DNA from: Aestuariivita sp.
GTDB lineage: Bacteria; Pseudomonadota; Alphaproteobacteria; Rhodobacterales; Rhodobacteraceae
Direction: 5' to 3'
DNA length: 64,000 nucleotides
Assembly: GCA_018401465.1 (NCBI GenBank)
Contig: JAGYKE010000005.1
Span: 1,116,001 to 1,180,000 of the forward strand
This document shows positions 1 to 64,000 of the stretch, in pieces (positions within the stretch are counted from its first letter, which is position 1; every line of letters begins with the position of its first letter). Below the pieces are notes generated by a model. That model searched no databases and was not told the DNA's origin. It worked only from the letters and a program-made list of their open reading frames with translations. Made by a program: the position numbers and the translations under genes.

Positions 1-349
1 CGTCTCCGATCACGGCGGTGGCGGTGCGGTTGAACTGCAGGCCGTCCAGCACGTTTCCGAACCCTGTGTCCGTCACGGTGAGGGCGCTTGCGCCGTCGGA
101 CAGGACGTGGCGGTTGGTGGAGATGGTGAGGCCCGCCGCCCCTTCGAACCGCATGGAGAAGACGGGCGCGTCCGGCAAGGCGGCGGGGCGGCGGATTGTG
201 ATCGTGTAAAGGGGTTGTGTGGGATCAAAGGTCAGTTCGACCTGCGCCGCCCCGGTGTCGTGGGTGAGGCGGCAGGGCAGGCCGGGGGTGAACTCCCAGG
301 CCAGCGCGGGCTGTCCGGCGAGGATGAGGAGGAGGGTGATGGGCCGCAT
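1..349 (-). CDS. Secreted protein of unknown function, C-terminus cut by the window edge
   Basis: Reading leftward from an ATG at 349, 116 codons run open to the window edge. The first 17 or so residues (MRPITLLLILAGQPALA) form a signal peptide with an ALA-type cleavage site, so the product is exported to the periplasm. The mature part is rich in beta-forming residues and contains one Cys (about residue 26). The G+C-rich third positions match the neighbouring host genes, which supports real coding. I do not recognise the family and assign no function. The long 5' region up to about 480 carries a dispersed hairpin repeat that would lie in its leader or promoter. Confidence 0.65.
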   Translation of the reverse strand, partial: MRPITLLLILAGQPALAWEFTPGLPCRLTHDTGAAQVELTFDPTQPLYTITIRRPAALPDAPVFSMRFEGAAGLTISTNRHVLSDGASALTVTDTGFGNVLDGLQFNRTATAVIGD

Positions 350-707
350 GGGGGCGAGGTAGTCCGCGCGGGCCGTCCGGCCAGTGGGCCCGGAGTCCGT
401 CCGGGGGCGTCCCACGATGGGACGCCTTGGGCCCCCAATGATTTCAAGGGGTTACAGAGGCGGGGTAAGGGTTTGTTAAGGGGTGGGGGGGTGTTTGACC
501 GGCCAATGAGGTAAAGGGAAACTCGGGTTGATGATGGGTTGGCGGCCGAGCGGCTGCTGGCTGACCTGACGAAGTTTGTGGCTAAACTTAACCATACTGG
601 GACCGTGACATTGGCGCGCCGCCCCCCTACTGGGTAGCGCATTTTCAGTACTTTCCAATGGCGACTTCACTCGAGGTGATGTATGACTGCGTTGGAGGTT
701 GCTGCAA
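350..707. other. Intergenic stretch without a gene
   Basis: This 358-base gap separates two divergent genes. It holds the dispersed 50-bp repeat (406-455), a second GC-rich inverted repeat (GGCCGTCCGGCC, 371-382) and a TTAACCAT at 588-595 that resembles a CtrA half-site. G+C content falls towards the right, where the imported module starts. Open frames here on both strands are translations of the hairpin repeat and I do not believe them. Confidence 0.6.
406..455. repeat. Dispersed 50-bp intergenic element, copy 1
   Basis: A perfect 9-bp inverted repeat (GGCGTCCCA / TGGGACGCC, loop CGA, 406-426) is followed by 12 variable bases and then TGATTTCAAGGGGTTAC (439-455). The same two blocks with the same 12-base spacer recur at 58272-58321. 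Relative to the minus-strand secreted-protein gene this copy lies in the upstream leader, about 60 bases before the start codon. Confidence 0.75.
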
Positions 708-1775
708 GTGGATCACGAACAAGAGACGTTCTTCGGCCTACATTTTGAGCCAAGGCATGATGGCGAGGGAGCACATGTGCTTCCGGTGCATAACCTTGTT
801 CAAGCTTTGGAAGGATTGCAGCGAACGATCTACCTCGTCGCCATGATGAACGAAGGTAGAGAGATAAAGACACGCGCTCGCGTTACTCGCGATATCGAAG
901 AACGCTTTCAACTACATTGCGCCACGTCAGAGGCGGGCAGTTTTTATCAGCCCACCTTTATTGCAGAAAGAGATCGCAGCCTCTTTAGCCCAGAAGATGC
1001 TGCGGAAGTCGCAAAGATAACCCGAGACTTACTGGCTTCAATTTCTAACGCGGACGAGCATAATTTCAACAGAACGGTTGTCGACTCTGCGTTTCGCACA
1101 CCAATTCTTGCATCACTTGGCAAGATGTTTTTTGGACAAGGTAATCAGTATCGCCTTTCTATTGAGGACAAAGCACGTAATGTTATCGTCGACAGCACAT
1201 CAGCGATAGATTCGCTTGAGCGGCTTCAGCAGGCCCGCCTATCTCCAGGCACACACTCAATCGTGACGGGATATTTCAACAAGGTTGATTTCAAAGAGCG
1301 CAAGCTTTCACTACTCTTACCAAGCACGGGGCGCCTGATCAGCTGTTTGTATGAAGAAGATATTGAGCCTGTGCTCTTAGAGAATGCGCGCGATCTCATC
1401 CAAGTTGTTGGGACAATTGAGCTTGATGAAAATGGAATTCCACAGAGAATTACAGATGTTCAAGAAGTGCATCCCGTCAACATCGATGACATTTACCTCA
1501 TTGAGCTTCTTCCAAATTATCTCAAGCCCAATGAGCTAAACAATCTTCGCGTTACAGTCGAACTAAGCGAGGACAAGCAGACATACTTTGCGAAGCTTGA
1601 CGAGCTTGGCATTGATCATGCCGCTTATACCAGATCCGATTTGGTAGATGCCTTGGAGGCTGAGCTTGATTTTCTTTGGAGAAATATAGCCCAAGAAGAC
1701 GATGGCAATCTTGCCCCGAAAGCTCGCCTGCTCAAGGCCGAGCTAAAAAAACTGTTTAAGGAAATTTCTGAATGA
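708..1775 (+). CDS. Unknown protein, first gene of an AT-rich two-gene module
   Basis: The product has 355 residues if translation starts at GTG 708, which sits 9 bases after a GGAGG at 694-698; the TTG at 699 is too close to that site. I do not recognise the family. The N-terminal 80 residues look like a compact alpha/beta domain (LVQALEGLQRTIYLVA). The middle, about 165-260, reads as a beta-barrel segment (IVTGYFNKVDF, IQVVGTIELDENGIPQRI). The C-terminal 60 residues are helical and charged. The stop overlaps the start of the next gene (ATGA at 1772-1775), so the two are probably translated together. Codon use is AT-rich (many AAA, GAT, TTT), unlike the chromosome around it, which suggests horizontal transfer. 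No signal peptide or membrane segment is seen. Confidence 0.7.
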   Translation: MDHEQETFFGLHFEPRHDGEGAHVLPVHNLVQALEGLQRTIYLVAMMNEGREIKTRARVTRDIEERFQLHCATSEAGSFYQPTFIAERDRSLFSPEDAAEVAKITRDLLASISNADEHNFNRTVVDSAFRTPILASLGKMFFGQGNQYRLSIEDKARNVIVDSTSAIDSLERLQQARLSPGTHSIVTGYFNKVDFKERKLSLLLPSTGRLISCLYEEDIEPVLLENARDLIQVVGTIELDENGIPQRITDVQEVHPVNIDDIYLIELLPNYLKPNELNNLRVTVELSEDKQTYFAKLDELGIDHAAYTRSDLVDALEAELDFLWRNIAQEDDGNLAPKARLLKAELKKLFKEISE

Positions 1776-2056
1776 ATTTGGAGCGCGCCAAAGTTCAGGA
1801 AAATCTTCCCCGAAAGGGGTTTCTTGAGACAGATGACAGAAAACACATTTTTTATCATCTCCATCATGAAGGAAAGAAAACTCACATTCGAACCCAAGTT
1901 AGCCATGGCAGCAAGTACAAAGTACTGGGTGATGACCTTGTTTCAAAGATGGCGCGCCAGTGCAAGCTAACCACCAAGAATTTTATTGGACTTGCCGAGT
2001 GCAACGTGTCCCAAGCAGATTACATAAGGCTCCTCAAAGAAGCTGGTGAAATTTGA
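1772..2056 (+). CDS. HicA-like small protein, second gene of the AT-rich module
   Basis: This 94-residue basic protein has the outline of a HicA/dsRBD-like fold. It starts with a KGF segment, then a His-containing strand (RKHIFYHLHHEGKKTHI), a basic SHGSKYK turn and a C-terminal helix ending LLKEAG. HicA toxins are small mRNA interferases with one catalytic His on such a strand; the His near residue 27 could fill that role, but the classical GSHH motif is absent. Its start overlaps the preceding stop. HicA is normally paired with a HicB antitoxin, and the 355-residue partner is not a recognisable HicB. The assignment is by fold resemblance only; an RNA-binding accessory protein is an alternative. 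Confidence 0.6.
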   Translation: MNLERAKVQENLPRKGFLETDDRKHIFYHLHHEGKKTHIRTQVSHGSKYKVLGDDLVSKMARQCKLTTKNFIGLAECNVSQADYIRLLKEAGEI

Positions 2057-2224
2057 CGTTTTTTCACGTAGGGAGAAGCGTCTACGGCTGCAGTACGTTC
2101 ATAGCGGCGGTGTTGACCAAGATTCTCCAGCTGTAGGTTCTCCCCCCACCCCTTCCGCCCCTCCTGAATCCCCTGTAGAAGCCTCCCCCAACACCCCGGC
2201 AGGGGCGCGGGCAGGGACACCTCC

Positions 2225-3790
2225 ATGAAACCGATCCGACTGATCGCAGGTTTTCTCACCGTGGGGGTCTGGACGCTGGTCAGCCGGGTCATGGGGTTCG
2301 TGCGCGATATCCTGATTGCGGCCTATCTTGGGTCGGGGCCGGTGGCCGAGGCGTTCCTTGTCGCGTTCTCGCTTCCCAACATGTTCCGCCGGTTCTTTGC
2401 CGAAGGGGCGTTCAACACGGCGTTCGTGCCGCTTTATTCCAAGAAGTTCGAGGCGGGGGAGGATGCGCGGGGGTTCGCGTCGGACGCATTCGCGGGGCTG
2501 GCCTTCGTGCTGGTGGTGCTGAGCGTGGTGGCGGTGATCTTCATGCCGGCCTTGGTGCTGGCGATGGCGGGGGGGTTCGCGGGCGACGTGCGGTTCGGGC
2601 TGGCCGTCGATTTCGGGCGGATCGCGTTCGTCTATATCCTGTTCATCTCGCTTGCCGCGCTCATGTCCGGGGTGCTGAACGCGACGGGGCGGTTCGCGGC
2701 GGCGGCGGCGGCGCCGGTGCTGTTGAACCTGATCCTCGTCATCGCGCTGGTCGTGGCGGAGGCGGGCGCGCCCGAGGGGGCGGAGGGCCTGCAGGGGCTG
2801 CGGCATGGCGGTTATCTGGCGGTCGCGGTGGTGGTGGCGGGTGTCGCGCAGCTGGCGCTGGTCTGGTACGCGGCGGCGCGGGCGGGGCTGGCCCCGGTGC
2901 TGCGGCTTCCGCGCTGGACGCCCGAGATGCGGCGGCTGGTCATCATCGCGGGGCCTGCGCTGCTGGCGGGGGGTGTCGTGCAGATCAACCTGCTGGTGGG
3001 GCGGCAGGTGGGGTCGTTCTTTGACGGGGCGATCGCGTGGCTGAGTTTTGCGGACAGGCTCTATCAGTTGCCCTTGGGGGTCGTGGGGATCGCCATCGGG
3101 ATCGTGCTTTTGCCCGATCTGTCGCGCCGGCTGAAGGCGGGGGATGACGCGGGCGGGCGGGATGCCTATTCGCGCGCGTCCGAGTTCGGGATGATGCTGA
3201 CGTTGCCTGCGGCGGTGGCGTTGGTGGCGATCCCTGTGCCGCTTGTGTCGGTCCTGTTCGGGCGCGGGGCCTTCGGCGAGGCGGATATCGCGGCGACGGC
3301 GCTGGCGGTGGCGGTCTATGGGCTGGGCCTGCCGGCCTTCGTGCTGCAGAAGGTGCTGCAGCCTTTGTATTTCGCGCGCGAGGATACGCGCAGCCCGTTC
3401 CGGTTTGCGCTGGTGGCGATGGGGGTGAATGCGGTCGTGGCGGTGGCGGGGGCTTGGGCGTTCGGCTTCATCGGGGCGGCCTTGGGCACGACGGTCGCGT
3501 CCTGGGCGATGGTGTGGCAGTTGGCGCGGGGCGCGCGCGGGATGGGCGAGGTCGCGGCGCTGGATGCGCGGGCTTGGGCACGCCTGCCGCGGATCGCCTT
3601 GGCGTCGGGGGTGATGGGCGGGGTGCTTTGGGCCGCCGCGTGGGCGATGGACGATCTGCTGGCGGCGGGGGGCGTGCGGTATCTGGCGCTGGTGGTGCTG
3701 GTGGCGGGGGGGATGGCCGTCTATTTCGCCGCCGGGCATGTGCTGGGGGCGTTCCGGCTGTCGGAGTTCCGGCGGGCGGTGAGGCGTTAG
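2225..3790 (+). CDS. murJ: Lipid II flippase MurJ (MviN)
   Basis: The 521-residue protein is of normal MurJ length and strongly hydrophobic, with about 14 membrane segments. The N-terminal signature is clear (TLVSRVMGFVRDILIAAYLG, then FSLPNMFRRFFAEGAFNTAFVP). MurJ moves lipid II across the inner membrane for peptidoglycan synthesis and is usually essential. A ribosome site (AGGGACA) precedes the ATG. The gene stands alone on this strand. Its stop codon (TAG 3788-3790) overlaps by two bases the stop of the convergent rhomboid gene, leaving no room for a terminator between them. Confidence 0.95.
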   Translation: MKPIRLIAGFLTVGVWTLVSRVMGFVRDILIAAYLGSGPVAEAFLVAFSLPNMFRRFFAEGAFNTAFVPLYSKKFEAGEDARGFASDAFAGLAFVLVVLSVVAVIFMPALVLAMAGGFAGDVRFGLAVDFGRIAFVYILFISLAALMSGVLNATGRFAAAAAAPVLLNLILVIALVVAEAGAPEGAEGLQGLRHGGYLAVAVVVAGVAQLALVWYAAARAGLAPVLRLPRWTPEMRRLVIIAGPALLAGGVVQINLLVGRQVGSFFDGAIAWLSFADRLYQLPLGVVGIAIGIVLLPDLSRRLKAGDDAGGRDAYSRASEFGMMLTLPAAVALVAIPVPLVSVLFGRGAFGEADIAATALAVAVYGLGLPAFVLQKVLQPLYFAREDTRSPFRFALVAMGVNAVVAVAGAWAFGFIGAALGTTVASWAMVWQLARGARGMGEVAALDARAWARLPRIALASGVMGGVLWAAAWAMDDLLAAGGVRYLALVVLVAGGMAVYFAAGHVLGAFRLSEFRRAVRR

Positions 3791-4476
3791 TCCTGCTGGC
3801 GCAGGCGGCGCAGGATCGCGGCCCAGCCGCCGGGCGCGAGGACGAAGGACAGCGCGAAGCCCGTGACGAAGCCCGCGACGTCGCCGATCCAGCTGTTGTC
3901 GCCGCCGAAGAGGAGCGCGAAGACGAGCTGTATCCCCATGAGGAAGCCGATCAGGACGAAGGCGCGGGACTGGTTCTGGCCGAGATCGCGCAGGTTGGTC
4001 CAGAGGATGTAGGTGAAGCCGCCGATCAGGCCGTAGACATTGGGGAAGGCCCCGAAGAGGAGCGTTCCGTCCGGGGCGAGCATCGCATAGGCCAGCGCGC
4101 CGCCCGCGCCCGAGACAAGGAAGATCGCCAGCATGCGCATCTGGCCGAAGGATTCGGCCACCATCTTGCCCATGGCGAGCAGGATGACGCCCGCGAAGGC
4201 GGCATGGGTGAGCGAGCCGTGGATGAAGCTGTAGGTGAAGAAGCGCATCAGGTGTTCGGGCGGCCAGCGTCCTGTTTCGCGCATCCAGTCGAAGACCTGC
4301 ACGCTGAAGCCGTAGTCGCGCAGCGCCTCGATCCGCCAGCCGACGGCGAAGGCGTCGCCGATGAGCCCCTGTTCGGCCAGCGAGAACCACGCCTCGATCG
4401 CGACGATGGCGAGGAAGAGGATCACCACCGCAGGCGGCAGGGGATTGACCGGGGCCTCGGCTTCGGGGCTGCTCAT
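3787..4476 (-). CDS. Rhomboid-fold membrane protein, probably catalytically inactive
   Basis: The 229-residue protein has about six membrane segments and the rhomboid outline: [11 protein letters not shown] stands where active rhomboids carry HxxxN, followed by a GA-rich TM4 and a final AG-x-xxG helix. The expected GxSG serine motif reads GAFPNVYG, with no Ser. The TM6 His position is occupied by Trp in SWIGDVAGF. Rhomboids are intramembrane Ser-His proteases, so this should be a pseudoprotease, perhaps binding membrane partners as iRhoms do. From memory, other Rhodobacteraceae carry a similar serine-less form next to murJ, so this is probably a family trait and not local decay. It lies head-to-head with trpS. 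Confidence 0.8.
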
Positions 4477-4565
4477 GCGGGGGGCCTTTCCTTGGGGGCT
4501 TCTTGACGGCGCCTGACCCCATGGGTAAGCGACAGCGGTCCGTTTTTCCAGCCGCGAGTGCGCCC

Positions 4566-5597
4566 ATGTCCGACCCCAAGTTCACCCCGCGCGTGTTTTC
4601 CGGGATCCAGCCTTCGGGCGGGCTGACGCTCGGCAATTACCTTGGCGCGATCAAGCGCTTCGTCGACATGCAAGATCAGGGCGGGTTCGAGACGGTCTAT
4701 TGCATGGTGGACCTGCACGCGATCACCGTCTGGCAGGACCCGGCCGACCTGACGAAGAACACGCGCGAATTGTGCGCGGGCTTCATCGCGTCGGGGATCG
4801 ATCCGGAGAAATCCATCCTCATCAATCAGAGCCAGGTGCCCGAACATGCGCAGCTGGGCTGGGTCTTCAACTGCGTGGCGCGGATGGGCTGGATGGGCCG
4901 CATGACGCAGTGGAAGGACAAGGCGGGCAAGAATTCGGAGAACGCCTCGCTGGGCCTGTTCGGCTATCCGGCGCTGATGGCGGCGGATATCCTTGTGTAT
5001 CACGCGACGCATGTGCCGGTGGGCGAGGATCAGAAGCAGCATCTGGAGCTGACCCGCGACATCGCGGCCAAGTTCAACCACGACTACAAGGTCGATTTCT
5101 TCCCGCTGACCGAACCGGTGATCGAAGGGGCGGCGACGCGGGTGATGTCCCTGCGGGACGGGTCGAAGAAGATGTCGAAATCCGACCCGTCCGACATGGC
5201 GCGCATCAACATGACGGACGATGCCGACGCGATCGCCAAGAAGATCCGCAAGGCCAAGACCGACCCCGAAGCGCTGCCGTCCGAGATCAAGGGGCTGGAG
5301 GGCCGACCCGAGGCGCGCAATCTCGTCAACATCTATGCCGCGCTGAACGACCAGTCGGCCGAGGAGGTGCTGCGCGACGTGGGCGGGCGGCAATTCGGGG
5401 AATTCAAGCCGATGCTGGCCGATCTGGCGGTGGCAAAGCTCGCCCCGATTTCGGGCGAGATGGCGCGGCTCATGGCGGCCCCGGACGAAATCGACCGCAT
5501 CCTGACGCGCGGGGCCGAACGCGCGCGCGCCATCACCGCGCCGATCCTGCGCAAGACCTATGACATCGTGGGCATGGTGCCGCCGGTCGCACTCTGA
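4566..5597 (+). CDS. trpS: Tryptophanyl-tRNA synthetase
   Basis: Class I aminoacyl-tRNA synthetase that charges tRNA-Trp in the cytoplasm. Starting at ATG 4566 ([18 protein letters not shown]) gives 343 residues, normal for TrpS; the upstream in-frame ATG would add an unlikely 21-residue tail. The HIGH-type motif appears as [12 protein letters not shown] and the KMSKS loop as [10 protein letters not shown] near residue 200. QWKDKAGKN and [16 protein letters not shown] are typical TrpS segments. No strong ribosome site is seen. A GC hairpin follows the stop. Confidence 0.96.
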
Positions 5598-5605
5598 GAC
5601 GCGCA

Positions 5606-5627
5606 CCCGGTGCAACAGCGCACCGGG
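5606..5627 (+). terminator. Hairpin after trpS
   Basis: An 8-bp perfect stem (CCCGGTGC / GCACCGGG) with a 6-base loop starts nine bases after the trpS stop. There is no U-tract, so it may act with Rho or only protect the 3' end of the message. Confidence 0.45.
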
Positions 5628-5697
5628 ACTGTTCGGGGATGGGTCTTTCGTGCAGGCACCACCGATGCCACCTTGGTGGCCTGACGGAGGATCGCCC

Positions 5698-6192
5698 ATG
5701 ACCAGTCCCCTGCCCCCCGAGACCCGCGTGGGTCATGTTCACCTGAAGGTCGCCGATCTCGACCGCGCCATCGCCTTCTATTCCGGCGTGCTGGGGTTCG
5801 AGGTGACGCAGCGCTACGGACCGCAGGCGGCCTTCCTGTCGGCGGGCGGCTATCACCATCACATCGGGCTCAACACCTGGGAAAGCGCGGGCAGCCGGGC
5901 CCCGGCGCCGGGGACCACCGGGCTTTACCATGTCGCCTTCGTCTTTCCCGACCGCGCGTCGCTGGGCCAGGCCATCGACCGGGTGCTGGCGGCGGGCATC
6001 GCGCTGGACGGGGCCGCCGATCACGGTGTGTCCGAGGCCGTCTATCTGCGCGACCCGGACGGCAATGGCGTGGAGCTTTACCGCGACCGCGCGCCGGAGG
6101 ACTGGCCGCGTGACGGCGAGGGCAACCTTGCCATGATGAACGCGCGGCTGGATGTGGCGGCGCTGCTGGCCGAGGGCCGCGCGGCGGGGTGA
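5698..6192 (+). CDS. VOC (glyoxalase/dioxygenase-fold) family protein
   Basis: The 164-residue protein has the vicinal-oxygen-chelate pattern: GHVHLKVADLDRAIAFYSGVLGFEV at the start, a YHVAFVFPD strand in the middle and YLRDPDGNGVELYRDR in the second half. His about 14, His about 80 and Glu about 128 are the likely metal ligands. Such proteins isomerise or cleave small molecules, or bind drugs; the substrate cannot be read from sequence. The start ATG 5698 follows GGAGG at 5686-5690. It is followed by an aminotransferase gene about 95 bases downstream, and I see no direct pathway link. Confidence 0.88.
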   Translation: MTSPLPPETRVGHVHLKVADLDRAIAFYSGVLGFEVTQRYGPQAAFLSAGGYHHHIGLNTWESAGSRAPAPGTTGLYHVAFVFPDRASLGQAIDRVLAAGIALDGAADHGVSEAVYLRDPDGNGVELYRDRAPEDWPRDGEGNLAMMNARLDVAALLAEGRAAG

Positions 6193-6287
6193 GCCGCGCC
6201 TTGATTCCGCGCAAGGATCGCTTCCCGTCTGGACCTCCCCCCCGCCACATCCTAGGCTTTGCTCCCGACCACGAGGGAGACGCAGGC

Positions 6288-7151
6288 ATGGCCACCGGCA
6301 CCAACATCCGCACCTATTTCGACGGCGCATGGCACGACGGCGATGTGCCGATCATGCGCGCCGCCGATCACGGGGCCTGGCTGGGCAGCGGCGTCTTCGA
6401 CGGCGCGCGCTTCGTGAACGGGCTGGCGCCCGATCTTGCCCCGCACTGCGCGCGGGTGAACCGGTCGGCCGAGGCGCTGATGCTGAGGCCCACGGTATCG
6501 ACCGAAGACATGGTCGCCATCGTGCGCGAAGGCCTTGCGATGTATCCCAAGGACACCCCGGTCTATATCCGGCCGATGTATTGGGGCATCGACGGCGACA
6601 TCACCGCCATCGTGCCGCAGCCCGACCGCACGGGCTTTGCCATCTGTCTGGAAGAGATCCCCTTCGCGGCCCCCACGGCGACCGCCACTTTGGGGCGCAC
6701 GCGCTTCCGCCGCCCGGTGCTGGAAGATGCGGTTGTGAACGCCAAGGCGGGCTGTCTTTACCCCAACAACGCGCGGATGCTGACCGAAGTGCGCGCGCGC
6801 GGCTTCACCAACGCGCTGGTGGCCGACGCGATGGGTAACGTGGCCGAAACCGCCACCGCCAACATCTTCATGGTCCGCGACGGCGCGGTCTTCACCCCCA
6901 TCCCGAACGGGACGTTCCTGGCAGGAATCACCCGCGCGCGCCACATCACCAACATGCGCGCCGACGGGATGGAGGTGCATGAGACGGTGCTGAGCTTTGA
7001 CGATTTCACCAAGGCGGACGAGGTCTTCATGTCGGGCAACATGTCTAAGATCACACCCGTCACCGCCTTCGAGGACACGCAGTATCAGGCCGGCCCCGTC
7101 ACCGCGCGCGTGCGTGAGATGTACTGGGACTGGGCCGCGTCGAACGGGTGA
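6288..7151 (+). CDS. Class IV PLP aminotransferase, branched-chain type
   Basis: At 287 residues from ATG 6288 (after GAGGGAGACGCAGGC), this is a fold-type IV transaminase. TYFDGAWHDGDVPIM and HGAWLGSGVFDGARF are the family's N-terminal signatures. The PLP lysine is in NAKAGCLYPNNARML, and ETATANIFMVRDG is the cofactor-phosphate segment. Branched-chain aminotransferases (IlvE) do the last step of Val, Leu and Ile synthesis. D-amino-acid transaminases and aminodeoxychorismate lyases share the fold, so the substrate is uncertain. Three bases separate its stop from the next start, so the two are probably co-transcribed. Confidence 0.87.
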   Translation: MATGTNIRTYFDGAWHDGDVPIMRAADHGAWLGSGVFDGARFVNGLAPDLAPHCARVNRSAEALMLRPTVSTEDMVAIVREGLAMYPKDTPVYIRPMYWGIDGDITAIVPQPDRTGFAICLEEIPFAAPTATATLGRTRFRRPVLEDAVVNAKAGCLYPNNARMLTEVRARGFTNALVADAMGNVAETATANIFMVRDGAVFTPIPNGTFLAGITRARHITNMRADGMEVHETVLSFDDFTKADEVFMSGNMSKITPVTAFEDTQYQAGPVTARVREMYWDWAASNG

Positions 7152-7154
7152 GCC

Positions 7155-7751
7155 ATGGCACAAAAAGTCGAATTCTGGTTCGAGTTCGCCTCGACCTATT
7201 CCTATCCGGCGGCGATGGCGGTGAGCGATGCCTGCGCGCGGGCCGGTGTGGGCCTTGTCTGGCGGCCCTTCCTTCTGGGCCCTGTGCTTGCGGCGCAGGG
7301 GCTGGACGGGTCGCCCTTCACCGTGTTCCCGGTCAAGGGCGCCTATATGTGGCGCGATGTCGAACGGATTTGCGCCGATGCGTCGCTTGAGTTCCGCAAG
7401 CCGTCGGCCTTTCCGCGCGGGTCGATCCATGCCGCGCGCATCGTCGTGGCGCATTCGGGGGAACCCTGGGTTCCGGCCTTCGTGCGCGCGGTCTATGCGG
7501 CGAATTTCGCCGATGACCGCGACATCGCGGATGCGGCGGTGATCGGCGCGATGCTGGGCGCGATGGGGCTCGAGGCGGATGCGATCCTTGCCGTCGCGCA
7601 GACGCCCGAGGCCAAGGCGGGCTTGCGCGCCGCGACCGAAGAGGCGCAGGCGCGCGGCATCTTCGGCGCGCCGAGTTTCACGGTGGGCGACGAGCTGTTC
7701 TGGGGCCATGACCGCATGGACCAGGCCATCGCCTGGGCTGCGCGCGGCTGA
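7155..7751 (+). CDS. DsbA-fold 2-hydroxychromene-2-carboxylate isomerase-like protein
   Basis: The 198-residue protein has a thioredoxin/DsbA fold without a CxxC. The N-terminal strand VEFWFEFASTYSYPA is the glutathione-binding segment of the HCCA isomerase group, and the C-terminus has the typical GIFGAPSFTVGDELFWGHDRMD. Known members isomerise naphthalene-degradation intermediates using glutathione, but most genomic copies have no known substrate and no aromatic-degradation genes are nearby. It lies directly behind the aminotransferase gene and may be its operon partner. Confidence 0.85.
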   Translation: MAQKVEFWFEFASTYSYPAAMAVSDACARAGVGLVWRPFLLGPVLAAQGLDGSPFTVFPVKGAYMWRDVERICADASLEFRKPSAFPRGSIHAARIVVAHSGEPWVPAFVRAVYAANFADDRDIADAAVIGAMLGAMGLEADAILAVAQTPEAKAGLRAATEEAQARGIFGAPSFTVGDELFWGHDRMDQAIAWAARG

Positions 7752-7810
7752 GCGCCATTGCACGGCGCGCGCCCTTGCGCCATTCTGGCCCACGCCCAGA
7801 GGAGAACCTG

Positions 7811-8266
7811 ATGCGCAAGTTCCTTGTCGTGCTCGACGACAGCCGCGAATGCCTGAATGCCATGCGTTTTGCCGCCATGCGTGCCGCGAAGACGGGCGGT
7901 GGGGTCTGCATCCTGTCGGTCATCCCGCCCGACGAATTCAACCACTGGATCGGCGTGGGCGAAGTGATGCGCGAGGAAGCCCGCGAACGCATCCACGCGC
8001 ATTTCGAGGTCTTCGCCAAATGGATGCGCGACAAGCAGGGCGTCGACCCCGAGCTTGTGATCCGCGAGGGCGAACCGGTGGACCAGATCCTGACGCAGGT
8101 GCGCGAGGATTCCGAGATCGGGGTGCTGGTGCTGGGTGCCGCGTCCGACAAGAAGGGACCGGGGCCGCTGGTCACGGCGCTCACCCGCAGCTCGGGGTCG
8201 CTGCCGATCCCCTTCACCATTGTCCCGGGCGACATGACCAAGGACCGGCTGGAAGCGATCACGTGA
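7811..8266 (+). CDS. Universal stress protein family
   Basis: The 151-residue protein carries one UspA domain. It begins MRKFLVVLDDSRECLNAMRFA and ends with a nucleotide-binding-type segment (VLVLGAASDKKGPGPLVTALT) resembling the G-x2-G-x9-G(S/T) motif. The ATG at 7811 follows an AGAGGAGA ribosome site. Usp proteins are small cytoplasmic proteins induced by stress or starvation, and their biochemistry is mostly unknown. It stands just upstream of nfu, but a separate promoter lies between them. Confidence 0.9.
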   Translation: MRKFLVVLDDSRECLNAMRFAAMRAAKTGGGVCILSVIPPDEFNHWIGVGEVMREEARERIHAHFEVFAKWMRDKQGVDPELVIREGEPVDQILTQVREDSEIGVLVLGAASDKKGPGPLVTALTRSSGSLPIPFTIVPGDMTKDRLEAIT

Positions 8267-8276
8267 GGGTTGCAGT

Positions 8277-8323
8277 TTAGAACCGTTCCAATCCTTGACG
8301 CAGCCCCGGGCAGGTCGCATATA
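8277..8323 (+). promoter_or_regulatory. Promoter of nfu with an IscR/Iron-Rhodo-box-like palindrome
   Basis: TTGACG (8295-8300) and CATATA (8318-8323) are 17 bases apart, a good sigma-70 promoter about 30 bases before the nfu start. Immediately upstream lies TTAGAACCGTTCCAA (8277-8291), a palindrome with 6 of 7 paired positions. It resembles the Iron-Rhodo-box, which has been linked to IscR in Rhodobacterales. Iron or Fe-S control of an Fe-S biogenesis gene would make sense; this is inference. Confidence 0.6.
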
Positions 8324-8353
8324 TGGGACTAGACCAGAAAAGGTACATCCCAC

Positions 8354-8917
8354 ATGTTCATCCAGACCGAATCGACGCCGAACCCGGCCACGCTGAAGTT
8401 CCTGCCCGGCAAGACGGTGCTCGAGGTCGGGACCGCCGATTTCCCCACTGCCGACACCGCCGGGAAATCGCCGCTGGCCGCGCGCATCTTCGGGGTGGCA
8501 GGTGTTACCGGCGTGTTTTTCGGCACGGATTTCGTGACCGTGACCAAGGGCGAGGGGATCGACTGGGACCATGTGAAGCCCGCGATTCTGGGCGCGATCA
8601 TGGAGCATTACCAGTCGGGCGATCCCGTGCTGGCGGGTGACCATGCGGGCGGGTCGGGTCATGCGGAACATACGGGCGAGGACGGCGACGTGGTGCGCCA
8701 GATCAAGGAACTGCTCGACAGCCGGGTGCGCCCGGCGGTGGCGCAGGATGGCGGCGACATCACCTTCCACGGCTTCGACCGGGGCGTGGTCTATCTGCAC
8801 ATGCAGGGCGCCTGCGCGGGCTGTCCGTCTTCGACGCTGACGCTGAAGATGGGGATCGAGAACCTGCTGCGCCACTATATCCCCGAGGTGACCGAGGTGC
8901 GGCCGGTTGCCGTCTGA
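8354..8917 (+). CDS. nfu: NifU-family Fe-S scaffold/carrier protein (Nfu)
   Basis: The 187-residue protein has two parts: an N-terminal Nfu_N domain (MFIQTESTPNPATLKFLPG to about residue 90) and a C-terminal NifU domain with the cluster-binding CxxC in MQGACAGCPSSTLTLKMGIE near residue 155. This layout is typical of alphaproteobacterial and mitochondrial Nfu. It delivers Fe-S clusters to client enzymes in the cytoplasm; clients encoded in this window include SdhB. Its last bases overlap the proposed tsaB start. A promoter with a likely iron-responsive site lies upstream. Confidence 0.93.
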   Translation: MFIQTESTPNPATLKFLPGKTVLEVGTADFPTADTAGKSPLAARIFGVAGVTGVFFGTDFVTVTKGEGIDWDHVKPAILGAIMEHYQSGDPVLAGDHAGGSGHAEHTGEDGDVVRQIKELLDSRVRPAVAQDGGDITFHGFDRGVVYLHMQGACAGCPSSTLTLKMGIENLLRHYIPEVTEVRPVAV

Positions 8918-9486
8918 CCTGACGATCCTTGCCTTCGACACATCGGCCGCGCATTGCGCGGCCGCTTTGCTTTGTGCCGGGCGGGTGACCGTGCGGGTCG
9001 ATGACATGGGGCGCGGACAGGCGGAACACCTCATGCCGATGCTGGAGGCTTTGCTGGCGGAGGCGGGGCTGCGCTGGGCCGATCTGGACGGGATCGGCGT
9101 GGGCGTGGGGCCGGGGAATTTCACGGGCATCCGCATTTCCGTCGCCGCGGCGCGGGGGCTGGCGATGGGGCTGGGGCGTGCGGCGGTGGGCGTGTCGCTG
9201 TTCGAGACGACGCAGGCGCTGTCGGGGCAGGCGCGCGTGGCGGTGCCCGCGCCGCGCGGGCAGGTCTATCTGTGCGACGCAGGGGCGGCACCGGTTCTGG
9301 CTGGGGCGGAGGATGTAGAGGCGGCGCTGTCATCGGATCACGCGCCCGCCGATCACGTCGCCTGCATCGCACGGCTGGCCGCACGGCGCATCGCGGCGGG
9401 GGTGGATCGCCCCACCCGCGCCGCTTTACGTGCGCCCCGCCGATGCTGCGCCGTCGCGCGACCGGCCACCGGTGATGCTCGATTGA
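8907..9486 (+). CDS. tsaB: tRNA t6A synthesis protein TsaB, with an apparent single-base frameshift
   Basis: TsaB is the non-catalytic partner of TsaD in making N6-threonylcarbamoyl-adenosine on tRNAs. The N-terminus is clear (TILAFDTSAAHCAAALL, then GVGVGPGNFTGIRISVAAARGLA). TTG 8907 is the best start, seven bases after GAGGTG and overlapping the nfu end. From about 9410 the frame runs into Arg/Ala-rich nonsense, while the +1 frame reads PLYVRPADAAP and a normal TsaB tail to TGA 9484-9486. One extra base in the C-rich run 9409-9418 would explain this. It could be a sequencing error or a true mutation. Taken literally, the open frame fuses TsaB to RimI. Confidence 0.8.
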
Positions 9487-9920
9487 TCGGGGCGGCGGAG
9501 ATGGCCGCGACCCATGCGGCGGCGTTCCGGCAGGCGCGCCCCTGGTCGGGGGCGGAGTTCGCTGACCTCCTCGCCTCGCCACTTGTCGTCGCGCTGGGCG
9601 ATGCGCGCGCCTTCGCGCTGATCCGCGTCGTCGCGGATGAAACGGAACTGCTGACGATCGCCACCCACCCCGCGCATCAGCGGCGGGGGCTGGCGCGCGC
9701 GCTGATGGACGGCTGGCTGCGTGAGGCGGCGCGGCGCGGGGCGGCGCGCGCCTTTCTCGAAGTGGCGGCAGACAACGCGCCCGCGCGCGGGCTCTACGCA
9801 TCTTGCGGATTCGCCGAATGCGGGCGGCGGCGCGGCTATTACGACCGCCCGGACGGCCCAGCGGCGGACGCGGTGGTCATGGCGCGGTCACTGACGGAAG
9901 GTCAGGCGGAAACGGGCTGA
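9483..9920 (+). CDS. rimI: Ribosomal-protein-alanine N-acetyltransferase RimI-like (GNAT)
   Basis: About 145 residues form one GNAT domain. The acetyl-CoA pyrophosphate loop appears as HPAHQRRGLARALMDGWL and motif B as ARAFLEVAADNAPARGLYASCGFAECGRRRGYY. RimI acetylates ribosomal protein S18. The likely start is TTG 9483, overlapping the tsaB stop (TTGA). The tsaB-rimI order and tight overlap are normal in proteobacteria, which is why I keep them as two genes although the sequence as given joins them in one frame. Confidence 0.82.
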   Translation: MIGAAEMAATHAAAFRQARPWSGAEFADLLASPLVVALGDARAFALIRVVADETELLTIATHPAHQRRGLARALMDGWLREAARRGAARAFLEVAADNAPARGLYASCGFAECGRRRGYYDRPDGPAADAVVMARSLTEGQAETG

Positions 9921-10055
9921 GCGCGCGCCAGAATTCGGTTGACCCGTTGCTGCGCCTGCGGCCTTAATCGCCTTGATCGACAGCGATCTGCCTGTCCGGG
10001 ACGGCCCGCCCAAAGCGGCCCGGAACCCTGCGGGCCACCAAAAGGGGAGATAACG

Positions 10056-11054
10056 ATGACCTTCATGAAGACCATTCTGGGCACCGCCGCGGCGCTGGCC
10101 CTGTCGGCGGGCGCGGCCCTTGCCGAACCGGCCCTGATCTTCGATCTGGGCGGCAAGTTCGACAAGTCGTTCAACGAGGCCGCGCATAACGGTGCGCAGC
10201 GCTGGGCGACCGAAACGGGCGGCACCTACCGCGAGATCGAGCTTCAGTCCGAAGCCCAGCGCGAACAGGCGCTGCGCCGCTTCGCCGAAGCGGGTGCCAA
10301 CCCGATCATCACCATGGGCTTCGCCATGGCCGACGCGCTGTCGGTCGTCGCGCCGGAATACCCCGACACCAAGTTCGTCGCGGTGGACGTGACCTGGCTC
10401 GACGCGCTGAATATCCGCCAGATCGGCTTCGCCGAACATGAAGGATCGTACCTTGTCGGCATGCTCGCGGGCATGGCGACCAAGTCGGGCACCGTGGGCT
10501 TTGTCGGCGGCATGGACATCCCGCTGATCCGCCACTTCGGCTGCGGCTATGCGCAGGGCGTGAAGGCCGTGAACGCCGACGCCACCATCATCGCCAACAT
10601 GACAGGCACCACGCCCTCTGCCTGGAACGACCCGGTGCGCGGGTCGGAACTGACCAAGTCGCAGATCAGCCAGGGCGCGGATGTCGTCTATGCCGCCGCG
10701 GGCGGCACCGGCGTGGGCGTGCTGCAGACCGCGGCCGACGAAGGCATCCTGTCGATCGGCGTGGACAGCAACCAGAACTACCTGCATCCCGGCAAGGTCC
10801 TGACCTCGATGCTCAAGCGCGTCGATGTCGCCGTCTATGACGCGATGAAGGCGGGAACGGACGTGGAAACCGGCGTCTTCGTCCTTGGCCTCGCGGAAGA
10901 AGGCGTGGGCTATTCGCTCGACGAATTCAACGCGGCACTGATCACCGACGAGATGAAGGCGGCGGTGGAAGACGCGCGCGCCAAGATCATCGCGGGCGAG
11001 CTGGAAGTCGTCAGCTACTACGCCAACGACAGCTGCCCGGTTCTCGACTTCTGA
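10056..11054 (+). CDS. BMP-family (PnrA-like) ABC transporter substrate-binding protein
   Basis: A Sec signal peptide (MTFMKTILGTAAALALSAGAALA) precedes a mature BMP domain beginning EPALIFDLGGKFDKSFNEAAHNGA. The usual family segments follow (FAEHEGSYLVGMLAG, GFVGGMDIPLIRHFGCGYAQG, QGADVVYAAAGGTGVGVLQ). The 332-residue product is a periplasmic ligand binder. BMP proteins bind purine nucleosides or related compounds and serve the RbsA-like ATPase and two permeases encoded next. There is no lipobox Cys, so it should be soluble. The ATG follows AAGGGGAGA. A terminator-like hairpin behind the gene would make it more abundant than the membrane subunits. Confidence 0.92.
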   Translation: MTFMKTILGTAAALALSAGAALAEPALIFDLGGKFDKSFNEAAHNGAQRWATETGGTYREIELQSEAQREQALRRFAEAGANPIITMGFAMADALSVVAPEYPDTKFVAVDVTWLDALNIRQIGFAEHEGSYLVGMLAGMATKSGTVGFVGGMDIPLIRHFGCGYAQGVKAVNADATIIANMTGTTPSAWNDPVRGSELTKSQISQGADVVYAAAGGTGVGVLQTAADEGILSIGVDSNQNYLHPGKVLTSMLKRVDVAVYDAMKAGTDVETGVFVLGLAEEGVGYSLDEFNAALITDEMKAAVEDARAKIIAGELEVVSYYANDSCPVLDF

Positions 11055-11074
11055 TCGGGATGCATCGTCACCAC

Positions 11075-11112
11075 GGGGCCGCGCGGCAAAGCCCGCCGCG
11101 GCCCCGATTTTT
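11075..11112 (+). terminator. Terminator or attenuator between the binding-protein and ATPase genes
   Basis: A stem of at least 9 bp (GGGGCCGCG / CGCGGCCCC, arms 11075-11083 and 11097-11105) with extra inner pairs is followed by GATTTTT. This is a normal intrinsic terminator shape, probably partial, so that binding protein is made in excess over the rest of the transporter. Confidence 0.7.
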
Positions 11113-11124
11113 CGCAGAAAAATC
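11106..11124. repeat. AT-rich hairpin GANTTTTC family, copy 1
   Basis: GATTTTTCGCAGAAAAATC is a perfect hairpin with 8-bp arms and a 3-base loop. It abuts the GC terminator and shares its U-tract. Two relatives at 26698-26716 and 26726-26744 differ by a compensated base pair at the third position. Confidence 0.7.
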
Positions 11125-11127
11125 GAC

Positions 11128-12675
11128 ATGATGCCTGACCCGAAGACCGTTCCCGCGATCGAACTCAGGGGCATATCCAAGGCCTTTGGCCCGGTTCAGG
11201 CGAACCGGGACATTTCCATCAGCGTCGCGCCCGGCACGATCCACGGCATCATCGGTGAGAACGGCGCGGGCAAGTCCACGCTCATGTCGATCCTGTACGG
11301 GTTCTACAAGGCCGACCAGGGCGAGATCTTCATCGGCGGCAAGCCCGTCGACATTCCCGACAGCCAAGCCGCGATCGCCGCCGGGATCGGCATGGTCTTC
11401 CAGCATTTCAAGCTGGTGGAAAACTTCACCGTCCTGGAGAACATCATCCTCGGGGCCGAGGATGGCCGGTTGCTGACCCCGTCGCTGGCCAAGGCGCGCC
11501 GCACGCTGGTGGAGCTGGAGCGGGAATACGAATTGCGCGTGGACCCAGACGCGGTGATCGAGGATCTGGGCGTCGGGATGCAGCAGCGGGTCGAGATCCT
11601 CAAGGCGCTCTACCGGCAGGCGGATATCCTGATCCTGGACGAGCCCACGGGCGTGCTGACGCCCGCCGAGGCGGACCAGCTGTTTCGCATCCTTGGCCGC
11701 CTGCGGGACGAGGGCAAGACGATCATCCTGATCACCCACAAGCTGCGCGAGATCATGGAGATCACCGACAGCGTCAGCGTCATGCGTCGCGGCGAGATGG
11801 TGGGCCATGTGACGACGGCCGAGACCAGCCCCGAGGAACTGGCCGAACTGATGGTAGGCCGCAAGGTGCTGCTGCGCGTCGACAAGACGCCCGCGAAGCC
11901 CGGTGCGCCGGTGCTCGAGGTGGACGCCTTGCGCGTCGTGGACGGCGACGGGGTCGAACGGCTGCGCGGAATCAGCCTGTCGGTGCGCGCGGGCGAGATT
12001 CTGGGGATCGCCGGCGTGGCGGGGAACGGGCAGTCGGAGCTGCTGGCCGTGCTGGGCGGGATGCAGGCGGGCACAGGGACCGTGCGGATGAACGGCCGGG
12101 CGCTGAGCCTGTCAGGCCGCGGTTCGGACGGCCAATTGCGCCGCGCGGCGGGCATCGCGCACGTGCCCGAAGACCGCCAGCGCGAAGGCCTGATCATGGA
12201 TTTCCACGCGTGGGAGAACGTAGCCTTCGGATATCACCATGACGCGGCCTACCAGAAAAGCCGCCTGTTCATGGACAATGCCGCCCTGCGCGCCGACACC
12301 GCCGCGAAGATGGAGCGCTTCGACGTGCGACCGCCCGATCCGTGGTTGAAGGCCAAGAATTTCTCGGGCGGGAACCAGCAGAAGATCGTCGTCGCCCGCG
12401 AGATCGAGCGGAACCCGGACCTGCTTCTCATCGGCCAGCCGACGCGGGGCGTCGATATCGGGGCGATCGAGTTCATTCACAAGCAGATCGTGGCCCTGCG
12501 CGATCAGGGCAAGGCGATCTTGCTGGTGAGCGTGGAGCTGGACGAGATCCTGTCGCTGTCCGACCGCATCGCGGTCATGTTCGACGGCCGCATCATGGGC
12601 GAACGGCTGCCCGGCGAGACGGACGAGAAGGAACTGGGCCTTCTGATGGCCGGCGTCAGCGGAAAGGCCGCCTGA
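11128..12675 (+). CDS. Nucleoside-type ABC importer ATPase with two nucleotide-binding domains
   Basis: The 515-residue protein has two ABC domains, like RbsA and YufO. Domain 1 (about 10-245) has Walker A GENGAGKST, a Q-loop at FQHFKLVENF and Walker B ILILDEPTGVLTPAEADQ. Domain 2 (about 265-510) has a degenerate Walker A (GVAGNGQSE) with a good signature FSGGNQQKIVVAREI, the usual asymmetry of this subfamily. It powers import of the solute caught by the BMP protein encoded upstream, probably nucleosides or purine-like compounds. Its TGA overlaps the next ATG by one base. Confidence 0.92.
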   Translation: MMPDPKTVPAIELRGISKAFGPVQANRDISISVAPGTIHGIIGENGAGKSTLMSILYGFYKADQGEIFIGGKPVDIPDSQAAIAAGIGMVFQHFKLVENFTVLENIILGAEDGRLLTPSLAKARRTLVELEREYELRVDPDAVIEDLGVGMQQRVEILKALYRQADILILDEPTGVLTPAEADQLFRILGRLRDEGKTIILITHKLREIMEITDSVSVMRRGEMVGHVTTAETSPEELAELMVGRKVLLRVDKTPAKPGAPVLEVDALRVVDGDGVERLRGISLSVRAGEILGIAGVAGNGQSELLAVLGGMQAGTGTVRMNGRALSLSGRGSDGQLRRAAGIAHVPEDRQREGLIMDFHAWENVAFGYHHDAAYQKSRLFMDNAALRADTAAKMERFDVRPPDPWLKAKNFSGGNQQKIVVAREIERNPDLLLIGQPTRGVDIGAIEFIHKQIVALRDQGKAILLVSVELDEILSLSDRIAVMFDGRIMGERLPGETDEKELGLLMAGVSGKAA

Positions 12676-13769
12676 TGGAGAAGATGCCCCACTGGGCCGA
12701 TGTCGTCCTGATCCCGCTGATTTCGCTGATCCTCGCCGCGATCCTGTCGGCGCTGGTGATCCTTGCCATCGGGGAAGACCCGGTGGCGGCGGTCAAGCTG
12801 ATGGTCACCGGTGCGCTGGGGTCGACCTATGGCTGGGGCTATACGCTTTATTATGCCACGAACTTCATGTTCACGGGGCTGGCGGTCGCGGTGGCGTTTC
12901 ACGCGCGGCTCTTCAACATCGGCGGTGAAGGTCAGGCGATGCTGGGGGGGCTTGGCGTCGCGCTGGTCTGCCTCATGATCCCCTGGCCGCACTGGTCGCT
13001 GGCGCTGGCGGCGGCAATTCTGGGGGCGGCGGCGTTTGGCGCGCTCTGGGCCGCGGTGCCGGCCTGGCTGCAGGCAAAGCGCGGCAGCCATATCGTCATC
13101 ACCACGATCATGTTCAACTTCATCGCCGCGGCGCTGCTGAATTACCTGCTGGTCAACGTGCTGCGGCCCGCGGGGTCGATGGACCCGGCCAGCGCGCGCT
13201 TTCCCGAAACGGTGAAGCTGCCGACGCTGCACGAAATGCTAGCCCCCATCGGCATCGAGTTTTCGCGCGCAGCCCCCGCCAACATCACGCTTCTCGTCGC
13301 CATCGCCGCCTGCGTCCTTGTCTGGGTGCTGATCTGGCGCACGCGGCTGGGATACGAGATCCGCGCCTATGGCCATTCGGAGACCGGAGCGCTTTATGCA
13401 GGGATCTCGCCCGTGAAGATCACGGTCGTCGCCATGGTGATTTCCGGCGCGCTGGCGGGGATGATGGCGATCAACAACGTCATGGGCGAGGCCGAGCGTC
13501 TGGTGATGAACGCGACCGAAGGCGCGGGCTTCATCGGGATCGCGGTGGCGCTGATGGGGCGCAGTCATCCCTTCGGGGTGTTTCTGGCGGCGATCCTGTT
13601 CGGGTTCCTCTATCAGGGGGGCGCCGAGCTTGCGCTCTGGACCTCCATTCCGCGCGAGCTGATCGTGGTGATCCAGGCGCTGGTGATCCTGTTCACAGGC
13701 GCGCTCGACAACATGGTGCGGATGCCGCTTGAAAAGCTGTTCCTGCGGATGAACCGGGGGCGCGGCTGA
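12675..13769 (+). CDS. ABC importer permease, NupP/YufP type
   Basis: The 364-residue inner-membrane protein has about ten hydrophobic segments and the BPD_transp_2 pattern (FHARLFNIGGEGQAMLGGLG; LGYEIRAYGHSETGALYAGI; EGAGFIGIAVALMGRSHPFG). It is one of two different permeases that form the channel of the BMP-dependent importer. The start ATG overlaps the ATPase stop (TGATG) and the stop overlaps the next start in the same way, so this is one tightly coupled operon. Confidence 0.92.
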   Translation: MEKMPHWADVVLIPLISLILAAILSALVILAIGEDPVAAVKLMVTGALGSTYGWGYTLYYATNFMFTGLAVAVAFHARLFNIGGEGQAMLGGLGVALVCLMIPWPHWSLALAAAILGAAAFGALWAAVPAWLQAKRGSHIVITTIMFNFIAAALLNYLLVNVLRPAGSMDPASARFPETVKLPTLHEMLAPIGIEFSRAAPANITLLVAIAACVLVWVLIWRTRLGYEIRAYGHSETGALYAGISPVKITVVAMVISGALAGMMAINNVMGEAERLVMNATEGAGFIGIAVALMGRSHPFGVFLAAILFGFLYQGGAELALWTSIPRELIVVIQALVILFTGALDNMVRMPLEKLFLRMNRGRG

Positions 13770-14734
13770 TGGAGTTCCTGACGATCATCCAGGTGCTTGA
13801 TTCGACCGTCCGGCTGGCGACGCCCCTGCTGCTGGCCTGTCTTGCGGGGCTCTTTTCCGAGCGCGCGGGGATTTTCGACATCGGGCTCGAAGGCAAGATG
13901 CTGATCGCGGCCTTCTTCAGCGCCGCCGTCGCGGCGGTGACGGGGTCGGTCTGGCTGGGCCTGCTGGCGGGGATCGCGGCGTCGCTGGTGCTGTCGGGGC
14001 TGCACGGGCTGGCCTCGATCACGTTCCGGGGGAACCAGCTGATTTCGGGTGTCGCGATCAACTTCCTCGCCGCGGGGCTGACCGTGCTGATCGCGCAGGA
14101 CTGGTTCGCGCAGGGGGGCCGCACGCCGTCGCTGGCCGGGGCCGCGCGGTTCGCGCCGATCGAGTTGCCCTTCGCAAGCGCGCTGGCGGGCGTGCCTGTG
14201 ATCGGCCCGATCTATTCCGAGCTGCTGTCTGGCCATTCGATCCTTGTCTATATCGCGCTGCTGGCCGTGCCGGGGACATGGTGGCTTCTGTACCGCACGC
14301 GCTTCGGGCTGCGGCTGCGCGCGGTGGGGGAAAACCCCGCCGCCGTGGATACGGCGGGCGTGAGCGTGGTTGGCCTGCGGTTCGCCGCCGTGGCGATCTG
14401 CGGGGTGCTGTGCGGGATCGCGGGGGCCTATCTGGCGACCGCGCTGCAGGCGGGTTTCGTCAAGGACATGACGGCGGGGCGCGGGTTCATCGCGCTTGCC
14501 GCGCTGATCTTCGCCAAGTGGCGGCCTTGGCACGCGCTTTGGGCCTGCCTTCTGTTCGGGTTCCTGCAGGCGATCGCGCTGCGCTACCAGAACATCGATC
14601 TGGGCGTCTTCGTGGTGCCGGTGCAGGTGATGGATGCGCTGCCCTATATCCTGACGGTGGTGATCCTTGCGGGCTTTGTCGGCAAGGCGATCCCGCCGCG
14701 CGCGGGCGGGGAGCCCTATGTCAAGGAGCGCTGA
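13769..14734 (+). CDS. ABC importer permease, NupQ/YufQ type
   Basis: The 321-residue inner-membrane protein is the second permease. Family segments are LLACLAGLFSERAGIFDIGLEGKM, GNQLISGVAINFLAAGLTVL, TRFGLRLRAVGENPAAVDTAGV and AGRGFIALAALIFAKWRPWHA. It pairs with the preceding permease. The gene ends the four-gene transporter operon; about 90 bases follow before the TauE-family gene. The exact substrate cannot be told from sequence; nucleosides are most likely given the BMP binding protein. Confidence 0.92.
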   Translation: MEFLTIIQVLDSTVRLATPLLLACLAGLFSERAGIFDIGLEGKMLIAAFFSAAVAAVTGSVWLGLLAGIAASLVLSGLHGLASITFRGNQLISGVAINFLAAGLTVLIAQDWFAQGGRTPSLAGAARFAPIELPFASALAGVPVIGPIYSELLSGHSILVYIALLAVPGTWWLLYRTRFGLRLRAVGENPAAVDTAGVSVVGLRFAAVAICGVLCGIAGAYLATALQAGFVKDMTAGRGFIALAALIFAKWRPWHALWACLLFGFLQAIALRYQNIDLGVFVVPVQVMDALPYILTVVILAGFVGKAIPPRAGGEPYVKER

Positions 14735-14826
14735 AGCGGTCCAGTTGTGGCCCGCAGGCCAGTCCACCTGCCCCGGCGTCAGCAAGCACGGTTGATTTCG
14801 CTGCGCTGCAGTGACTAAGACTTGGC

Positions 14827-15750
14827 ATGATGATCTACCTGCCCATCGCCGAGGTTTCGGTCAACGCCTTCCTGCTGCTGGGCCTGGGCGGAATCGTGGG
14901 CGTGCTGTCGGGCATGTTCGGCGTGGGCGGCGGGTTCCTGATGACGCCGCTTCTGTTCTTCATCGGCATTCCACCCGCCGTCGCCGTGGCGACCGAGGCG
15001 AATCAGATCGTCGCGTCGTCCTTTTCGGGCGTGCTTGCCCATCTGAAGCGCAAGACGGTCGACCTGAAGATGGGAACCGTCCTGCTGACCGGCGGTCTGG
15101 TCGGCGCCGGGCTGGGCGTGATCGTCTTCAACTATCTCAAGGGCCTCGGTCAGGTCGATCTGCTGGTGAAGCTTTGCTATGTCGTCTTCCTCGGCATCAT
15201 CGGCGGGCTGATGTTCGTGGAAAGCCTGCGCGCGCTGCGCCGGTCGCGGGCGGCGGGCGGGGCCCCCCTGCCCCGGCGGAGGAGCCGCGGCTGGATCCAC
15301 GCCCTGCCCTTCAAGATGCGGTTCCGCACATCGGGGCTTTATATCTCGGTCATCCCGCCATTGGTGGTGGGCGTGCTGGTGGGCATTCTGGCCGCCATCA
15401 TGGGCGTGGGCGGCGGTTTCATCATGGTGCCCGCGATGATCTATCTTCTGGGCATGCCCACGAAGGTGGTGGTGGGCACGTCGCTATTCCAGATCATTTT
15501 CGTCACCGCCTTCACCACGCTGTTGCATGCCACGACGAACTTTACCGTCGACATCGTGCTGGCGGTCCTGCTGCTGGTGGGCGGCGTCATCGGTGCGCAG
15601 ATCGGCGCGCGGATCGGGACGAAGCTGAAGGCCGAACAATTGCGCATCCTGCTTGCCATCATGGTGCTGGCGGTGTGCGGCAAGCTCGCGCTCGACCTGC
15701 TGATCCAGCCGGGCGAACTTTATTCCCTTGGCGCGTCGGGGGGGCATTGA
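14827..15750 (+). CDS. TauE/SafE-family sulfite or sulfonate exporter-like permease
   Basis: The 307-residue membrane protein has about eight hydrophobic segments and the duplicated family motif: LSGMFGVGGGFLMTPLLFFIGIP in the first half and LAAIMGVGGGFIMVPAMIYLLGMP in the second. The family moves sulfite, sulfoacetate or related anions across the inner membrane. Its stop overlaps the start of the TIGR02186 gene (TGATG). That pairing recurs in alphaproteobacteria and suggests that the two proteins work as one transport unit. Confidence 0.9.
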   Translation: MMIYLPIAEVSVNAFLLLGLGGIVGVLSGMFGVGGGFLMTPLLFFIGIPPAVAVATEANQIVASSFSGVLAHLKRKTVDLKMGTVLLTGGLVGAGLGVIVFNYLKGLGQVDLLVKLCYVVFLGIIGGLMFVESLRALRRSRAAGGAPLPRRRSRGWIHALPFKMRFRTSGLYISVIPPLVVGVLVGILAAIMGVGGGFIMVPAMIYLLGMPTKVVVGTSLFQIIFVTAFTTLLHATTNFTVDIVLAVLLLVGGVIGAQIGARIGTKLKAEQLRILLAIMVLAVCGKLALDLLIQPGELYSLGASGGH

Positions 15751-16505
15751 TGCGGGTGCTGCTTCTGATCCTCGCACTTCTGTCCGCACCCGCGGCGGCG
15801 GAAGAGGTCGTGCTGGGCCTGAGCCGGGACGAGGTCGCCATCACCACGCGCTTCGACGGGTCCGAGATCCTGATCTTCGGGGCGATCAAGCGCGAAGAGC
15901 CGATCCCCGCGGACAGCGAACTCGACGTGATCATCACGCTGGCGGGGCCGTCGCAGCCCATCACCGTGCGCCGCAAGGCGCGCCGCTTCGGCATCTGGAT
16001 CAACACTGACGCGGTCGAGGTCGACGCCGCGCCGAGCTTCTATGCGGTGGCGGCGTCCGGCGTGCTGACCGAGGTTCTGAAGGATGTCGAGGACCTGCGC
16101 TACAGGGTCAGCATCAACCGCGCGATCCGGTCGGTCGGCGCGCCCGAAACGGTCACAGACAGCGAAAGCTTCACCGAGGCGCTGATCCGCATCCGCCGGG
16201 ACAGCGGGCTGTATCAGAGGCTGGACGATCATGTGGTCGTCGATCAGCAGACGCTGTTCCGCACATCGGTCACCATGCCCGCCAACCTGACCGAAGGCGC
16301 CTATGCGACGCGCATCTTCCTTGTGCGCGACGGGGTGGTCGTGTCGGAGAAATCCACGAAAATCGACGTGCGCAAGGTCGGGCTGGAGCGGTGGCTGTTC
16401 AGCCTGTCGCGCCAGCAGCCGCTGATCTATGGCCTTCTGTCCATCGCCATCGCCATCGCGGCGGGCTGGGGCGCGTCGGCGGTGTTCCGGTATATCCGGG
16501 CCTGA
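15750..16505 (+). CDS. TIGR02186-family membrane-anchored periplasmic protein, TauE partner
   Basis: The 251-residue protein has a signal peptide (MRVLLLILALLSAPAAA), a beta-rich periplasmic part (residues 18-220) and one C-terminal membrane helix (LIYGLLSIAIAIAAGWGASAVF) with a short cytoplasmic tail. The function is unknown. Translational coupling to the TauE/SafE gene points to an accessory role in anion export. No catalytic motif or Cys pair is seen. Confidence 0.85.
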   Translation: MRVLLLILALLSAPAAAEEVVLGLSRDEVAITTRFDGSEILIFGAIKREEPIPADSELDVIITLAGPSQPITVRRKARRFGIWINTDAVEVDAAPSFYAVAASGVLTEVLKDVEDLRYRVSINRAIRSVGAPETVTDSESFTEALIRIRRDSGLYQRLDDHVVVDQQTLFRTSVTMPANLTEGAYATRIFLVRDGVVVSEKSTKIDVRKVGLERWLFSLSRQQPLIYGLLSIAIAIAAGWGASAVFRYIRA

Positions 16506-16510
16506 TCAGC

Positions 16511-17224
16511 CTATCCCCGCCCGACATAGGGCATTTTCGTCGCCATGATGGTCTGGAACAGCACGTTGGCCGACAAGGGCAGATCGGCCATGTGATAGAC
16601 AGCGGCGGCAGCATGGGCCACGTCCATCGTCTGCATCCCCGGGTTGGCAGCCTTCAGCCCCTGCAGGAGTTCGCTTTCGGCATTGCCGATGTCGATCTGG
16701 CCGCAGGCGATGTCGAAGGGCCGCCCGTCAAGCGCGAGCGACTTGGTCAGCCCGGTGATCGCGTGTTTCGTGGTCGTGTAGCAGACCGACCCTTCGCGCG
16801 GCGTATGCGCCGCGATGGACCCGTTGTTGATGATGCGCCCCCCCTGCGGCGACTGCCTCCGCATCTGCCGGAAGGCGAGTTGCGCCGTGATGAACATTCC
16901 ATCGAGGTTCACCGCGAGCGATTGCCGCCACTGATCAAGCGGCACTTCGTCGATGGGCGCGGCAGGGGTGAAGATGCCTGCGTTGTTGAAGAGAACGTCA
17001 AGCCGACCGGCGCGGGCAAGGAACGTCGCGAAGGCGTCCTCCATCGCGCTGGCGTCGGTCACGTCGGCGGGCAGGACCACGGCGGTGTCGCGGCCTGCGG
17101 CAAGGGCTTCCAGCCGGTTGGCGCGGCGGGCGACAAGACCCACCGTCCAGCCCCGGTCGAGAAACAGCGCGGCGGTCGCGGCGCCGATGCCGGAACTGGC
17201 GCCGGTGATCAGGATGGTTTTCAT
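16511..17224 (-). CDS. Short-chain dehydrogenase/reductase
   Basis: The 237-residue classical SDR starts MKTILITGASSGIG (cofactor-binding TGxxxGIG), has NNAG near residue 88, the catalytic Ser in NNGSIAAH and the Tyr/Lys pair in CYTTTKHAITG. With no Asp directly after the second strand and an Arg pair (VARRANR) there, NADPH is the likelier cofactor. The substrate is unknown. The start at 17224 overlaps the stop of the helicase gene upstream, so the two are co-transcribed. Confidence 0.9.
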   Translation of the reverse strand: MKTILITGASSGIGAATAALFLDRGWTVGLVARRANRLEALAAGRDTAVVLPADVTDASAMEDAFATFLARAGRLDVLFNNAGIFTPAAPIDEVPLDQWRQSLAVNLDGMFITAQLAFRQMRRQSPQGGRIINNGSIAAHTPREGSVCYTTTKHAITGLTKSLALDGRPFDIACGQIDIGNAESELLQGLKAANPGMQTMDVAHAAAAVYHMADLPLSANVLFQTIMATKMPYVGRG

Positions 17225-18747
17225 GTCTCTTCCTCTTCCAGTGTCAGGCGTCCTGGGGCGGCGCGCAGATCGTCGATGCGCAGCGCATGGGTGGGCTTCG
17301 ACAGGCGGTTGCGCACCACCCAGTACAGCCGTTCCTGCGCCCGGGTGATGGCGACATAGGCCAGCCGTTTCCACAGGGGCTGTCCTGCCTCGCTCCGCCC
17401 CGCGCGGGCGGCGGCATAAATGTCGGGGGCGAAGACCTGCACGCTTTCCCATTGCGAGCCTTGGGCCTTGTGGATCGTCACGGCGGCCCCATGCAGGAAG
17501 GCCGCGCCCATGCGCGCGGCGAAGGGGATGAAGGGTTCTTCCTCGTCCGGTTTTTCGATCTTGATGATCGAGGCGGCGCTGACCTGCGGGTCTTCGGCGC
17601 CGATGACGTGAATGCGCGAAAAGCCCGGCTTGCGGCCGGGGCCAAGGTAGATCACCTGCGCGCCCTTGATGAGGCCGCGCGCCTCGAGGTCGATGCGTTT
17701 CTTGCGGTGCTTGAGCGGCAGTTCGATGCCGTCGCAGATGAGCGGTTCGCCCGGCAGAAGCTCGGTCTCGGGCGCGTTGTGGACGGCGCGGAAGGCCTGG
17801 ATCAGGCGGATGCGCGTGACGTTGCGCCAGACAAGGACGGGGGAGCGCGCCATCAGGTCGACTTCGACCCGCTGGCCCCAGACAACACGGTCGTCGCGGG
17901 CGGCCTTGTCTTCGACCATGCGTTCAAACGCCTCGAAGTCGATGGCGGGGTCGGCCAGCGCATGGGCAAGGTCAAGGATCGGGTTGTCTTCGGCCTGCCG
18001 GTGGATGCGGCTGAGGGTGAGTTTGCGGCCCGCGGGCAGCGCGTCGAAGACCATCGCGCCCGACTGGTTGACTGGGGCGAGCTGTGCCGGATCGCCGAAG
18101 AGGACAAGGGTCGGGAAGATGTCCTTCAGGTCGGCGAACTGGCGGTCGTCGAGCATCGAGGCTTCGTCGATGAACCCGATGTCGAGCGGGTCTTCGCGCC
18201 GTTTCCAGCCGGTGATGAAGTCCGACCCCTTGAGCCCCGCCGCCGCCAGCGCCCCGGGGATAGACTTGACGTTCTGGAAGAAAGCGAAGGCGCGGTCGAG
18301 CGCCAGATCGGTCAGGCCTTCCACCTCGGGGCGGTCGGCCTGCCCCGCCAGCCATTCCGCGATGCGTTCGTATTGCGGGTCGTAGACCGGGGTGTAGAGG
18401 ATGCGGTGGATCGTCGTCGCGGGCACGCCGCGCAGGCGCAAAACGCTCGCGGCCTTGTTGGTGGGGGCAAGGATGGCAAGCGTGCGGCGGTCGCGGCGGC
18501 GGCGGCCTTCGTAATCGCCCGAGATGACCTCGACCCCGGCTTCTGCCAGCGCGCGGTGGAGTTCCCCCAGAAGCAGCGTCTTGCCCGACCCGGCCTTGCC
18601 CACCACGGCCAGCACGCCCGCGCCGCTGTCCTGCGGGGGCGTCAGGGTTTCGGCCGTCAGGTCGATGCCCGCACCGCGCAGCGCCTCGGCGAGGGTATCG
18701 TAGGCCTGGGCCTGATCTTCGGAAAAGGTGAGTGCGGGCAGCGACAT
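17221..18747 (-). CDS. RecD-like ATP-dependent DNA helicase/exonuclease
   Basis: The 508-residue superfamily 1B helicase has Walker A VVGKAGSGKTLLL (near residue 50), motif Ia LAPTNKAASVLR, Walker B IGFIDEASMLDD, motif III LFGDPAQLAPV, a C-terminal UvrD_C_2 segment with TIHKAQGSQWESVQVF and motif VI YVAITRAQERLYWVV. It resembles RecD2 and other small Pif1/RecD-type enzymes, not full RecBCD subunits. A role in DNA repair or fork processing is likely; the exact role is unknown. The last 25 residues are acidic. Confidence 0.88.
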   Translation of the reverse strand: MSLPALTFSEDQAQAYDTLAEALRGAGIDLTAETLTPPQDSGAGVLAVVGKAGSGKTLLLGELHRALAEAGVEVISGDYEGRRRRDRRTLAILAPTNKAASVLRLRGVPATTIHRILYTPVYDPQYERIAEWLAGQADRPEVEGLTDLALDRAFAFFQNVKSIPGALAAAGLKGSDFITGWKRREDPLDIGFIDEASMLDDRQFADLKDIFPTLVLFGDPAQLAPVNQSGAMVFDALPAGRKLTLSRIHRQAEDNPILDLAHALADPAIDFEAFERMVEDKAARDDRVVWGQRVEVDLMARSPVLVWRNVTRIRLIQAFRAVHNAPETELLPGEPLICDGIELPLKHRKKRIDLEARGLIKGAQVIYLGPGRKPGFSRIHVIGAEDPQVSAASIIKIEKPDEEEPFIPFAARMGAAFLHGAAVTIHKAQGSQWESVQVFAPDIYAAARAGRSEAGQPLWKRLAYVAITRAQERLYWVVRNRLSKPTHALRIDDLRAAPGRLTLEEEET

Positions 18748-18788
18748 GGGCGGACCCTACAGGCGCCGCCCTGCCGGTGCCAGAGGGG

Positions 18789-19418
18789 TCAGGCCGGGAC
18801 GGCGGCGCGCGGCGTGCCGAAGGCGGCATCGAACCAGGCCTGCGACTGCGCGGGTGCGATTCCCGCGCGATCGGCGACGCGGGCGCGGGCCTCGTCGGAA
18901 AAAGCCCAGAGGCCGACGCTGACGCGGTCGCGGCCTTCGCCTTCGCTCCCGAGGATGTCGGGCGGGGCGCCGATGGCGCGGTAGATGCGCACCATGCGCG
19001 CATCGAAGACGCCGACGAAATGGCGGATGCCGAAATTGCGCATGATCTCGCCCCCGCCCAGCATGAGGCCGGCTGCGACATGCGGGCCCGCGCCGGGTGC
19101 CAGGCAGAAGCGCGTGCATTCCCAGATGAGCGGGCTGATGACCGGGGCACCGCCGGTCAGGTGGCCGAAGATGTCGTTGACCATCACGGGGCCGGTGGTG
19201 GGCAGGAAGCGCATGGACCCGCCATGGCCGCCGTCGGGGTTCTGCCAGAGGACGTAGAGCGGGTTCAGCGCGTCGTAGCCGTCGCGTTCCTCGCCCCTGT
19301 CGTCAACGGTCACGGGCCAGCCCAGACGGTCGCGGAATTGCCGGGCACGGTCGCGGAACATGGCGCGGGTGAGATCGGGGTGATGGTGAAGGGCGTCCCC
19401 GTGGATGTAGCGCAGCAT
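18789..19418 (-). CDS. luxI: Acyl-homoserine-lactone synthase, LuxI type
   Basis: The 209-residue enzyme carries the conserved LuxI residues: Arg24, Phe28, Trp34, Asp46, Asp49, Arg70, Glu100 and Arg103 by my count. It makes an N-acyl-homoserine lactone from acyl-ACP and S-adenosylmethionine; chain length cannot be told. The C-terminal 100 residues are a normal AHL synthase half. It lies directly behind luxR on the same strand, 93 bases away. A hairpin (19428-19449) sits just before its ribosome site and may affect translation. Confidence 0.93.
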   Translation of the reverse strand: MLRYIHGDALHHHPDLTRAMFRDRARQFRDRLGWPVTVDDRGEERDGYDALNPLYVLWQNPDGGHGGSMRFLPTTGPVMVNDIFGHLTGGAPVISPLIWECTRFCLAPGAGPHVAAGLMLGGGEIMRNFGIRHFVGVFDARMVRIYRAIGAPPDILGSEGEGRDRVSVGLWAFSDEARARVADRAGIAPAQSQAWFDAAFGTPRAAVPA

Positions 19419-19427
19419 GGCTGTCTC

Positions 19428-19449
19428 CCCTGTCTGTGAGCGGACAGGG
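19428..19449. promoter_or_regulatory. Inverted repeat just upstream of luxI
   Basis: CCCTGTC and GACAGGG form perfect 7-bp arms around 8 bases. On the luxI strand the right arm runs straight into the GGGGAGA ribosome site, ten bases before the ATG. It is longer than the usual 18-20 bp lux box and too close to the start for a classical activator site. It could be a divergent lux-type operator or an mRNA hairpin. Confidence 0.5.
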
Positions 19450-19511
19450 ATAGGCAGGCGTGGTTAACGGGGGCGGAGCGGACCGTGGCGGTGGGGTAAG
19501 GCCGCGTTAAC

Positions 19512-20231
19512 CTAGACGACGATCAGGCCCCGGCTCATCGCGCGGGCGACAGCGTGGGTGGTGTTGAGCGCGCCCAGCTTGAAGCGCGCGCTTTCGATAT
19601 AGACGCGCAGCGTGTGTTCCGAGATGGCCAGCGAATTGGCCACCTGCGCGCGGGAATAGCCCAGCGCGAGCATGGTCATCGCATCGATTTCGCGCGGGGA
19701 CAGGGGCTGCGCCGGTTCGGGCTGGCGGCCCGGTTCGACATCGAGCGCCTTCCGGTTGAAGTAATGCGCGATCAGGATCATGTCGCGGCTGTGGTCTTCG
19801 ATGAACCGGTCCCACGCGGCATCATCGCAGGCATCGTTGACGGTGAAGAGCGCGAATTGCCCGTTCGGTCCCCGGATCGGGACCGAGAAGCCCTGGTTGC
19901 CAAGGCCAAAGGCCACGGATTCGGCCTGAAAGGCGCGCGCGGCCTTTCCCGACCAGTCAAGCCGCTTCCAGTCCACCGGGTGGAAGCGTTGGTAGCAACC
20001 GTGGATGACGGGATCGATCCGCAGGTAGTTCTGTTCGACGTACCGGTCGCGCCAGGCGTCGGAATAGGTGCCGCAGCCATACTGATCGCCCGCCGAGTCG
20101 ACCCAGTGATAGACCATGTGCCTGACCCCGAAGAGATCGCGCAGGTCCACGATGGCGGTCTGCAACCCGTCAGGCGCGGGTGACGCCTCCATCTTCTCCA
20201 GGATCGTATCCAGCTGGACAGTGTTCACCAT
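19512..20231 (-). CDS. luxR: LuxR-type quorum-sensing transcription regulator
   Basis: The 239-residue regulator has an N-terminal autoinducer-binding domain (about 25-160) with the expected Trp60, Tyr64, Asp73-Pro74 and Trp88 pocket residues and a GFSVPIRGP strand. The C-terminal LuxR helix-turn-helix (about 172-235, LSPREIDAMTMLALGYSRAQV then ISEHTLRVYIESARFKL) binds DNA. It should respond to the product of the luxI next door. Its first 60 bases overlap the small gene before it, so translation is probably coupled. Two GTTAAC sites flank the gap to luxI. Confidence 0.93.
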   Translation of the reverse strand: MVNTVQLDTILEKMEASPAPDGLQTAIVDLRDLFGVRHMVYHWVDSAGDQYGCGTYSDAWRDRYVEQNYLRIDPVIHGCYQRFHPVDWKRLDWSGKAARAFQAESVAFGLGNQGFSVPIRGPNGQFALFTVNDACDDAAWDRFIEDHSRDMILIAHYFNRKALDVEPGRQPEPAQPLSPREIDAMTMLALGYSRAQVANSLAISEHTLRVYIESARFKLGALNTTHAVARAMSRGLIVV

Positions 20232-20385
20232 GAGCGTTGACCTGCACCCCTTCCGTCTGCGACGCGAGATCGACCGACGCGATCATCCGGGTAATCGCCA
20301 GCTGACCGGCCAGGTTGCCCATCCGGTTCTGGGCGGCAAAGCGCTGCAGATCGGACAGGACGTCGAGAACCCAGTCATGTTTCAT
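20170..20385 (-). CDS. Small protein of unknown function overlapping luxR
   Basis: A 71-residue product starts MKHDWVLDVLSDLQRFAAQ and is predicted helical in its first half. The second half is encoded within the beginning of luxR in another frame and looks like read-out sequence. I recall similar small helical proteins beginning with HDW in front of luxR in other Rhodobacteraceae, so I believe the start is real. The role is unknown. It is the first gene behind a CtrA-type box 23 bases upstream. Confidence 0.6.
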   Translation of the reverse strand: MKHDWVLDVLSDLQRFAAQNRMGNLAGQLAITRMIASVDLASQTEGVQVNAHGEHCPAGYDPGEDGGVTRA

Positions 20386-20407
20386 CGCGAGACTCGCCCA
20401 AAAGTGG

Positions 20408-20422
20408 TTAACAAATCGTTAA
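20408..20422 (-). promoter_or_regulatory. CtrA-type binding site upstream of luxR
   Basis: TTAACAAATCGTTAA matches the CtrA consensus TTAA-N7-TTAA exactly. It lies 23 bases upstream of the small gene that precedes luxR, where it would overlap the promoter. In Rhodobacterales CtrA and quorum sensing are known to be linked. Confidence 0.65.
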
Positions 20423-20497
20423 AACAACTTTAGCATGAAAAGAATGCCTCAGAAACTCGCGGCTTCACATTCCCCAGAAATAGCGGGTCCGTAACGG

Positions 20498-20532
20498 AAA
20501 ACCGCCCGCCCGCTTTCTGCGCGGACGGGCGG
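20498..20532 (-). terminator. Intrinsic terminator of ccr
   Basis: On the minus strand, twenty bases past the ccr stop, a stem of 7 plus 4 bp (outer CCGCCCG / CGGGCGG, inner CCGC / GCGG, one mismatch) is followed by TTTTCC. Confidence 0.75.
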
Positions 20533-20551
20533 CATGACGGGGCTCGGTCTC

Positions 20552-21835
20552 TCAGCGGCGCGCGTCGAGCGCGTCTTCCAGCGTGCGCAGGCCGGTGCGG
20601 GGCGACTGCACCAGCACGGCCATGTTGCCGGGCTTGTGTTCGTTGCGCAGCATTTTCATGTGCGCCTGCGGCAGGTCTTCCCAGACGAAGACTTCCGACA
20701 TGCAGGGGTCGAGCCGGCGTTCCAACATCAGCTTGTTGGCGGAAGCGGCCTGCTTGAGATGGGCGAAGTGGCTGCCCTGAAGGCGCTTCTGGTGCGACCA
20801 CATGTGGCGCACGTCGAAGGTGCAGTTATAGCCGGAGGTGCCCGCGCAGATCACCACCATGCCGCCACGCTTGACCACGAAGGTCGAGACCGGGAAGGTG
20901 GATTCGCCCGGGTGTTCGAACACCATGTCGACGTTCACGCCTTTGCCGGTGATGTCCCAGATCGCCTTGCCGAAGCGGCGCACCTCGGTGAACCAGTCCT
21001 TGTATTCCTCGGTGCCGACCTCGGGCAGGCGGCCCCAGCAGGTGAAATCCTTGCGGTTGATGACACCCTTGGCACCCAGATCCATGACGAACTGGCGCTT
21101 GTCCTCGTCCGAGATGATGCCGATGGCGTTGGCGCCGGCAGTGTTGATCAGCTGGATCGCGAAGGACCCGAGGCCGCCCGACGCGCCCCAGACCAGCACG
21201 TTCTGGCCGGGCTTCAGGTCGTGGGGTTCATGGCCGAAGATCATCCGGTACGCGGTGGCGAGCGTCAGCGTGTAGCAGGCGCTTTCTTCCCAGGTCAGAT
21301 GCTTGGGTCGCGGCATGAGCTGCTGGGCCTGCACGCGGGTGAACTGCGCGAAGGAGCCGTCTGCGGTCTCGTAGCCCCAGATGCGCTGGCTGGGCGACAG
21401 CATCGGGTCGCCGCCATTGCATTCCTCGTCGTCACCGTCGTCCTGATTGCAATGCACCACGACTTCGTCGCCGACCTTCCAGCGGGTGACCTTGTCGCCC
21501 ACCGCCCAGACGATGCCGGCGGCGTCCGATCCGATGATGGCATAGGGCGCCTTGTGCTGGTTGAAGACCGAGGCGGGCTTGCCCAGACAGGCCCAGACGC
21601 CGTTGTAGTTGACGCCCGCCGCCATGACATGGACCAGAACCTCGGTATCGCCGACAACGGGGACATCGACGACTTCGAGCTGGAGCGCCTTGTCGGGGTC
21701 GCCGTGGCGTTCCTGACGCAGGACCCAGGCATGCATCTGCTTGGGCACGAAGCCCATGGGTGGCATTTCACCCATGTCGTAGAGGTCTTTTTCGGGTGCG
21801 TCGTAGCTGGCGACGCCATTCTGGTCGAGGGCCAT
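20552..21835 (-). CDS. ccrA: Crotonyl-CoA carboxylase/reductase
   Basis: The 427-residue medium-chain dehydrogenase/reductase converts crotonyl-CoA, CO2 and NADPH to ethylmalonyl-CoA, the key step of the ethylmalonyl-CoA pathway of acetate assimilation. Start MALDQNGVASYDAPEKDLYD at 21835 follows AAGGAGG. Typical segments are GVNYNGVWACLGKP, GSDAAGIVWAVGDKVTRWKVGD, HCNQDDGDDEECNGGDPMLSPSQ and VWGASGGLGSFAIQL (NADP-binding). Ethylmalonyl-CoA mutase lies one gene away, divergently transcribed. An inverted repeat upstream is a possible operator. From memory, ccr sits beside luxRI in several roseobacters. Confidence 0.96.
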   Translation of the reverse strand: MALDQNGVASYDAPEKDLYDMGEMPPMGFVPKQMHAWVLRQERHGDPDKALQLEVVDVPVVGDTEVLVHVMAAGVNYNGVWACLGKPASVFNQHKAPYAIIGSDAAGIVWAVGDKVTRWKVGDEVVVHCNQDDGDDEECNGGDPMLSPSQRIWGYETADGSFAQFTRVQAQQLMPRPKHLTWEESACYTLTLATAYRMIFGHEPHDLKPGQNVLVWGASGGLGSFAIQLINTAGANAIGIISDEDKRQFVMDLGAKGVINRKDFTCWGRLPEVGTEEYKDWFTEVRRFGKAIWDITGKGVNVDMVFEHPGESTFPVSTFVVKRGGMVVICAGTSGYNCTFDVRHMWSHQKRLQGSHFAHLKQAASANKLMLERRLDPCMSEVFVWEDLPQAHMKMLRNEHKPGNMAVLVQSPRTGLRTLEDALDARR

Positions 21836-21909
21836 GGCAACCTCCTTCTGCGGTCCGTGCCGCGATGCAGAATCGCGGATCTCTGAGGTTGGAATATGAC
21901 CGGCGACGC

Positions 21910-21946
21910 AATATTGCAACAGTCGAGTGTCTGATTTTGTAATATT
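21910..21946. promoter_or_regulatory. Inverted repeat in the ccr upstream region
   Basis: AATATTGCAA (21910-21919) and TTGTAATATT (21937-21946) match in 9 of 10 paired positions around a 17-base spacer. The pair lies 75-111 bases upstream of the ccr start and overlaps the stop codon of the acyltransferase gene. A plausible -35 TTGCAA starts inside the proximal arm. The regulator is unknown. Confidence 0.5.
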
Positions 21947-23360
21947 ATGACCCTGCGGGCGCAGAAAGTTCCGGTACGTCCGCAGAATCTTTCGCGATCT
22001 TCGGCGCCATCAAGTGACGGATCGAATTGGCGTAGAACTGGATCGTTTCGGTTTCGGCCGGGTTGGGGTGAAAGCGGCCTTCGGCATCCGCGCGCAGGAT
22101 ACCGCGTTCAGTCAAGGCGCGCAGGCCGACTTCGGCGCCATAGTCGCGGCTGCCGCGCGGCATGTGGATGTGAGCATGCGGCACATCGGCGATGAGGGCT
22201 GAGACGGCCGTTTCCACCTCGGCCCGGGTGCGGGGGGTGCCGTCCTGCATCACCCAGGCGACCATCGGCACCGGCAGGATGGGCACGATGGCCCCGATCC
22301 GGCGCATCAGTTCCCGGCCCAGCGCCATGGTGGGATCGCCCTGCACGCCCGCCATGAAGTCGCGCAGCGACAGCGGCGGGCCGAAGCTGACCGCGGCATA
22401 GCCGAACTTGTGATAGCGGCCCGTGATCCGCAGCCAGAGCTGTTTGAGCGTCTTTGCCGCGACGATCCGGAAGGAGGCCTCGAACCGCCGTTTGGGCAGA
22501 TGGGCGGCGGCCATGAGAAAGCGGTCTTCCAGCACGCGATCATAGTTGAGCGCGACCGGCACGAAGACGACATCGCGGCCTTCGGGGTCGAAACCATCGG
22601 CGATGTATTTCAGAAGGCCCAGCTTGGGCGTCGTCAGCCGGCCTGTCAGGCTCAGCCCGCCTTCGGGGAACATCGCCTGCGTCACGCCCGCATCGGTCGC
22701 AAGCCGCACATAGCGCGCCAGAACCCGGCGGTAGAGTTCGTTGCGCGACTTGCGGCGGATGAAATAGGCGCCCATCGCGCGGATGAGTTGCGACAACGGC
22801 CAGACCCGCGCCCATTCGCCCACCGCATAGGACAAAGCCGAGCGCTCGGCCGCAAGGTAGGTGACCAGCACGTAATCCATGTTGCTGCGGTGGTTCATCA
22901 CGAAGATCACGGTGGCGTCGCGGTCGATTGTCTTCAGCGCCTCTTCGTCGATATGGCCAAGGCGCACGCGAAACAGCGCATTCGACAAGAGCCTTGCCGC
23001 CCGGATCGCGAAACCGAAATAGGCCGAGGCCGAAAAGGACGGCACGATCTCGCGCGCATAGCGGCGGGCCTGCTCAAAAGCGACGTTGTCGGGAATGCCT
23101 TCGGCGATGGCGTGTTCGTGGATCGCCTGCGTCACGTCGGGGTCGTAGATCAGCCGTTGGATCATGTCGTAGCGACGCGCCAGCTTGAAGGGCTGGATCG
23201 GCCGTTCCAGCCGTTCATTGAGCCGCGACACCGCCTTTTCCAGCCGCCGCCGGAAGAACCAGCGCACGGACGGGAACAGGAAATGCGACGCGAAGGTGAC
23301 GCCCGCGAACAGCAGGATCAGCACGAAAAGCCAGATCGGCAATTCAATCGTCGCGGTCAT
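21945..23360 (-). CDS. Glycerol-3-phosphate acyltransferase (PlsB-like)
   Basis: The 471-residue protein starts with one membrane helix (IELPIWLFVLILLFAGVTFASHF) and carries an acyltransferase domain at about 165-360. The catalytic HX4D is NHRSNMDYVLV. MFPEGGLSLTGR is the substrate-binding block, and DVVFVPVALNYDRVLE follows. PlsB enzymes acylate glycerol-3-phosphate, the first step of phospholipid synthesis, at the inner membrane. It is shorter than E. coli PlsB (about 800 residues), as is usual in alphaproteobacteria. I chose ATG 23360 because it follows AAGGGTGG and gives a clean N-terminal helix. Confidence 0.85.
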   Translation of the reverse strand: MTATIELPIWLFVLILLFAGVTFASHFLFPSVRWFFRRRLEKAVSRLNERLERPIQPFKLARRYDMIQRLIYDPDVTQAIHEHAIAEGIPDNVAFEQARRYAREIVPSFSASAYFGFAIRAARLLSNALFRVRLGHIDEEALKTIDRDATVIFVMNHRSNMDYVLVTYLAAERSALSYAVGEWARVWPLSQLIRAMGAYFIRRKSRNELYRRVLARYVRLATDAGVTQAMFPEGGLSLTGRLTTPKLGLLKYIADGFDPEGRDVVFVPVALNYDRVLEDRFLMAAAHLPKRRFEASFRIVAAKTLKQLWLRITGRYHKFGYAAVSFGPPLSLRDFMAGVQGDPTMALGRELMRRIGAIVPILPVPMVAWVMQDGTPRTRAEVETAVSALIADVPHAHIHMPRGSRDYGAEVGLRALTERGILRADAEGRFHPNPAETETIQFYANSIRHLMAPKIAKDSADVPELSAPAGS

Positions 23361-23449
23361 GCGCCACCCTTGCAGCAAACGGGTGCAAGGTAAATATTCG
23401 CGCCAGGGCGCGCAGGGAAGGCAGAGCGCGGACGCCGCAACGCAGCGAA

Positions 23450-23479
23450 TTGACAGCGCCACAATCTTTCAAGTATCAG
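23450..23479 (+). promoter_or_regulatory. Probable promoter of ecm
   Basis: TTGACA (23450-23455) and TATCAG (23474-23479) are 18 bases apart, 47 bases before the mutase start. A short inverted repeat GCAAT-AAA-ATTGC (23489-23501) lies just downstream, near the expected transcript start. It shares its half-site with GCAATATTGC (21908-21917) before ccr, but with a different spacing. Confidence 0.55.
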
Positions 23480-23525
23480 GCCCTGTGCGCAATAAAATTG
23501 CCTGAATTGATTCATGAGGCCCAAG

Positions 23526-25493
23526 ATGACGCAGACCCAGAAAGACAGTCCCTGGCTGATCCGCACCTATGCCGGTCATTCGACCGCGCAGGCGTCGAAC
23601 GCGCTGTATCGCGGGAACCTCGCCAAGGGGCAGACGGGTCTGTCGGTCGCCTTCGATCTGCCGACGCAGACGGGCTATGACAGCGACCACGTTCTGGCGC
23701 GGGGCGAAGTGGGCAAGGTCGGCGTGCCGGTCTGCCATCTGGGCGACATGCGCACGCTGTTCGATCAGATCCCGCTGGATCAGATGAACACGTCGATGAC
23801 GATCAACGCGACCGCGCCATGGCTTCTGGCGCTTTACATCGCGGTGGCGGAAGAACAGGGCGCCGATGTGGCCGAATTGCAGGGCACGGTGCAGAACGAC
23901 CTGATCAAGGAATACCTGTCGCGCGGCACCTATATCTGCCCGCCGAAACCGTCCTTGAAGATGATCGGTGACGTTGCGGAATACTGCTATACGCATGTGC
24001 CGAAATGGAACCCGATGAACGTCTGTTCCTATCACCTGCAGGAAGCGGGCGCGACGCCGGAACAGGAACTGGCCTTCGCGCTGGCAACTGGACAGGCGGT
24101 GCTCGACGAATTGCGCCCGCGTGTCGATCCGGCAGATTTCCCGGCGCTGGTGGGGCGGATTTCGTTCTTCGTGAATGCGGGCATCCGCTTTGTCACCGAG
24201 ATGTGCAAGATGCGCGCCTTCGTCGATCTCTGGGATGAAATCTGCGAGACGCGCTATGGCGTGACGGATGCGAAATACCGCCGCTTCCGCTATGGCGTGC
24301 AGGTCAATTCGCTGGGCTTGACCGAACAGCAGCCGGAAAACAACGTCTATCGCATCCTGATCGAGATGCTGGCGGTGACGCTGTCGAAAAAGGCCCGCGC
24401 ACGCGCCGTGCAATTGCCCGCCTGGAACGAGGCGCTGGGCCTGCCGCGCCCCTGGGATCAGCAATGGTCGATGCGGATGCAGCAGATCCTGGCCTATGAA
24501 ACCGACCTTCTGGAATACGGCGATCTCTTCGACGGCAACCCGGTGGTCGATGCAAAGGTCGAAGAGCTGAAGGCGGGGGCGCGCGCAGAGCTTGCCAATA
24601 TCGACGCCATGGGCGGCGCGGTCGAGGCGATCGAGTACATGAAGGCGCGGCTGGTCGAGTCGAACGCCGACCGCCTGAACCGGATCGAAAAGGGCGAAAC
24701 CGTCGTCGTCGGCGTGAACCGCTTCACCACGACCGAACCTTCGCCCCTGACGGCAGGTGAAGGCGGCATCCTCGTCGTCGATCCGGCGGTCGAAGAGGAC
24801 CAGATCGCGCGGCTGAACGCGTGGCGGGCCGAACGCGACGACGCGGCCGTTCAGGCCGCGCTGGGTGCGCTGCGCGAGGCGGCGCGCAAGGGCACCAACA
24901 TCATGGGCCCGTCCATCGCCGCCGCCAAGGCGGGTGTCACCACGGGCGAATGGGCCGAGGAGATGCGCCGCGTGCACGGCACCTATCGCGGCCCCACCGG
25001 CGTGTCGAAGTCGGTGTCGAACAAGACCGAAGGTCTGGACGACATCCGCGAGGCGGTGAACGCGGTCAGCGACCGGCTGGGCCGCCGACTGACCTTCCTC
25101 ATGGGCAAGCCGGGGCTGGACGGGCATTCCAACGGTGCCGAACAGATCGCCTTCCGCGCGCGCGATTGCGGGATGGACATCCGTTACGAAGGCATCCGCC
25201 TGACGCCGGACGAAATCGTCGCCGCGGCACAGAACGATGCGGCGCATGTGGTGGGCCTGTCGATCCTGTCGGGCAGCCACCTGCCGCTGGTCGAGGACGT
25301 GCTGCGCAAACTGCGGGCGGCGAACCTCGGCCATGTGCCGGTGATCGTGGGCGGGATCATTCCCGATGACGACGCCAGACGCCTTCTCGAAATGGGGGTC
25401 GCGAAAGTCTATACGCCGAAAGACTTCGAATTGAACGCGATCATGAAGGACATCGTCGTTCTTGCCGATCCGGGGGCAATGGCCGCCGAATAG
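23526..25493 (+). CDS. ecm: Ethylmalonyl-CoA mutase, coenzyme B12-dependent
   Basis: The 655-residue protein has a catalytic barrel (1-510, with TGLSVAFDLPTQTGYDSDH and TMTINATAPWLLALYIA-type segments) and a C-terminal cobalamin domain (about 530-645). The B12-binding DxHxxG is in MGKPGLDGHSNGAEQIA, with GLSILSGSHL and VPVIVGGIIP following. It rearranges (2R)-ethylmalonyl-CoA to methylsuccinyl-CoA and is diagnostic of the ethylmalonyl-CoA pathway when next to ccr. ATG 23526 is preferred to 23514 because GAGG lies six bases before it. It differs from methylmalonyl-CoA mutase in length and N-terminus. Confidence 0.95.
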   Translation: MTQTQKDSPWLIRTYAGHSTAQASNALYRGNLAKGQTGLSVAFDLPTQTGYDSDHVLARGEVGKVGVPVCHLGDMRTLFDQIPLDQMNTSMTINATAPWLLALYIAVAEEQGADVAELQGTVQNDLIKEYLSRGTYICPPKPSLKMIGDVAEYCYTHVPKWNPMNVCSYHLQEAGATPEQELAFALATGQAVLDELRPRVDPADFPALVGRISFFVNAGIRFVTEMCKMRAFVDLWDEICETRYGVTDAKYRRFRYGVQVNSLGLTEQQPENNVYRILIEMLAVTLSKKARARAVQLPAWNEALGLPRPWDQQWSMRMQQILAYETDLLEYGDLFDGNPVVDAKVEELKAGARAELANIDAMGGAVEAIEYMKARLVESNADRLNRIEKGETVVVGVNRFTTTEPSPLTAGEGGILVVDPAVEEDQIARLNAWRAERDDAAVQAALGALREAARKGTNIMGPSIAAAKAGVTTGEWAEEMRRVHGTYRGPTGVSKSVSNKTEGLDDIREAVNAVSDRLGRRLTFLMGKPGLDGHSNGAEQIAFRARDCGMDIRYEGIRLTPDEIVAAAQNDAAHVVGLSILSGSHLPLVEDVLRKLRAANLGHVPVIVGGIIPDDDARRLLEMGVAKVYTPKDFELNAIMKDIVVLADPGAMAAE

Positions 25494-25599
25494 CGGTCCC
25501 ACCCGCAGCTGACACAAAAAATTATTTGTTTTTTCATATATTGTGGTATTTTCCTTGCCGCACGGACAGGAACCCAATCAAGAATTGGACATACCCATC

Positions 25600-25932
25600 A
25601 TGAATCTGGATGAAATGAGCCTCAAGCAACTCGAGAAGCTGGAGGCGGATGTCGCGAAAGCGATACAGGCGGCGAAAGACCGCGACCTGAAGGCGGCACG
25701 GCTTGCGGTAGAAGAGGCGGCGGCGAAATTCGGCTTTTCGCTGTCAGAAATCACCGGCGCGGGCGACGGACGGCGGAAATACACCCGCCGGATCGGTGCC
25801 GCATCGGCTGGCGCCGCGAAATACCGCAATCCCGAGGATGCGGCCCAGACCTGGACCGGAAAGGGCCGCCAGCCCGCGTGGTTCAAGGCCGCTCTCGAAA
25901 AAGGCACCGACCCGTCCGATATGGAAATCTGA
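25600..25932 (+). CDS. H-NS-family nucleoid protein
   Basis: The 110-residue protein has an N-terminal coiled coil ([26 protein letters not shown] pattern, residues 5-50) for oligomerisation and a C-terminal H-NS DNA-binding domain with [21 protein letters not shown]. The GKGRQPAW loop is the minor-groove reader that recognises AT-rich DNA. Such proteins silence foreign DNA and bridge the nucleoid. In Rhodobacter an H-NS-like protein with this layout (Spb/HvrA group) also affects photosynthesis genes. The upstream 60 bases are very AT-rich, which could allow self-regulation. Confidence 0.9.
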
Positions 25933-25994
25933 CGCGGCCGAATTGCCAGCCTGTCCTGTCTCGCCCATACATGCTGGCGGGACAGGAGGTACGC

Positions 25995-26699
25995 ATGACC
26001 ATTCACATCGGAGCGAAACCCGGCCAGATCGCCGACACCGTGCTGATGCCGGGCGATCCCTATCGCGCGCGCTGGGCGGCGCAGACCTTTCTGGACAACG
26101 CCGAGCTGGTCAACGAAGTGCGCGGGATGCTGGGTTATACCGGCACCTGGCGGGGCCACCGCGTCACGGTGCAGGGGTCGGGCATGGGCATGCCGTCGCT
26201 GTCGATCTATGCCAATGAACTGATCCGCGACTATGGCGCCAAGACGCTGATCCGCATCGGATCCTGCGGGGGGATGCAGCCGCAGGTGAAGATCCGCGAC
26301 ATCATCATCGCGATGACGGCCTCGACGCTGTCGACACCGTCGCGGGGCATCTTCCGGGAACTGAACTTCGCGCCTGCGGCCGACTGGGGCCTGCTGCGCG
26401 CCGCCGTCACAGCCTGCGAGGCGCGGGGCATCGCGCCGCATGTCGGCGGGATCTATTCCTCGGACGTCTTCTATGACGAACGCCCCGACCTGAACGACCA
26501 GATGGTACGGCACGGCATCCTTGGCGTCGAGATGGAGGCGGCGGAGCTCTACACGCTTGCCGCACGCCACGGGGCGCGCGCGCTGGCCGTGCTGACGGTG
26601 TCGGACCATCTTGGCACCGGCGAAGCGCTGCCCAGCGAGGACCGCGAGAAAAGCTTCGGCGACATGGTGGAAATCGCCCTGGAAGCGGCGTTCGCCTGA
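25995..26699 (+). CDS. deoD: Purine-nucleoside phosphorylase DeoD
   Basis: The 234-residue hexamer-type phosphorylase splits purine (deoxy)nucleosides with phosphate. Signatures are [25 protein letters not shown], the phosphate-site block [26 protein letters not shown] and [14 protein letters not shown] (ribose and base binding), and a SDH with the catalytic Asp near residue 204. The ATG follows CAGGAGGT. With the BMP-type importer 11 kb upstream it suggests nucleoside salvage. Two AT-rich hairpins close the gene. Confidence 0.95.
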
Positions 26700-26745
26700 A
26701 TTTTCACCGAAAATTCAGAGCTTGCGAGTTTTCTACGAAAACTCG
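26698..26745. repeat. Two AT-rich hairpins (GANTTTTC family, copies 2 and 3) between convergent genes
   Basis: GAATTTTCACCGAAAATTC (26698-26716, overlapping the deoD stop) and GAGTTTTCTACGAAAACTC (26726-26744, with one more outer C-G pair) are perfect hairpins with 3-base loops. They stand between convergent deoD and the DUF1989 gene and probably act as a two-way transcription stop or 3' end stabiliser. Confidence 0.7.
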
Positions 26746-26746
26746 T

Positions 26747-27589
26747 CTACCCGTGGCTGCGATCGTAGGCGTTCGGGGGCGGCGGGGCCCAGCCAGCCAG
26801 CGCGCCGTCTTCGGGTGCGAAGACCTCGACCAGAAGCGGATGGCAGGCGGCCACGTCCGAGGAATGTTCGGCCGAACAATCGCCCCCGGGACAGGCCGAC
26901 AGGTTCCCCAGCAGATCGATCTCGGCGAAGAACTCGATATGGTCGCCAGGCCGCACGGGGCTGGCCTTCATGAAATATTGCCCCGTATCGCGGGTGAAGC
27001 CCGTGCACATGAAGACGTTGAGCACGTCATGCACCAGCGGTTCGGCCCCGGCGCGCGGCGCGCCCATGTGGCCCGCCAGAGCGCGCGTCAGGTTGGAATG
27101 GCAGCAATGATGATACATGCCGCCCGACAAGAGCTGATGCGTATAGGGATCGCAGCGCGTGCCGATCACGTCATGGACCGATCCGCCGAAGGCATCGATG
27201 CCGTACCAGCCCAGCGTGTCGGCCACCACCGTCGCCATGGGCCGCAGATGCGGCAGGGTCGACCACATGCGGTCGCCGGTGGTGATGTGGGTGCCGTGCA
27301 GCGCGCGGGTCTTGCCGGAAAAGAACCGTTCCGACAGGTCATGCAGGTTGTGCAGGTTCAGGTCGCCCACCTGCGGCCCCTCGACCGAGGAGATGCGGAA
27401 GAACTGCCCGGCGGGCACCTCGAAGGTGCGGGCGTCGCGGGGCGGCACCAGAACCTCCGCCACCTTGCGCGCGCCGGCGCGCGCGGCGCGGTAAAGCGCC
27501 ATGTCGGGCTGCGGCAGGCTGTCGGTCGGATAGCAGATCACCGGCCGGATGGCACGACGGGCTTCGGCGTCGGCGGGGGGATGGGTCAT
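26747..27589 (-). CDS. DUF1989 (urea-carboxylase-associated-like) protein
   Basis: The 280-residue cytoplasmic protein contains a DUF1989 domain: VPAGQFFRISSVEGPQVGDLNLHN, then GDRMWSTLPHLRPMATVVAD, CHSNLTRALAGH, NVFMCTGFTRDTGQYF and a Cys cluster CPGGDCS. Conserved His and Cys residues suggest a metal site. Some relatives accompany urea or guanidine carboxylases, but no such enzyme lies in this window, so a different substrate is possible. Its start overlaps the stop of the small CxxC protein gene (ATGA), placing it at the end of the sdh operon direction. Confidence 0.8.
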   Translation of the reverse strand: MTHPPADAEARRAIRPVICYPTDSLPQPDMALYRAARAGARKVAEVLVPPRDARTFEVPAGQFFRISSVEGPQVGDLNLHNLHDLSERFFSGKTRALHGTHITTGDRMWSTLPHLRPMATVVADTLGWYGIDAFGGSVHDVIGTRCDPYTHQLLSGGMYHHCCHSNLTRALAGHMGAPRAGAEPLVHDVLNVFMCTGFTRDTGQYFMKASPVRPGDHIEFFAEIDLLGNLSACPGGDCSAEHSSDVAACHPLLVEVFAPEDGALAGWAPPPPNAYDRSHG

Positions 27590-27810
27590 GTGGTCCTGTC
27601 TTCCCGGCGACCGGGGTTCTTGCACAATTCGGGCGGGGCGCCGGTGGCGGTAAAGGCCTCGGCTCCGCAGGCGGCGCAACGGTATCTGGAAAGGTTCCCC
27701 CGGTCGCCCGTGCGGTCGGCCCGCCAGCGGCAGGCGCGCGTCTTCGACCGCGTGCGGGCAAAGAGCACGATGATCACGAAGGCGACGAGAAGGCCAAGCA
27801 GAATATGCAT
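27586..27810 (-). CDS. Small membrane-anchored Cys-containing protein
   Basis: The 74-residue product has an N-terminal membrane helix (MHILLGLLVAFVIIVLFA), a basic linker and a small domain with CRW, RCAACGA and a last Cys about 20 residues on. The spacing resembles a zinc ribbon. The function is unknown. It lies 54 bases after sdhB on the same strand and overlaps the next gene. A perfect 11-bp hairpin touches its start codon, so its translation may be weak or regulated. Confidence 0.65.
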   Translation of the reverse strand: MHILLGLLVAFVIIVLFARTRSKTRACRWRADRTGDRGNLSRYRCAACGAEAFTATGAPPELCKNPGRREDRTT

Positions 27811-27836
27811 GGGGCGCAGTCTAGCGACTGCGCCCC
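27811..27836 (-). terminator. Hairpin behind sdhB
   Basis: GGGGCGCAGTC and GACTGCGCCCC form a perfect 11-bp stem with a 4-base loop. It starts 28 bases after the sdhB stop and ends exactly at the start codon of the next small gene. There is no U-tract. It probably protects the 3' end of the sdhCDAB message or blocks translation of the next gene. Confidence 0.6.
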
Positions 27837-27864
27837 TGCTCTTCCAGACGGATCGCGGCCCGGA

Positions 27865-28644
27865 TCAGACCGTGCGTTCCACCATCATCTTTTTGATCTC
27901 GGCGATGGCCTTCGCCGGGTTCAGCCCCTTGGGGCAGGTCTTGGTGCAGTTCATGATCGTATGACAGCGATAGAGCTTGAACGGGTCTTCCAGCTGGTCA
28001 AGCCGTTCGCCCGTCGCCTCGTCGCGCGAATCGATGATCCAGCGATAGGCGTGCAGGAGCGCGGCAGGCCCCAGATACCGGTCGCCGTTCCACCAGTAGG
28101 AGGGGCAGGCGGTCGAACAGGACGCGCACATCACGCATTCGTACAGGCCGTCCAGCTTGCTGCGGTCCTCGATCGACTGGCGCCATTCCTTGGCGGGGCG
28201 GTTCGTCTTCGTCTCGAGCCAGGGCATGATGCTGGCATGCTGCGCATAGAAATGCGTGAGGTCGGGGATCAGGTCCTTGATCACCGGCATGTGCGGCAGG
28301 GGATAGATCTTCACGTCACCCTTGATCTCGTCCATGCCGTAGATGCAGGCGAGCGTGTTGATCCCGTCGATGTTCATCGCACAGGACCCGCAGATGCCTT
28401 CCCGGCAGGACCGGCGGAAGGTCAGCGTCGGGTCGATCTCGTTCTTGATCTTGATGAGCGCATCCAGAACCATCGGCCCGCAGGTATCCATGTCGACGAA
28501 ATAGGTGTCGACCCGGGGGTTTTCGCCGTCGTCCGGGTTCCAGCGATAGATCTGGAACTTGCGCAGATTCTTACCGCCTTCCGGCTTGGGCCATGTCTTG
28601 CCTGTCCGGATGCGGCTGTTTTTGGGGAGTGTCAGTTGAACCAT
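27865..28644 (-). CDS. sdhB: Succinate dehydrogenase iron-sulfur subunit
   Basis: The 259-residue subunit carries all three clusters of complex II: the 2Fe-2S site in [16 protein letters not shown], the 4Fe-4S site in [16 protein letters not shown] and the 3Fe-4S site in [17 protein letters not shown]. It passes electrons from SdhA flavin to ubiquinone at the SdhCD membrane anchor. It is the last gene of sdhCDAB, 14 bases behind sdhA. A hairpin follows. Confidence 0.97.
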
Positions 28645-28658
28645 CTGCCTCGCTCCTC

Positions 28659-30464
28659 TCAGTACACGCGCGCTTTCGGCGCGATTTTCTTCAGGTCGAT
28701 CCCGCCGTCGTTGTGGCTGGTCAGCGGCTGCGTAACCACCCCGCGATAGCCCAAGGACGCCTCGTTGCCCTTGAACCAGACGAGGGAGTGCTTGCGCCAG
28801 TTCTCGTCGTCGCGGTTGGGGTAATCCTCGTGCGCATGCGCGCCGCGGCTTTCCTTGCGGGCGGCGGCGGCGACGATGGTGGCGACCGCGTTCGGCATCA
28901 GGTTGGTGAGCTCCAGCGTCTCCATCAGGTCGCTGTTCCAGATCATGGACGTGTCGGTGACCTTGAGGTCCGACATCTTGTCGGCCACGCCTTCCATCTT
29001 CTTCACGCCTTCGGCCAGCGTCTTGTCGGTGCGGAAGACGGCGGCGTCGGCCTGCATGGTCTTCTGCATCTCGAGCCGCAGTTCGGCCGTCGGCACATGC
29101 CCCTTGGCATAGCGCAGCCCGTCGAACCGGCTGAGCGCGGCCTCGACCGACCGGCGGTTGGGGGTGGGCACGGGGCTTGCCGGATCGATGATCTGGCCCG
29201 CGCGGATCGCCGCGGCGCGTCCGAAGACCACAAGGTCGATGAGCGAATTCGACCCGAGGCGGTTGGCCCCGTGAACCGATGCGCAGCCCGCCTCGCCCAC
29301 GGCCATCAGGCCCGGCGCGATGTTGTCGGGGTTCGACTTGGTGGGCGCCAGAACCTCGCCCCAGTAATTCGTGGGAATGCCGCCCATGTTGTAGTGCACC
29401 GTCGGCAGGACCGGGATCGGTTCCTTCGTCAGATCGACGCCCGCGAAGATGCGCGCGCTTTCACTGATGCCGGGCAGGCGCAGGTCCAGCGTTTCCTTGG
29501 GCAGGTGGTTGAGGTGCAGGTGGATGTGGTCCTTGTTGGGGCCCACGCCGCGGCCTTCGCGGATCTCCATCGTCATGCAGCGGCTGACCACGTCACGCGA
29601 AGCAAGGTCCTTGTAGGTGGGCGCATAGCGCTCCATGAACCGCTCGCCTTCGGAGTTCGTGAGATACCCGCCCTCGCCCCGCGCGCCTTCGGTGATGAGA
29701 CAGCCCGCGCCATAGATGCCGGTCGGGTGGAACTGCACGAATTCCATGTCCTGCAGCGGAAGCCCCGCGCGCGCCGACATGCCGCCGCCGTCGCCGGTGC
29801 AGGTATGGGCGGATGTCGCGCTGAAATAGGCGCGGCCATAGCCCCCCGTCGCCAGCACCACCATCTTGGCCGAGAACAGGTGGATCGACCCGTCATCCAG
29901 TTTCCAGCACAGCACGCCCTGGCACTGGCCGTCATCGGACATGATGAGGTCGATCGCGAAATATTCGATGTAGAATTCCGCGTTGTTCTTCAGGCTTTGG
30001 CCATAGAGCGTGTGCAGGATCGCGTGGCCCGTGCGGTCGGCGGCGGCGCAGGTGCGCTGCACGGGCGGGCCTTCGCCGAACTGGGTCGTGTGGCCGCCGA
30101 AGGGACGCTGGTAGATCTTGCCCTCTTCCGTGCGCGAAAAGGGCACGCCGTAATGTTCCAGCTCGTAGACTGCCTTCGGCGCTTCGCGGGCGAGGTATTC
30201 CATCGCGTCGGTGTCGCCCAGCCAGTCCGACCCCTTGACGGTGTCGTACATGTGCCAGTGCCAGTGGTCGGGCCCCATGTTCGACAGCGACGCCGCGATG
30301 CCGCCCTGCGCCGCCACCGTATGCGACCGCGTCGGGAAGACCTTGGTCACGCAGGCCGTGCGCAGGCCCTGTTCGGCCATGCCCAGCGTCGCGCGCAGAC
30401 CAGCGCCGCCGGCGCCCACCACGACGACGTCGTATTCGTGGGTTTCGTATTCATATGCAGCCAT
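28659..30464 (-). CDS. sdhA: Succinate dehydrogenase flavoprotein subunit
   Basis: The 601-residue subunit oxidises succinate to fumarate. It has the FAD-binding [12 protein letters not shown] at residues 13-24 and the covalent-flavin His in [11 protein letters not shown] (about residue 48). The substrate-binding [21 protein letters not shown] block and the catalytic Arg region ([17 protein letters not shown]) follow, with a C-terminal [12 protein letters not shown] segment. The length is normal. It belongs to the sdhCDAB operon and also serves as complex II of the respiratory chain. Confidence 0.98.
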
Positions 30465-30485
30465 GTCGTCTCTCCTCTTCCGGCG

Positions 30486-30857
30486 TCAGAGCGCCAGGCG
30501 CGCGATGGCGAAAAGCCCGGTCGCGGCGGCCGCGTAGCTCAGGCAGATCATCGCGATGATCAATATCTTCTGTGCGGTGCCATGAACATAGTCCTCGATG
30601 AGGACCTGCACGCCGTCCTTGAAATGCATGAAGCCGACCCAAAGGGTCAGCGCGGCCACGATCGCCGGGAAGGGTCGTTCGTAATAGGCCGAAACGGTCT
30701 CGAAATCCTGCCCCAGCATCGGCGCGAAGGTCAGCAGGAACAGCGGGATCAGAACCAGAAGGCCGGCAGAGCTGACCTTCATCACCCAGAAATGCGCGGT
30801 TCCCGTCTTGGCCGATCCCCAGCCCACGGCGCGCTTGCGGTCCGTCAGATAACGCAT
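30486..30857 (-). CDS. sdhD: Succinate dehydrogenase membrane anchor subunit SdhD
   Basis: The 123-residue protein has three membrane helices (KVSSAGLLVLIPLFLLTFAP, PFPAIVAALTLWVGFMHF, ILIIAMICLSYAAAATGLFAI). With SdhC it binds haem b and ubiquinone. The His in MHFKDGVQVLIEDYVHG is in the position of the second anchor's conserved residues. Start MRYLTDRKRAVGWGSAKTG at 30857 lies 14 bases behind sdhC. Confidence 0.92.
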   Translation of the reverse strand: MRYLTDRKRAVGWGSAKTGTAHFWVMKVSSAGLLVLIPLFLLTFAPMLGQDFETVSAYYERPFPAIVAALTLWVGFMHFKDGVQVLIEDYVHGTAQKILIIAMICLSYAAAATGLFAIARLAL

Positions 30858-30871
30858 GATCCAGGTCCCTT

Positions 30872-31255
30872 TCAGATCACGAGGAGGGTGAGCACGGTCA
30901 GCACGGCCGACCCGCCGATCGCCGCCCAGCCCAGTTTCTCGGCCGTGGGCAGATCGAGCCCCACGGCGTTGTCCCAGATCAGGTGCCGCACGCCGCCCAG
31001 CGTATGATACCACAGACCCCAGAGCGACAGCACCATCACCAGATCGCCGAACCACGAGGTCAGCACCCCGTCGGCAACCGCGAAATACTCGGCCGAAGTC
31101 GAGGCCGCGAGAAACCACCACACGATCAGCAGCGCCGCGATCACGATGGCATTGCCGGTGATCCGCACGAGGATCGAGGTGACGGATGTCAGTTGCGGTC
31201 GGTAAACGGTGAGATGCGGCGACAGGGGTCTGTTGCCCCGGTTGACGTCGGCCAT
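30872..31255 (-). CDS. sdhC: Succinate dehydrogenase cytochrome b556 subunit SdhC
   Basis: The 127-residue protein begins with the family's RPLSPHLTVYRPQLTSVTSI motif (quinone site Ser/Arg) and has three membrane helices. The haem-ligand His is in GLWYHTLGGVRHLIWD. It is the first gene of sdhCDAB. The two-palindrome operator lies 106-136 bases upstream of its ATG. Confidence 0.95.
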   Translation of the reverse strand: MADVNRGNRPLSPHLTVYRPQLTSVTSILVRITGNAIVIAALLIVWWFLAASTSAEYFAVADGVLTSWFGDLVMVLSLWGLWYHTLGGVRHLIWDNAVGLDLPTAEKLGWAAIGGSAVLTVLTLLVI

Positions 31256-31360
31256 GGTCGTTCCTTTCAGCTTCCCTCGGCCCTTGTGATAGCGGATTCT
31301 GCCGCGCTGTCACGCGGGCAGGGCGCGGTTTTTTGGCGCAATCCCGTCAAATCCGATCTT

Positions 31361-31391
31361 TGTGATCACACCACCGCAAAGCGTGATCACG
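31361..31391 (-). promoter_or_regulatory. Candidate TCA-cycle operator upstream of sdhCDAB
   Basis: Two 10-bp palindromes, TGTGATCACA (31361-31370) and CGTGATCACG (31382-31391), have centres exactly 21 bp apart, two DNA turns. Read towards sdhC, the 31-bp block matches the block before sucC (39018-39048) at 25 of 31 positions. The distal palindrome overlaps the stop codon of the DUF1194 gene. The cognate regulator is unknown; a dimeric GntR- or CRP-type protein would fit. Confidence 0.7.
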
Positions 31392-32085
31392 GGCGCGCGG
31401 CCGCGGTCCGCACCCGCTCCGGCCCGGCCCCCGACGCGGTCGCGCGCGTGATCTCGCGCAGAAGCTTGCGGCGGGTCGCGGCGGGGTAATCGTCGAAACG
31501 GGCGGCGGTCTCGACGAAGGCGCCCTCACCCAGAATCACGTTCTCGAAGAACCACGCAGTGAGGTCAGCCTCGCTTTCTTCGATGGCCAGCGCATTGCCG
31601 GTGATGCCGGCCGCGCGCAGGCGGGCATGTATCTCGCGCGGCGCCGCCCCTTCGTTCGAGATGCCGTCGCCCGAAAGGTCGATCACCCGACGCGCGCAGG
31701 CGGGCACGGCATCGAACTGGCGGGCGGAAAAGACCAGCGCCTCGCCGATGGCGGTGGAATAATTGCGCCAGACGCGGGGGTCTGACGCGACCGCGGCGGC
31801 AAAGCCCTCGACCGCGGCGAAATCCTCCATCGCCGTCCAGCCGACCGTGACGCGCTGGCGCGACGACCCGGTCCATTGCACCAGCATCACCTGCGCCTGT
31901 GCGCGCACCAGCGCCTCGGCGATCACCCCGTCGAGCAGCGCTTCGGCCAGCCCCTCCATCTGGATGCCGAATTCGCGGGAATCGACCGACCCCGACACAT
32001 CCACCGCCAGCACCAGCGCGATGTCGCAGGCGGGCGCGGCAGGGGCGGAAAGCACCAGTCCAAGGGACAGAACAAGGGCACGCAT
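31387..32085 (-). CDS. DUF1194 von Willebrand A-like secreted protein
   Basis: The 232-residue protein has a signal peptide (MRALVLSLGLVLSAPAAPA) and one VWA-like domain starting DIALVLAVDVSGSVDSREF. DVSGSVD is the metal-ion adhesion site motif DxSxS. Two further blocks (LVQWTGSSRQRV and RRVIDLSGDGISNEG) complete the fold. It is periplasmic or exported with an unknown partner. It is transcribed towards sdhC and ends at the edge of the sdh operator. Confidence 0.82.
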   Translation of the reverse strand: MRALVLSLGLVLSAPAAPACDIALVLAVDVSGSVDSREFGIQMEGLAEALLDGVIAEALVRAQAQVMLVQWTGSSRQRVTVGWTAMEDFAAVEGFAAAVASDPRVWRNYSTAIGEALVFSARQFDAVPACARRVIDLSGDGISNEGAAPREIHARLRAAGITGNALAIEESEADLTAWFFENVILGEGAFVETAARFDDYPAATRRKLLREITRATASGAGPERVRTAAARP

Positions 32086-32157
32086 GAACGCAGCCTATCA
32101 GCGCAGGGGCGCAATACACCTCACATCCCCGCGCGCGTCCCCTGCTTCTTCGGGTTC

Positions 32158-32200
32158 ACAAATATCCCGGGGGGGCCGAAGGCGGGGGGCAGAGCCCCCC
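32158..32200. repeat. Dispersed repeat AAATATCCCGGGGG, copy 1
   Basis: ACAAATATCCCGGGGGGG is followed by a perfect 7-bp hairpin GGGGGGC-AGA-GCCCCCC (32184-32200). A second copy is at 46358-46391. It stands ten bases after the mch stop (minus strand) and may act as its transcription stop. The element is frequent in Rhodobacteraceae as I remember it. Confidence 0.7.
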
Positions 32201-32210
32201 CCTCGCCGCC

Positions 32211-33239
32211 CTACACGGGCACCAATGCCCAGTAATCGAGATCGAGCAGAACCTCGGGCAGGTAGCGCCCGTCGCCATCCCGCAAGGCCCCGGCCCGCCC
32301 CTTGGTGGCCACCAGCCGCAGGCGCAGCGCGCCGACGCCGGGGGCTGCGGTCTCCGCCCTGTCCAGCACCTCGGACCAGGCGCGCACGGTGTCGCCGGCA
32401 AAGCAGGGGTTCGCATGCGCGCCCGCGTTCAGGCCCACGATCATCTGCGCATTGGCCAGCCCGTTGAAGGACAGCGCGCGCGCAAGGCTGATGACATGGC
32501 CACCATAGATCAGCCGCTTTCCGTCGTCGCGGAAGGTCGCGTCGAAATGCACCTTGGCGGTGTTCTGCCAGAGGCGCGTGGCCAGCATGTGCTCGGCCTC
32601 TTCGATGGTGACGCCGTCGACATGGTCGATCATCTCACCCACCGCATAGTCGCCCCAGCGGTGCGGTTCCCCGGCCAGGGTGAAATCGTAGCCCGAAAAA
32701 TCGAGGCCCGGCGGAACCACCAGATCGCCCGCGCCCAGCGCCGGTTTCAGCACCGGCACCACGGTCTCGGGGGCTGCCGCATCGGCATCGCGCTTGCGCA
32801 CCATGACCCAGCGCACATAGTCCAGCACCGCCTCGTCGCGCTGGTTCAGCCCGCGCGTACGCACCCAGACCACGCCCGACTTGCCGTTCGAGTTTTCCTT
32901 CAGCCCGATCACCTCGGACACCGACCGCAGCGTGTCGCCGGGCCAGACCGGCTTCAGCCAGCGCCCTTCGGCATAGCCGAGATTGGCCACAGCGTTCAGC
33001 GAGATGTCGGGCACCGTCTTGCCGAAGACGGTGTGGAAAGCGATCAGGTCGTCCAGCGGGCTTTGCGGCAGGCCGCAGGCCCGCGCGAATTCGTCCGAGG
33101 AATAAAGCGCCCCCCGCGACGGGTAGAGCGCGTGATACAGCGCGCGTTCGCCCGCCCCCACGGTGCGCGGCACCGCGTGCTCGATCACCAGGCCGGGCCG
33201 GTAATCCTCGAAGAACCGGCCCGGATTGGTCTTGGCCAT
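32211..33239 (-). CDS. mch: Mesaconyl-C1-CoA hydratase (beta-methylmalyl-CoA dehydratase)
   Basis: The 342-residue protein is a double hot-dog MaoC-like hydratase. The first half has FFEDYRPGLVIEHAVPRTV and ENSNGKSGVVWVRTRGLNQRDEAVLDYVRW. The second half has WGDYAVGEMIDHVDGVTIEEAEHMLATRLWQNTAKVHFD. Length and organisation fit Mch of the ethylmalonyl-CoA pathway, which hydrates mesaconyl-C1-CoA to beta-methylmalyl-CoA. It lies close to malyl-CoA thioesterase and in the same supercluster as ccr and ecm. Start MAKTNPGRFFED at 33239 is preferred to longer in-frame starts that would overlap the DUF1737 gene. Confidence 0.93.
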   Translation of the reverse strand: MAKTNPGRFFEDYRPGLVIEHAVPRTVGAGERALYHALYPSRGALYSSDEFARACGLPQSPLDDLIAFHTVFGKTVPDISLNAVANLGYAEGRWLKPVWPGDTLRSVSEVIGLKENSNGKSGVVWVRTRGLNQRDEAVLDYVRWVMVRKRDADAAAPETVVPVLKPALGAGDLVVPPGLDFSGYDFTLAGEPHRWGDYAVGEMIDHVDGVTIEEAEHMLATRLWQNTAKVHFDATFRDDGKRLIYGGHVISLARALSFNGLANAQMIVGLNAGAHANPCFAGDTVRAWSEVLDRAETAAPGVGALRLRLVATKGRAGALRDGDGRYLPEVLLDLDYWALVPV

Positions 33240-33241
33240 GC

Positions 33242-33445
33242 TCACTGCTCTCCCAGCTTCATCTCGGGGGAATAGGGGGTGTCGGTGTCCTTCAACACGG
33301 CCTGCCCGCAGCGCATCACGCCGCGCGCGGCGTCGAAGGAATAGACGGGGTCGCCGTACAGCTCCCATCCCTTGGCCAAGGCCGCGCTCACCTTGTGGCA
33401 GAAGGCCGAGGTGTCGTCCTCGGTCAGCAGTCTGTAGATCTTCAT
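33242..33445 (-). CDS. DUF1737 small protein
   Basis: The 67-residue protein beginning MKIYRLLTEDDTSAFCHKVSAALAKGWELYGDPVYSFD contains one DUF1737 domain, a small alpha-beta fold of unknown function. Two bases separate its stop from the mch start, so it is translated with mch. In related genomes it stays beside mch, suggesting an accessory role that I cannot define. Confidence 0.82.
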   Translation of the reverse strand: MKIYRLLTEDDTSAFCHKVSAALAKGWELYGDPVYSFDAARGVMRCGQAVLKDTDTPYSPEMKLGEQ

Positions 33446-33449
33446 GGCG

Positions 33450-34001
33450 TCACCCGAAGACCGGATAGCCGAGCCAGGCGTGAACCCAGGCGATGGCGCC
33501 ATAGACGACGACCGTGCCGACGATGGCCATGATTTCCTTGCGCGTCTCGACCGGGCCGGTGGGCTGCACCCGCTCTGTCTGGCGGTTGATGAGGATCACT
33601 TCCCACACCGCCCAGCCCAGAAGACCGCCGAACAGGACGAGCGACGGCACGTCGCCGTTCACGAGGATATGCGCCAGCGCCCAGACCTTGACCGCGGTCA
33701 GCTGCGGATGGCGGATGCGGCGGGTGATCGCCGTCTTCATGCCGGACGCGGCATAAAGATAGACCGCGAAGATCATCAGCAGGTTGTTGATGCCGGTCAG
33801 CGCGGCGTTGCGGCCCCAGAAGACGGCGCCGTCGGCGCGGCCATAACCCAGCACCATCAGGACGATGGAGCCGACGATCGCGACCGCGACCACACCCTTG
33901 AAGCTGTCGCCGAAGGCCGCGCGCCGGTCGGGCGCGACACGCTTGAACACATGCGCCCCTATCCAGAGCGCCAGACCCGCAAGAAGAAGTACCCAACCCA
34001 T
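33450..34001 (-). CDS. NnrU-family membrane protein
   Basis: The 183-residue protein has about six membrane helices and NnrU family features (GLALWIGAHVFKRVAPDRR at the start, SGMKTAITRRIRHPQLTAVKVWALAHILVNGD in the middle). NnrU was named from denitrification clusters, but the family is widespread, resembles isoprenylcysteine methyltransferase-type proteins and has no proven reaction. ATG 34001 follows GGAG by eight bases; GTG 34010 would overlap the mcl2 stop. No nitrogen-oxide genes are nearby. Confidence 0.85.
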   Translation of the reverse strand: MGWVLLLAGLALWIGAHVFKRVAPDRRAAFGDSFKGVVAVAIVGSIVLMVLGYGRADGAVFWGRNAALTGINNLLMIFAVYLYAASGMKTAITRRIRHPQLTAVKVWALAHILVNGDVPSLVLFGGLLGWAVWEVILINRQTERVQPTGPVETRKEIMAIVGTVVVYGAIAWVHAWLGYPVFG

Positions 34002-34006
34002 TTCCG

Positions 34007-34864
34007 TCACTCCGTGGCCATTGCTGCGATGGCTTCAGCTTTTGCCAGAGTTTCGCGCGCCGTGGCAACGTGCAGATTTTCCACGATCTTGCCATCCACC
34101 ACCGCGACGCCTTGCCCTGCGGCCTCGGCCGCCTCGAACGCGGCGATCTGGCGGCGAGCGAGGTCGATTTCGGCCTCGGAGGGTGCGAAGGCCACATTGG
34201 CGATGTCCACCTGCGCGGGATGGATCAGCGTCTTGCCGTCGAAGCCCATGTCGCGGCCCTGTTCGCATTCGCCGCGCAGGCCGTCGTCATCCTTGAACGC
34301 GTTGTAGACGCCATCGACGATGATGCGGCCATGCGCCTTGGCCGCCAGCAGGCACAGACCAAGGCCCGTCATCAGCGGCAGCCGGTCGGGGCGGAAGCGG
34401 GTCTGCAGGTCTTTCGCAAGGTCGTTCGTGCCCATGACCATGCCCTGCAGCATCGGGTGGCCCGCGATCTGATCGGCGTTCAGCATGCCGCGCGGCGTCT
34501 CCATCATCGCCCAGAGGGGCATGTCACCCGTGATCGCCGCCAGCGCGTCGAGATCGGCGGCGGAACCCACCTTGGGCAGGAGCACCGCATCGGCCGCCAT
34601 GTCGCGCACGGCTTCCGCATCGGCCCGCCCCCAGGGCGTGGAGAGGTCGTTGATCCGCACGATCTTCATGCGCCCGCCATAGCCGCCCGCCGCCAGCGCC
34701 CCGGCCAACGTGCCGCGCGCATTGTCCTTTTCATCCGCCGCGACCGCGTCTTCGAGATCGAAGATGATCGCGTCCACGGGCAGGCTGCGCGCCTTGTCGA
34801 GCGCGCGGTCCTTCGAGCCGGGGATGTAGAGCACGGAGCGATAGGGCCGGGCGCGGCTGTGCAT
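34007..34864 (-). CDS. mcl2: (3S)-malyl-CoA thioesterase (HpcH/HpaI aldolase family)
   Basis: The 285-residue CitE-like protein begins MHSRARPYRSVLYIPGSKDRALDKA. Metal and CoA residues are in DAIIFDLEDAVAADEKDNAR, MMETPRGMLNADQIAGHP and GTNDLAKDL, and the C-terminal FDGKTLIHPAQVDIAN is typical. At this length and in this locus it fits Mcl2, which hydrolyses malyl-CoA to malate in the ethylmalonyl-CoA pathway; longer relatives (about 318 residues) are the Mcl1 lyase. The ATG at 34864 has AAAGGA seven bases upstream. Malyl-CoA lyase activity remains possible. Confidence 0.88.
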   Translation of the reverse strand: MHSRARPYRSVLYIPGSKDRALDKARSLPVDAIIFDLEDAVAADEKDNARGTLAGALAAGGYGGRMKIVRINDLSTPWGRADAEAVRDMAADAVLLPKVGSAADLDALAAITGDMPLWAMMETPRGMLNADQIAGHPMLQGMVMGTNDLAKDLQTRFRPDRLPLMTGLGLCLLAAKAHGRIIVDGVYNAFKDDDGLRGECEQGRDMGFDGKTLIHPAQVDIANVAFAPSEAEIDLARRQIAAFEAAEAAGQGVAVVDGKIVENLHVATARETLAKAEAIAAMATE

Positions 34865-34971
34865 GGGGCAGTCCTTTGGTGGGGTCATTTTGTTGCGCGG
34901 AGAACCGCATTTTTTGTCGAAGTGTTCAAGGCCAAATGCGCCGCAACGCAGCGACAGCGCCGTGCGGGGCG

Positions 34972-34986
34972 TTAACCATGCGTTCA
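34972..34986 (+). promoter_or_regulatory. CtrA-like site upstream of a secreted-protein gene
   Basis: TTAACCATGCGTTCA fits TTAA-N7-TTAA with one mismatch and contains TTAACCAT, a common CtrA half-site form. It lies 75 bases before the start at 35061. Confidence 0.4.
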
Positions 34987-35060
34987 GCACAACGGCGCAG
35001 GCTTTTCCCATCCGCCGCACCCATGCCGGGATGCGGGGCTGACCCGGAAAGGGGAACGAT

Positions 35061-36493
<1,433 letters not shown>

Positions 36494-36512
36494 CCGGACC
36501 GGTACTGCCTGA

Positions 36513-36541
36513 AAGACGCCGTCCTGCGACGGCGTCTTTTG
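36513..36541 (+). terminator. Intrinsic terminator of mdh
   Basis: AAGACGCCGTC and GACGGCGTCTT make a perfect 11-bp stem with loop CTGC, followed by TTGC and further T residues. It is the cleanest Rho-independent terminator in the window. Confidence 0.88.
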
Positions 36542-36595
36542 CTTTTCGCGGCGGCGTGGTAGCGCAGGACAACCTCAAACGACGGGAGCCGCCAC

Positions 36596-36760
36596 ATGGC
36601 ACAGGGAAAATCCGGAACGCGCACGCAGTCAAAGGACAGCCACCGCGCACATGACCTGCCCCGGCGCGGCGCGCCGAAGGCAAACCAGACCGAAGCAGAC
36701 AAGAAGGCGGCGCTTCTGGCCCGCATGAAGGCCGCAGCCGAGGCGAAGACCAAAGAGTGA
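36596..36760 (+). CDS. Small basic protein of unknown function
   Basis: A 54-residue product starts MAQGKSGTRTQSKDSHRAHD and is very rich in Lys, Arg and Ala, with a helical C-terminal half (KKAALLARMKAAAEAKTKE). The ATG lies eight bases behind GGGAG. Its TGA overlaps the GTG start of the methyltransferase gene (GTGA), which supports real translation. The charge suggests nucleic-acid or ribosome binding, but no family is recognised. Confidence 0.7.
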   Translation: MAQGKSGTRTQSKDSHRAHDLPRRGAPKANQTEADKKAALLARMKAAAEAKTKE

Positions 36761-37440
36761 CGCGCGCGCGGCCTGCGTCGCCTTACCTGGCCCCGGACTT
36801 CTATGACCGGGCGCTGGCCGAGGGGCGGCACCGCGCCATCGTCGGCGGCCGGTGGGATGAAACGGGCCGCCTTCAGATGGACATCCTGCGTGACGCGGGG
36901 CTGCGGCCCGATCACCACCTTCTCGACATCGGCGCGGGCGCGCTGCGGCTGGGCTGCCGGGCGGTGCCCTATCTGGACCCCGGCCATTACTGGGCGACAG
37001 ATGCGAGCCGCGCGCTGATGCTGCGCGGGCGCGAGGCGGAACTGCCCGACCCCGCCCGCCTGCCCGAAGATCGCCTGATCGAAGACGCGGGCTTCGACCT
37101 GCCCGGCGTGCCCGGTTGCATCACCCACGCGATCTGCTTTGCGGTCTTCACCCATCTGCCGCGCGACGTGGTCGCCGGGGCGCTGCGGCGCATCCACGAC
37201 CGGCAGCCGGGGCTGGAGCGGTTCTTCTTCACCCTGTTCCTTGCCCCGGACGGGGCGGAGGGCGCGGTGCGCCAACCCGACGGGGTGGTGACGCATCTGG
37301 ACCGCCCGCCCTATCACCTGACCCGGGAAGACGCGGCGCGCCTGACGCGCGCCGCAGGGTTCGAGCCCGTCTTCAGCGACCGCATGCTGCCGCGCGGTCA
37401 GGTTCTGATCGAGGCTGTGCCGGTCAGAAGCGGAAGCTGA
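36757..37440 (+). CDS. Class I SAM-dependent methyltransferase
   Basis: The 227-residue protein has the methyltransferase motif I LLDIGAGALRLGCRAVPYL (about 53-72), an acidic motif II in WATDASRALMLRG and a HAICFAVFTHLPRDVVAGALRRI block for motif IV. The substrate is unknown. It starts with GTG overlapping the stop of the small basic protein gene, so the two form a unit behind the mdh terminator. Its last 17 bases overlap the convergent outer-membrane protein gene. Confidence 0.82.
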   Translation: MTRARPASPYLAPDFYDRALAEGRHRAIVGGRWDETGRLQMDILRDAGLRPDHHLLDIGAGALRLGCRAVPYLDPGHYWATDASRALMLRGREAELPDPARLPEDRLIEDAGFDLPGVPGCITHAICFAVFTHLPRDVVAGALRRIHDRQPGLERFFFTLFLAPDGAEGAVRQPDGVVTHLDRPPYHLTREDAARLTRAAGFEPVFSDRMLPRGQVLIEAVPVRSGS

Positions 37441-38041
37441 CGCCCAGCAGCAGATCGGCGCTGCTGTATTCGGTCCGCAGGATCCCCCCCGGCCCGGTCA
37501 GATCGACCGACCCCGCATCGAGATAGCGGAATTCGCCATAAAGGCTTGTCCGGTCATTCAGCGCGTATTCCGCGCCCAGCATAAGCTGGAAGGCAGGCAC
37601 GCCAGTCTCGGAATATTCGCCCACCGGCGCGGTCAGGTCGAGATCGACCTCGGTCAGGACACCGACGCCGACGCCCACATAGGGCCGCCAGCCGCCCGCG
37701 CCCTGAAAGTCGTAGATCCCGTTCACCATGATCGCGGTCGAGGCGAAGTTGTCGCCTGTCCCGATCCCGGCGGGCAGGCCCCGGGCATCCGAGGTGCGGT
37801 AGGCGTATTCCAGTTCGGCCCGGATGGGCAGACCGGCATAGGCATATCCGACCGCCCCGCCCGCGATGAAACCGGTGTCGAAGTTGGCGCGCCCGGTCGC
37901 ACCGCCCAGTGTCGCGTTGGCCCCGCGCAGATCGGACGCACCGCCGAACAGCTTCACGTAGAACCCTTCCGCCGAGGCGAAGCCCGGGACAAGGGCGAGA
38001 GTTGCGGCACACAGGATGCGGGCCGGAATGGACAGGATCAT
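37424..38041 (-). CDS. Outer-membrane beta-barrel protein
   Basis: The 205-residue protein has a signal peptide (MILSIPARILCAATLALVPGFASA) followed by an eight-strand-barrel pattern of alternating residues (GFYVKLFGGASDL, FIAGGAVGYAYAGLPIRAELEYAYR, WRPYVGVGVGVLTEVD, LYGEFRYLDAGSVDL). It ends in Phe (GVSFRF), the usual assembly signal for outer-membrane insertion. It resembles OmpW/Omp25-like porin-fold proteins. The function is unknown. ATG 38041 gives a proper signal peptide, and longer frames do not. Confidence 0.85.
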   Translation of the reverse strand: MILSIPARILCAATLALVPGFASAEGFYVKLFGGASDLRGANATLGGATGRANFDTGFIAGGAVGYAYAGLPIRAELEYAYRTSDARGLPAGIGTGDNFASTAIMVNGIYDFQGAGGWRPYVGVGVGVLTEVDLDLTAPVGEYSETGVPAFQLMLGAEYALNDRTSLYGEFRYLDAGSVDLTGPGGILRTEYSSADLLLGVSFRF

Positions 38042-38142
38042 CTTTGCTACTCCCGAGTGTTGAGGATGATCCCGACAGGAAAGAAAATCCCGCGCCGCGC
38101 CAGCGCGCCTGCACGAACGGCACGGCGAATGCACGAACGGAC

Positions 38143-38931
38143 CTAGCCGATCATCCCGGAGACGCGGTTGCGATAGGTCCGGCTGACCGGCAGCGTCAGG
38201 CCGGTGCTGAGAACAAGCCCCCCGCCATCTCCGCGCGGTCGCAGGCCGCGCATATGCGCGCGCACCGCCCAGTGCGACCGGTGCACCTGCACGCCGTCGG
38301 TTTCGGGCAGATCCGCGACGGCGCGCCCGAAAGGATAGAGGATCAGCGCGTCGCCCTTCGCGGTATAGACCCGCAGGTAATGCAGCTCGGCGCTCAGCGC
38401 GACGAGATCACGGCCAAGATCGCGCGGCACCCTGTCCCAGAAGCCGGGCGCGGCAGGCCGGTCGACCGCATCCGCCCGCGAGCCGCTGACAAGCGGCAGG
38501 CGCAGCAGTCGAGAGAGGTTCAGCGCGACCCAGACCAGCGTCACCGGCGGGGCGATGTTGAGGAATTCGTTCACCAGAGCGGCAGGGGTCAGCGCGGCGG
38601 GCACCCCGTCTTCGCCCGCGACGGAAAGGAGGATCTCGACCCACACCGCGACCGGCGAAAAAAGCGCGGCGCCGACCAGACCTGCCGCCGCGATCTGCAG
38701 CACGGGCAGCGGCCAGCGCGCGGGCCAGATGCGCGATAGCCCCGACTGAACGGCCTGCAGAATGGCGATCTGCACCAGCACATGCAGCGACCAGAAGACG
38801 ACCGCAGCGCCCGGGCCGAGGGACTGGGACGGTTCGGGTTCGAGCAGCACGAAAAGCAGCGTCAGCACGACCCCGGAGACGGCGAGGAAGACAGGCCAGG
38901 ATTGCAGGGTCGGCAGGCGATCGGTCAGCAT
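38143..38931 (-). CDS. LytTR-family DNA-binding protein with membrane segment
   Basis: The 262-residue protein has about four membrane helices in its first 145 residues (WPVFLAVSGVVLTLLFVLL, AVVFWSLHVLVQIAILQAV and two more). A C-terminal LytTR domain lies at about 165-258 (DLVALSAELHYLRVYTAKGDALILYPFGRAVADLP, HRSHWAVRAHMRGL, LTLPVSRTYRNRV). It is a one-component membrane-bound transcription regulator. The signal and targets are unknown. It is divergent from sucC across a 229-base gap holding the TCA operator, so a role there is conceivable but unproven. Confidence 0.85.
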   Translation of the reverse strand: MLTDRLPTLQSWPVFLAVSGVVLTLLFVLLEPEPSQSLGPGAAVVFWSLHVLVQIAILQAVQSGLSRIWPARWPLPVLQIAAAGLVGAALFSPVAVWVEILLSVAGEDGVPAALTPAALVNEFLNIAPPVTLVWVALNLSRLLRLPLVSGSRADAVDRPAAPGFWDRVPRDLGRDLVALSAELHYLRVYTAKGDALILYPFGRAVADLPETDGVQVHRSHWAVRAHMRGLRPRGDGGGLVLSTGLTLPVSRTYRNRVSGMIG

Positions 38932-39017
38932 CACGGGAGAATAGGGGATGGATTGTTCGTGACAAGGGGGAGTGATTCTGCGGCCTTCACCAGCGACCGC
39001 CAGCACCAACGCCGTTT

Positions 39018-39048
39018 CGTGATCACACTTTCTGAACGTGTGATCACA
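39018..39048 (+). promoter_or_regulatory. Candidate TCA-cycle operator upstream of sucCD-sucAB
   Basis: CGTGATCACA (39018-39027) and TGTGATCACA (39039-39048) have centres 21 bp apart and end 112 bases before the sucC ATG. The element matches the sdhCDAB operator in sequence, spacing, orientation and distance. Downstream both regions also share a CCAAAA-rich and CGCCCTGC block, as if the whole promoter had a common origin. Confidence 0.72.
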
Positions 39049-39160
39049 TACGTCGATTTTCCGCCCAAAACCCCGCCCTGCGGCAATATTTCGTTTAACG
39101 CCCGCAAAACAGGCAGCTTATACACCCGGCCAATCAGACCTAGGACGGGACAGTTTCGCA

Positions 39161-40354
39161 ATGAACATCCACGAATATCAGGCCAAGGCCCTTCTGCGCA
39201 GCTACGGCGCGCCGGTGTCGGATGGCCGCATCGTGCTCAAGGCCGAAGACGCCAAGACCGCCGCAGGCGCGCTCGACGGCCCGCTTTGGGTTGTCAAGGC
39301 GCAGATCCATGCCGGCGGCCGGGGCAAGGGCGAGTTCAAGGAGGCCGATGCCGGCGAGAAGGGCGGCGTGCGCCTGACCAAGTCGGTCGAGGAAGCCGCC
39401 GAGGAAGCCAAGAAGATGCTGGGCCGCACGCTGGTGACGCACCAGACCGGCCCCGTCGGCAAGCAGGTCAACCGCATCTATATCGAGGACGGCTCGGGGA
39501 TCGAGCGGGAGCTGTATCTTGCGCTTCTGGTCGACCGCTCCACCTCGCGGATCGCCTTTGTCTGTTCCACCGAAGGCGGCATGGACATCGAGGAAGTCGC
39601 GGCCCACACGCCGGAGAAGATCCTGTCCTTCGCCGTCGATCCGGTGACGGGCTACCAGCCCTATCACGGCCGCCGCATCGCCTTCGCGCTGGGGCTGGAC
39701 GGCAAGCAGGTAAAGCAGTGCGTCAGCCTGATGGGCATGCTCTACAAGCTCTTCACCGACAAGGACATGGAGATGCTCGAGATCAACCCGCTGATCGTGA
39801 CGGATGCGGGTGATCTGAAATGCCTCGACGCCAAGATGGGCTTCGACGGCAACGCGATCTACCGCCATCCCGACATCGCGGAACTGCGCGACACGACGGA
39901 AGAGGACCCCAAGGAACTCGAAGCGTCGAAGTACGACCTGAACTACATCGCGCTGGATGGCGAAATCGGCTGCATGGTGAACGGCGCGGGCCTTGCCATG
40001 GCGACGATGGACATCATCAAGCTTTACGGCGCGGAACCGGCGAACTTCCTTGACGTGGGCGGCGGCGCAACGCGCGAGAAGGTGACGGAAGCCTTCAAGA
40101 TCATCACCAGCGACCCGCAGGTGAAGGGCATCCTCGTCAACATCTTCGGCGGCATCATGCGCTGCGACGTGATCGCCGAAGGCGTGATCGCCGCGGTCAA
40201 GGAAGTGGGCCTCAAGGTGCCGCTGGTTGTCCGTCTGGAAGGCACCAACGTCGAGAAAGGCAAGGCGATCATCGCCGAGAGCGGTCTCAACGTCATCGCC
40301 GCCGACAACCTGCGGGACGGCGCCGAGAAGATCGTGAAGGCGGTCAAGGGCTGA
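39161..40354 (+). CDS. sucC: Succinyl-CoA synthetase beta subunit
   Basis: The 397-residue subunit begins [22 protein letters not shown] with an ATP-grasp domain (to about 240, including [16 protein letters not shown] and [23 protein letters not shown]). It ends with a CoA-ligase domain ([38 protein letters not shown]). It makes succinate and ATP or GTP from succinyl-CoA with SucD. It is the first gene of the suc operon, behind the 31-bp operator. Confidence 0.98.
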
Positions 40355-40393
40355 TTGCCGGGGCGGGCGTCGTCCCGCCTCTCCGGGGATTTC

Positions 40394-40410
40394 GGTGGGT
40401 CAGACCCACC
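40394..40410 (+). other. Hairpin between sucC and sucD
   Basis: GGTGGGT-CAG-ACCCACC is a perfect 7-bp hairpin 40 bases after the sucC stop and 24 bases before sucD. It resembles the GGTGGGT/ACCCACC units at 58714-58840 and may protect the message end or tune the sucC:sucD ratio. Confidence 0.5.
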
Positions 40411-40433
40411 CCAAAGGACAAGGAACATACGGC

Positions 40434-41318
40434 ATGGCCGTTCTTATCGACGAAAACACCAAAGTCATCTGTCAGGGCTTCACCGGAAGCCAGGGCACGT
40501 TCCATTCGGAACAGGCGATCGCCTATGGCACCAAGATGGTGGGCGGCGTGACGCCGGGCAAAGGCGGGCAGACGCACCTGAACCTGCCGGTGTTCAACTC
40601 GGTCCACGAGGCCAGGCACGTGACCGGCGCGAATGCGACCGTGATCTACGTGCCGCCCCCCTTCGCGGCGGATTCGATCCTCGAGGCGATCGACGCGCAG
40701 ATGGAGGTGATCGTGTGCATCACCGAGGGCATTCCGGTCCTCGACATGATGACCGTCAAGCGCGCGCTGGAAGGATCGTCTTCGCGCCTGATCGGGCCGA
40801 ACTGCCCGGGCGTCATCACGCCCGACGCCTGCAAGATCGGCATCATGCCCGGCCATATCCACAAGCGCGGCAAGGTCGGCGTCGTGTCCCGTTCGGGCAC
40901 GCTGACCTACGAGGCGGTGAAGCAGACGACCGACGTGGGCCTTGGCCAGTCCACCTGCGTGGGCATCGGCGGCGACCCGATCAAGGGGACCGAGCATATC
41001 GACGTGCTGGAATGGTTTCTGGCCGATGACGAAACCGAAGCAATCATCATGATCGGCGAGATCGGCGGATCGGCGGAAGAAGAAGCCGCGCAGTTCCTCG
41101 CCGACGAGAAGAAGCGCGGCCGCTGGAAGCCGACCGCGGGCTTCATCGCGGGCCGCACCGCCCCTCCGGGCCGCCGCATGGGCCATGCCGGTGCCATCGT
41201 CGCCGGTGGCAAGGGCGGCGCCGAGGACAAGATCGAGGCGATGAAGGCCGCGGGCATCGTCGTGGCCGAAAGCCCCGCGAACCTTGGCGAAGCCGTGCTG
41301 GAAGCCATCGGCAAATGA
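40434..41318 (+). CDS. sucD: Succinyl-CoA synthetase alpha subunit
   Basis: The 294-residue subunit starts [28 protein letters not shown] (CoA-binding), has [14 protein letters not shown] and the phosphorylated His in [17 protein letters not shown] (about residue 250). It pairs with SucC. The ATG follows AAGGACAAGGAA. The next gene begins 127 bases on, after a GC hairpin. Confidence 0.97.
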
Positions 41319-41324
41319 AGGACT

Positions 41325-41352
41325 GCGCGTGCCCCGGTCTGTCCGGGGCGCG
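41325..41352 (+). other. GC hairpin between sucD and sucA
   Basis: GCCCCGG (41331-41337) and CCGGGGC (41343-41349), with further GCGCG/CGCGC pairs outside, form a stem around a 5-base loop right after sucD. There is no U-tract. It could reduce read-through into sucAB or stabilise the sucCD message. Confidence 0.5.
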
Positions 41353-41445
41353 CGCCCAACTGCCTGAAAGCCGCGCGACGGCGGGTCGGCGACACCCACC
41401 CCCTCTCCCGCGGCTTCATGGGCCCGACAGAAGGACATTGGAATC

Positions 41446-44412
41446 ATGACCGACCAAAGCTCCAACGACCTGTTTCACGCCTCCTCCTTCATGCAGGGGC
41501 ATAACGCGGAATACCTCGAACAGATGTATGCCCGCTTCGCCAGCGACCCCGGCGCGGTGGACGAAGCCTGGGCCGCCTTCTTCCGCGGTCTGGGCGATGC
41601 CGAACTGGACGTGAAGCGCGAGGCGCAAGGCCCGAGCTGGGCGCGCCGCGACTGGCCGCCGGTGCCGTCCGACGACCTGACCGCCGCGCTGACCGGCGAA
41701 TGGGGCGAGGCCGCGTCCGAGGTGAAGGCCGCAGGCGAGAAGATCCGCACCAAGGCCGCCGAGAAGGGCGTCGAGGTCAGCGACGAACAGATCAAGCGCG
41801 CCGTGCTCGATTCCATCCGCGCGCTCATGCTGATCCGCGCCTACCGGATCCGGGGCCACCTGATCGCCGACATCGACCCGCTGGGCATGCGCGACCAGAT
41901 ACCCCACCCGGAACTGGACCCGCGGACCTATGGCTTTACCGAGGCCGACATGGACCGGCCAATCTTCATCGACAACGTTCTGGGGCTGCAGATCGCGTCG
42001 ATGCGCCAGATCGTCGAGATCGTGAAACGCACCTATTGCGGCACCTTCGCGCTACAATACATGCACATCTCGGACCCCGAGGAAGCCGCGTGGCTGAAGG
42101 AACGCATCGAAGGCTACGGCAAGGAAATCGCCTTTACCCGCGAGGGGCGCAAGGCCATCCTGAACAAGATGGTCGAGGCGGAAGGCTTCGAAAAGTTCCT
42201 GCATGTGAAATACATGGGCACCAAGCGCTTCGGTCTTGACGGGGGCGAGGCGCTGATCCCCGCGATGGAACAGATCATCAAGCGGGGCGGGAACCTCGGC
42301 CTGAAGGAAATCGTCATCGGCATGCCCCACCGGGGCCGCCTGAACGTGCTGGCCAACGTGATGGGCAAGCCCTACCGCGCGATCTTCAACGAATTCCAGG
42401 GCGGCAGCTTCAAGCCCGAGGACGTCGACGGGTCGGGCGACGTGAAATACCATCTCGGCGCGTCGAGCGACCGGGAATTCGACGGCAATGTCGTGCACCT
42501 GTCGCTGACGGCTAACCCCAGCCACCTCGAAGCGGTGAACCCCGTCGTTCTGGGCAAGGTCCGCGCCAAGCAGGACCAGATGGGCGACACCGAGCGCACG
42601 CAGGTGATGGCGATCTTGCTGCATGGCGACGCGGCCTTCGCAGGCCAAGGTGTCGTGGCGGAAGGGTTGCAGCTGTCGGGCATCCGCGGCCACCGCACCG
42701 GCGGCACCATGCATATCGTCGTCAACAACCAGATCGGCTTCACCACCGCGCCGCATTTTTCGCGGTCGTCGCCCTATCCGACCGACATCGCGCTGATGGT
42801 CGAGGCGCCGATCTTCCACGTGAACGGTGACGACCCCGAAGCGGTGGTGCACGCCGCCAAGGTCGCGACCGAGTTCCGCCAGAAGTTCCACAAGGACGTG
42901 GTCATCGACATATTCTGCTATCGCCGCTTCGGTCACAACGAAGGCGACGAGCCGATGTTCACCAACCCGATCATGTACAAGCGCATCAAGTCCCACAAGA
43001 CGACGCTGGCGCTGTATACTGAACGGCTGGTGGCCGACGGGCTGATCCCCGAAGGCGAGATCGAGGACATGAAGGCCGCCTTCCAGGCCCACCTGAACGA
43101 AGAGTTCGAGGTCGGCAAGGATTACCGCCCCAACAAGGCCGACTGGCTTGACGGGCGGTGGTCGCATATCGACCGGCAGAAGCAAGGCAAGTACCAGCGC
43201 GGAAAGACCGCGATCAAGAAGGACACCTTGGCCCAGATCGGCGCGGCGCTGACGCGCGTGCCCGAAGGCTTCCCCCTGCACAAGACGGTCGAACGCCTCT
43301 TCGAGACGAAGAAGGAGATGTTCGCGACCGGCCGCGGCTTTGACTGGGCCACCGCAGAGGCGCTGGCCTTCGGGTCGCTCATGACCGAAGGCTACCCGGT
43401 GCGCCTCGCCGGGCAGGACAGCACGCGCGGCACCTTCTCGCAGCGGCACTCGGGCCTGATCAACCAGGAAACGGAAGAGCGGTACTATCCCCTCAACCAC
43501 ATCCGCGAAGGGCAGGCGCGTTACGAAGTCATCGATTCGATGCTGTCGGAATACGCGGTGCTGGGCTTCGAATACGGCTATTCGCTGGCCGAACCCAACG
43601 CGCTGACCCTGTGGGAGGCGCAGTTCGGCGATTTCGCCAACGGCGCGCAGATCATGTTCGACCAGTTCATCTCGTCGGGCGAATCGAAGTGGCTGCGGAT
43701 GTCGGGCCTTGTCGTCCTTCTGCCGCATGGCTTCGAAGGTCAGGGCCCGGAACATTCGTCGGCCCGGCTCGAACGGTTCCTGCAGATGTGCGGCCAGGAC
43801 AACTGGATCGTCGCCAACTGCACGACGCCGGCCAACTATTTCCACATCCTGCGCCGGCAGCTGCACCGCGACTTCCGCAAGCCGCTGATCCTGATGACGC
43901 CGAAATCGCTTCTGCGCCACAAGCTGGCGATTTCCACGGCCGAGGATTTCACCACCGGATCGTCCTTCCACCGCGTGCTGTGGGACGATGCGGAAAAGGG
44001 AAATTCGGACACGAAACTGGTGGCCGACGACAAGATCCGCCGCGTGGTGATGTGTTCGGGCAAGGTCTATTTCGACCTGCTCGAGGAACGCGACGCGCGG
44101 GGGATCGACGACATCTACCTGCTGCGGGTGGAACAGTTCTATCCCTTCCCGGCGATCAGCCTCGTGCGCGAGCTGGAACGCTTCAAGGGCGCCGAGATGA
44201 TCTGGTGCCAGGAAGAACCGAAGAACCAGGGCGGCTGGAGCTATATCGAGCCCAATATCGAATGGGTCCTTGCCCGGATCGGCGCCACCCACGGGCGGCC
44301 GCGCTATGTCGGCCGCGCCACCAGCGCCTCGCCCGCGACGGGCCTCGCCAGCCAGCACAAAGCACAACAAGAGGCCCTCGTGAACGAGGCCCTGACGATC
44401 GAAGGAAACTGA
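41446..44412 (+). CDS. sucA: 2-oxoglutarate dehydrogenase E1 component
   Basis: The 988-residue thiamine-diphosphate enzyme begins with the E2-binding helix [22 protein letters not shown]. It carries [20 protein letters not shown], the cofactor-binding [18 protein letters not shown] with NNQIGFTT, then [16 protein letters not shown] and the C-terminal transketolase-like half ([37 protein letters not shown]-type, [20 protein letters not shown]). It decarboxylates 2-oxoglutarate and passes succinyl to SucB. Length is typical. It is followed by sucB after four bases. Confidence 0.98.
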
Positions 44413-44416
44413 TCCG

Positions 44417-45901
44417 ATGACCACCGAAGTCCGTGTGCCCACTCTGGGCGAAAGCGTCACCGAAGCCACCGTCGCCACCTGGTTCAAGAAGCCCGGAGAC
44501 GCCGTCGCGGTCGACGAGATGCTGTGCGAACTGGAAACCGACAAGGTGACGGTCGAGGTGCCCGCCCCCGCCGCCGGGAAGATGGGCGACATCATCGCCG
44601 CCGAAGGTGAAACCGTAGGCGTGAACGCGCTTCTCGCGACGATCGTAGAAGGCGCGGTCGCCGCCCCCGCACCGAAGGCCGCGCCCGCCGCCGCCCCGGC
44701 CAAGGCCGCCGCATCGTCGGTCGATGTCATGGTGCCCACATTGGGCGAAAGCGTGACCGAGGCGACGGTCAGCACCTGGTTCAAGAAGGTGGGCGACACC
44801 GTCGCGCAGGACGAGATGCTGTGCGAACTGGAAACCGACAAGGTGAGCGTCGAGGTCCCGGCCCCCGCCGCGGGTGTCCTGACCGAGATCGTCGCGCCCG
44901 AAGGCAGCACGGTGGCGGCCGCGGCCAAACTCGCCGTGATCTCGGGCGCAGGCGCCGCTGCGGCCCCTGCCCCGGCGGCCGCAGCCCCCGCCGCCGCCCC
45001 GGCCCCCGCCGCCAAGGACGTGGCACATGCTCCCTCGGCCCAGAAGGCGATGGCCGAAAAGGGCCTGAGCCCCGATCAGGTGCAGGGCACCGGCCGCGAC
45101 GGCCGCATCATGAAGGAAGACGTCGCCCGCGCCGCCGCACCCGCGCCCGCGCCGCAACCCGTGGCCAGCGCCCCTCGCGCCCCCGTCCCGGCGGAAGACG
45201 CCGCGCGCGAGGAACGCGTGAAGATGACCCGCCTGCGCCAGACCATCGCGCGCCGTCTGAAAGACGCGCAGAACACCGCCGCGATCCTGACCACCTACAA
45301 CGAGGTGGACATGACCGAGGTGATGGCACTGCGCAACGCCTACAAGGACGACTTCGAGAAGAAGCACGGCGTGCGTCTGGGCTTCATGTCCTTCTTCACC
45401 AAGGCCTGCTGCCACGCGCTGCGCGAAGTGCCCGAGGTCAATGCCGAAATCGACGGCACCGACATCGTCTACAAGAACTTCGTCCACATGGGCATCGCGG
45501 CTGGCACGCCGCAGGGTCTGGTCGTGCCGGTGATCCGCGACGCGGACCGCATGTCCTTCGCCGAGATCGAAAAGGCGATCAACGAAAAGGGCAAGCGCGC
45601 CCGCGACGGGAAACTGTCGATGGCGGAAATGCAGGGCGGCACCTTCACCATCTCGAACGGCGGCGTCTATGGCTCGCTCATGTCCTCGCCCATCCTGAAC
45701 CCGCCGCAATCGGGAATTCTGGGCATGCACAAGATCCAGGACCGGCCCATGGTCGTCGGCGGCAAGATCGAGATCCGCCCGATGATGTATCTGGCGCTGA
45801 GCTACGATCACCGCATCGTCGACGGCAAGGGGGCGGTGACGTTCCTTGTGCGCGTCAAGGAGGCGCTCGAGGATCCGCGCAGGTTGCTGATGGATCTGTG
45901 A
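44417..45901 (+). CDS. sucB: 2-oxoglutarate dehydrogenase E2 (dihydrolipoyl succinyltransferase) with two lipoyl domains
   Basis: The 494-residue protein has lipoyl domain 1 (about 2-77) and lipoyl domain 2 (about 103-178), each with the lipoylated ELETDK motif, joined by Ala/Pro linkers. An E3/E1-binding domain follows (about 205-240, [27 protein letters not shown]) and a catalytic domain (about 265-494) ending with [15 protein letters not shown], where His and Asp are catalytic. Classical SucB has one lipoyl domain. The two here are near-identical over the ETDK region, a recent-looking tandem duplication or homogenised pair. It transfers succinyl groups to CoA. Confidence 0.97.
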
Positions 45902-45910
45902 CAAGGGCGG

Positions 45911-45928
45911 GCCGGGCTTAAGCCCGGC
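45911..45928. repeat. GC palindrome GCCGGGCTTAAGCCCGGC
   Basis: This perfect 18-base palindrome between sucB and the MAPEG gene, followed by TACACC, has the look of a dispersed repeat or a processing hairpin in the suc message. No second copy was found in this window. Confidence 0.55.
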
Positions 45929-45946
45929 TACACCGGAGCACTGGAC

Positions 45947-46342
45947 ATGACCCCCGAACTCACCGCCCTCGCCCTCGCCGCCCTGCTGCAGGTCGTGCAG
46001 TTCGCGCTCTTCTCGGTCCCGGCGAACCGGGATCTTGGCCCCGGCTACACTTCCAGCGCCCGCGACCGGCCCCCCTCGCGCGAGATGTCGGTGATGACGG
46101 GCCGCCTGCAGCGCGCGCTCAACAACCATTTCGAGGGGCTGATCCTCTTCACCATCGCGGTTCTGGTCGTCACACTGGGCGATCAGTCCACGCCCTTTAC
46201 CGCCGGATGCGCCTGGGCCTACCTGGCCGCGCGCATCTTCTATGTCCCCGCCTATGCCTTCGGCCTGCGCCCCTGGCGTTCGGTCGTCTGGGCGGTGGGT
46301 TTCTTCGCCACGATATCCATGCTGATCGCAGCGCTCATCTGA
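45947..46342 (+). CDS. MAPEG-family membrane protein
   Basis: The 131-residue protein has four membrane helices and the MAPEG pattern: [19 protein letters not shown], then [21 protein letters not shown] (the Arg/Asn/Glu signature) and [30 protein letters not shown] proteins in eukaryotes conjugate glutathione or make eicosanoids; bacterial members have no firm role. It sits inside the suc operon between sucB and lpd, a position I recall from other Rhodobacteraceae, so it is probably expressed with the TCA genes. Confidence 0.85.
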
Positions 46343-46357
46343 TCTTCCTCTCGCCCC

Positions 46358-46391
46358 AAATATCCCGGGGGCGCGGGGGCAGAGCCCCCGC
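46358..46391. repeat. Dispersed repeat AAATATCCCGGGGG, copy 2
   Basis: AAATATCCCGGGGG leads into an 8-bp hairpin GCGGGGGC-AGA-GCCCCCGC (46373-46391). It matches copy 1 at 32158-32200. It lies between the MAPEG gene and lpd and could separate lpd expression from the rest of the operon. Confidence 0.7.
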
Positions 46392-46418
46392 ACCGACAAA
46401 GAAAAAAGGACCGACCCC

Positions 46419-47807
46419 ATGGCAAGCTATGACGTCATCATCATCGGCGCCGGCCCCGGCGGCTATGTCTGCGCCATCCGCTGCGCGCAGCTGGGCCTGA
46501 AGACCGCCGTGGTCGAAGGGCGCGAGACGCTGGGCGGCACCTGCCTCAACGTGGGCTGCATCCCCAGCAAGGCGCTCCTGCACGCCTCGCACATGCTGCA
46601 CGAGGCCGAACACAACTTCGCCGCCATGGGTCTCAAGGGTGCCGCGCCCAAGGTCGACTGGACGCAGATGCTCGCCTACAAGACCGACACGATCGGCCAG
46701 AACACCAAGGGCATCGAGTTCCTCTTCAAGAAGAACAAGATCGACTGGCTGAAAGGCTGGGGATCGATCCCCGCCGCGGGCCAGGTGAAGGTGGGCGACG
46801 AGGTCCACACCGCCAAGCACATCATCATAGCGAGCGGATCGGAACCCTCCTCCCTGCCGGGCGTCGAGGTGGACGAGAAGGTGATCGTCACCTCGACCGG
46901 CGCGCTGGACCTGCCGAAGGTGCCGAAGACCATGGTGGTGATCGGCGCGGGCGTGATCGGGCTGGAACTGGGCAGCGTCTATGCGCGGCTTGGCGCGAAG
47001 GTCACCGTCATCGAATATCTCGATGCCGTCACCCCCGGCATGGATGGCGAGGTGCAGAAGACCTTCCAGCGCATCCTGAAAAAACAGGGCCTCGACTTCG
47101 TCATGGGTGCCGCCGTGCAGAAGGCCGAGGCGCAGAAGACCAAGGCCAAGGTCACCTACAAGCTCCGCAAGAATGACAGCGAACACAGCGTTGAGGCGGA
47201 TGTTGTCCTCGTCGCGACGGGCCGCAGGCCCTATACCACGGGCCTCGGCCTCGACGCGCTGGGTGTGCAGATGACGAAACGCGGCCAGATCGCGGTTGAT
47301 GCCCACTGGCAGACGAACGTGACGGGCATCCACGCCATCGGCGACTGCATCGAAGGCCCGATGCTGGCCCACAAGGCCGAAGACGAAGGCATGGCGGTGG
47401 CCGAGGTCATCGCGGGCCGTCATGGCCACGTGAATTACGGCGTGATCCCGGGCGTGATCTACACCCACCCCGAGGTGGCGAATGTCGGCAAGACCGAGGA
47501 GCAGCTGAAAGAGGAAGGCCGCGCCTACAAGGTCGGAAAGTTCTCGTTCATGGGCAATGGGCGGGCCAAGGCGAATTTCGCGGGCGACGGTTTCGTCAAG
47601 ATCCTCGCCGACAAGGCAACCGACCGTATCCTCGGCGCCCATATCATCGGTCCGGCAGCGGGGGATCTCATCCACGAGATCTGCGTGGCGATGGAATTCG
47701 GGGCGTCGGCGGAAGACCTGGCTTTGACCTGCCATGCCCACCCCACCTATTCCGAAGCGGTGCGCGAGGCGGCGCTGGCCTGCGGCGACGGGCCGATCCA
47801 CAGCTGA
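46419..47807 (+). CDS. lpd: Dihydrolipoyl dehydrogenase (E3)
   Basis: The 462-residue flavoprotein has FAD-binding [20 protein letters not shown], the redox disulfide in [16 protein letters not shown], the NAD-binding [50 protein letters not shown] and the active-site His-Glu pair in [14 protein letters not shown]. It reoxidises the lipoyl groups of SucB and so completes the 2-oxoglutarate dehydrogenase complex. It could also serve pyruvate dehydrogenase. Ribosome site AAAAAAGGA precedes the ATG. Confidence 0.97.
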
Positions 47808-47812
47808 TCCGA

Positions 47813-47969
47813 CCCCTCACCCCGACCCTCTCCCCCGAGGGGGAGAGGAGGGAGGCGCGTGGCGGCGGTAGTCGTCTGACCTTCTCCCTCCGGGGCAGAG
47901 GACAAAGCACACCGCAAGTACCGACGCTATTCCCCTCTCCCCCTCGGGGGAGAGGGTCAGGGTGAGGGG
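47813..47969. repeat. Inverted pair of CCCTCACCC-CCCTCTCCCC elements
   Basis: The left arm (47813-47848) and right arm (47934-47969) are near reverse complements, and each contains its own hairpin of the form CTCTCCCCC...GGGGGAGAG. This element is dispersed in many proteobacterial genomes. It sits between convergent lpd and the PPOX-family gene and probably serves as a two-way stop. The 85 bases between the arms hold no gene. Confidence 0.8.
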
Positions 47970-47987
47970 GCCGCGCGCCCTCTTGTC

Positions 47988-48590
47988 CTACCAGAGCGTT
48001 CCCGCCGCCCGGCCCGACCATTCCGCGTCATAGGCGGCACCGCCTTCGGCGCCGTCGGTCATCTCGGCCAGGATATCGCCCAGGCTCGGCAGGCCCGCGC
48101 TGTCCTCGCGCGACCAGAGGCCGGCGCGCATCACCGCGCGGGCGCATTGCACATAGATCTCGCCGATCGCGATCACGATGACGGTCGCGGGCAATTTGCC
48201 CCCGCGCCCGAAGCGCGTGCGCAGGGCCTCGTCGGCGCTCACCCGCGCCTGCCCGTTCACGCGCACCACGCTCTCCGATCCCGGCACCATGAACATGAGC
48301 GACACGCGCCCGTCCGCCACGATGTTGCGCAAGCTGTCCAGCCGGTTGTTGCCGCGCCAGTCGGGCATGGCCAGCGTGCCCGGGTCCAGTTCCTGCACCA
48401 CGGGGCCATCGTCACCGCGCGGGCTGGCATCCGTCCCGTCCGGGCCCACCGTCGCCAGCACACAGAAGCGCGAGGCCATGATCCAGCGCCGGTAAAGCGG
48501 TGTCATCCGCCGCGCCACCTTCCTGAGCGCCGGTGCCCCGGGCTGGCCGTAAAGCGCCTCGAGCGCCGATATGTCAGTGATTGCGTCCAT
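47988..48590 (-). CDS. FMN-binding pyridoxamine-5'-phosphate oxidase-like protein
   Basis: The 200-residue split-barrel flavoprotein of the PPOX class resembles the MSMEG_1061-type subfamily. Family segments are FCVLATVGPDGTDASPRGD (FMN phosphate binding), LAMPDWRGNNRLDSLRNIVADGRVSLMFMVPG, VNGQARVS and IYVQCARAVMRAGLW. Subfamily members bind FMN or F420; the substrate is unknown. Its first 17 bases overlap the end of the plsC-like gene, so it is co-transcribed with it. Confidence 0.85.
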   Translation of the reverse strand: MDAITDISALEALYGQPGAPALRKVARRMTPLYRRWIMASRFCVLATVGPDGTDASPRGDDGPVVQELDPGTLAMPDWRGNNRLDSLRNIVADGRVSLMFMVPGSESVVRVNGQARVSADEALRTRFGRGGKLPATVIVIAIGEIYVQCARAVMRAGLWSREDSAGLPSLGDILAEMTDGAEGGAAYDAEWSGRAAGTLW

Positions 48591-49308
48591 CCGGATCGAA
48601 CCCCGCTTCGCGCATCAGATCATCCGACCGCGTCTCGACCACCTGTTCCAGCCGCTCCATGAAGGCATCGCGGTCCATGCCCGGCGCGATCGGATCGAGG
48701 AATTCGACCACCGCGACGCCGGGCTTGCGCAGGATGCCGCGCTTGGGCCACATCACGCCGACATTGGTCGCGACCGGCACGCAGGGCTGCTTCAGTTCGG
48801 CGTAAAGCACGCCGGTGCCGACCTTGTAGGGCTTTTTCACCCCAGGCGGCACGCGGGTGCCCTGCGAATAGATGATCAGCTGGCCCGGTTCCGTGAACTT
48901 CCGCGCCACATCCTTGACCATCTTGGCGATGGCCGCGCCGCGCTTGCCGCGATTGACCGGCACGCAACCCAGCCGCTGGGCATAAAGCCCGACGATCGGG
49001 GTCCAGAGGATTTCGCGCTTCATGATGAACTTGGCCCGCGGCAGGGCGGTGAAGATCATCATGATGTCGAGGAAGGACTGGTGCTTGGCGGCGACGATGA
49101 CCTCGCCGTCGGGCACCGTGCCGCGCACTTCGGTGCGGATGCCGACCATCCAGCCCGCGGTCCAGAAGACCCAGCGCGACAGTGTCTTGCAGGCGCCATA
49201 GGCCCCCTCGCGCGACACCAGCGCATATGGCGCAAACGCAAGGCCCACGACCACGATCGCCACATACATCTGCACGACGAAGATCAGCGAGACGATCCAG
49301 CGCAGCAT
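48574..49308 (-). CDS. plsC: 1-acyl-glycerol-3-phosphate acyltransferase (PlsC-like)
   Basis: The 244-residue protein has an N-terminal membrane helix (VSLIFVVQMYVAIVVVGLAFA) and the acyltransferase domain: catalytic HX4D in KHQSFLD, then FIMKREILWTPIVGLYAQRLGCVPVNR and a variant motif YSQGTRVPPG where most enzymes have FPEGTR. It makes phosphatidic acid at the inner membrane. Its start overlaps the ftsX stop by one base (ATG 49306-49308), forming an ftsE-ftsX-plsC-PPOX operon. Confidence 0.88.
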   Translation of the reverse strand: MLRWIVSLIFVVQMYVAIVVVGLAFAPYALVSREGAYGACKTLSRWVFWTAGWMVGIRTEVRGTVPDGEVIVAAKHQSFLDIMMIFTALPRAKFIMKREILWTPIVGLYAQRLGCVPVNRGKRGAAIAKMVKDVARKFTEPGQLIIYSQGTRVPPGVKKPYKVGTGVLYAELKQPCVPVATNVGVMWPKRGILRKPGVAVVEFLDPIAPGMDRDAFMERLEQVVETRSDDLMREAGFDPDGRNH

Positions 49309-50204
49309 CAGGTCAGCCCCCTCAACATGCGGCGCGCAGCATAACCCGTGGCCAGAAGCGCGACACCGGCAGCCATCGGCGGGATGACGAGCGGCCAGAG
49401 CCAGCCCGCGCCGCGGAAGCCGAGGCCGGTGAGGAAGCCGCCGGCCTCAGAGGCGTCGGGCAGAAGGGCCACCCCCGCGACACCCAGCACCGTGCCGACC
49501 GTGGCACCCAGAAGCGCGCGCAGGGTGAAACGGCGGATGAAGGCGCTGGCGATGAAGCTGTCGCGCGCGCCGACAAGGCGCAGCACCTCGATCACCTGGG
49601 CATTGGCGGCAAGCGCGGCACTGGCCGCCAGCGTGATCATCGCGGCCATCGCGCCCGCGATCAGCAGGATCGAGACAAGGCCAAGACGGCGCAGGCTTTC
49701 GGCCGCCTCGACCAGCGGGCGGCGCCAGCGGCCGTGATCGTCGAGCACGGCGCCCGGCACTTCTGCCCCCAACCGCAGACGCAGACCGCGCGCATCATAG
49801 CCATCGGCGGTCTCGATCACCTCGATCAGTTGCGGAATGGGCAGCGTGTCGATGGGCAGGTCCGACCCGAACCAAGGGGCGAGCAGCGCCGCCTTTTCCT
49901 CGCGCGTCAGCGCGCGGGCCTCGGCCACGCCGGGGGTCTGGCGCAGGATCCGCAGGGCGGCGTCGGTCTGCAGCGCCATCTGTTCGGCCGGGGCGCTGAT
50001 GCGCAGGGTGGCGCTGCGGGCCAGTTCCTCGGACCAGCGGTCGGCGATGCGGCCGGCGGCCAGCGACAGCGCCAGCGCGAAAACGGCCAGAAAGGCCATC
50101 GCCCCGGAGGCGAAGAGCGTCAGCTGCGCGGTAAAGCCCGCGGGCGGCACGACGCGGTCGGACGGGGCGTCGCCGCGCAGGATATCGCGCATCTGGGCCA
50201 GCAT
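49308..50204 (-). CDS. ftsX: Cell division protein FtsX
   Basis: The 298-residue protein has four membrane helices: one near residue 25-50, then three in the C-terminal 140 residues, with a periplasmic domain (about 55-165) between. That is FtsX topology. VILRLVGARDSFIASAFIRRF-type cytoplasmic segment (here QVIEVLRLVGARDSFIAS) matches the FtsX/MacB coupling region. With FtsE it controls peptidoglycan hydrolases at the division site. The start overlaps the ftsE stop. Confidence 0.9.
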   Translation of the reverse strand: MLAQMRDILRGDAPSDRVVPPAGFTAQLTLFASGAMAFLAVFALALSLAAGRIADRWSEELARSATLRISAPAEQMALQTDAALRILRQTPGVAEARALTREEKAALLAPWFGSDLPIDTLPIPQLIEVIETADGYDARGLRLRLGAEVPGAVLDDHGRWRRPLVEAAESLRRLGLVSILLIAGAMAAMITLAASAALAANAQVIEVLRLVGARDSFIASAFIRRFTLRALLGATVGTVLGVAGVALLPDASEAGGFLTGLGFRGAGWLWPLVIPPMAAGVALLATGYAARRMLRGLT

Positions 50205-50881
50205 CAGAGATCCGCCCCTGCAAGCTGCAACCGCCGGTTCGAGATGCGCAGCACCCGCGCCTGCACCTGCGCCTTGGCGGCACGGATCAGTTGCAGGTCA
50301 TGGGTGGCGATCAGCACCGTCTTGCCCATGCGGTTGAGTTCCACCAGCAGGCGCAGCAGGCGCTGCGACATGTCCCAATCCACGTTGCCGGTGGGTTCGT
50401 CGGCAAGGATCAGGTCCGGCGACATGACGACCGCGCGGGCAAGCGCGGCACGCTGGCGTTCCCCGCCCGAGAGTTCCGGCGGCAGCGCGCCCGCCCGGTC
50501 GGAGAGGCCCACCCATGTCAGAAGCTCGGCGAGGTTCGACTGTTCCTGGCTCAGGTTCATTCCCGAGACCATCAGCGGCAGGGCGACGTTGTCGGCCACC
50601 GGTATGTGGTCGAGGAAGCGACAATCCTGATGCACGACGCCGACGCGCCGCCGCATCAGCGCCACCCCGTCGCGGTCGAGCGCGGGCACATCCATGTCGA
50701 AGACGCGCAGCCGCCCCGCGGTCGGCAGCAGCGCGCCATAGCAGAGCTTGAGGAAGGTGGTCTTGCCCGATCCCGACGGCCCGGTGAGGAAATGAAAGGA
50801 CCCCGCGGTCAGCCGGACCGAAACATCGCTGAACAATTCTCCGCCGCCATACGAATACGAGATATTGTCGAGGTCGATCAC
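50204..50881 (-). CDS. ftsE: Cell division ATP-binding protein FtsE
   Basis: The 225-residue ABC ATPase has Walker A GPSGSGKTTFLKL, Q-loop VHQDCRFLDHIPV, signature LSGGERQRAALARA, Walker B LILADEPTGNVD and the switch His in IATHDLQL. The GTG at 50881 (VIDLDNISYSYGGGELF) lies after AGGGA and gives normal FtsE length. The Q-loop DxRLL-type sequence and tight coupling with ftsX confirm the identity against MacB-type transporters. Confidence 0.93.
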   Translation of the reverse strand: MIDLDNISYSYGGGELFSDVSVRLTAGSFHFLTGPSGSGKTTFLKLCYGALLPTAGRLRVFDMDVPALDRDGVALMRRRVGVVHQDCRFLDHIPVADNVALPLMVSGMNLSQEQSNLAELLTWVGLSDRAGALPPELSGGERQRAALARAVVMSPDLILADEPTGNVDWDMSQRLLRLLVELNRMGKTVLIATHDLQLIRAAKAQVQARVLRISNRRLQLAGADL

Positions 50882-51081
50882 GGTCCATTCCCTGTTGTTG
50901 CTGGGTTTCTGCCCCAGCCGGGCCGCAGTTGCAATGGCACCGCACGGAACATGCCCGCGCTGGAAGGGTCCGCAGGATTTACCCCTTTTCGCTGCGCGGC
51001 GAAGTTCATATGCTACGTCGGCAGTGCGCCCGTGCAGCAATGGCGCGCAATGTGACATGGGGTTCTCTGGTAGCGAGACTG

Positions 51082-51852
51082 ATGCGGCTGACCTGTCCGA
51101 ACTGTGGCGCTCAATACGAAGTGCCCGATGACGTCATACCGGAAGATGGCCGGGACGTGCAGTGTTCAAATTGTGGCACGACGTGGTTCCAGCCCCATCC
51201 CTCGGCTGCAGCCCGGCCTGACGTGGGGCTGCGCCGCCTCGTCGATCCCCTGCCCCCAGAGGACACAGACGATGACGGGGACATGTCCCCACCCCCCCGG
51301 AGCGAGGCCCCGGCGCGGCCGGTGGCGCCCGATGCCGCCGACATCTTGCGGCAGGAAGCCGAATACGAGGCGCGCATGCGCCGGGAAGAGGCGGGCGGGA
51401 TCGAAACCCAGCCCGATCTGGGCCTGGACGAGGCCGCCGACGACATCGAGCGCCGCGCGCGGCAGGCGCGCGAGCGGATGGCGCGGCTCAAGGGTCCGGG
51501 CGCCGCTGCGGCGGCGCAACCCGCCGTCGAGACCGCACCGGTGCCGCCCGGATCGCGCCGCGACCGCCTGCCCGACATCGACGAGATCAATTCGAGCCTG
51601 CGCGCCCGTGCCGAACCCGTGGAACGGCCCACCGAAACCGACCCGGCCAAGACCGCGCCCCGACGCAGTGGTTTTGCGCGCGGCTTTTCGGTGTCGCTGA
51701 TCGTGGTGGTGCTGGGCGTGCTGGTCTATGCCAACGCCCCGCTCATCGCCGAGACTGTCCCGCAGGTCGATCCGGCGCTGAACACTTATGTCGTTTACAT
51801 AGACGGGCTGCGGCTCCAGCTTGACGCGCTGGTCCGGCCCTTGCTGCCGTAA
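51082..51852 (+). CDS. Zinc-ribbon (MJ0042-type) protein with a C-terminal membrane helix
   Basis: The 256-residue protein begins MRLTCPNCGAQYEVPDDVIPEDGRDVQCSNCGTTW: two CxxC pairs of an MJ0042-type zinc ribbon in residues 5-32. A long acidic, Pro/Arg-rich disordered stretch follows (about 45-205), then one membrane helix (GFSVSLIVVVLGVLVYANAPLI) and a short periplasmic tail. Such proteins are common beside ftsEX in Rhodobacteraceae and have no assigned role; a regulatory or scaffold protein of the envelope is plausible. It is divergent from ftsE. Confidence 0.82.
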   Translation: MRLTCPNCGAQYEVPDDVIPEDGRDVQCSNCGTTWFQPHPSAAARPDVGLRRLVDPLPPEDTDDDGDMSPPPRSEAPARPVAPDAADILRQEAEYEARMRREEAGGIETQPDLGLDEAADDIERRARQARERMARLKGPGAAAAAQPAVETAPVPPGSRRDRLPDIDEINSSLRARAEPVERPTETDPAKTAPRRSGFARGFSVSLIVVVLGVLVYANAPLIAETVPQVDPALNTYVVYIDGLRLQLDALVRPLLP

Positions 51853-51855
51853 GGC

Positions 51856-54450
51856 TCAGAACCGTTCCAGCAGGCGCTTGAGGTAATCGAGTTCGATCTC
51901 GGGGCGTTCGCCTTCGCCCGACCGGCGGCGGATTTCGTCAAGAAGATCGCGGGCGCGGCGATAGACATCGTCGCCCTGCAACAGGCCTTCGTCGGTGCCG
52001 ATGGACCCGTTCGTCCCGGCGTTGCGGCCCAGCGGATCGCGGCCCGGGGCCTGCACATCGGCGCCCTGCGTGCCCTGCCCGGTCTGACCCTCCTGCTGTT
52101 GCGCCATCGCTTCGCCCAGCGACCTCATGCCTTCGCGCAGCGCCTCCATCGCGTCGGACTGGCGATCGATGGCCTCGGCCAGATCGTTTTCGCGCAGCGC
52201 GTCCTCGGCCCCTTCCATGGCGCGGCCCGCCCGGTCGAGCGCGTCGCGCGCCGCGTCGCCTTCCTCGGTGCCCTGACCGGGCAACTGGCCCTGCTGGCGG
52301 CGCAGTTCATCGCGGAGCGCGCGCTGCCGTTGGGCAAGCGACTCTTCCAGCACGCCCTGACCCGGCTGGCCGTCCTGTGCCTGCCGGTCGCCGGGCGACT
52401 GGCCCTCACCCTGCCCCTGACCTTGGCCTTGTCCCTGACCGGGCTGCTGGCCCGGTTGCTGACCCTGACCCGGCTGCTGGCCTTCGCCCGGCTGGCCGCC
52501 GGGGTTGAACTGGTCCTGCAGGTCGCGGAAGGCCTGATCGGACAGGCCCTGCTGGTTGCGCAGCGTCTCGGCCAGCCCTTCCATGGCGCGCTGTCCTTCG
52601 GACTGGCCGCCCTGGCCCTGTCCTTGGGTGACGCGCATGTTCTCCATCATCTGCTGAAGCTCCTGCAGCGCCTGCTGCGCTTCGGCCATGCGGCCCTGCT
52701 CCATCAGTTCCTGAATGCGGTCCATCATGCGCTGCAGGTCGTCCTGCGTCATCTGCATGCTGTTTTCGGACATCTGGCCGTCCGGGTCCATCGGATCGCC
52801 GTTCTGCTGCGCCTGACGCGACAGCTGGCGGAGATATTCATCCGTCGCCTCGCGCAGTTCTTGCATGAGTTCGGCGATCTCTTCGTCGCTGGCGCCGTCG
52901 CGCATGGCCTGGCTCAGCCGTTCCTGCGCGCGCCGCAGCCGTTCCAGCGCATCGGAGAGATCGCCCTCTTCCAGAAGGACGGCAAGATCCCAGAGCGCCT
53001 CGGCGATTTCATCGCGCACCTCGCCGGTCAGGCCGATCTGCGTCTGCGTCTCAAGCCGCCGCAGGATGACGCGCAGGCGCAGATAGGCGGTTTCCGACCG
53101 GAACAGCCCCTCGGGCCGGTGCGACACGGCGCGCAGCACCTGCGCCACGCGGGTGGCGTTGTCGCGGTTCCACAGAATGTCACGCCGCTGTTCGGCGACC
53201 GATGCGGCCAGCGGGTCGAAGAACCTCCGCGCCGCAAGGCGCATGGCGTAAGGCGCGGCCTCGCCCACGTTTCCGGCGGCGTCGGTCGCGGTCAGCGTGA
53301 CCGTGACGGGCAGGTTGGCCCAGGGGTGTTTCGAGAAATCTTCGATCAGGGTTTCCTCGAATGCGACGCGGTTGCCCGCGATGGGCATGGGCAGCGGCAC
53401 CGTCACGTCGTCGCGCGGTTCGGGATCGAGCGCGAGGCCATGCCGGCGCTCGATCGTGGCCAGGTCCAGCGTCAAGAACGCCTCGCCCGTCTCGACCCCG
53501 TAATCGTCGGTCGCCATGAACGGCAGGGTGAGTTCGCCCATCGCACCGGTCTGGGGCGCGCCGGTGACGCGCAGTTCGGGCGCGGCGTCGGGGAGCATGA
53601 AGACCGACCACGCGCGCCCGGCGGGGCCTTCGACGCGCACCTCGCCCGATTGCGCGACGGTGAAATCCTGCACCGGGTCCGAGGCCGGGGGCACCTCGCC
53701 CACACGGCCGGACACGGTTTCCGCCAGCATCAGCGCGCCGACTTCGCCATAGAAGCGCAGGGTGATGCGGCTGCCCTGCGGCAGCGACAGGGTCTCGGCG
53801 GTCACGTCCGCCATATAGATGGTCGGCAGGCCGGTATAGCGCGGAGGTTCGGCCCAGCCTTCCCATGTGGGGCCGACAGCGGCCTGCGCGGCGCCGGGCG
53901 CCATGTCGGCCACGCTGCCCACGCGCCAGACCGACCCGAAGACAAGCGCCATGGCAAAGGCCAAAGCCGCGACGTAGCGCAGTGCATAGGGGTCGCGGTC
54001 GGCGATGCGCAGGTCGGGGCGGACAGCGCGGGCCTGCGCCGCGCGGGCGGCCATGAGCGCCTGATGCGCGCGCCAGACGGCGGCGGATGCGGCGTCGTCC
54101 GCCCCGATCGCCTGATTGTCCATCAGCGCCTGGATCGGGCGGCCCGGAAGGCTCGCGTCAAGGCGGGCCAGCGCCTCGATCCGGCCGGGCCAGCGGAAGC
54201 GGCGCGCGCCCCAGCCGGCGGCAACCAGCGCGCCCAGCGCGGCCAGCACCGCGCCGCCCCAGACAACCTCGACCGGCAGCAGATCGTGCAGACCCATCAT
54301 CAGCGCCGCCAGCGCCAGCATCACGATGCTGAAGACCGGCCAGAAGGCGCGCAGCGCGCGTTCCGCGGCCATTCCGGCACGCGTGACCGCCAGCGGCAGG
54401 CGCAGACGGGTCAGGACGGGGTCTTGTCCGGGGCCGGGGCGAAAGGCCAT
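51856..54450 (-). CDS. TIGR02302-family large membrane protein
   Basis: The 864-residue protein has two N-terminal membrane helices (about 35-75), a third near residue 160, a beta-rich periplasmic part (about 190-420) and helical segments with MxEL and QxxQ patterns (about 430-620). A low-complexity Gln/Gly/Pro stretch (about 650-690) and a charged C-terminal coiled region ending KRLLERF follow. This is the TIGR02302 (DUF4175) layout, found in most alphaproteobacteria. The function is unknown. Context with ftsEX and lysA suggests an envelope role. Its stop faces the zinc-ribbon gene's stop three bases away. Confidence 0.88.
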   Translation of the reverse strand: MAFRPGPGQDPVLTRLRLPLAVTRAGMAAERALRAFWPVFSIVMLALAALMMGLHDLLPVEVVWGGAVLAALGALVAAGWGARRFRWPGRIEALARLDASLPGRPIQALMDNQAIGADDAASAAVWRAHQALMAARAAQARAVRPDLRIADRDPYALRYVAALAFAMALVFGSVWRVGSVADMAPGAAQAAVGPTWEGWAEPPRYTGLPTIYMADVTAETLSLPQGSRITLRFYGEVGALMLAETVSGRVGEVPPASDPVQDFTVAQSGEVRVEGPAGRAWSVFMLPDAAPELRVTGAPQTGAMGELTLPFMATDDYGVETGEAFLTLDLATIERRHGLALDPEPRDDVTVPLPMPIAGNRVAFEETLIEDFSKHPWANLPVTVTLTATDAAGNVGEAAPYAMRLAARRFFDPLAASVAEQRRDILWNRDNATRVAQVLRAVSHRPEGLFRSETAYLRLRVILRRLETQTQIGLTGEVRDEIAEALWDLAVLLEEGDLSDALERLRRAQERLSQAMRDGASDEEIAELMQELREATDEYLRQLSRQAQQNGDPMDPDGQMSENSMQMTQDDLQRMMDRIQELMEQGRMAEAQQALQELQQMMENMRVTQGQGQGGQSEGQRAMEGLAETLRNQQGLSDQAFRDLQDQFNPGGQPGEGQQPGQGQQPGQQPGQGQGQGQGQGEGQSPGDRQAQDGQPGQGVLEESLAQRQRALRDELRRQQGQLPGQGTEEGDAARDALDRAGRAMEGAEDALRENDLAEAIDRQSDAMEALREGMRSLGEAMAQQQEGQTGQGTQGADVQAPGRDPLGRNAGTNGSIGTDEGLLQGDDVYRRARDLLDEIRRRSGEGERPEIELDYLKRLLERF

Positions 54451-54484
54451 TGCGGTCTCCGAGGGGTCTGCGCGCGGGATAGCG

Positions 54485-55750
54485 TCACAGCCATTCGGGA
54501 ATGGTATCGCGATTGATCATTTCGTCAAAGGTCGGACGTGCGCGGATAACCGCAAATTTATCGCCATCGACCAGAACCTCGGGCACCAGCGGGCGGGAAT
54601 TGTATTCCGACGCCATGACCGCGCCATAGGCCCCGGCGCTGCGGAAGGCGACAAGGTCCCCCGCCGCCACAGGCGGCATCACGCGCTGCCGGGCGAAGGT
54701 GTCGCCGGTTTCGCAGACGGGACCGACGACGTCGAAGGGGTGCTGTTCGGCCCCCGGGGCGGGTTCGATGACCGGGACGATGTCGTGATGCGCCTCGTAC
54801 ATGGCGGGGCGGATCAGGTCGTTCATCGCCGCGTCGAGGATGAGGAAATCGCGTCCTTCGCCCGATTTCACGTAGATCACCTCGGACACCAGCAGGCCTG
54901 CGTTGCCCACGATCAGGCGGCCCGGTTCGATCTCGATCTCGCAGCCCAGATGCCCGACAGTGCGGCGCACCAGATCACCGTAATCGCTGGGCAAAGGCGG
55001 CGGTTCGTTGCCACGGGTATAGGGAATGCCGAGGCCCCCGCCGAGATCGAGGCGCCGAATGTCGTGGCCGTCGGCGCGCAGGGCTTCGGTCAGGTCCGCA
55101 ACCTTGGAATAGGCGGTCTCGAACGGGGCGAGATCGGTGAGCTGGCTGCCGATATGGACATCGATGCCCACCACATCGATTCCCGGGAGGGAGGCCGCCA
55201 GCGCATAGACGTCGCGCGCCCGGGCAATCGGGATGCCGAACTTGTTTTCGGACTTGCCGGTGGCGATCTTGGCGTGGGTCTTGGCATCCACATCGGGGTT
55301 GACGCGGATGGTGATCGGGGCGGTGGTGCCCATAGAGGCGGCGATGGCGCTGATCGCCTCAAGCTCGGGTTCGCTTTCGACGTTGAACTGGCGCACGCCA
55401 CCTTCGAGCGCGAGGCGGATTTCCGCCGGCGTCTTGCCGACGCCGGAAAAGACGATGCGGTCACCGGGAACGCCCGCGGCCTTGGCGCGCAGGTATTCCC
55501 CGGCCGAGACAACGTCCATCCCCGCGCCTTCGCGGGCGAGCGTCTTCAGGATGGCCAGATTGCTCGCCGCCTTCATGGCGTAGCAGATCAGGTGATCCAT
55601 CCCCGCCAGCGCCTCGTCAAAGAGGCGGAAGTGGCGCACCAGCGTGGCGGTCGAATAGACATAGACGGGCGTGCCGACGGCGGCTGCGATGTCGGCCACC
55701 GGCACATCCTCGGCGAAGAGCGCGCCGTCACGATAAAGGAAATGATCCAT
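54485..55750 (-). CDS. lysA: Diaminopimelate decarboxylase
   Basis: The 421-residue PLP enzyme makes lysine from meso-diaminopimelate. The PLP lysine is in ICYAMKAASNLAILKTL (about residue 59). HIGSQLTDLAPFETAYSKV, GGGLGIPYTRGNEPP and EPGRLIVGNAGLLVSEVIYVK are cofactor and substrate blocks, and GPVCETGDTFARQR carries the conserved Cys. It follows argH, a small lipoprotein gene and a DUF2834 gene on the same strand, which is the usual Rhodobacteraceae order argH-lysA. Confidence 0.96.
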   Translation of the reverse strand: MDHFLYRDGALFAEDVPVADIAAAVGTPVYVYSTATLVRHFRLFDEALAGMDHLICYAMKAASNLAILKTLAREGAGMDVVSAGEYLRAKAAGVPGDRIVFSGVGKTPAEIRLALEGGVRQFNVESEPELEAISAIAASMGTTAPITIRVNPDVDAKTHAKIATGKSENKFGIPIARARDVYALAASLPGIDVVGIDVHIGSQLTDLAPFETAYSKVADLTEALRADGHDIRRLDLGGGLGIPYTRGNEPPPLPSDYGDLVRRTVGHLGCEIEIEPGRLIVGNAGLLVSEVIYVKSGEGRDFLILDAAMNDLIRPAMYEAHHDIVPVIEPAPGAEQHPFDVVGPVCETGDTFARQRVMPPVAAGDLVAFRSAGAYGAVMASEYNSRPLVPEVLVDGDKFAVIRARPTFDEMINRDTIPEWL

Positions 55751-55762
55751 CTTGTGCGCCCG

Positions 55763-56080
55763 TCAGCTCACCGGGCGCGAGCGCAGGAAGAGATAGAGCG
55801 GCAGACCGCAGCTGACGCCGATGCAGAAGGTCGCCGGGATCGCGACCAGCGCGATCCAGTTCCGGCGCACCGCCACTTCGGCGATGATGAAGACGCACAG
55901 CGCGATGGCGGCGATTGTCAGGTCCCAGACCAGACCGCTGGTCGCGGCGTTGACATGCCAGGCGTCGACCATCGCCATGATGTCCCAGCCGTTCTCGTTG
56001 AACCACGAGACGAAGTAATACATCGGGTGGATCGACCCCCAGATGGCCAGCGCCAGATAGATCATCCGCAAGGGCGACAT
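55763..56080 (-). CDS. DUF2834 membrane protein
   Basis: The 105-residue protein has three membrane helices (IYLALAIWGSIHPMYYFVSWF, LVWDLTIAAIALCVFIIAEVAV, WIALVAIPATFCIGVSCGLPLYLFL) and the DUF2834 pattern. The function is unknown. It lies between the lipoprotein gene and lysA with short gaps (2 and 12 bases), so it is in their operon. Confidence 0.82.
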   Translation of the reverse strand: MSPLRMIYLALAIWGSIHPMYYFVSWFNENGWDIMAMVDAWHVNAATSGLVWDLTIAAIALCVFIIAEVAVRRNWIALVAIPATFCIGVSCGLPLYLFLRSRPVS

Positions 56081-56082
56081 CC

Positions 56083-56298
56083 TCAGAACCCTACATTGAG
56101 CCAGACCGGACCCCGGCCCAGGGCGACCTGCCCGTGCGGAGTGACCCCCGACTGGCTGACCGAGATGCCGACGCGGGCGTCACCGCTGACGCGCACGCCG
56201 GTGCTGCCATCCTCGGGCGCGGGCTGTCCGGGTTCGCCGTTGGCACCGCAGGCGGCGAGGCCGATCACCAGCGTGCAGGCCGCGATCATCCGTGTCAT
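56083..56298 (-). CDS. Small lipoprotein
   Basis: The 71-residue product begins [24 protein letters not shown]: a lipoprotein signal peptide with lipobox LAAC, then a short Gly/Pro-rich mature chain of about 54 residues. It is probably anchored in the outer or inner membrane. A small lipoprotein directly after argH is common in this family (the argH-lppA-lysA order). Its ATG overlaps the argH stop (ATGA). Confidence 0.75.
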
Positions 56299-57683
56299 GC
56301 CATCCGTTCCTTCCACCGGGCGATCTGCGCGCGCACCTGCGCGGGGGCCGTGCCCCCGTAAGACATGCGCGAGTTTACCGAGTTTTCAACGCCAAGAACA
56401 CCGAAGACATCTTCGGTGATCCCCGCATGGACCGACTGCATGTCGGCCAGGCTCAGGTCCGGCAGGTCGCAGCCCTTGCCTTCGGCCAGCGCGACAAGGC
56501 TGCCGGTGACGTGATGCGCGTCGCGGAAGGGCAGGCCGAGCACGCGCACCAGCCAGTCGGCCAGATCGGTCGCGGTGGAAAAGCCCGACCCGGCGGCGGC
56601 GGCCAGCCGGTCGCGGTTGGCAGTCATGTCGCGCACCATGCCCTCCATCGCGGCGAGCGCCAGCATGAGCGTGTCGGCGGCGTCGAAGACCTGTTCCTTG
56701 TCTTCCTGCATGTCCTTGGAATAGGCCAGCGGCAGCCCCTTCATCACCATCATCAGCGCCACGTTCGCGCCCATGATGCGCCCCACCTTGGCGCGGATCA
56801 GTTCGGCCGCGTCGGGGTTCTTCTTCTGCGGCATGATCGAGGACCCGGTGGAAAACCGGTCCGACAGGGTGACGAAGCGGAACTGGGCCGAGGACCAGAT
56901 CACCAGTTCTTCCGCGAAGCGGCTCAGGTGCATGGCGCAGATGGACGCGGCGGCAAGGAATTCCAGCGCGAAGTCGCGGTCGCTGACGGCATCCAGACTG
57001 TTGGCGCCGGGCCGGTCGAAGCCCAGCGCGGCCGCCGTCGCGTGCCGGTCGATGGGGAAGGACGTGCCGGCCAGTGCCGCAGCACCCAGCGGGCATTCGT
57101 TCATCCGCGCGCGGGCATCGCGCATGCGCGACAGGTCGCGGCCGAACATTTCCACATAGGCCATCATGTGGTGGCCCCATGTCACCGGCTGCGCGGTCTG
57201 CAGATGGGTGAAGCCGGGCATGACCCAGTCGGCGCCCGCCTCGGCCTGATCCAGAAGCGCACAGATCAGCGCCTGCAGCCCCGCATCCGCCGCGTCGAGC
57301 TGGTCGCGCACCCAGAGGCGGAAGTCGGTCGCAACCTGGTCGTTGCGCGACCGCGCGGTGTGCAGCCGCCCCGCCGGTGCGCCGATGATGTCCTTCAGCC
57401 GCGCCTCCACGTTCATGTGGATGTCTTCCAGCGCGGTGGAAAATTCGAAACGTCCGCCTTCGATCTCTGACAAGACCGTGAGGAGCCCTTCCCGGATCGC
57501 CTCCGCGTCGCTATCGCTTATGATGCCCTGCGCGGCCAGCATCGCCGCATGGGCCCGCGACCCGGCGATGTCCTGTGCCGCCAGCCGTTTGTCGAACCCG
57601 ATCGAGGCGTTGATCGCCTCCATGATCGCGTCCGGCCCGGCGGCGAAGCGGCCGCCCCACATCTGGTTCGAGGTCGTGGTCAT
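56295..57683 (-). CDS. argH: Argininosuccinate lyase
   Basis: The 462-residue fumarase-superfamily enzyme splits argininosuccinate into arginine and fumarate. Signatures are [64 protein letters not shown] and the catalytic loop [20 protein letters not shown] (Ser near residue 280). It is first of an argH, lipoprotein, DUF2834, lysA operon. Its start is only 25 bases from the divergent TlpA-like gene's start. Confidence 0.97.
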
Positions 57684-57708
57684 GTCAGGTCAGCCCTTCG
57701 GAGGGGTC

Positions 57709-58266
57709 ATGAAGTCAATTCTTGCCGCGTTCCTTTATATGGCCCTTGCGGCCGGTGCAAATGCCGCCGACCTGACCGCCGCCGCCGCGCTGCGGGACGG
57801 CGACATGAAGAAGCTGAACTTCGTGGAAGCCCCCGCAGGGATAAGCGACGCGGCCTTCCTTCTGGAAGACGGCGCGACCGAGGGGCGGCTGTCGGATTAC
57901 GCCGGGCAATGGGTGCTGCTGAACTTCTGGGCGACGTGGTGCGCGCCCTGCCGGAAAGAGATGCCGATGCTGGCGGAATTGCAGGCCGAATTCGGCGGTG
58001 ACGCCTTTCAGGTCGTGACGCTGGCAACGGGGCGGAATTCGCCGCAGGGGATCGAGAAGTTCTTCGCCGAGACGGGGATCGACAACCTGCCCCGCTTCCG
58101 CGACCCGCAAAGCGCCGTCGCGCGCGAAATGGCGGTGCTGGGCCTGCCGGTGACCGTGATCATCGATCCGGAGGGGCGCGAGGTGGCGCGGCTTCTGGGC
58201 GACGCGGATTGGGCCAGCGACAGCGCCAAGGCGATCCTGCGCAGCCTGATGGGCCTCGGGGGGTGA
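57709..58266 (+). CDS. TlpA-like thiol:disulfide protein
   Basis: The 185-residue exported thioredoxin-fold protein has a signal peptide (MKSILAAFLYMALAAGANA) and a redox domain with the active site FWATWCAPCRKEMPML. VTVIIDPEGREVARLLG carries the cis-Pro region typical of the fold. TlpA and CcmG-like proteins reduce apocytochrome or copper-chaperone thiols in the periplasm; the client here is unknown. ATG 57709 follows GGAGGGG. Because argH starts 25 bases away in the other direction, its promoter must lie within the argH coding start. Confidence 0.88.
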   Translation: MKSILAAFLYMALAAGANAADLTAAAALRDGDMKKLNFVEAPAGISDAAFLLEDGATEGRLSDYAGQWVLLNFWATWCAPCRKEMPMLAELQAEFGGDAFQVVTLATGRNSPQGIEKFFAETGIDNLPRFRDPQSAVAREMAVLGLPVTVIIDPEGREVARLLGDADWASDSAKAILRSLMGLGG

Positions 58267-58271
58267 CCCGG

Positions 58272-58321
58272 GGCGTCCCACGATGGGACGCCTTTCCGTT
58301 CACGTGATTTCAAGGGGTTAC
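58272..58321. repeat. Dispersed 50-bp intergenic element, copy 2
   Basis: The same 9-bp hairpin arms (GGCGTCCCA / TGGGACGCC, loop CGA) are followed after 12 bases by TGATTTCAAGGGGTTAC. It begins six bases after the stop of the TlpA-like gene, where the hairpin plus CTTTCC could act as a terminator. Copy 1 is at 406-455. Confidence 0.75.
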
Positions 58322-58425
58322 GGGGGCGGATTCACCATTCGTCAACCTTTGGGTTCGGGTGGGCGTTGTGGCGGGCCGGTGCCGTTCCTATCTGGCAGGC
58401 ATGACCCTGACTGGAGAGACGCGCC

Positions 58426-58710
58426 ATGAAATGCCCCATCGACGGAACCGCCCTTGTCATGACCGACCGCAGCGGGGTCGAGATCGATTATTGCCCGTCC
58501 TGCCGGGGCGTCTGGCTTGACCGCGGCGAGCTCGACAAGATCATCGAACGCAGTCTGCCCCAGGCCGCGCCCCCGCCGCCGCCGTCCCCGTCGCGCGGGT
58601 ATGAGGAGCGGGGCCGTGACGACCGCGGATATGACGACCGGGGTTATGACGGGCGGTCGGACCGGAAGAAAAAGCGCGGCGGGTTTCTGGAAGATCTGTT
58701 CGATTTCTGA
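58426..58710 (+). CDS. Small TFIIB-type zinc-finger protein
   Basis: The 94-residue protein begins MKCPIDGTALVMTDRSGVEIDYCPSCRGVWLDRGELDKI, the zf-TFIIB pattern (CxxD then CxxC, followed by GVWLDRGEL). The rest is a low-complexity Arg/Asp/Gly/Tyr stretch and a short Lys/Arg cluster ending EDLFDF. It probably binds zinc; its role is unknown. The ATG follows GAGAGACGCGCC. Confidence 0.85.
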   Translation: MKCPIDGTALVMTDRSGVEIDYCPSCRGVWLDRGELDKIIERSLPQAAPPPPPSPSRGYEERGRDDRGYDDRGYDGRSDRKKKRGGFLEDLFDF

Positions 58711-58713
58711 TCG

Positions 58714-58840
58714 TGGGGTGGGTGCAAAGTACCCATCTTACGCGTCCGGCATGCCCGGCGCGATCTGTAGGACGGGTGCTCTGCACCCATCTTGCCGCCC
58801 CGCCGCGCAATCGGGTTTGGTGGGTTACACCCACCTTACG
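58714..58840. repeat. Three tandem GGGTG...CACCC hairpin units
   Basis: Three degenerate copies of a small hairpin with a shared tail occur in 127 bases: GGGT...ACCCATCTTACGC (58716-58743), GGGTGC-TCT-GCACCCATCTTGC (from 58774) and GGTGGGT-TAC-ACCCACCTTACG (58819-58840). They form a REP-like cluster that ends exactly where the transposase remnant begins. Confidence 0.65.
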
Positions 58841-58841
58841 C

Positions 58842-59072
58842 TTGCTGGCCTACAACCTCGCAACCTTCCTACGCTGCATCGAGTTGCCCGAGGAAATGGC
58901 CCAATGGTCGCTGACCAGCCTGCAACTCAAGCTGATCAAGATCGGTGCCCGCGTCGTCCGTCACGCCCGCGCCATCACCTTCCAACTGGCCGAGGTGGCC
59001 GTCACCGGCCCGATGGTACGCGCCATCCTCGCCGCCATCCGCCGATTGCGAGCGCCACCGCTATGCGCGTGA
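58842..59072 (+). pseudogene. C-terminal remnant of an IS1380-family transposase
   Basis: About 76 codons in frame read LLAYNLATFLRCIELPEEMA, then a SLTSLQLKLIKIGARVVRHAR block and a VTGPMVRAILAAIRRLRAP tail to TGA, which I recognise as the end of IS1380-type transposases. Everything upstream of residue LLAYN is missing and is replaced by the hairpin cluster. The following 230 bases to 59300 are non-coding, of mixed G+C, and probably include the right end of the old element; no clear terminal repeat is seen. Confidence 0.8.
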
Positions 59073-59306
59073 CCGCGATCCGGGCCAAAACTCAACGAAA
59101 GAGGCAGAACAGCTCTGCTCACCGCGCTAAAAACCGACGCTGCCGGGCTAGGATGCTGCGAGTTCACCGCATGATCCGCCGAGCTCCAAGCGTTTGGGCG
59201 ACGACAGACACCGCTCAGGGCGAAAAATGCTTGCTTAACCGGCAAAATCAGGCGACCTTGACTACAGACGGCAGGCCACTTGGGGAATGTCGGATGGAGG
59301 TTTATA

Positions 59307-59822
59307 ATGAACACGTATTATTGGAGGCGCGCTGCAGTTGTGGGCATTCTAGGGGTGCTATTTTTAGGAGTGGTCCTGCGCATTGACACGGTGAGCGCTC
59401 AGACCGCCAACGATCTCGCCGGCACTTGGACGTTAGTCTCCTCCGTCACTGAGCAGGGCGGGACCAAGACCGAACCATATGGCCCCAATGCGAAAGGCAT
59501 CATGACCGTGGACGCCAACGGCCACTATGTGACCGTTGCCATGCGTGCCGGGCTTCCCAAGTTTGCCTCCAATAACCGCACAACCGGCACTCCCGAGGAA
59601 AATAAGTCGATCATTGAGGGGAGCATTGCTCACTTCGGCACCTTGTCTGTCAACGAGGCGGGAACAGTCATAATTTTAAAGATCGAAAGCGCCACGTTCG
59701 CCAATTGGGACGGGAGCGAACATAAATGGCCGTTCACCATTACAGGTGATACACTACAATTTACGGTCCCTGCCGCGTCGGGTGGCGGAACCGCGACGAC
59801 GGTCTGGAAACGCGCCAACTAA
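59307..59822 (+). CDS. Lipocalin-like domain protein with signal peptide
   Basis: The 171-residue protein begins with a basic and hydrophobic leader (MNTYYWRRAAVVGILGVLFLGVVLRIDTVSAQ). A Lipocalin_5-like domain follows: LAGTWTLVSSVTEQGG, GIMTVDANGHYVTVAMRAGLPKFASNNR, SIIEGSIAHFGTLSVNEAG and GDTLQFTVPAASGGGTATTVWKR. The ATG follows GGAGG by six bases. G+C is lower than in the neighbourhood and it lies between two transposase remnants, so it was probably carried in. It is exported and probably binds a small ligand; no specific role is known. Confidence 0.82.
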   Translation: MNTYYWRRAAVVGILGVLFLGVVLRIDTVSAQTANDLAGTWTLVSSVTEQGGTKTEPYGPNAKGIMTVDANGHYVTVAMRAGLPKFASNNRTTGTPEENKSIIEGSIAHFGTLSVNEAGTVIILKIESATFANWDGSEHKWPFTITGDTLQFTVPAASGGGTATTVWKRAN

Positions 59823-59925
59823 GGCCATTCCGAACAATTATTGAATCGGGCTGTGGATGGCGTGCGTCGCTTTGACTCGGGTCGTGAGGATTCCTGAGGG
59901 GGGCGAACAGGCGTAGGTCGGGAGC

Positions 59926-60258
59926 ATGATCGACGCGGACGCCATCAGGTATCGCTGGGATACGGTCGGGAGCAGCCTCGATGAGCGCGGCCGTCGCATG
60001 TTTGCAGCGGCCGCGGTGCGCACTTCCGGCTGGGGGGCGCTGGCTTTGGTCTCCAGGATCACCAGGCTCGCCCGCTCGACGATCAATCGCGGCGAGGACG
60101 ATCTGGACGCCGCGCCTCTGCCTTGGGGGCGGGTTCGCCGTGCATGCGGCGAGCGCAGGGCGGTGAGCGAGAGTGACGCTGGGCTTGTTCCCGAGTTGAA
60201 GCGCCTCGTCGAGGCGGTCACGCTGGGCGATCCCGATTCAACAGTTTACCGGTCATGA
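59926..60258 (+). pseudogene. N-terminal remnant of an ISAzo13-family transposase
   Basis: 110 codons read MIDADAIRYRWDTVGSSLDERGRRMF, then a LARSTINRGEDDLD helix-turn-helix block, GRVRRACGERR and VEAVTLGDPDS, the start of ISAzo13-type transposases. It stops where the catalytic part should follow (normal length is about 400 residues). Several positions look decayed (ACGERR where GGGRK is expected; TLGDP for TRGDP). The 103 bases between the lipocalin gene and this remnant hold nothing recognisable. Confidence 0.78.
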
Positions 60259-60282
60259 GAAATCGTCCATCTTCCCCAGAAT

Positions 60283-62457
60283 CTACCTCCCCCTCCTCGC
60301 CTTCCCCCCGCGCTGCCCCGGCCGTCCGCCCGTGCTCCGCCCCTTCGCCTTCACCGCCGCCTCGGCCGCTTCCTCCACCGCCGATTGCCGCGCCAGCGGA
60401 TCGTCGGCCACGGCAAGCTCCACCGCTTCCAGCCGCTTGACCTCATCGCGCAACCGCGCCGCTTCTTCGAATTCGAGGTTCTCGGCCGCCTTGCGCATCT
60501 GGGCGCGCAGACCGTCGAGATGAGCGGCAAGGTTCGCGCCGACCATGGGCTTGTCGATCTTGGCGGTGACGCGGTTCATGTCCGTGTCGCCCTTGTAAAG
60601 GCCCGCCAGAACGTCATCGACGTTCTTCTTGACCGTCGCGGGCGTGATGCCGTGCTTTTCGTTATAGGCGATCTGCTTGGCGCGGCGGCGGTCGGTCTCA
60701 CTCAGGGCGCGCTCCATCGACCCGGTGATGCGGTCGGCATACATGATGACGCGGCCCTCGGCGTTGCGCGCCGCGCGCCCGATCGTCTGGATAAGCGAGG
60801 TCTCGGACCGCAGGAAGCCTTCCTTGTCGGCGTCGAGGATCGCCACAAGACCGCATTCGGGAATGTCGAGCCCTTCGCGCAGCAGGTTGATGCCGATCAG
60901 CACGTCGAAGGCGCCCAGACGCAGGTCGCGCAGGATCTCGATCCGTTCGATCGTGTCGATGTCGCTGTGCATGTATCGCACGCGGATGCCCTGTTCGTGC
61001 ATGTATTCGGTCAGATCCTCGGCCATGCGTTTGGTCAGCGTCGTGACCAGCGTGCGGAAGCCGCGCAGGGCGACCTTGCGCACCTCGTCCAGAAGATCGT
61101 CGACCTGCATGGTCACGGGGCGGATTTCGACCATCGGGTCGAGAAGACCGGTGGGCCGGATCACCTGTTCGGTGAAGACGCCGCCGGTCTGCTCCATCTC
61201 CCACTTGCCCGGGGTGGCGCTGACGAAGACGGATTGGGGGCGCATGGCGTCCCATTCCTCGAACTTGAGGGGGCGGTTGTCCATGCAGGACGGCAGGCGG
61301 AAGCCGTGTTCGGCCAGCGTGAACTTGCGCCGGTAGTCGCCGCGATACATGCCGCCGATCTGGGGCACGCTGACATGGGATTCATCGGCGAAAACGATGG
61401 CGTTGTCGGGGATGAATTCGAAGAGCGTGGGGGGCGGTTCGCCCGGTGCGCGGCCCGTCAGATAGCGCGAATAATTCTCGATCCCGTTGCAGGAGCCTGT
61501 CGCCTCGAGCATCTCGATGTCGAAGTTGGTGCGCTGTTCGAGGCGCTGGGCCTCGAGCAGTTTGCCTTCGTTCACCAGCTGGTCGAGACGCTGGCGCAAC
61601 TCGCGCTTGATGCCGATGACGGCCTGATTGAGCGTCGGGCGCGGCGTCACGTAGTGGGAATTGGCGTAGACGCGGATGCGGTCGAAGGTATCGGTCTTGT
61701 GCCCCGTCAGCGGGTCGAATTCGGTGATCGATTCGAGGTCTTCGCCGAAGAACGACAGTCTCCACGCCCGGTCTTCGAGGTGCGCGGGCCAGATTTCGAG
61801 CGAATCGCCCCTGACGCGGAAGCTGCCCCGCTGGAAGGCCTGATCGTTGCGGCGGTATTGCTGGGCGACGAGGTCGCTGATCACCGCGCGCTGGTTGTAT
61901 TGCGAGCCGACCTTGAGGTCCTGCGTCATGGCGCCGTAGGTTTCGACCGACCCGATGCCGTAGATGCACGACACCGACGCCACGATGATCACGTCATCGC
62001 GTTCCAGCAGCGCCCGCGTCGCCGAGTGGCGCATGCGGTCGATCTGTTCGTTGATCTGGCTTTCTTTTTCTATGTAGGTGTCAGACCGCGCCACATAGGC
62101 TTCGGGCTGGTAGTAATCATAGTAGCTGACGAAGTATTCCACCGCGTTTTCCGGGAAGAATCCCTTGAATTCGCCGTAAAGCTGCGCCGCCAGCGTCTTG
62201 TTGGGCGCAAGGATGATGGCGGGGCGCTGGGTTTCCTCGATCACCTTGGCCATGGTGAAGGTCTTGCCCGTGCCGGTCGCGCCCAGCAGGACCTGATCGC
62301 GGTCGCCCGCATCGATGCCCTGCGCCAGTTCGGCGATGGCGGTGGGCTGGTCGCCCGCTGCCTTGAATTCGGTCTGCATCACGAAGCGGCGGCCGCCCTC
62401 CAGCTTGTCGCGGCTGCGCGGGTCGGTCGCGGTCAGGGGGGCGTTGGTCGGGGTCAT
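60283..62457 (-). CDS. uvrB: Excinuclease ABC subunit B
   Basis: The 724-residue helicase-like damage-recognition subunit has Walker [16 protein letters not shown] (near residue 60), the beta-hairpin block [34 protein letters not shown], helicase motifs [13 protein letters not shown] and QTIGRAARN, a YvbR/UvrB interaction region and a C-terminal UVR motif ([28 protein letters not shown]). The last 45 residues are a basic Gly/Arg tail. It works with UvrA and UvrC in nucleotide excision repair. Its stop lies 25 bases beyond the transposase remnant. Confidence 0.97.
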
Positions 62458-62578
62458 CGGGGCCTCGGCTGGCGGGAACAGGGATCAGTGTGACGCGATT
62501 GCCCCGGGGTTCAAGGGGCGCGGCGGAAACCCGCGCCGCGGCGAAAGTGTCGCAGCCCGGGGGAAATTGCTTTATTTA

Positions 62579-62609
62579 CAACATCCTGAAGACACCTTTT
62601 CGGATGTTG
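62579..62609. other. Inverted repeat CAACATCC / GGATGTTG
   Basis: Perfect 8-bp arms (62579-62586 and 62602-62609) enclose 15 bases. It lies about 120 bases upstream of uvrB and could be an operator or the upstream boundary of a small RNA gene. It is not an SOS box. Confidence 0.4.
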
Positions 62610-62678
62610 CGGGGGCGGGCGGCGAAAAGATGTAAAAAATCCCTTAGCTGAAAGCTTTGGCTGCGCTATCGTTGCGGG

Positions 62679-62760
62679 GCAAGCAGCAGACTTGGCTGCC
62701 AGCCGGACCGCACACACCCACCCCTCGCTCCCCGCGGGTCGGTTGGCAGCCAAGGCTTGC
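62679..62760. ncRNA. Candidate structured non-coding RNA or leader element
   Basis: GCAAGC (62679-62684) pairs with GCTTGC (62755-62760). Inside, after a 6-base bulge, CTTGGCTGCCA (62691-62701) pairs with TGGCAGCCAAG (62744-62754), and further G-C pairs continue inward (CCGGACC with GGTCGG, one bulge). The total of about 25 pairs is much longer than a terminator needs. Strand and family are unknown: it is not tmRNA or RNase P, and I could not match it to SRP RNA. A 6S-like RNA is possible but unproven. Confidence 0.4.
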
Positions 62761-62809
62761 ACTCCGGCCCTTCGGGTCAGGTCCCTGTGGGGCTGAGACA
62801 ATTCGGACC

Positions 62810-62838
62810 TTGCCGGTTTTCCCCGCGACGCGCATATA
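62810..62838 (+). promoter_or_regulatory. Promoter of the complex I accessory subunit gene
   Basis: TTGCCG (62810-62815) and CATATA (62833-62838) are 17 bases apart. The transcript would start near 62845, 20-odd bases before the ATG. Confidence 0.6.
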
Positions 62839-62866
62839 TCGCCCGACGACAGGTCAGGAGGACGGC

Positions 62867-63178
62867 ATGCGCGCGCGGATCTACCAGCCGGCGAAGACGG
62901 CGATGCAATCAGGCACAGCCAAGACGCGGGACTGGGTGCTGGAATTCGCCCCTGCCTCGGCGCGCGAGATCGATCCGCTGATGGGCTGGACGTCGTCGGC
63001 CGACACGCAGACGCAGGTGCATCTGTCCTTCCCGACGCGCGAGGCGGCGGTGCAATACGCCCGCGACCACGGCATCGACGCGCAGGTGATCGAACCGAAA
63101 CCGCGCCGCCACAACATCCGTGCGCGCGGCTATGGCGAGAATTTCGCCACCGATCGGCGTGGCCCTTGGACGCACTGA
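62867..63178 (+). CDS. NDUFS4-like NADH dehydrogenase accessory subunit
   Basis: The 103-residue protein starts [27 protein letters not shown] and ends [24 protein letters not shown], the pattern of the ETC complex I 18-kDa (NDUFS4) family found in alphaproteobacteria and mitochondria. The [28 protein letters not shown] core is conserved. It is an accessory subunit on the peripheral arm of complex I. The ATG follows GTCAGGAGGA. The main nuo operon is not in this window. A GNAT gene follows after four bases. Confidence 0.92.
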
Positions 63179-63182
63179 CGCG

Positions 63183-63647
63183 GTGACCCGCGACATCGGC
63201 CCGGCCGATCCGCGCGATCCTGCGCTTGCCGCGCTGATCCGGCGGCACGCGGCCCACAGCGACGCGCATTACACGGCGGAGAGCAATCACCACCTGTCGG
63301 CGGAGGATCTTGCCCGGTCTGGTATGGCCTTCTTCGCGATGTGGGACGACGGGCAGCCCGTCGCCATGGGTGCGCTGGCCCCGCTGGGGGACGGCGCGGC
63401 GGAAATCAAGTCGATGCATGTGACGGAAGACCGACGCGGCGCGGGGTTGGGGGCAGCGATGTTGTCCCACCTGATCGCGACCGCGCGGGGGAACGGGGTC
63501 AGCAGCCTTCGGCTTGAGACCGGGAGCCGCGAGGCCTCGGCCGCTGCGCGGGCAATATATACGCGCGCGGGCTTCCGCACCTGCCCGCCTTTCGGGGACT
63601 ATGTGGAAGACCCCGAAAGCGTCTTCATGGTGCTGCATTTGGACTGA
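63183..63647 (+). CDS. GNAT-family N-acetyltransferase
   Basis: The 154-residue protein has a GNAT domain: IKSMHVTEDRRGAGLGAAMLSHLIATAR contains the acetyl-CoA loop RRGAGLG, followed by SLRLETGSREASAAARAIYTRAGFRTCPPFGDY. The last is typical of the PanZ/YafP-like subgroup. The substrate is unknown. GTG 63183 is the best start, just behind the complex I subunit stop. Upstream in-frame ATG codons (63120, 63132) would overlap that gene and are less likely. Confidence 0.82.
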   Translation: MTRDIGPADPRDPALAALIRRHAAHSDAHYTAESNHHLSAEDLARSGMAFFAMWDDGQPVAMGALAPLGDGAAEIKSMHVTEDRRGAGLGAAMLSHLIATARGNGVSSLRLETGSREASAAARAIYTRAGFRTCPPFGDYVEDPESVFMVLHLD

Positions 63648-63699
63648 TACGCGCACAAGGCTTGCCAAGCCGCGCCTGTCCCGGCAGAACCAAGACAGC

Positions 63700-63776
63700 G
63701 GTCCCATAGCTCAACTGGATAGAGCAGCTGACTTCTAATCAGCAGGTTCGGGGTTCGAGTCCTCGTGGGATCGCCA
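63700..63776 (+). tRNA. tRNA-Arg (anticodon TCT)
   Basis: A full cloverleaf can be drawn. The acceptor is GGTCCCA / TGGGATC (one G-T pair), the D arm GCTC / GAGC, and the anticodon stem GCTGA / TCAGC with loop CTTCTAA giving anticodon TCT. The T arm is CGGGG-TTCGAGT-CCTCG. The discriminator is G and CCA is encoded (63774-63776). It reads AGA codons, which are rare in this G+C-rich genome. The 3' ends of such tRNA genes are frequent integration sites. Confidence 0.95.
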
Positions 63777-63876
63777 TGAAATCAGTTACTTAGTCGGATT
63801 TCCCCTAGTCCCTTTGTTTTTCTCAGCGGGACATCCAGCGAGACAAAATGCAGTGGAGCTGCGTGGTTGGGCGTAG
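63777..63876. other. AT-richer spacer behind the tRNA gene
   Basis: No gene, terminator or tRNA-derived repeat is visible. Base composition is lower in G+C than the chromosome before the tRNA gene, which would fit the beginning of an integrated region, but nothing in the window proves it. Confidence 0.4.
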
Positions 63877-64000
63877 CTATTTGCATTTTGAACGACTCAC
63901 CTGCGCGTGCGGAGTGCCGTGAGGGTCGGGCCAGATGTGTTTGTCGGCCTCGAGGGCGTGGTGAATGTCCACGACGCCGCGACCGCAATCGGCACGGGGC
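63877..64000 (-). CDS. Possible C-terminal fragment of a gene entering from the right edge
   Basis: One minus-strand frame is open for 41 codons from the window edge to TAG at 63877-63879. It reads DCGRGVVDIHHALEADKHIW and then PDPHGTPHAQVSR, a protein-like composition with a HALEADKHIW helix. I do not recognise the family. It may be only a chance frame, since another frame of the same strand is also open across the stretch. Confidence 0.3.
   Translation of the reverse strand, partial: PRADCGRGVVDIHHALEADKHIWPDPHGTPHAQVSRSKCK

Follow-up and report, generated by a model that had tools for sequence, protein, structure and literature searches.

Near the start of the 64,000-nucleotide stretch of DNA analysed here (the window), two overlapping genes, A and B, differ sharply in base composition from their surroundings, and the question is what kind of system they form. 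The first-pass annotation had described them as a foreign-looking, AT-rich and translationally coupled pair with a GGAGG motif ahead of a GTG start, and this description held. The coupling rests on the four-base overlap at 1772-1775, and the G+C content is 46.4% in 708-2056 versus 65.9% in the window. Just 34 of 62,652 sliding windows of equal length have a lower value, and every such sliding window below 52% G+C overlaps the locus. The longest open reading frame (ORF) of gene A begins at TTG 699; in an alignment of close relatives, the shared start column falls on the GTG at 708. Purifying selection acts on both genes, with dN/dS of 0.049-0.066 in the 5 of 10 comparisons to which the estimate was limited (L001-L003 for A; L001 and L002 for B), synonymous sites being saturated in the other 5. 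We took both genes to be real and functional. The pair is flanked by a minus-strand ORF and by a 521-aa ORF (2225-3790), which may be MurJ-like as judged by reading its sequence, with no tool match. A contig of the same genus, consulted for an empty insertion site, matches the window from 2207 onwards and stops 56 bases upstream of the matching region, too short for such a site to be seen. Upstream of gene A, an alignment of six upstream regions contains a short box, CTTTCCAATGGCGA, that is clear in the window, L001, and L002 and partial in L003; a sigma-70-like match was looked for at this box (651..664) and not found. The features of the locus are collected in the table, in which the border at residue 171 of A is taken from the available text of the Class 8 hicBA description (PMC10865869).

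Table. Features of the A+B locus, in coordinates of the window.
Feature	Position	Strand	Basis
Short conserved box CTTTCCAATGGCGA, ~45 bases 5' of gene A; possibly promoter/operator (weak)	651..664	+	Six upstream regions aligned
Shine-Dalgarno-like GGAGG of gene A	694..698	+	Read from sequence; 9-base spacing to GTG 708
Gene A (355 aa), predicted antitoxin of HicB type with a long extension at the N-terminus	708..1775	+	GTG start 708
A residues 1-171, N-terminal domain, fold unrecognised, homologous (by profile) to PDC-M32A front	708..1220	+	
A residues 178-259, OB-fold beta-barrel	1239..1484	+	VIA-align Z up to 7.4; low-confidence model
A residues 258-355, HicB-like domain, predicted to inhibit B by binding it	1479..1772	+	hhalign 82.2%
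ATGA stop/start overlap of A and B, translational coupling	1772..1775	+	
Gene B (94 aa), predicted mRNA interferase of HicA-like type, two extra C-terminal helices	1772..2056	+	ATG start 1772

On its structure model, B has a HicA-like (dsRBD-like) fold. The AlphaFold2 model, built from an eight-sequence alignment (mean pLDDT 73.0), consists of an alpha-beta-beta-beta-alpha core followed by helices at residues 68-75 and 81-90. Foldseek alone returned nothing at E <= 0.001 for this model (best E 0.35). Using VIA-align, we compared the model with 940 chains taken from Foldseek. The best match of the 940 was 1whz (Z 6.5, rmsd 2.4, 67 residues aligned), which we take to be a HicA family protein, followed by 6hpb_A (Z 5.2), 5yrz_B (4.7), 6g26_F (4.5), and 4p78_C (4.0), all four with titles naming HicAB or toxin-antitoxin complexes (rmsd 2.4-2.8, 55-61 residues aligned). 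Behind these five came the intein endonuclease 1dq3 (Z 3.9, tied with 4p78), frataxin (3.0), and the rest at 3.0 or below. The values of 4.0-6.5 for B are modest, and VIA-align warns that a Z below 8 may reflect just a common arrangement; the five best matches are mutually consistent, and each covers nearly the whole HicA chain.

Sequence profiles point in the same direction. Aligned with eight HicA sequences using hhalign, the B family gave 92.6% (score 38.3; maximum of 13.4 in 60 column shuffles), and 0.24% with HicB. Pfam HicA_toxin (PF07927) was matched by 4 of the 13 B-family members (best E 2e-4), and the second-ranked Pfam family by one (E 0.0097). The B HMM also matched two canonical HicA loci, weakly (L058, E 0.0067; L053, E 0.011). 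Window B itself had no match in Pfam and three chance-level matches in a phmmer search of the PDB (best E 0.59), and the B profile found no HicA chain among PDB sequences, the best match being MecI (E 0.19). Among PHROGs, B had three matches, none under E 0.08, of which phrog_353 (E 0.081) is annotated "toxin." These results bear out the earlier suggestion that the small protein resembles HicA and, by analogy, suggest that B may be a HicA-fold RNase.

For A, the structure model is of poor quality (mean pLDDT 56.5), and its comparison covered chiefly residues 178-259. This segment matched IF1, EF-P, cold-shock, and other OB proteins, in keeping with the barrel-like middle noted in the first-pass annotation. 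A tRNA-synthetase-like barrel is indicated by a match to the AsnRS chain 6pqh (Z 6.3); no LysRS chain was among the 50 best matches listed. No HicB chain was among the matches listed either, but because the list was full of OB folds, it says nothing on the C-terminal domain, the HicB fold of which was not seen structurally owing to the poor model. Foldseek alone returned nothing at E <= 0.001 for the A model. Window A, front included, had no match in Pfam, one chance-level match in NCBIfam (BagA_FevW, E 0.094), and none in the PDB using phmmer; its three matches among PHROGs were none under E 0.08, and the best PDB match of the A profile (E 0.033) was not significant. A DNA-binding domain was not recognised in A.

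The first-pass annotation had also stated that the partner of the small protein is not a HicB. Profile comparison argues otherwise: by this measure, A ends in a HicB-like segment of ~98 residues. Aligned with the N-terminal domains of 10 HicB-type proteins using hhalign, this segment gave 82.2% (score 32.2; shuffle maximum of 13.5), and 0.13% with HicA. The HicB-type set comprised two sequences from a PF15919 search (L051 and L052) and eight picked by reading, i.e., seven ORFs adjoining a HicA match and one (L037) chosen by look; with a 6-sequence subset in which four were omitted, the value was 11.8%, and the score of 20.4 was still above all 60 shuffles (13.7). The C-domain profile ranked TTHA1756 (2yzt), presumably a HicB-type protein, first in the PDB, at an E of 0.23 that is not significant. 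In Pfam, PHD_like, an antitoxin family, was matched by 3 of 11 single C-domains (best E 4.9e-4) and Nitrate_red_del by 1 of 11 (E 3.9e-4); these matches are single, weak, and mixed and therefore decide nothing.

C-domains also occur free of the rest of A. In L036 (genome G980; 1794-3725), a tandem array comprises three short C-domain proteins alternating with two B relatives; these short partners of ~150 residues consist of a ~50-residue leader followed by the C-domain and lack the A front. In L033/L036, the partner of B is thus a C-domain protein free of the front. Since front-less C-domain proteins alternate with B relatives, the C-domain seems to be the smallest unit that pairs with B, with one genome as the basis. 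A receiver-domain protein 5' of the B relative in genome G331, which by eye seemed a candidate C-domain carrier, was not found by the C-domain HMM, so that this reading lacks support; this B relative is distant (E 1.7e-4 in one search and 3.4e-7 in another). L037:2482-6686 contains in a row a histidine-kinase-like gene, a gene encoding a receiver domain, a distant B relative, and a gene for a caspase-like protein (Peptidase_C14), an order suggestive of a defence or signalling operon that includes a HicA-like component.

The remainder of A has a relative of a different kind. The PADLOC model PDC-M32A, from a candidate anti-phage system, matched A residues 13-262 (E 2.2e-5), and a second model matched at E 0.0014. 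Front to front, eight PDC-M32A sequences aligned with the A family using hhalign gave 92.9% (E 3.8e-7, score 53.9; maximum of 23.5 in 60 shuffles). These eight comprise five from genomes (one partial) and three from plasmids (L064-L066), L067 having been left out because its annotated proteins are the same as those of L066; with just five PDC-M32A sequences, the value was 22% (score 31.6; maximum of 23.4 in 40 shuffles). Over full length, hhalign gave 91.4%, with an alignment that ends where the HicB-like domain begins to border the front (A residue 259). Searched against 3,564 ORFs, duplicates included, an HMM of the eight PDC-M32A fronts found window A (E 6.9e-5) as well as L001, L002, L004, and L005 (E 3.3e-5 to 0.007); L003 and the remoter A copies were not found. 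The reciprocal A-front HMM found one PDC-M32A locus only (L064, E 0.005), and the A protein of the archaeal virus described below had no match among PADLOC models. On these profile comparisons, A and PDC-M32A have homologous fronts, which in A span the first ~260 residues; this relationship is new as far as searched.

Behind the front, the two systems part. The back ends of A and PDC-M32A gave 0.07% over 1 column using hhalign, and B versus PDC-M32B gave 0.14%. Window B had no match among PADLOC models, and the single match of the 13-member B family was PDC-M10A (E 0.013), with none to PDC-M32B. Two further readings, PDC-M32B as a HicA-like protein (hhalign 0.08%) and the PDC-M32A C-terminus as a HicB-like domain (0.15%), were tried and found unsupported by sequence profiles.

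The PDC-M32A front was present in nine loci. In 3 of the 9 (L013-L015, ~4.1 kb each), PDC-M32A and PDC-M32B are flanked by an hsdM-like gene on one side and an hsdS-like gene on the other, which places them inside type I restriction loci; the hsd names are our reading of the sequences. In L016, PDC-M32A and PDC-M32B precede an hsdS-like gene, only the hsdS side being shown, and in L017, neither hsd genes nor PDC-M32B was found beside PDC-M32A. Plasmids L064-L067 do not show the hsd arrangement either; on them, PDC-M32A and PDC-M32B form overlapping pairs, one of them among vapBC and relE-type genes. The PDC-M32A back end occurs without the shared front, as does the HicB-like C-domain: in L024, it lies in a short frame with PDC-M32B and without an A-type front, and in L021 and L022, it lacks the shared front, and PDC-M32B was not detected beside it. 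A third architecture is seen in L019:1115-2859 (minus strand), where the PDC-M32A back end stands behind a repeat-rich front and is followed by a PDC-M32B relative; this front is PPR/TPR-like, with all matches under the Pfam cut-offs. In L024:1402-3137 (G473:C372), the PDC-M32A C-terminal frame and the PDC-M32B relative are beside a pair that, by reading, is a putative MntA/HepT-type nucleotidyltransferase-HEPN pair.

The toxin-antitoxin-like arrangement proposed in the first-pass annotation is thus retained, with a more specific partner, and we consider it likely that A and B make up a type II toxin-antitoxin operon with the reversed gene order of Class 8 hicBA, in which B is the toxin, A the antitoxin, and the front of A an input part. 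B, if a HicA-fold RNase, would cleave mRNA and thereby stop growth, and A, encoded first on the shared transcript, would hold B inactive via its C-terminal HicB-like domain; we assign these interferase and antitoxin roles by family resemblance. The ~260-residue front, comprising the domain of unrecognised fold and the OB barrel, would serve as the input part and probably bind nucleic acid or a ligand, so that a trigger such as phage infection acting on it would free B and the infected cell would stop growing. We infer the regulatory role of the front from its being shared with PDC-M32A.

That the front is common to A and to an otherwise unrelated candidate anti-phage system hints at a portable sensor part. 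Taken further, the ~260-residue front could be an input module that is portable and has been joined in evolution to two or more unrelated back ends of toxin-antitoxin-like kind, HicB with HicA and the PDC-M32A C-terminus with PDC-M32B, in which case PDC-M32B would be a new toxin and one common infection signal would act on both. This extension may be right, although we stop short of calling it probable. It predicts that one input part controls two unrelated effectors and, if true, would mean that PDC-M32 is a toxin-antitoxin pair that in some cases sits within a type I restriction locus.

The co-occurrence across distant genomes that the first-pass annotation had proposed as a check was observed: among 13 distinct A loci, intact B is directly downstream in 11. 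The two exceptions are the second copy of L038, in which the contig stops with no more than the beginning of B recognisable, and L040, in which A is broken and the contig ends just after. The order A then B is seen in L001-L005, in genome G102 of the same family (L038-L040), on a Geminocystis plasmid, in Methanocaldococcus fervens tailed virus 1, with the same protein on viral contig L031, and on viral contig L035, where A is cut by the contig end. In A, the five relatives L001-L005 share 72-83% amino-acid identity with the window protein, to which the plasmid copy is 25% and the virus copy 21% identical. Carriage by an archaeal virus and a cyanobacterial plasmid gives the pair a wide reach. 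Methanocaldococcus fervens tailed virus 1 is an archaeal virus with a Class 8-type hicBA, and its pair (L027:2989-4282) corresponds to the overlapping "hypothetical" genes QNO11507.1 and QNO11506.1. Against phage records, window A had no match and B matched two entries, both of one archaeal virus; the viral scans yielded three contigs only (L005, L031, and L035) and no further viral copies. Genome G102 contains at least four copies of gene A in L038, L039, and L040, with one A and one B broken; two A copies follow each other in head-to-tail orientation on a single 5.8-kb contig, preceded by repeat-like DNA.

Within this reach, the genes are rare. A was found in 1 of 398 phylum-sample genomes and 3 of 295 family-sample genomes, and B in 2 of 398 phylum-sample and 2 of 385 class-sample genomes, the genome of the window being counted in each; the pair was found in 1 of 72,556 plasmid records. 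In the DNA up- and downstream of six close copies, no shared mobile-element ends were found beyond ~60 bases. Altogether, A and B are a conserved toxin-antitoxin-like pair that has probably been moved horizontally.

The expectation that relatives lie near defence islands was borne out in part. Of five relatives with long flanks, two have defence-type neighbours, namely a type I methylase ~1.1 kb away and a PDC-S14 gene in L002 and a Schlafen AlbA_2 gene ~0.9 kb away in L003; two others have serine recombinase neighbours instead (L001, ~3.4 kb; L005, ~0.9 kb). For L004 and the window, ORF reading alone showed neither a defence-type nor a recombinase neighbour. The library scans behind these counts covered chosen neighbouring proteins, at most 10 per library. 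The association of A+B relatives with defence islands is therefore partial.

The setting of the window and L004 copies, among ORFs that read as housekeeping genes and where inspection by eye showed neither mobile nor defence neighbours, would suit a plain selfish hicBA addiction module, in which the A front would do no more than stabilise, dimerise, or autoregulate and would sense no infection. The patchy, rare distribution (A in 3 of 295 family and 1 of 398 phylum genomes) and the copy on a small plasmid agree with such a module, and we rate it as a tentative possibility that deserves weight. Against this module, Class 8 has no recognised DNA-binding domain according to the available text of PMC10865869. 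Moreover, the front recurs ahead of an unrelated back end, and 3 of 9 such loci place it between hsdM-like and hsdS-like genes; a front serving the regulation of HicBA alone would hardly account for this.

It is also conceivable, and in our view unlikely, that B is an RNA-binding regulator that has retained the HicA/dsRBD fold and is not a toxin, with A as its partner in gene regulation. No tool indicated an RNase activity of B, window B is under Pfam detection, and its two extra C-terminal helices depart from canonical HicA. However, His25 of B is present in 12 of 13 relatives and, in the profile alignment, is one column off the GSH histidine of the first HicA; the operon form, the overlap, and the HicB-like partner are toxin-antitoxin traits, and one genome carries tandem copies. 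That the locus is a diverged PDC-M32 system, as the PDC-M32A model match and the front-to-front alignment might suggest, is very improbable, given that the homology ends at A residue 259, that the back ends and small partners are unrelated by profile, that B matched no PDC-M32B model, and that the virus copy of A matched no PADLOC model.

We return to the toxin-antitoxin reading and compare the pair with known systems. With canonical HicAB (HicA, PF07927; HicB, PF15919), it shares the HicA fold of B and the HicB-like domain in A. It differs from canonical HicAB in that the gene order is reversed, the HicB domain is C-terminal behind a ~260-aa extension, a helix-turn-helix or ribbon-helix-helix domain is not recognised, and the window proteins are under Pfam detection. 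With PDC-M32, it shares the ~260-residue front of the first protein and the placement of a small gene behind a large one, the two overlapping on plasmids in the case of PDC-M32; the C-terminal domain and the small partner are unrelated to those of PDC-M32 by profile. In open-licence literature, as far as its text was available, PDC-M32 was found only as a PADLOC label in a paper on S. meliloti prophages (PMC12429752), and no link between PDC-M32 and hicBA was found in that literature.

The closest likeness is to Class 8 hicBA, one of 14 classes into which HicA contexts have been sorted and which was described in 2024 from sequence and models alone (Gerdes 2024, mBio; PMC10865869). According to the available text of that paper, Class 8 has the reversed order hicB-hicA, often with overlapping genes. 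Its HicB has 331-356 codons according to a legend, or 342-356 according to the running text, and three parts, i.e., a domain of unknown type at 1-171 that resembles nothing of known function, a middle at 175-253 likened to lysyl-tRNA synthetases, and a C-terminal HicB fold at 255-342; its HicA of ~95 aa carries two extra C-terminal helices. In the window, the hicB-type gene likewise lies 5' of the hicA-type gene with an ATGA overlap, A counts 355 codons from the GTG at 708, its C-terminal domain is HicB-related by hhalign, its barrel at 178-259 occupies the place of the Class 8 middle, and B has 94 aa with the two extra helices. Where the published description likens the middle to LysRS, an OB fold is seen here, a type of fold found in some tRNA synthetases too. 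The borders of the barrel and the C-domain of A were derived before the comparison with PMC10865869, and they agree with those printed there. Based on this agreement of borders and sizes, and with no difference seen between the window pair and Class 8 in the printed description, we filed the pair as Class 8 hicBA; matched by its printed anatomy, it is a further member of this described class, and the family is thus not, as had been thought possible, known as hypothetical only. The anatomy of Class 8 was already in print; what is new, as far as our searches went, is the front shared with PDC-M32A, which gives the Class 8 N-terminal domain a relative in a candidate defence system.
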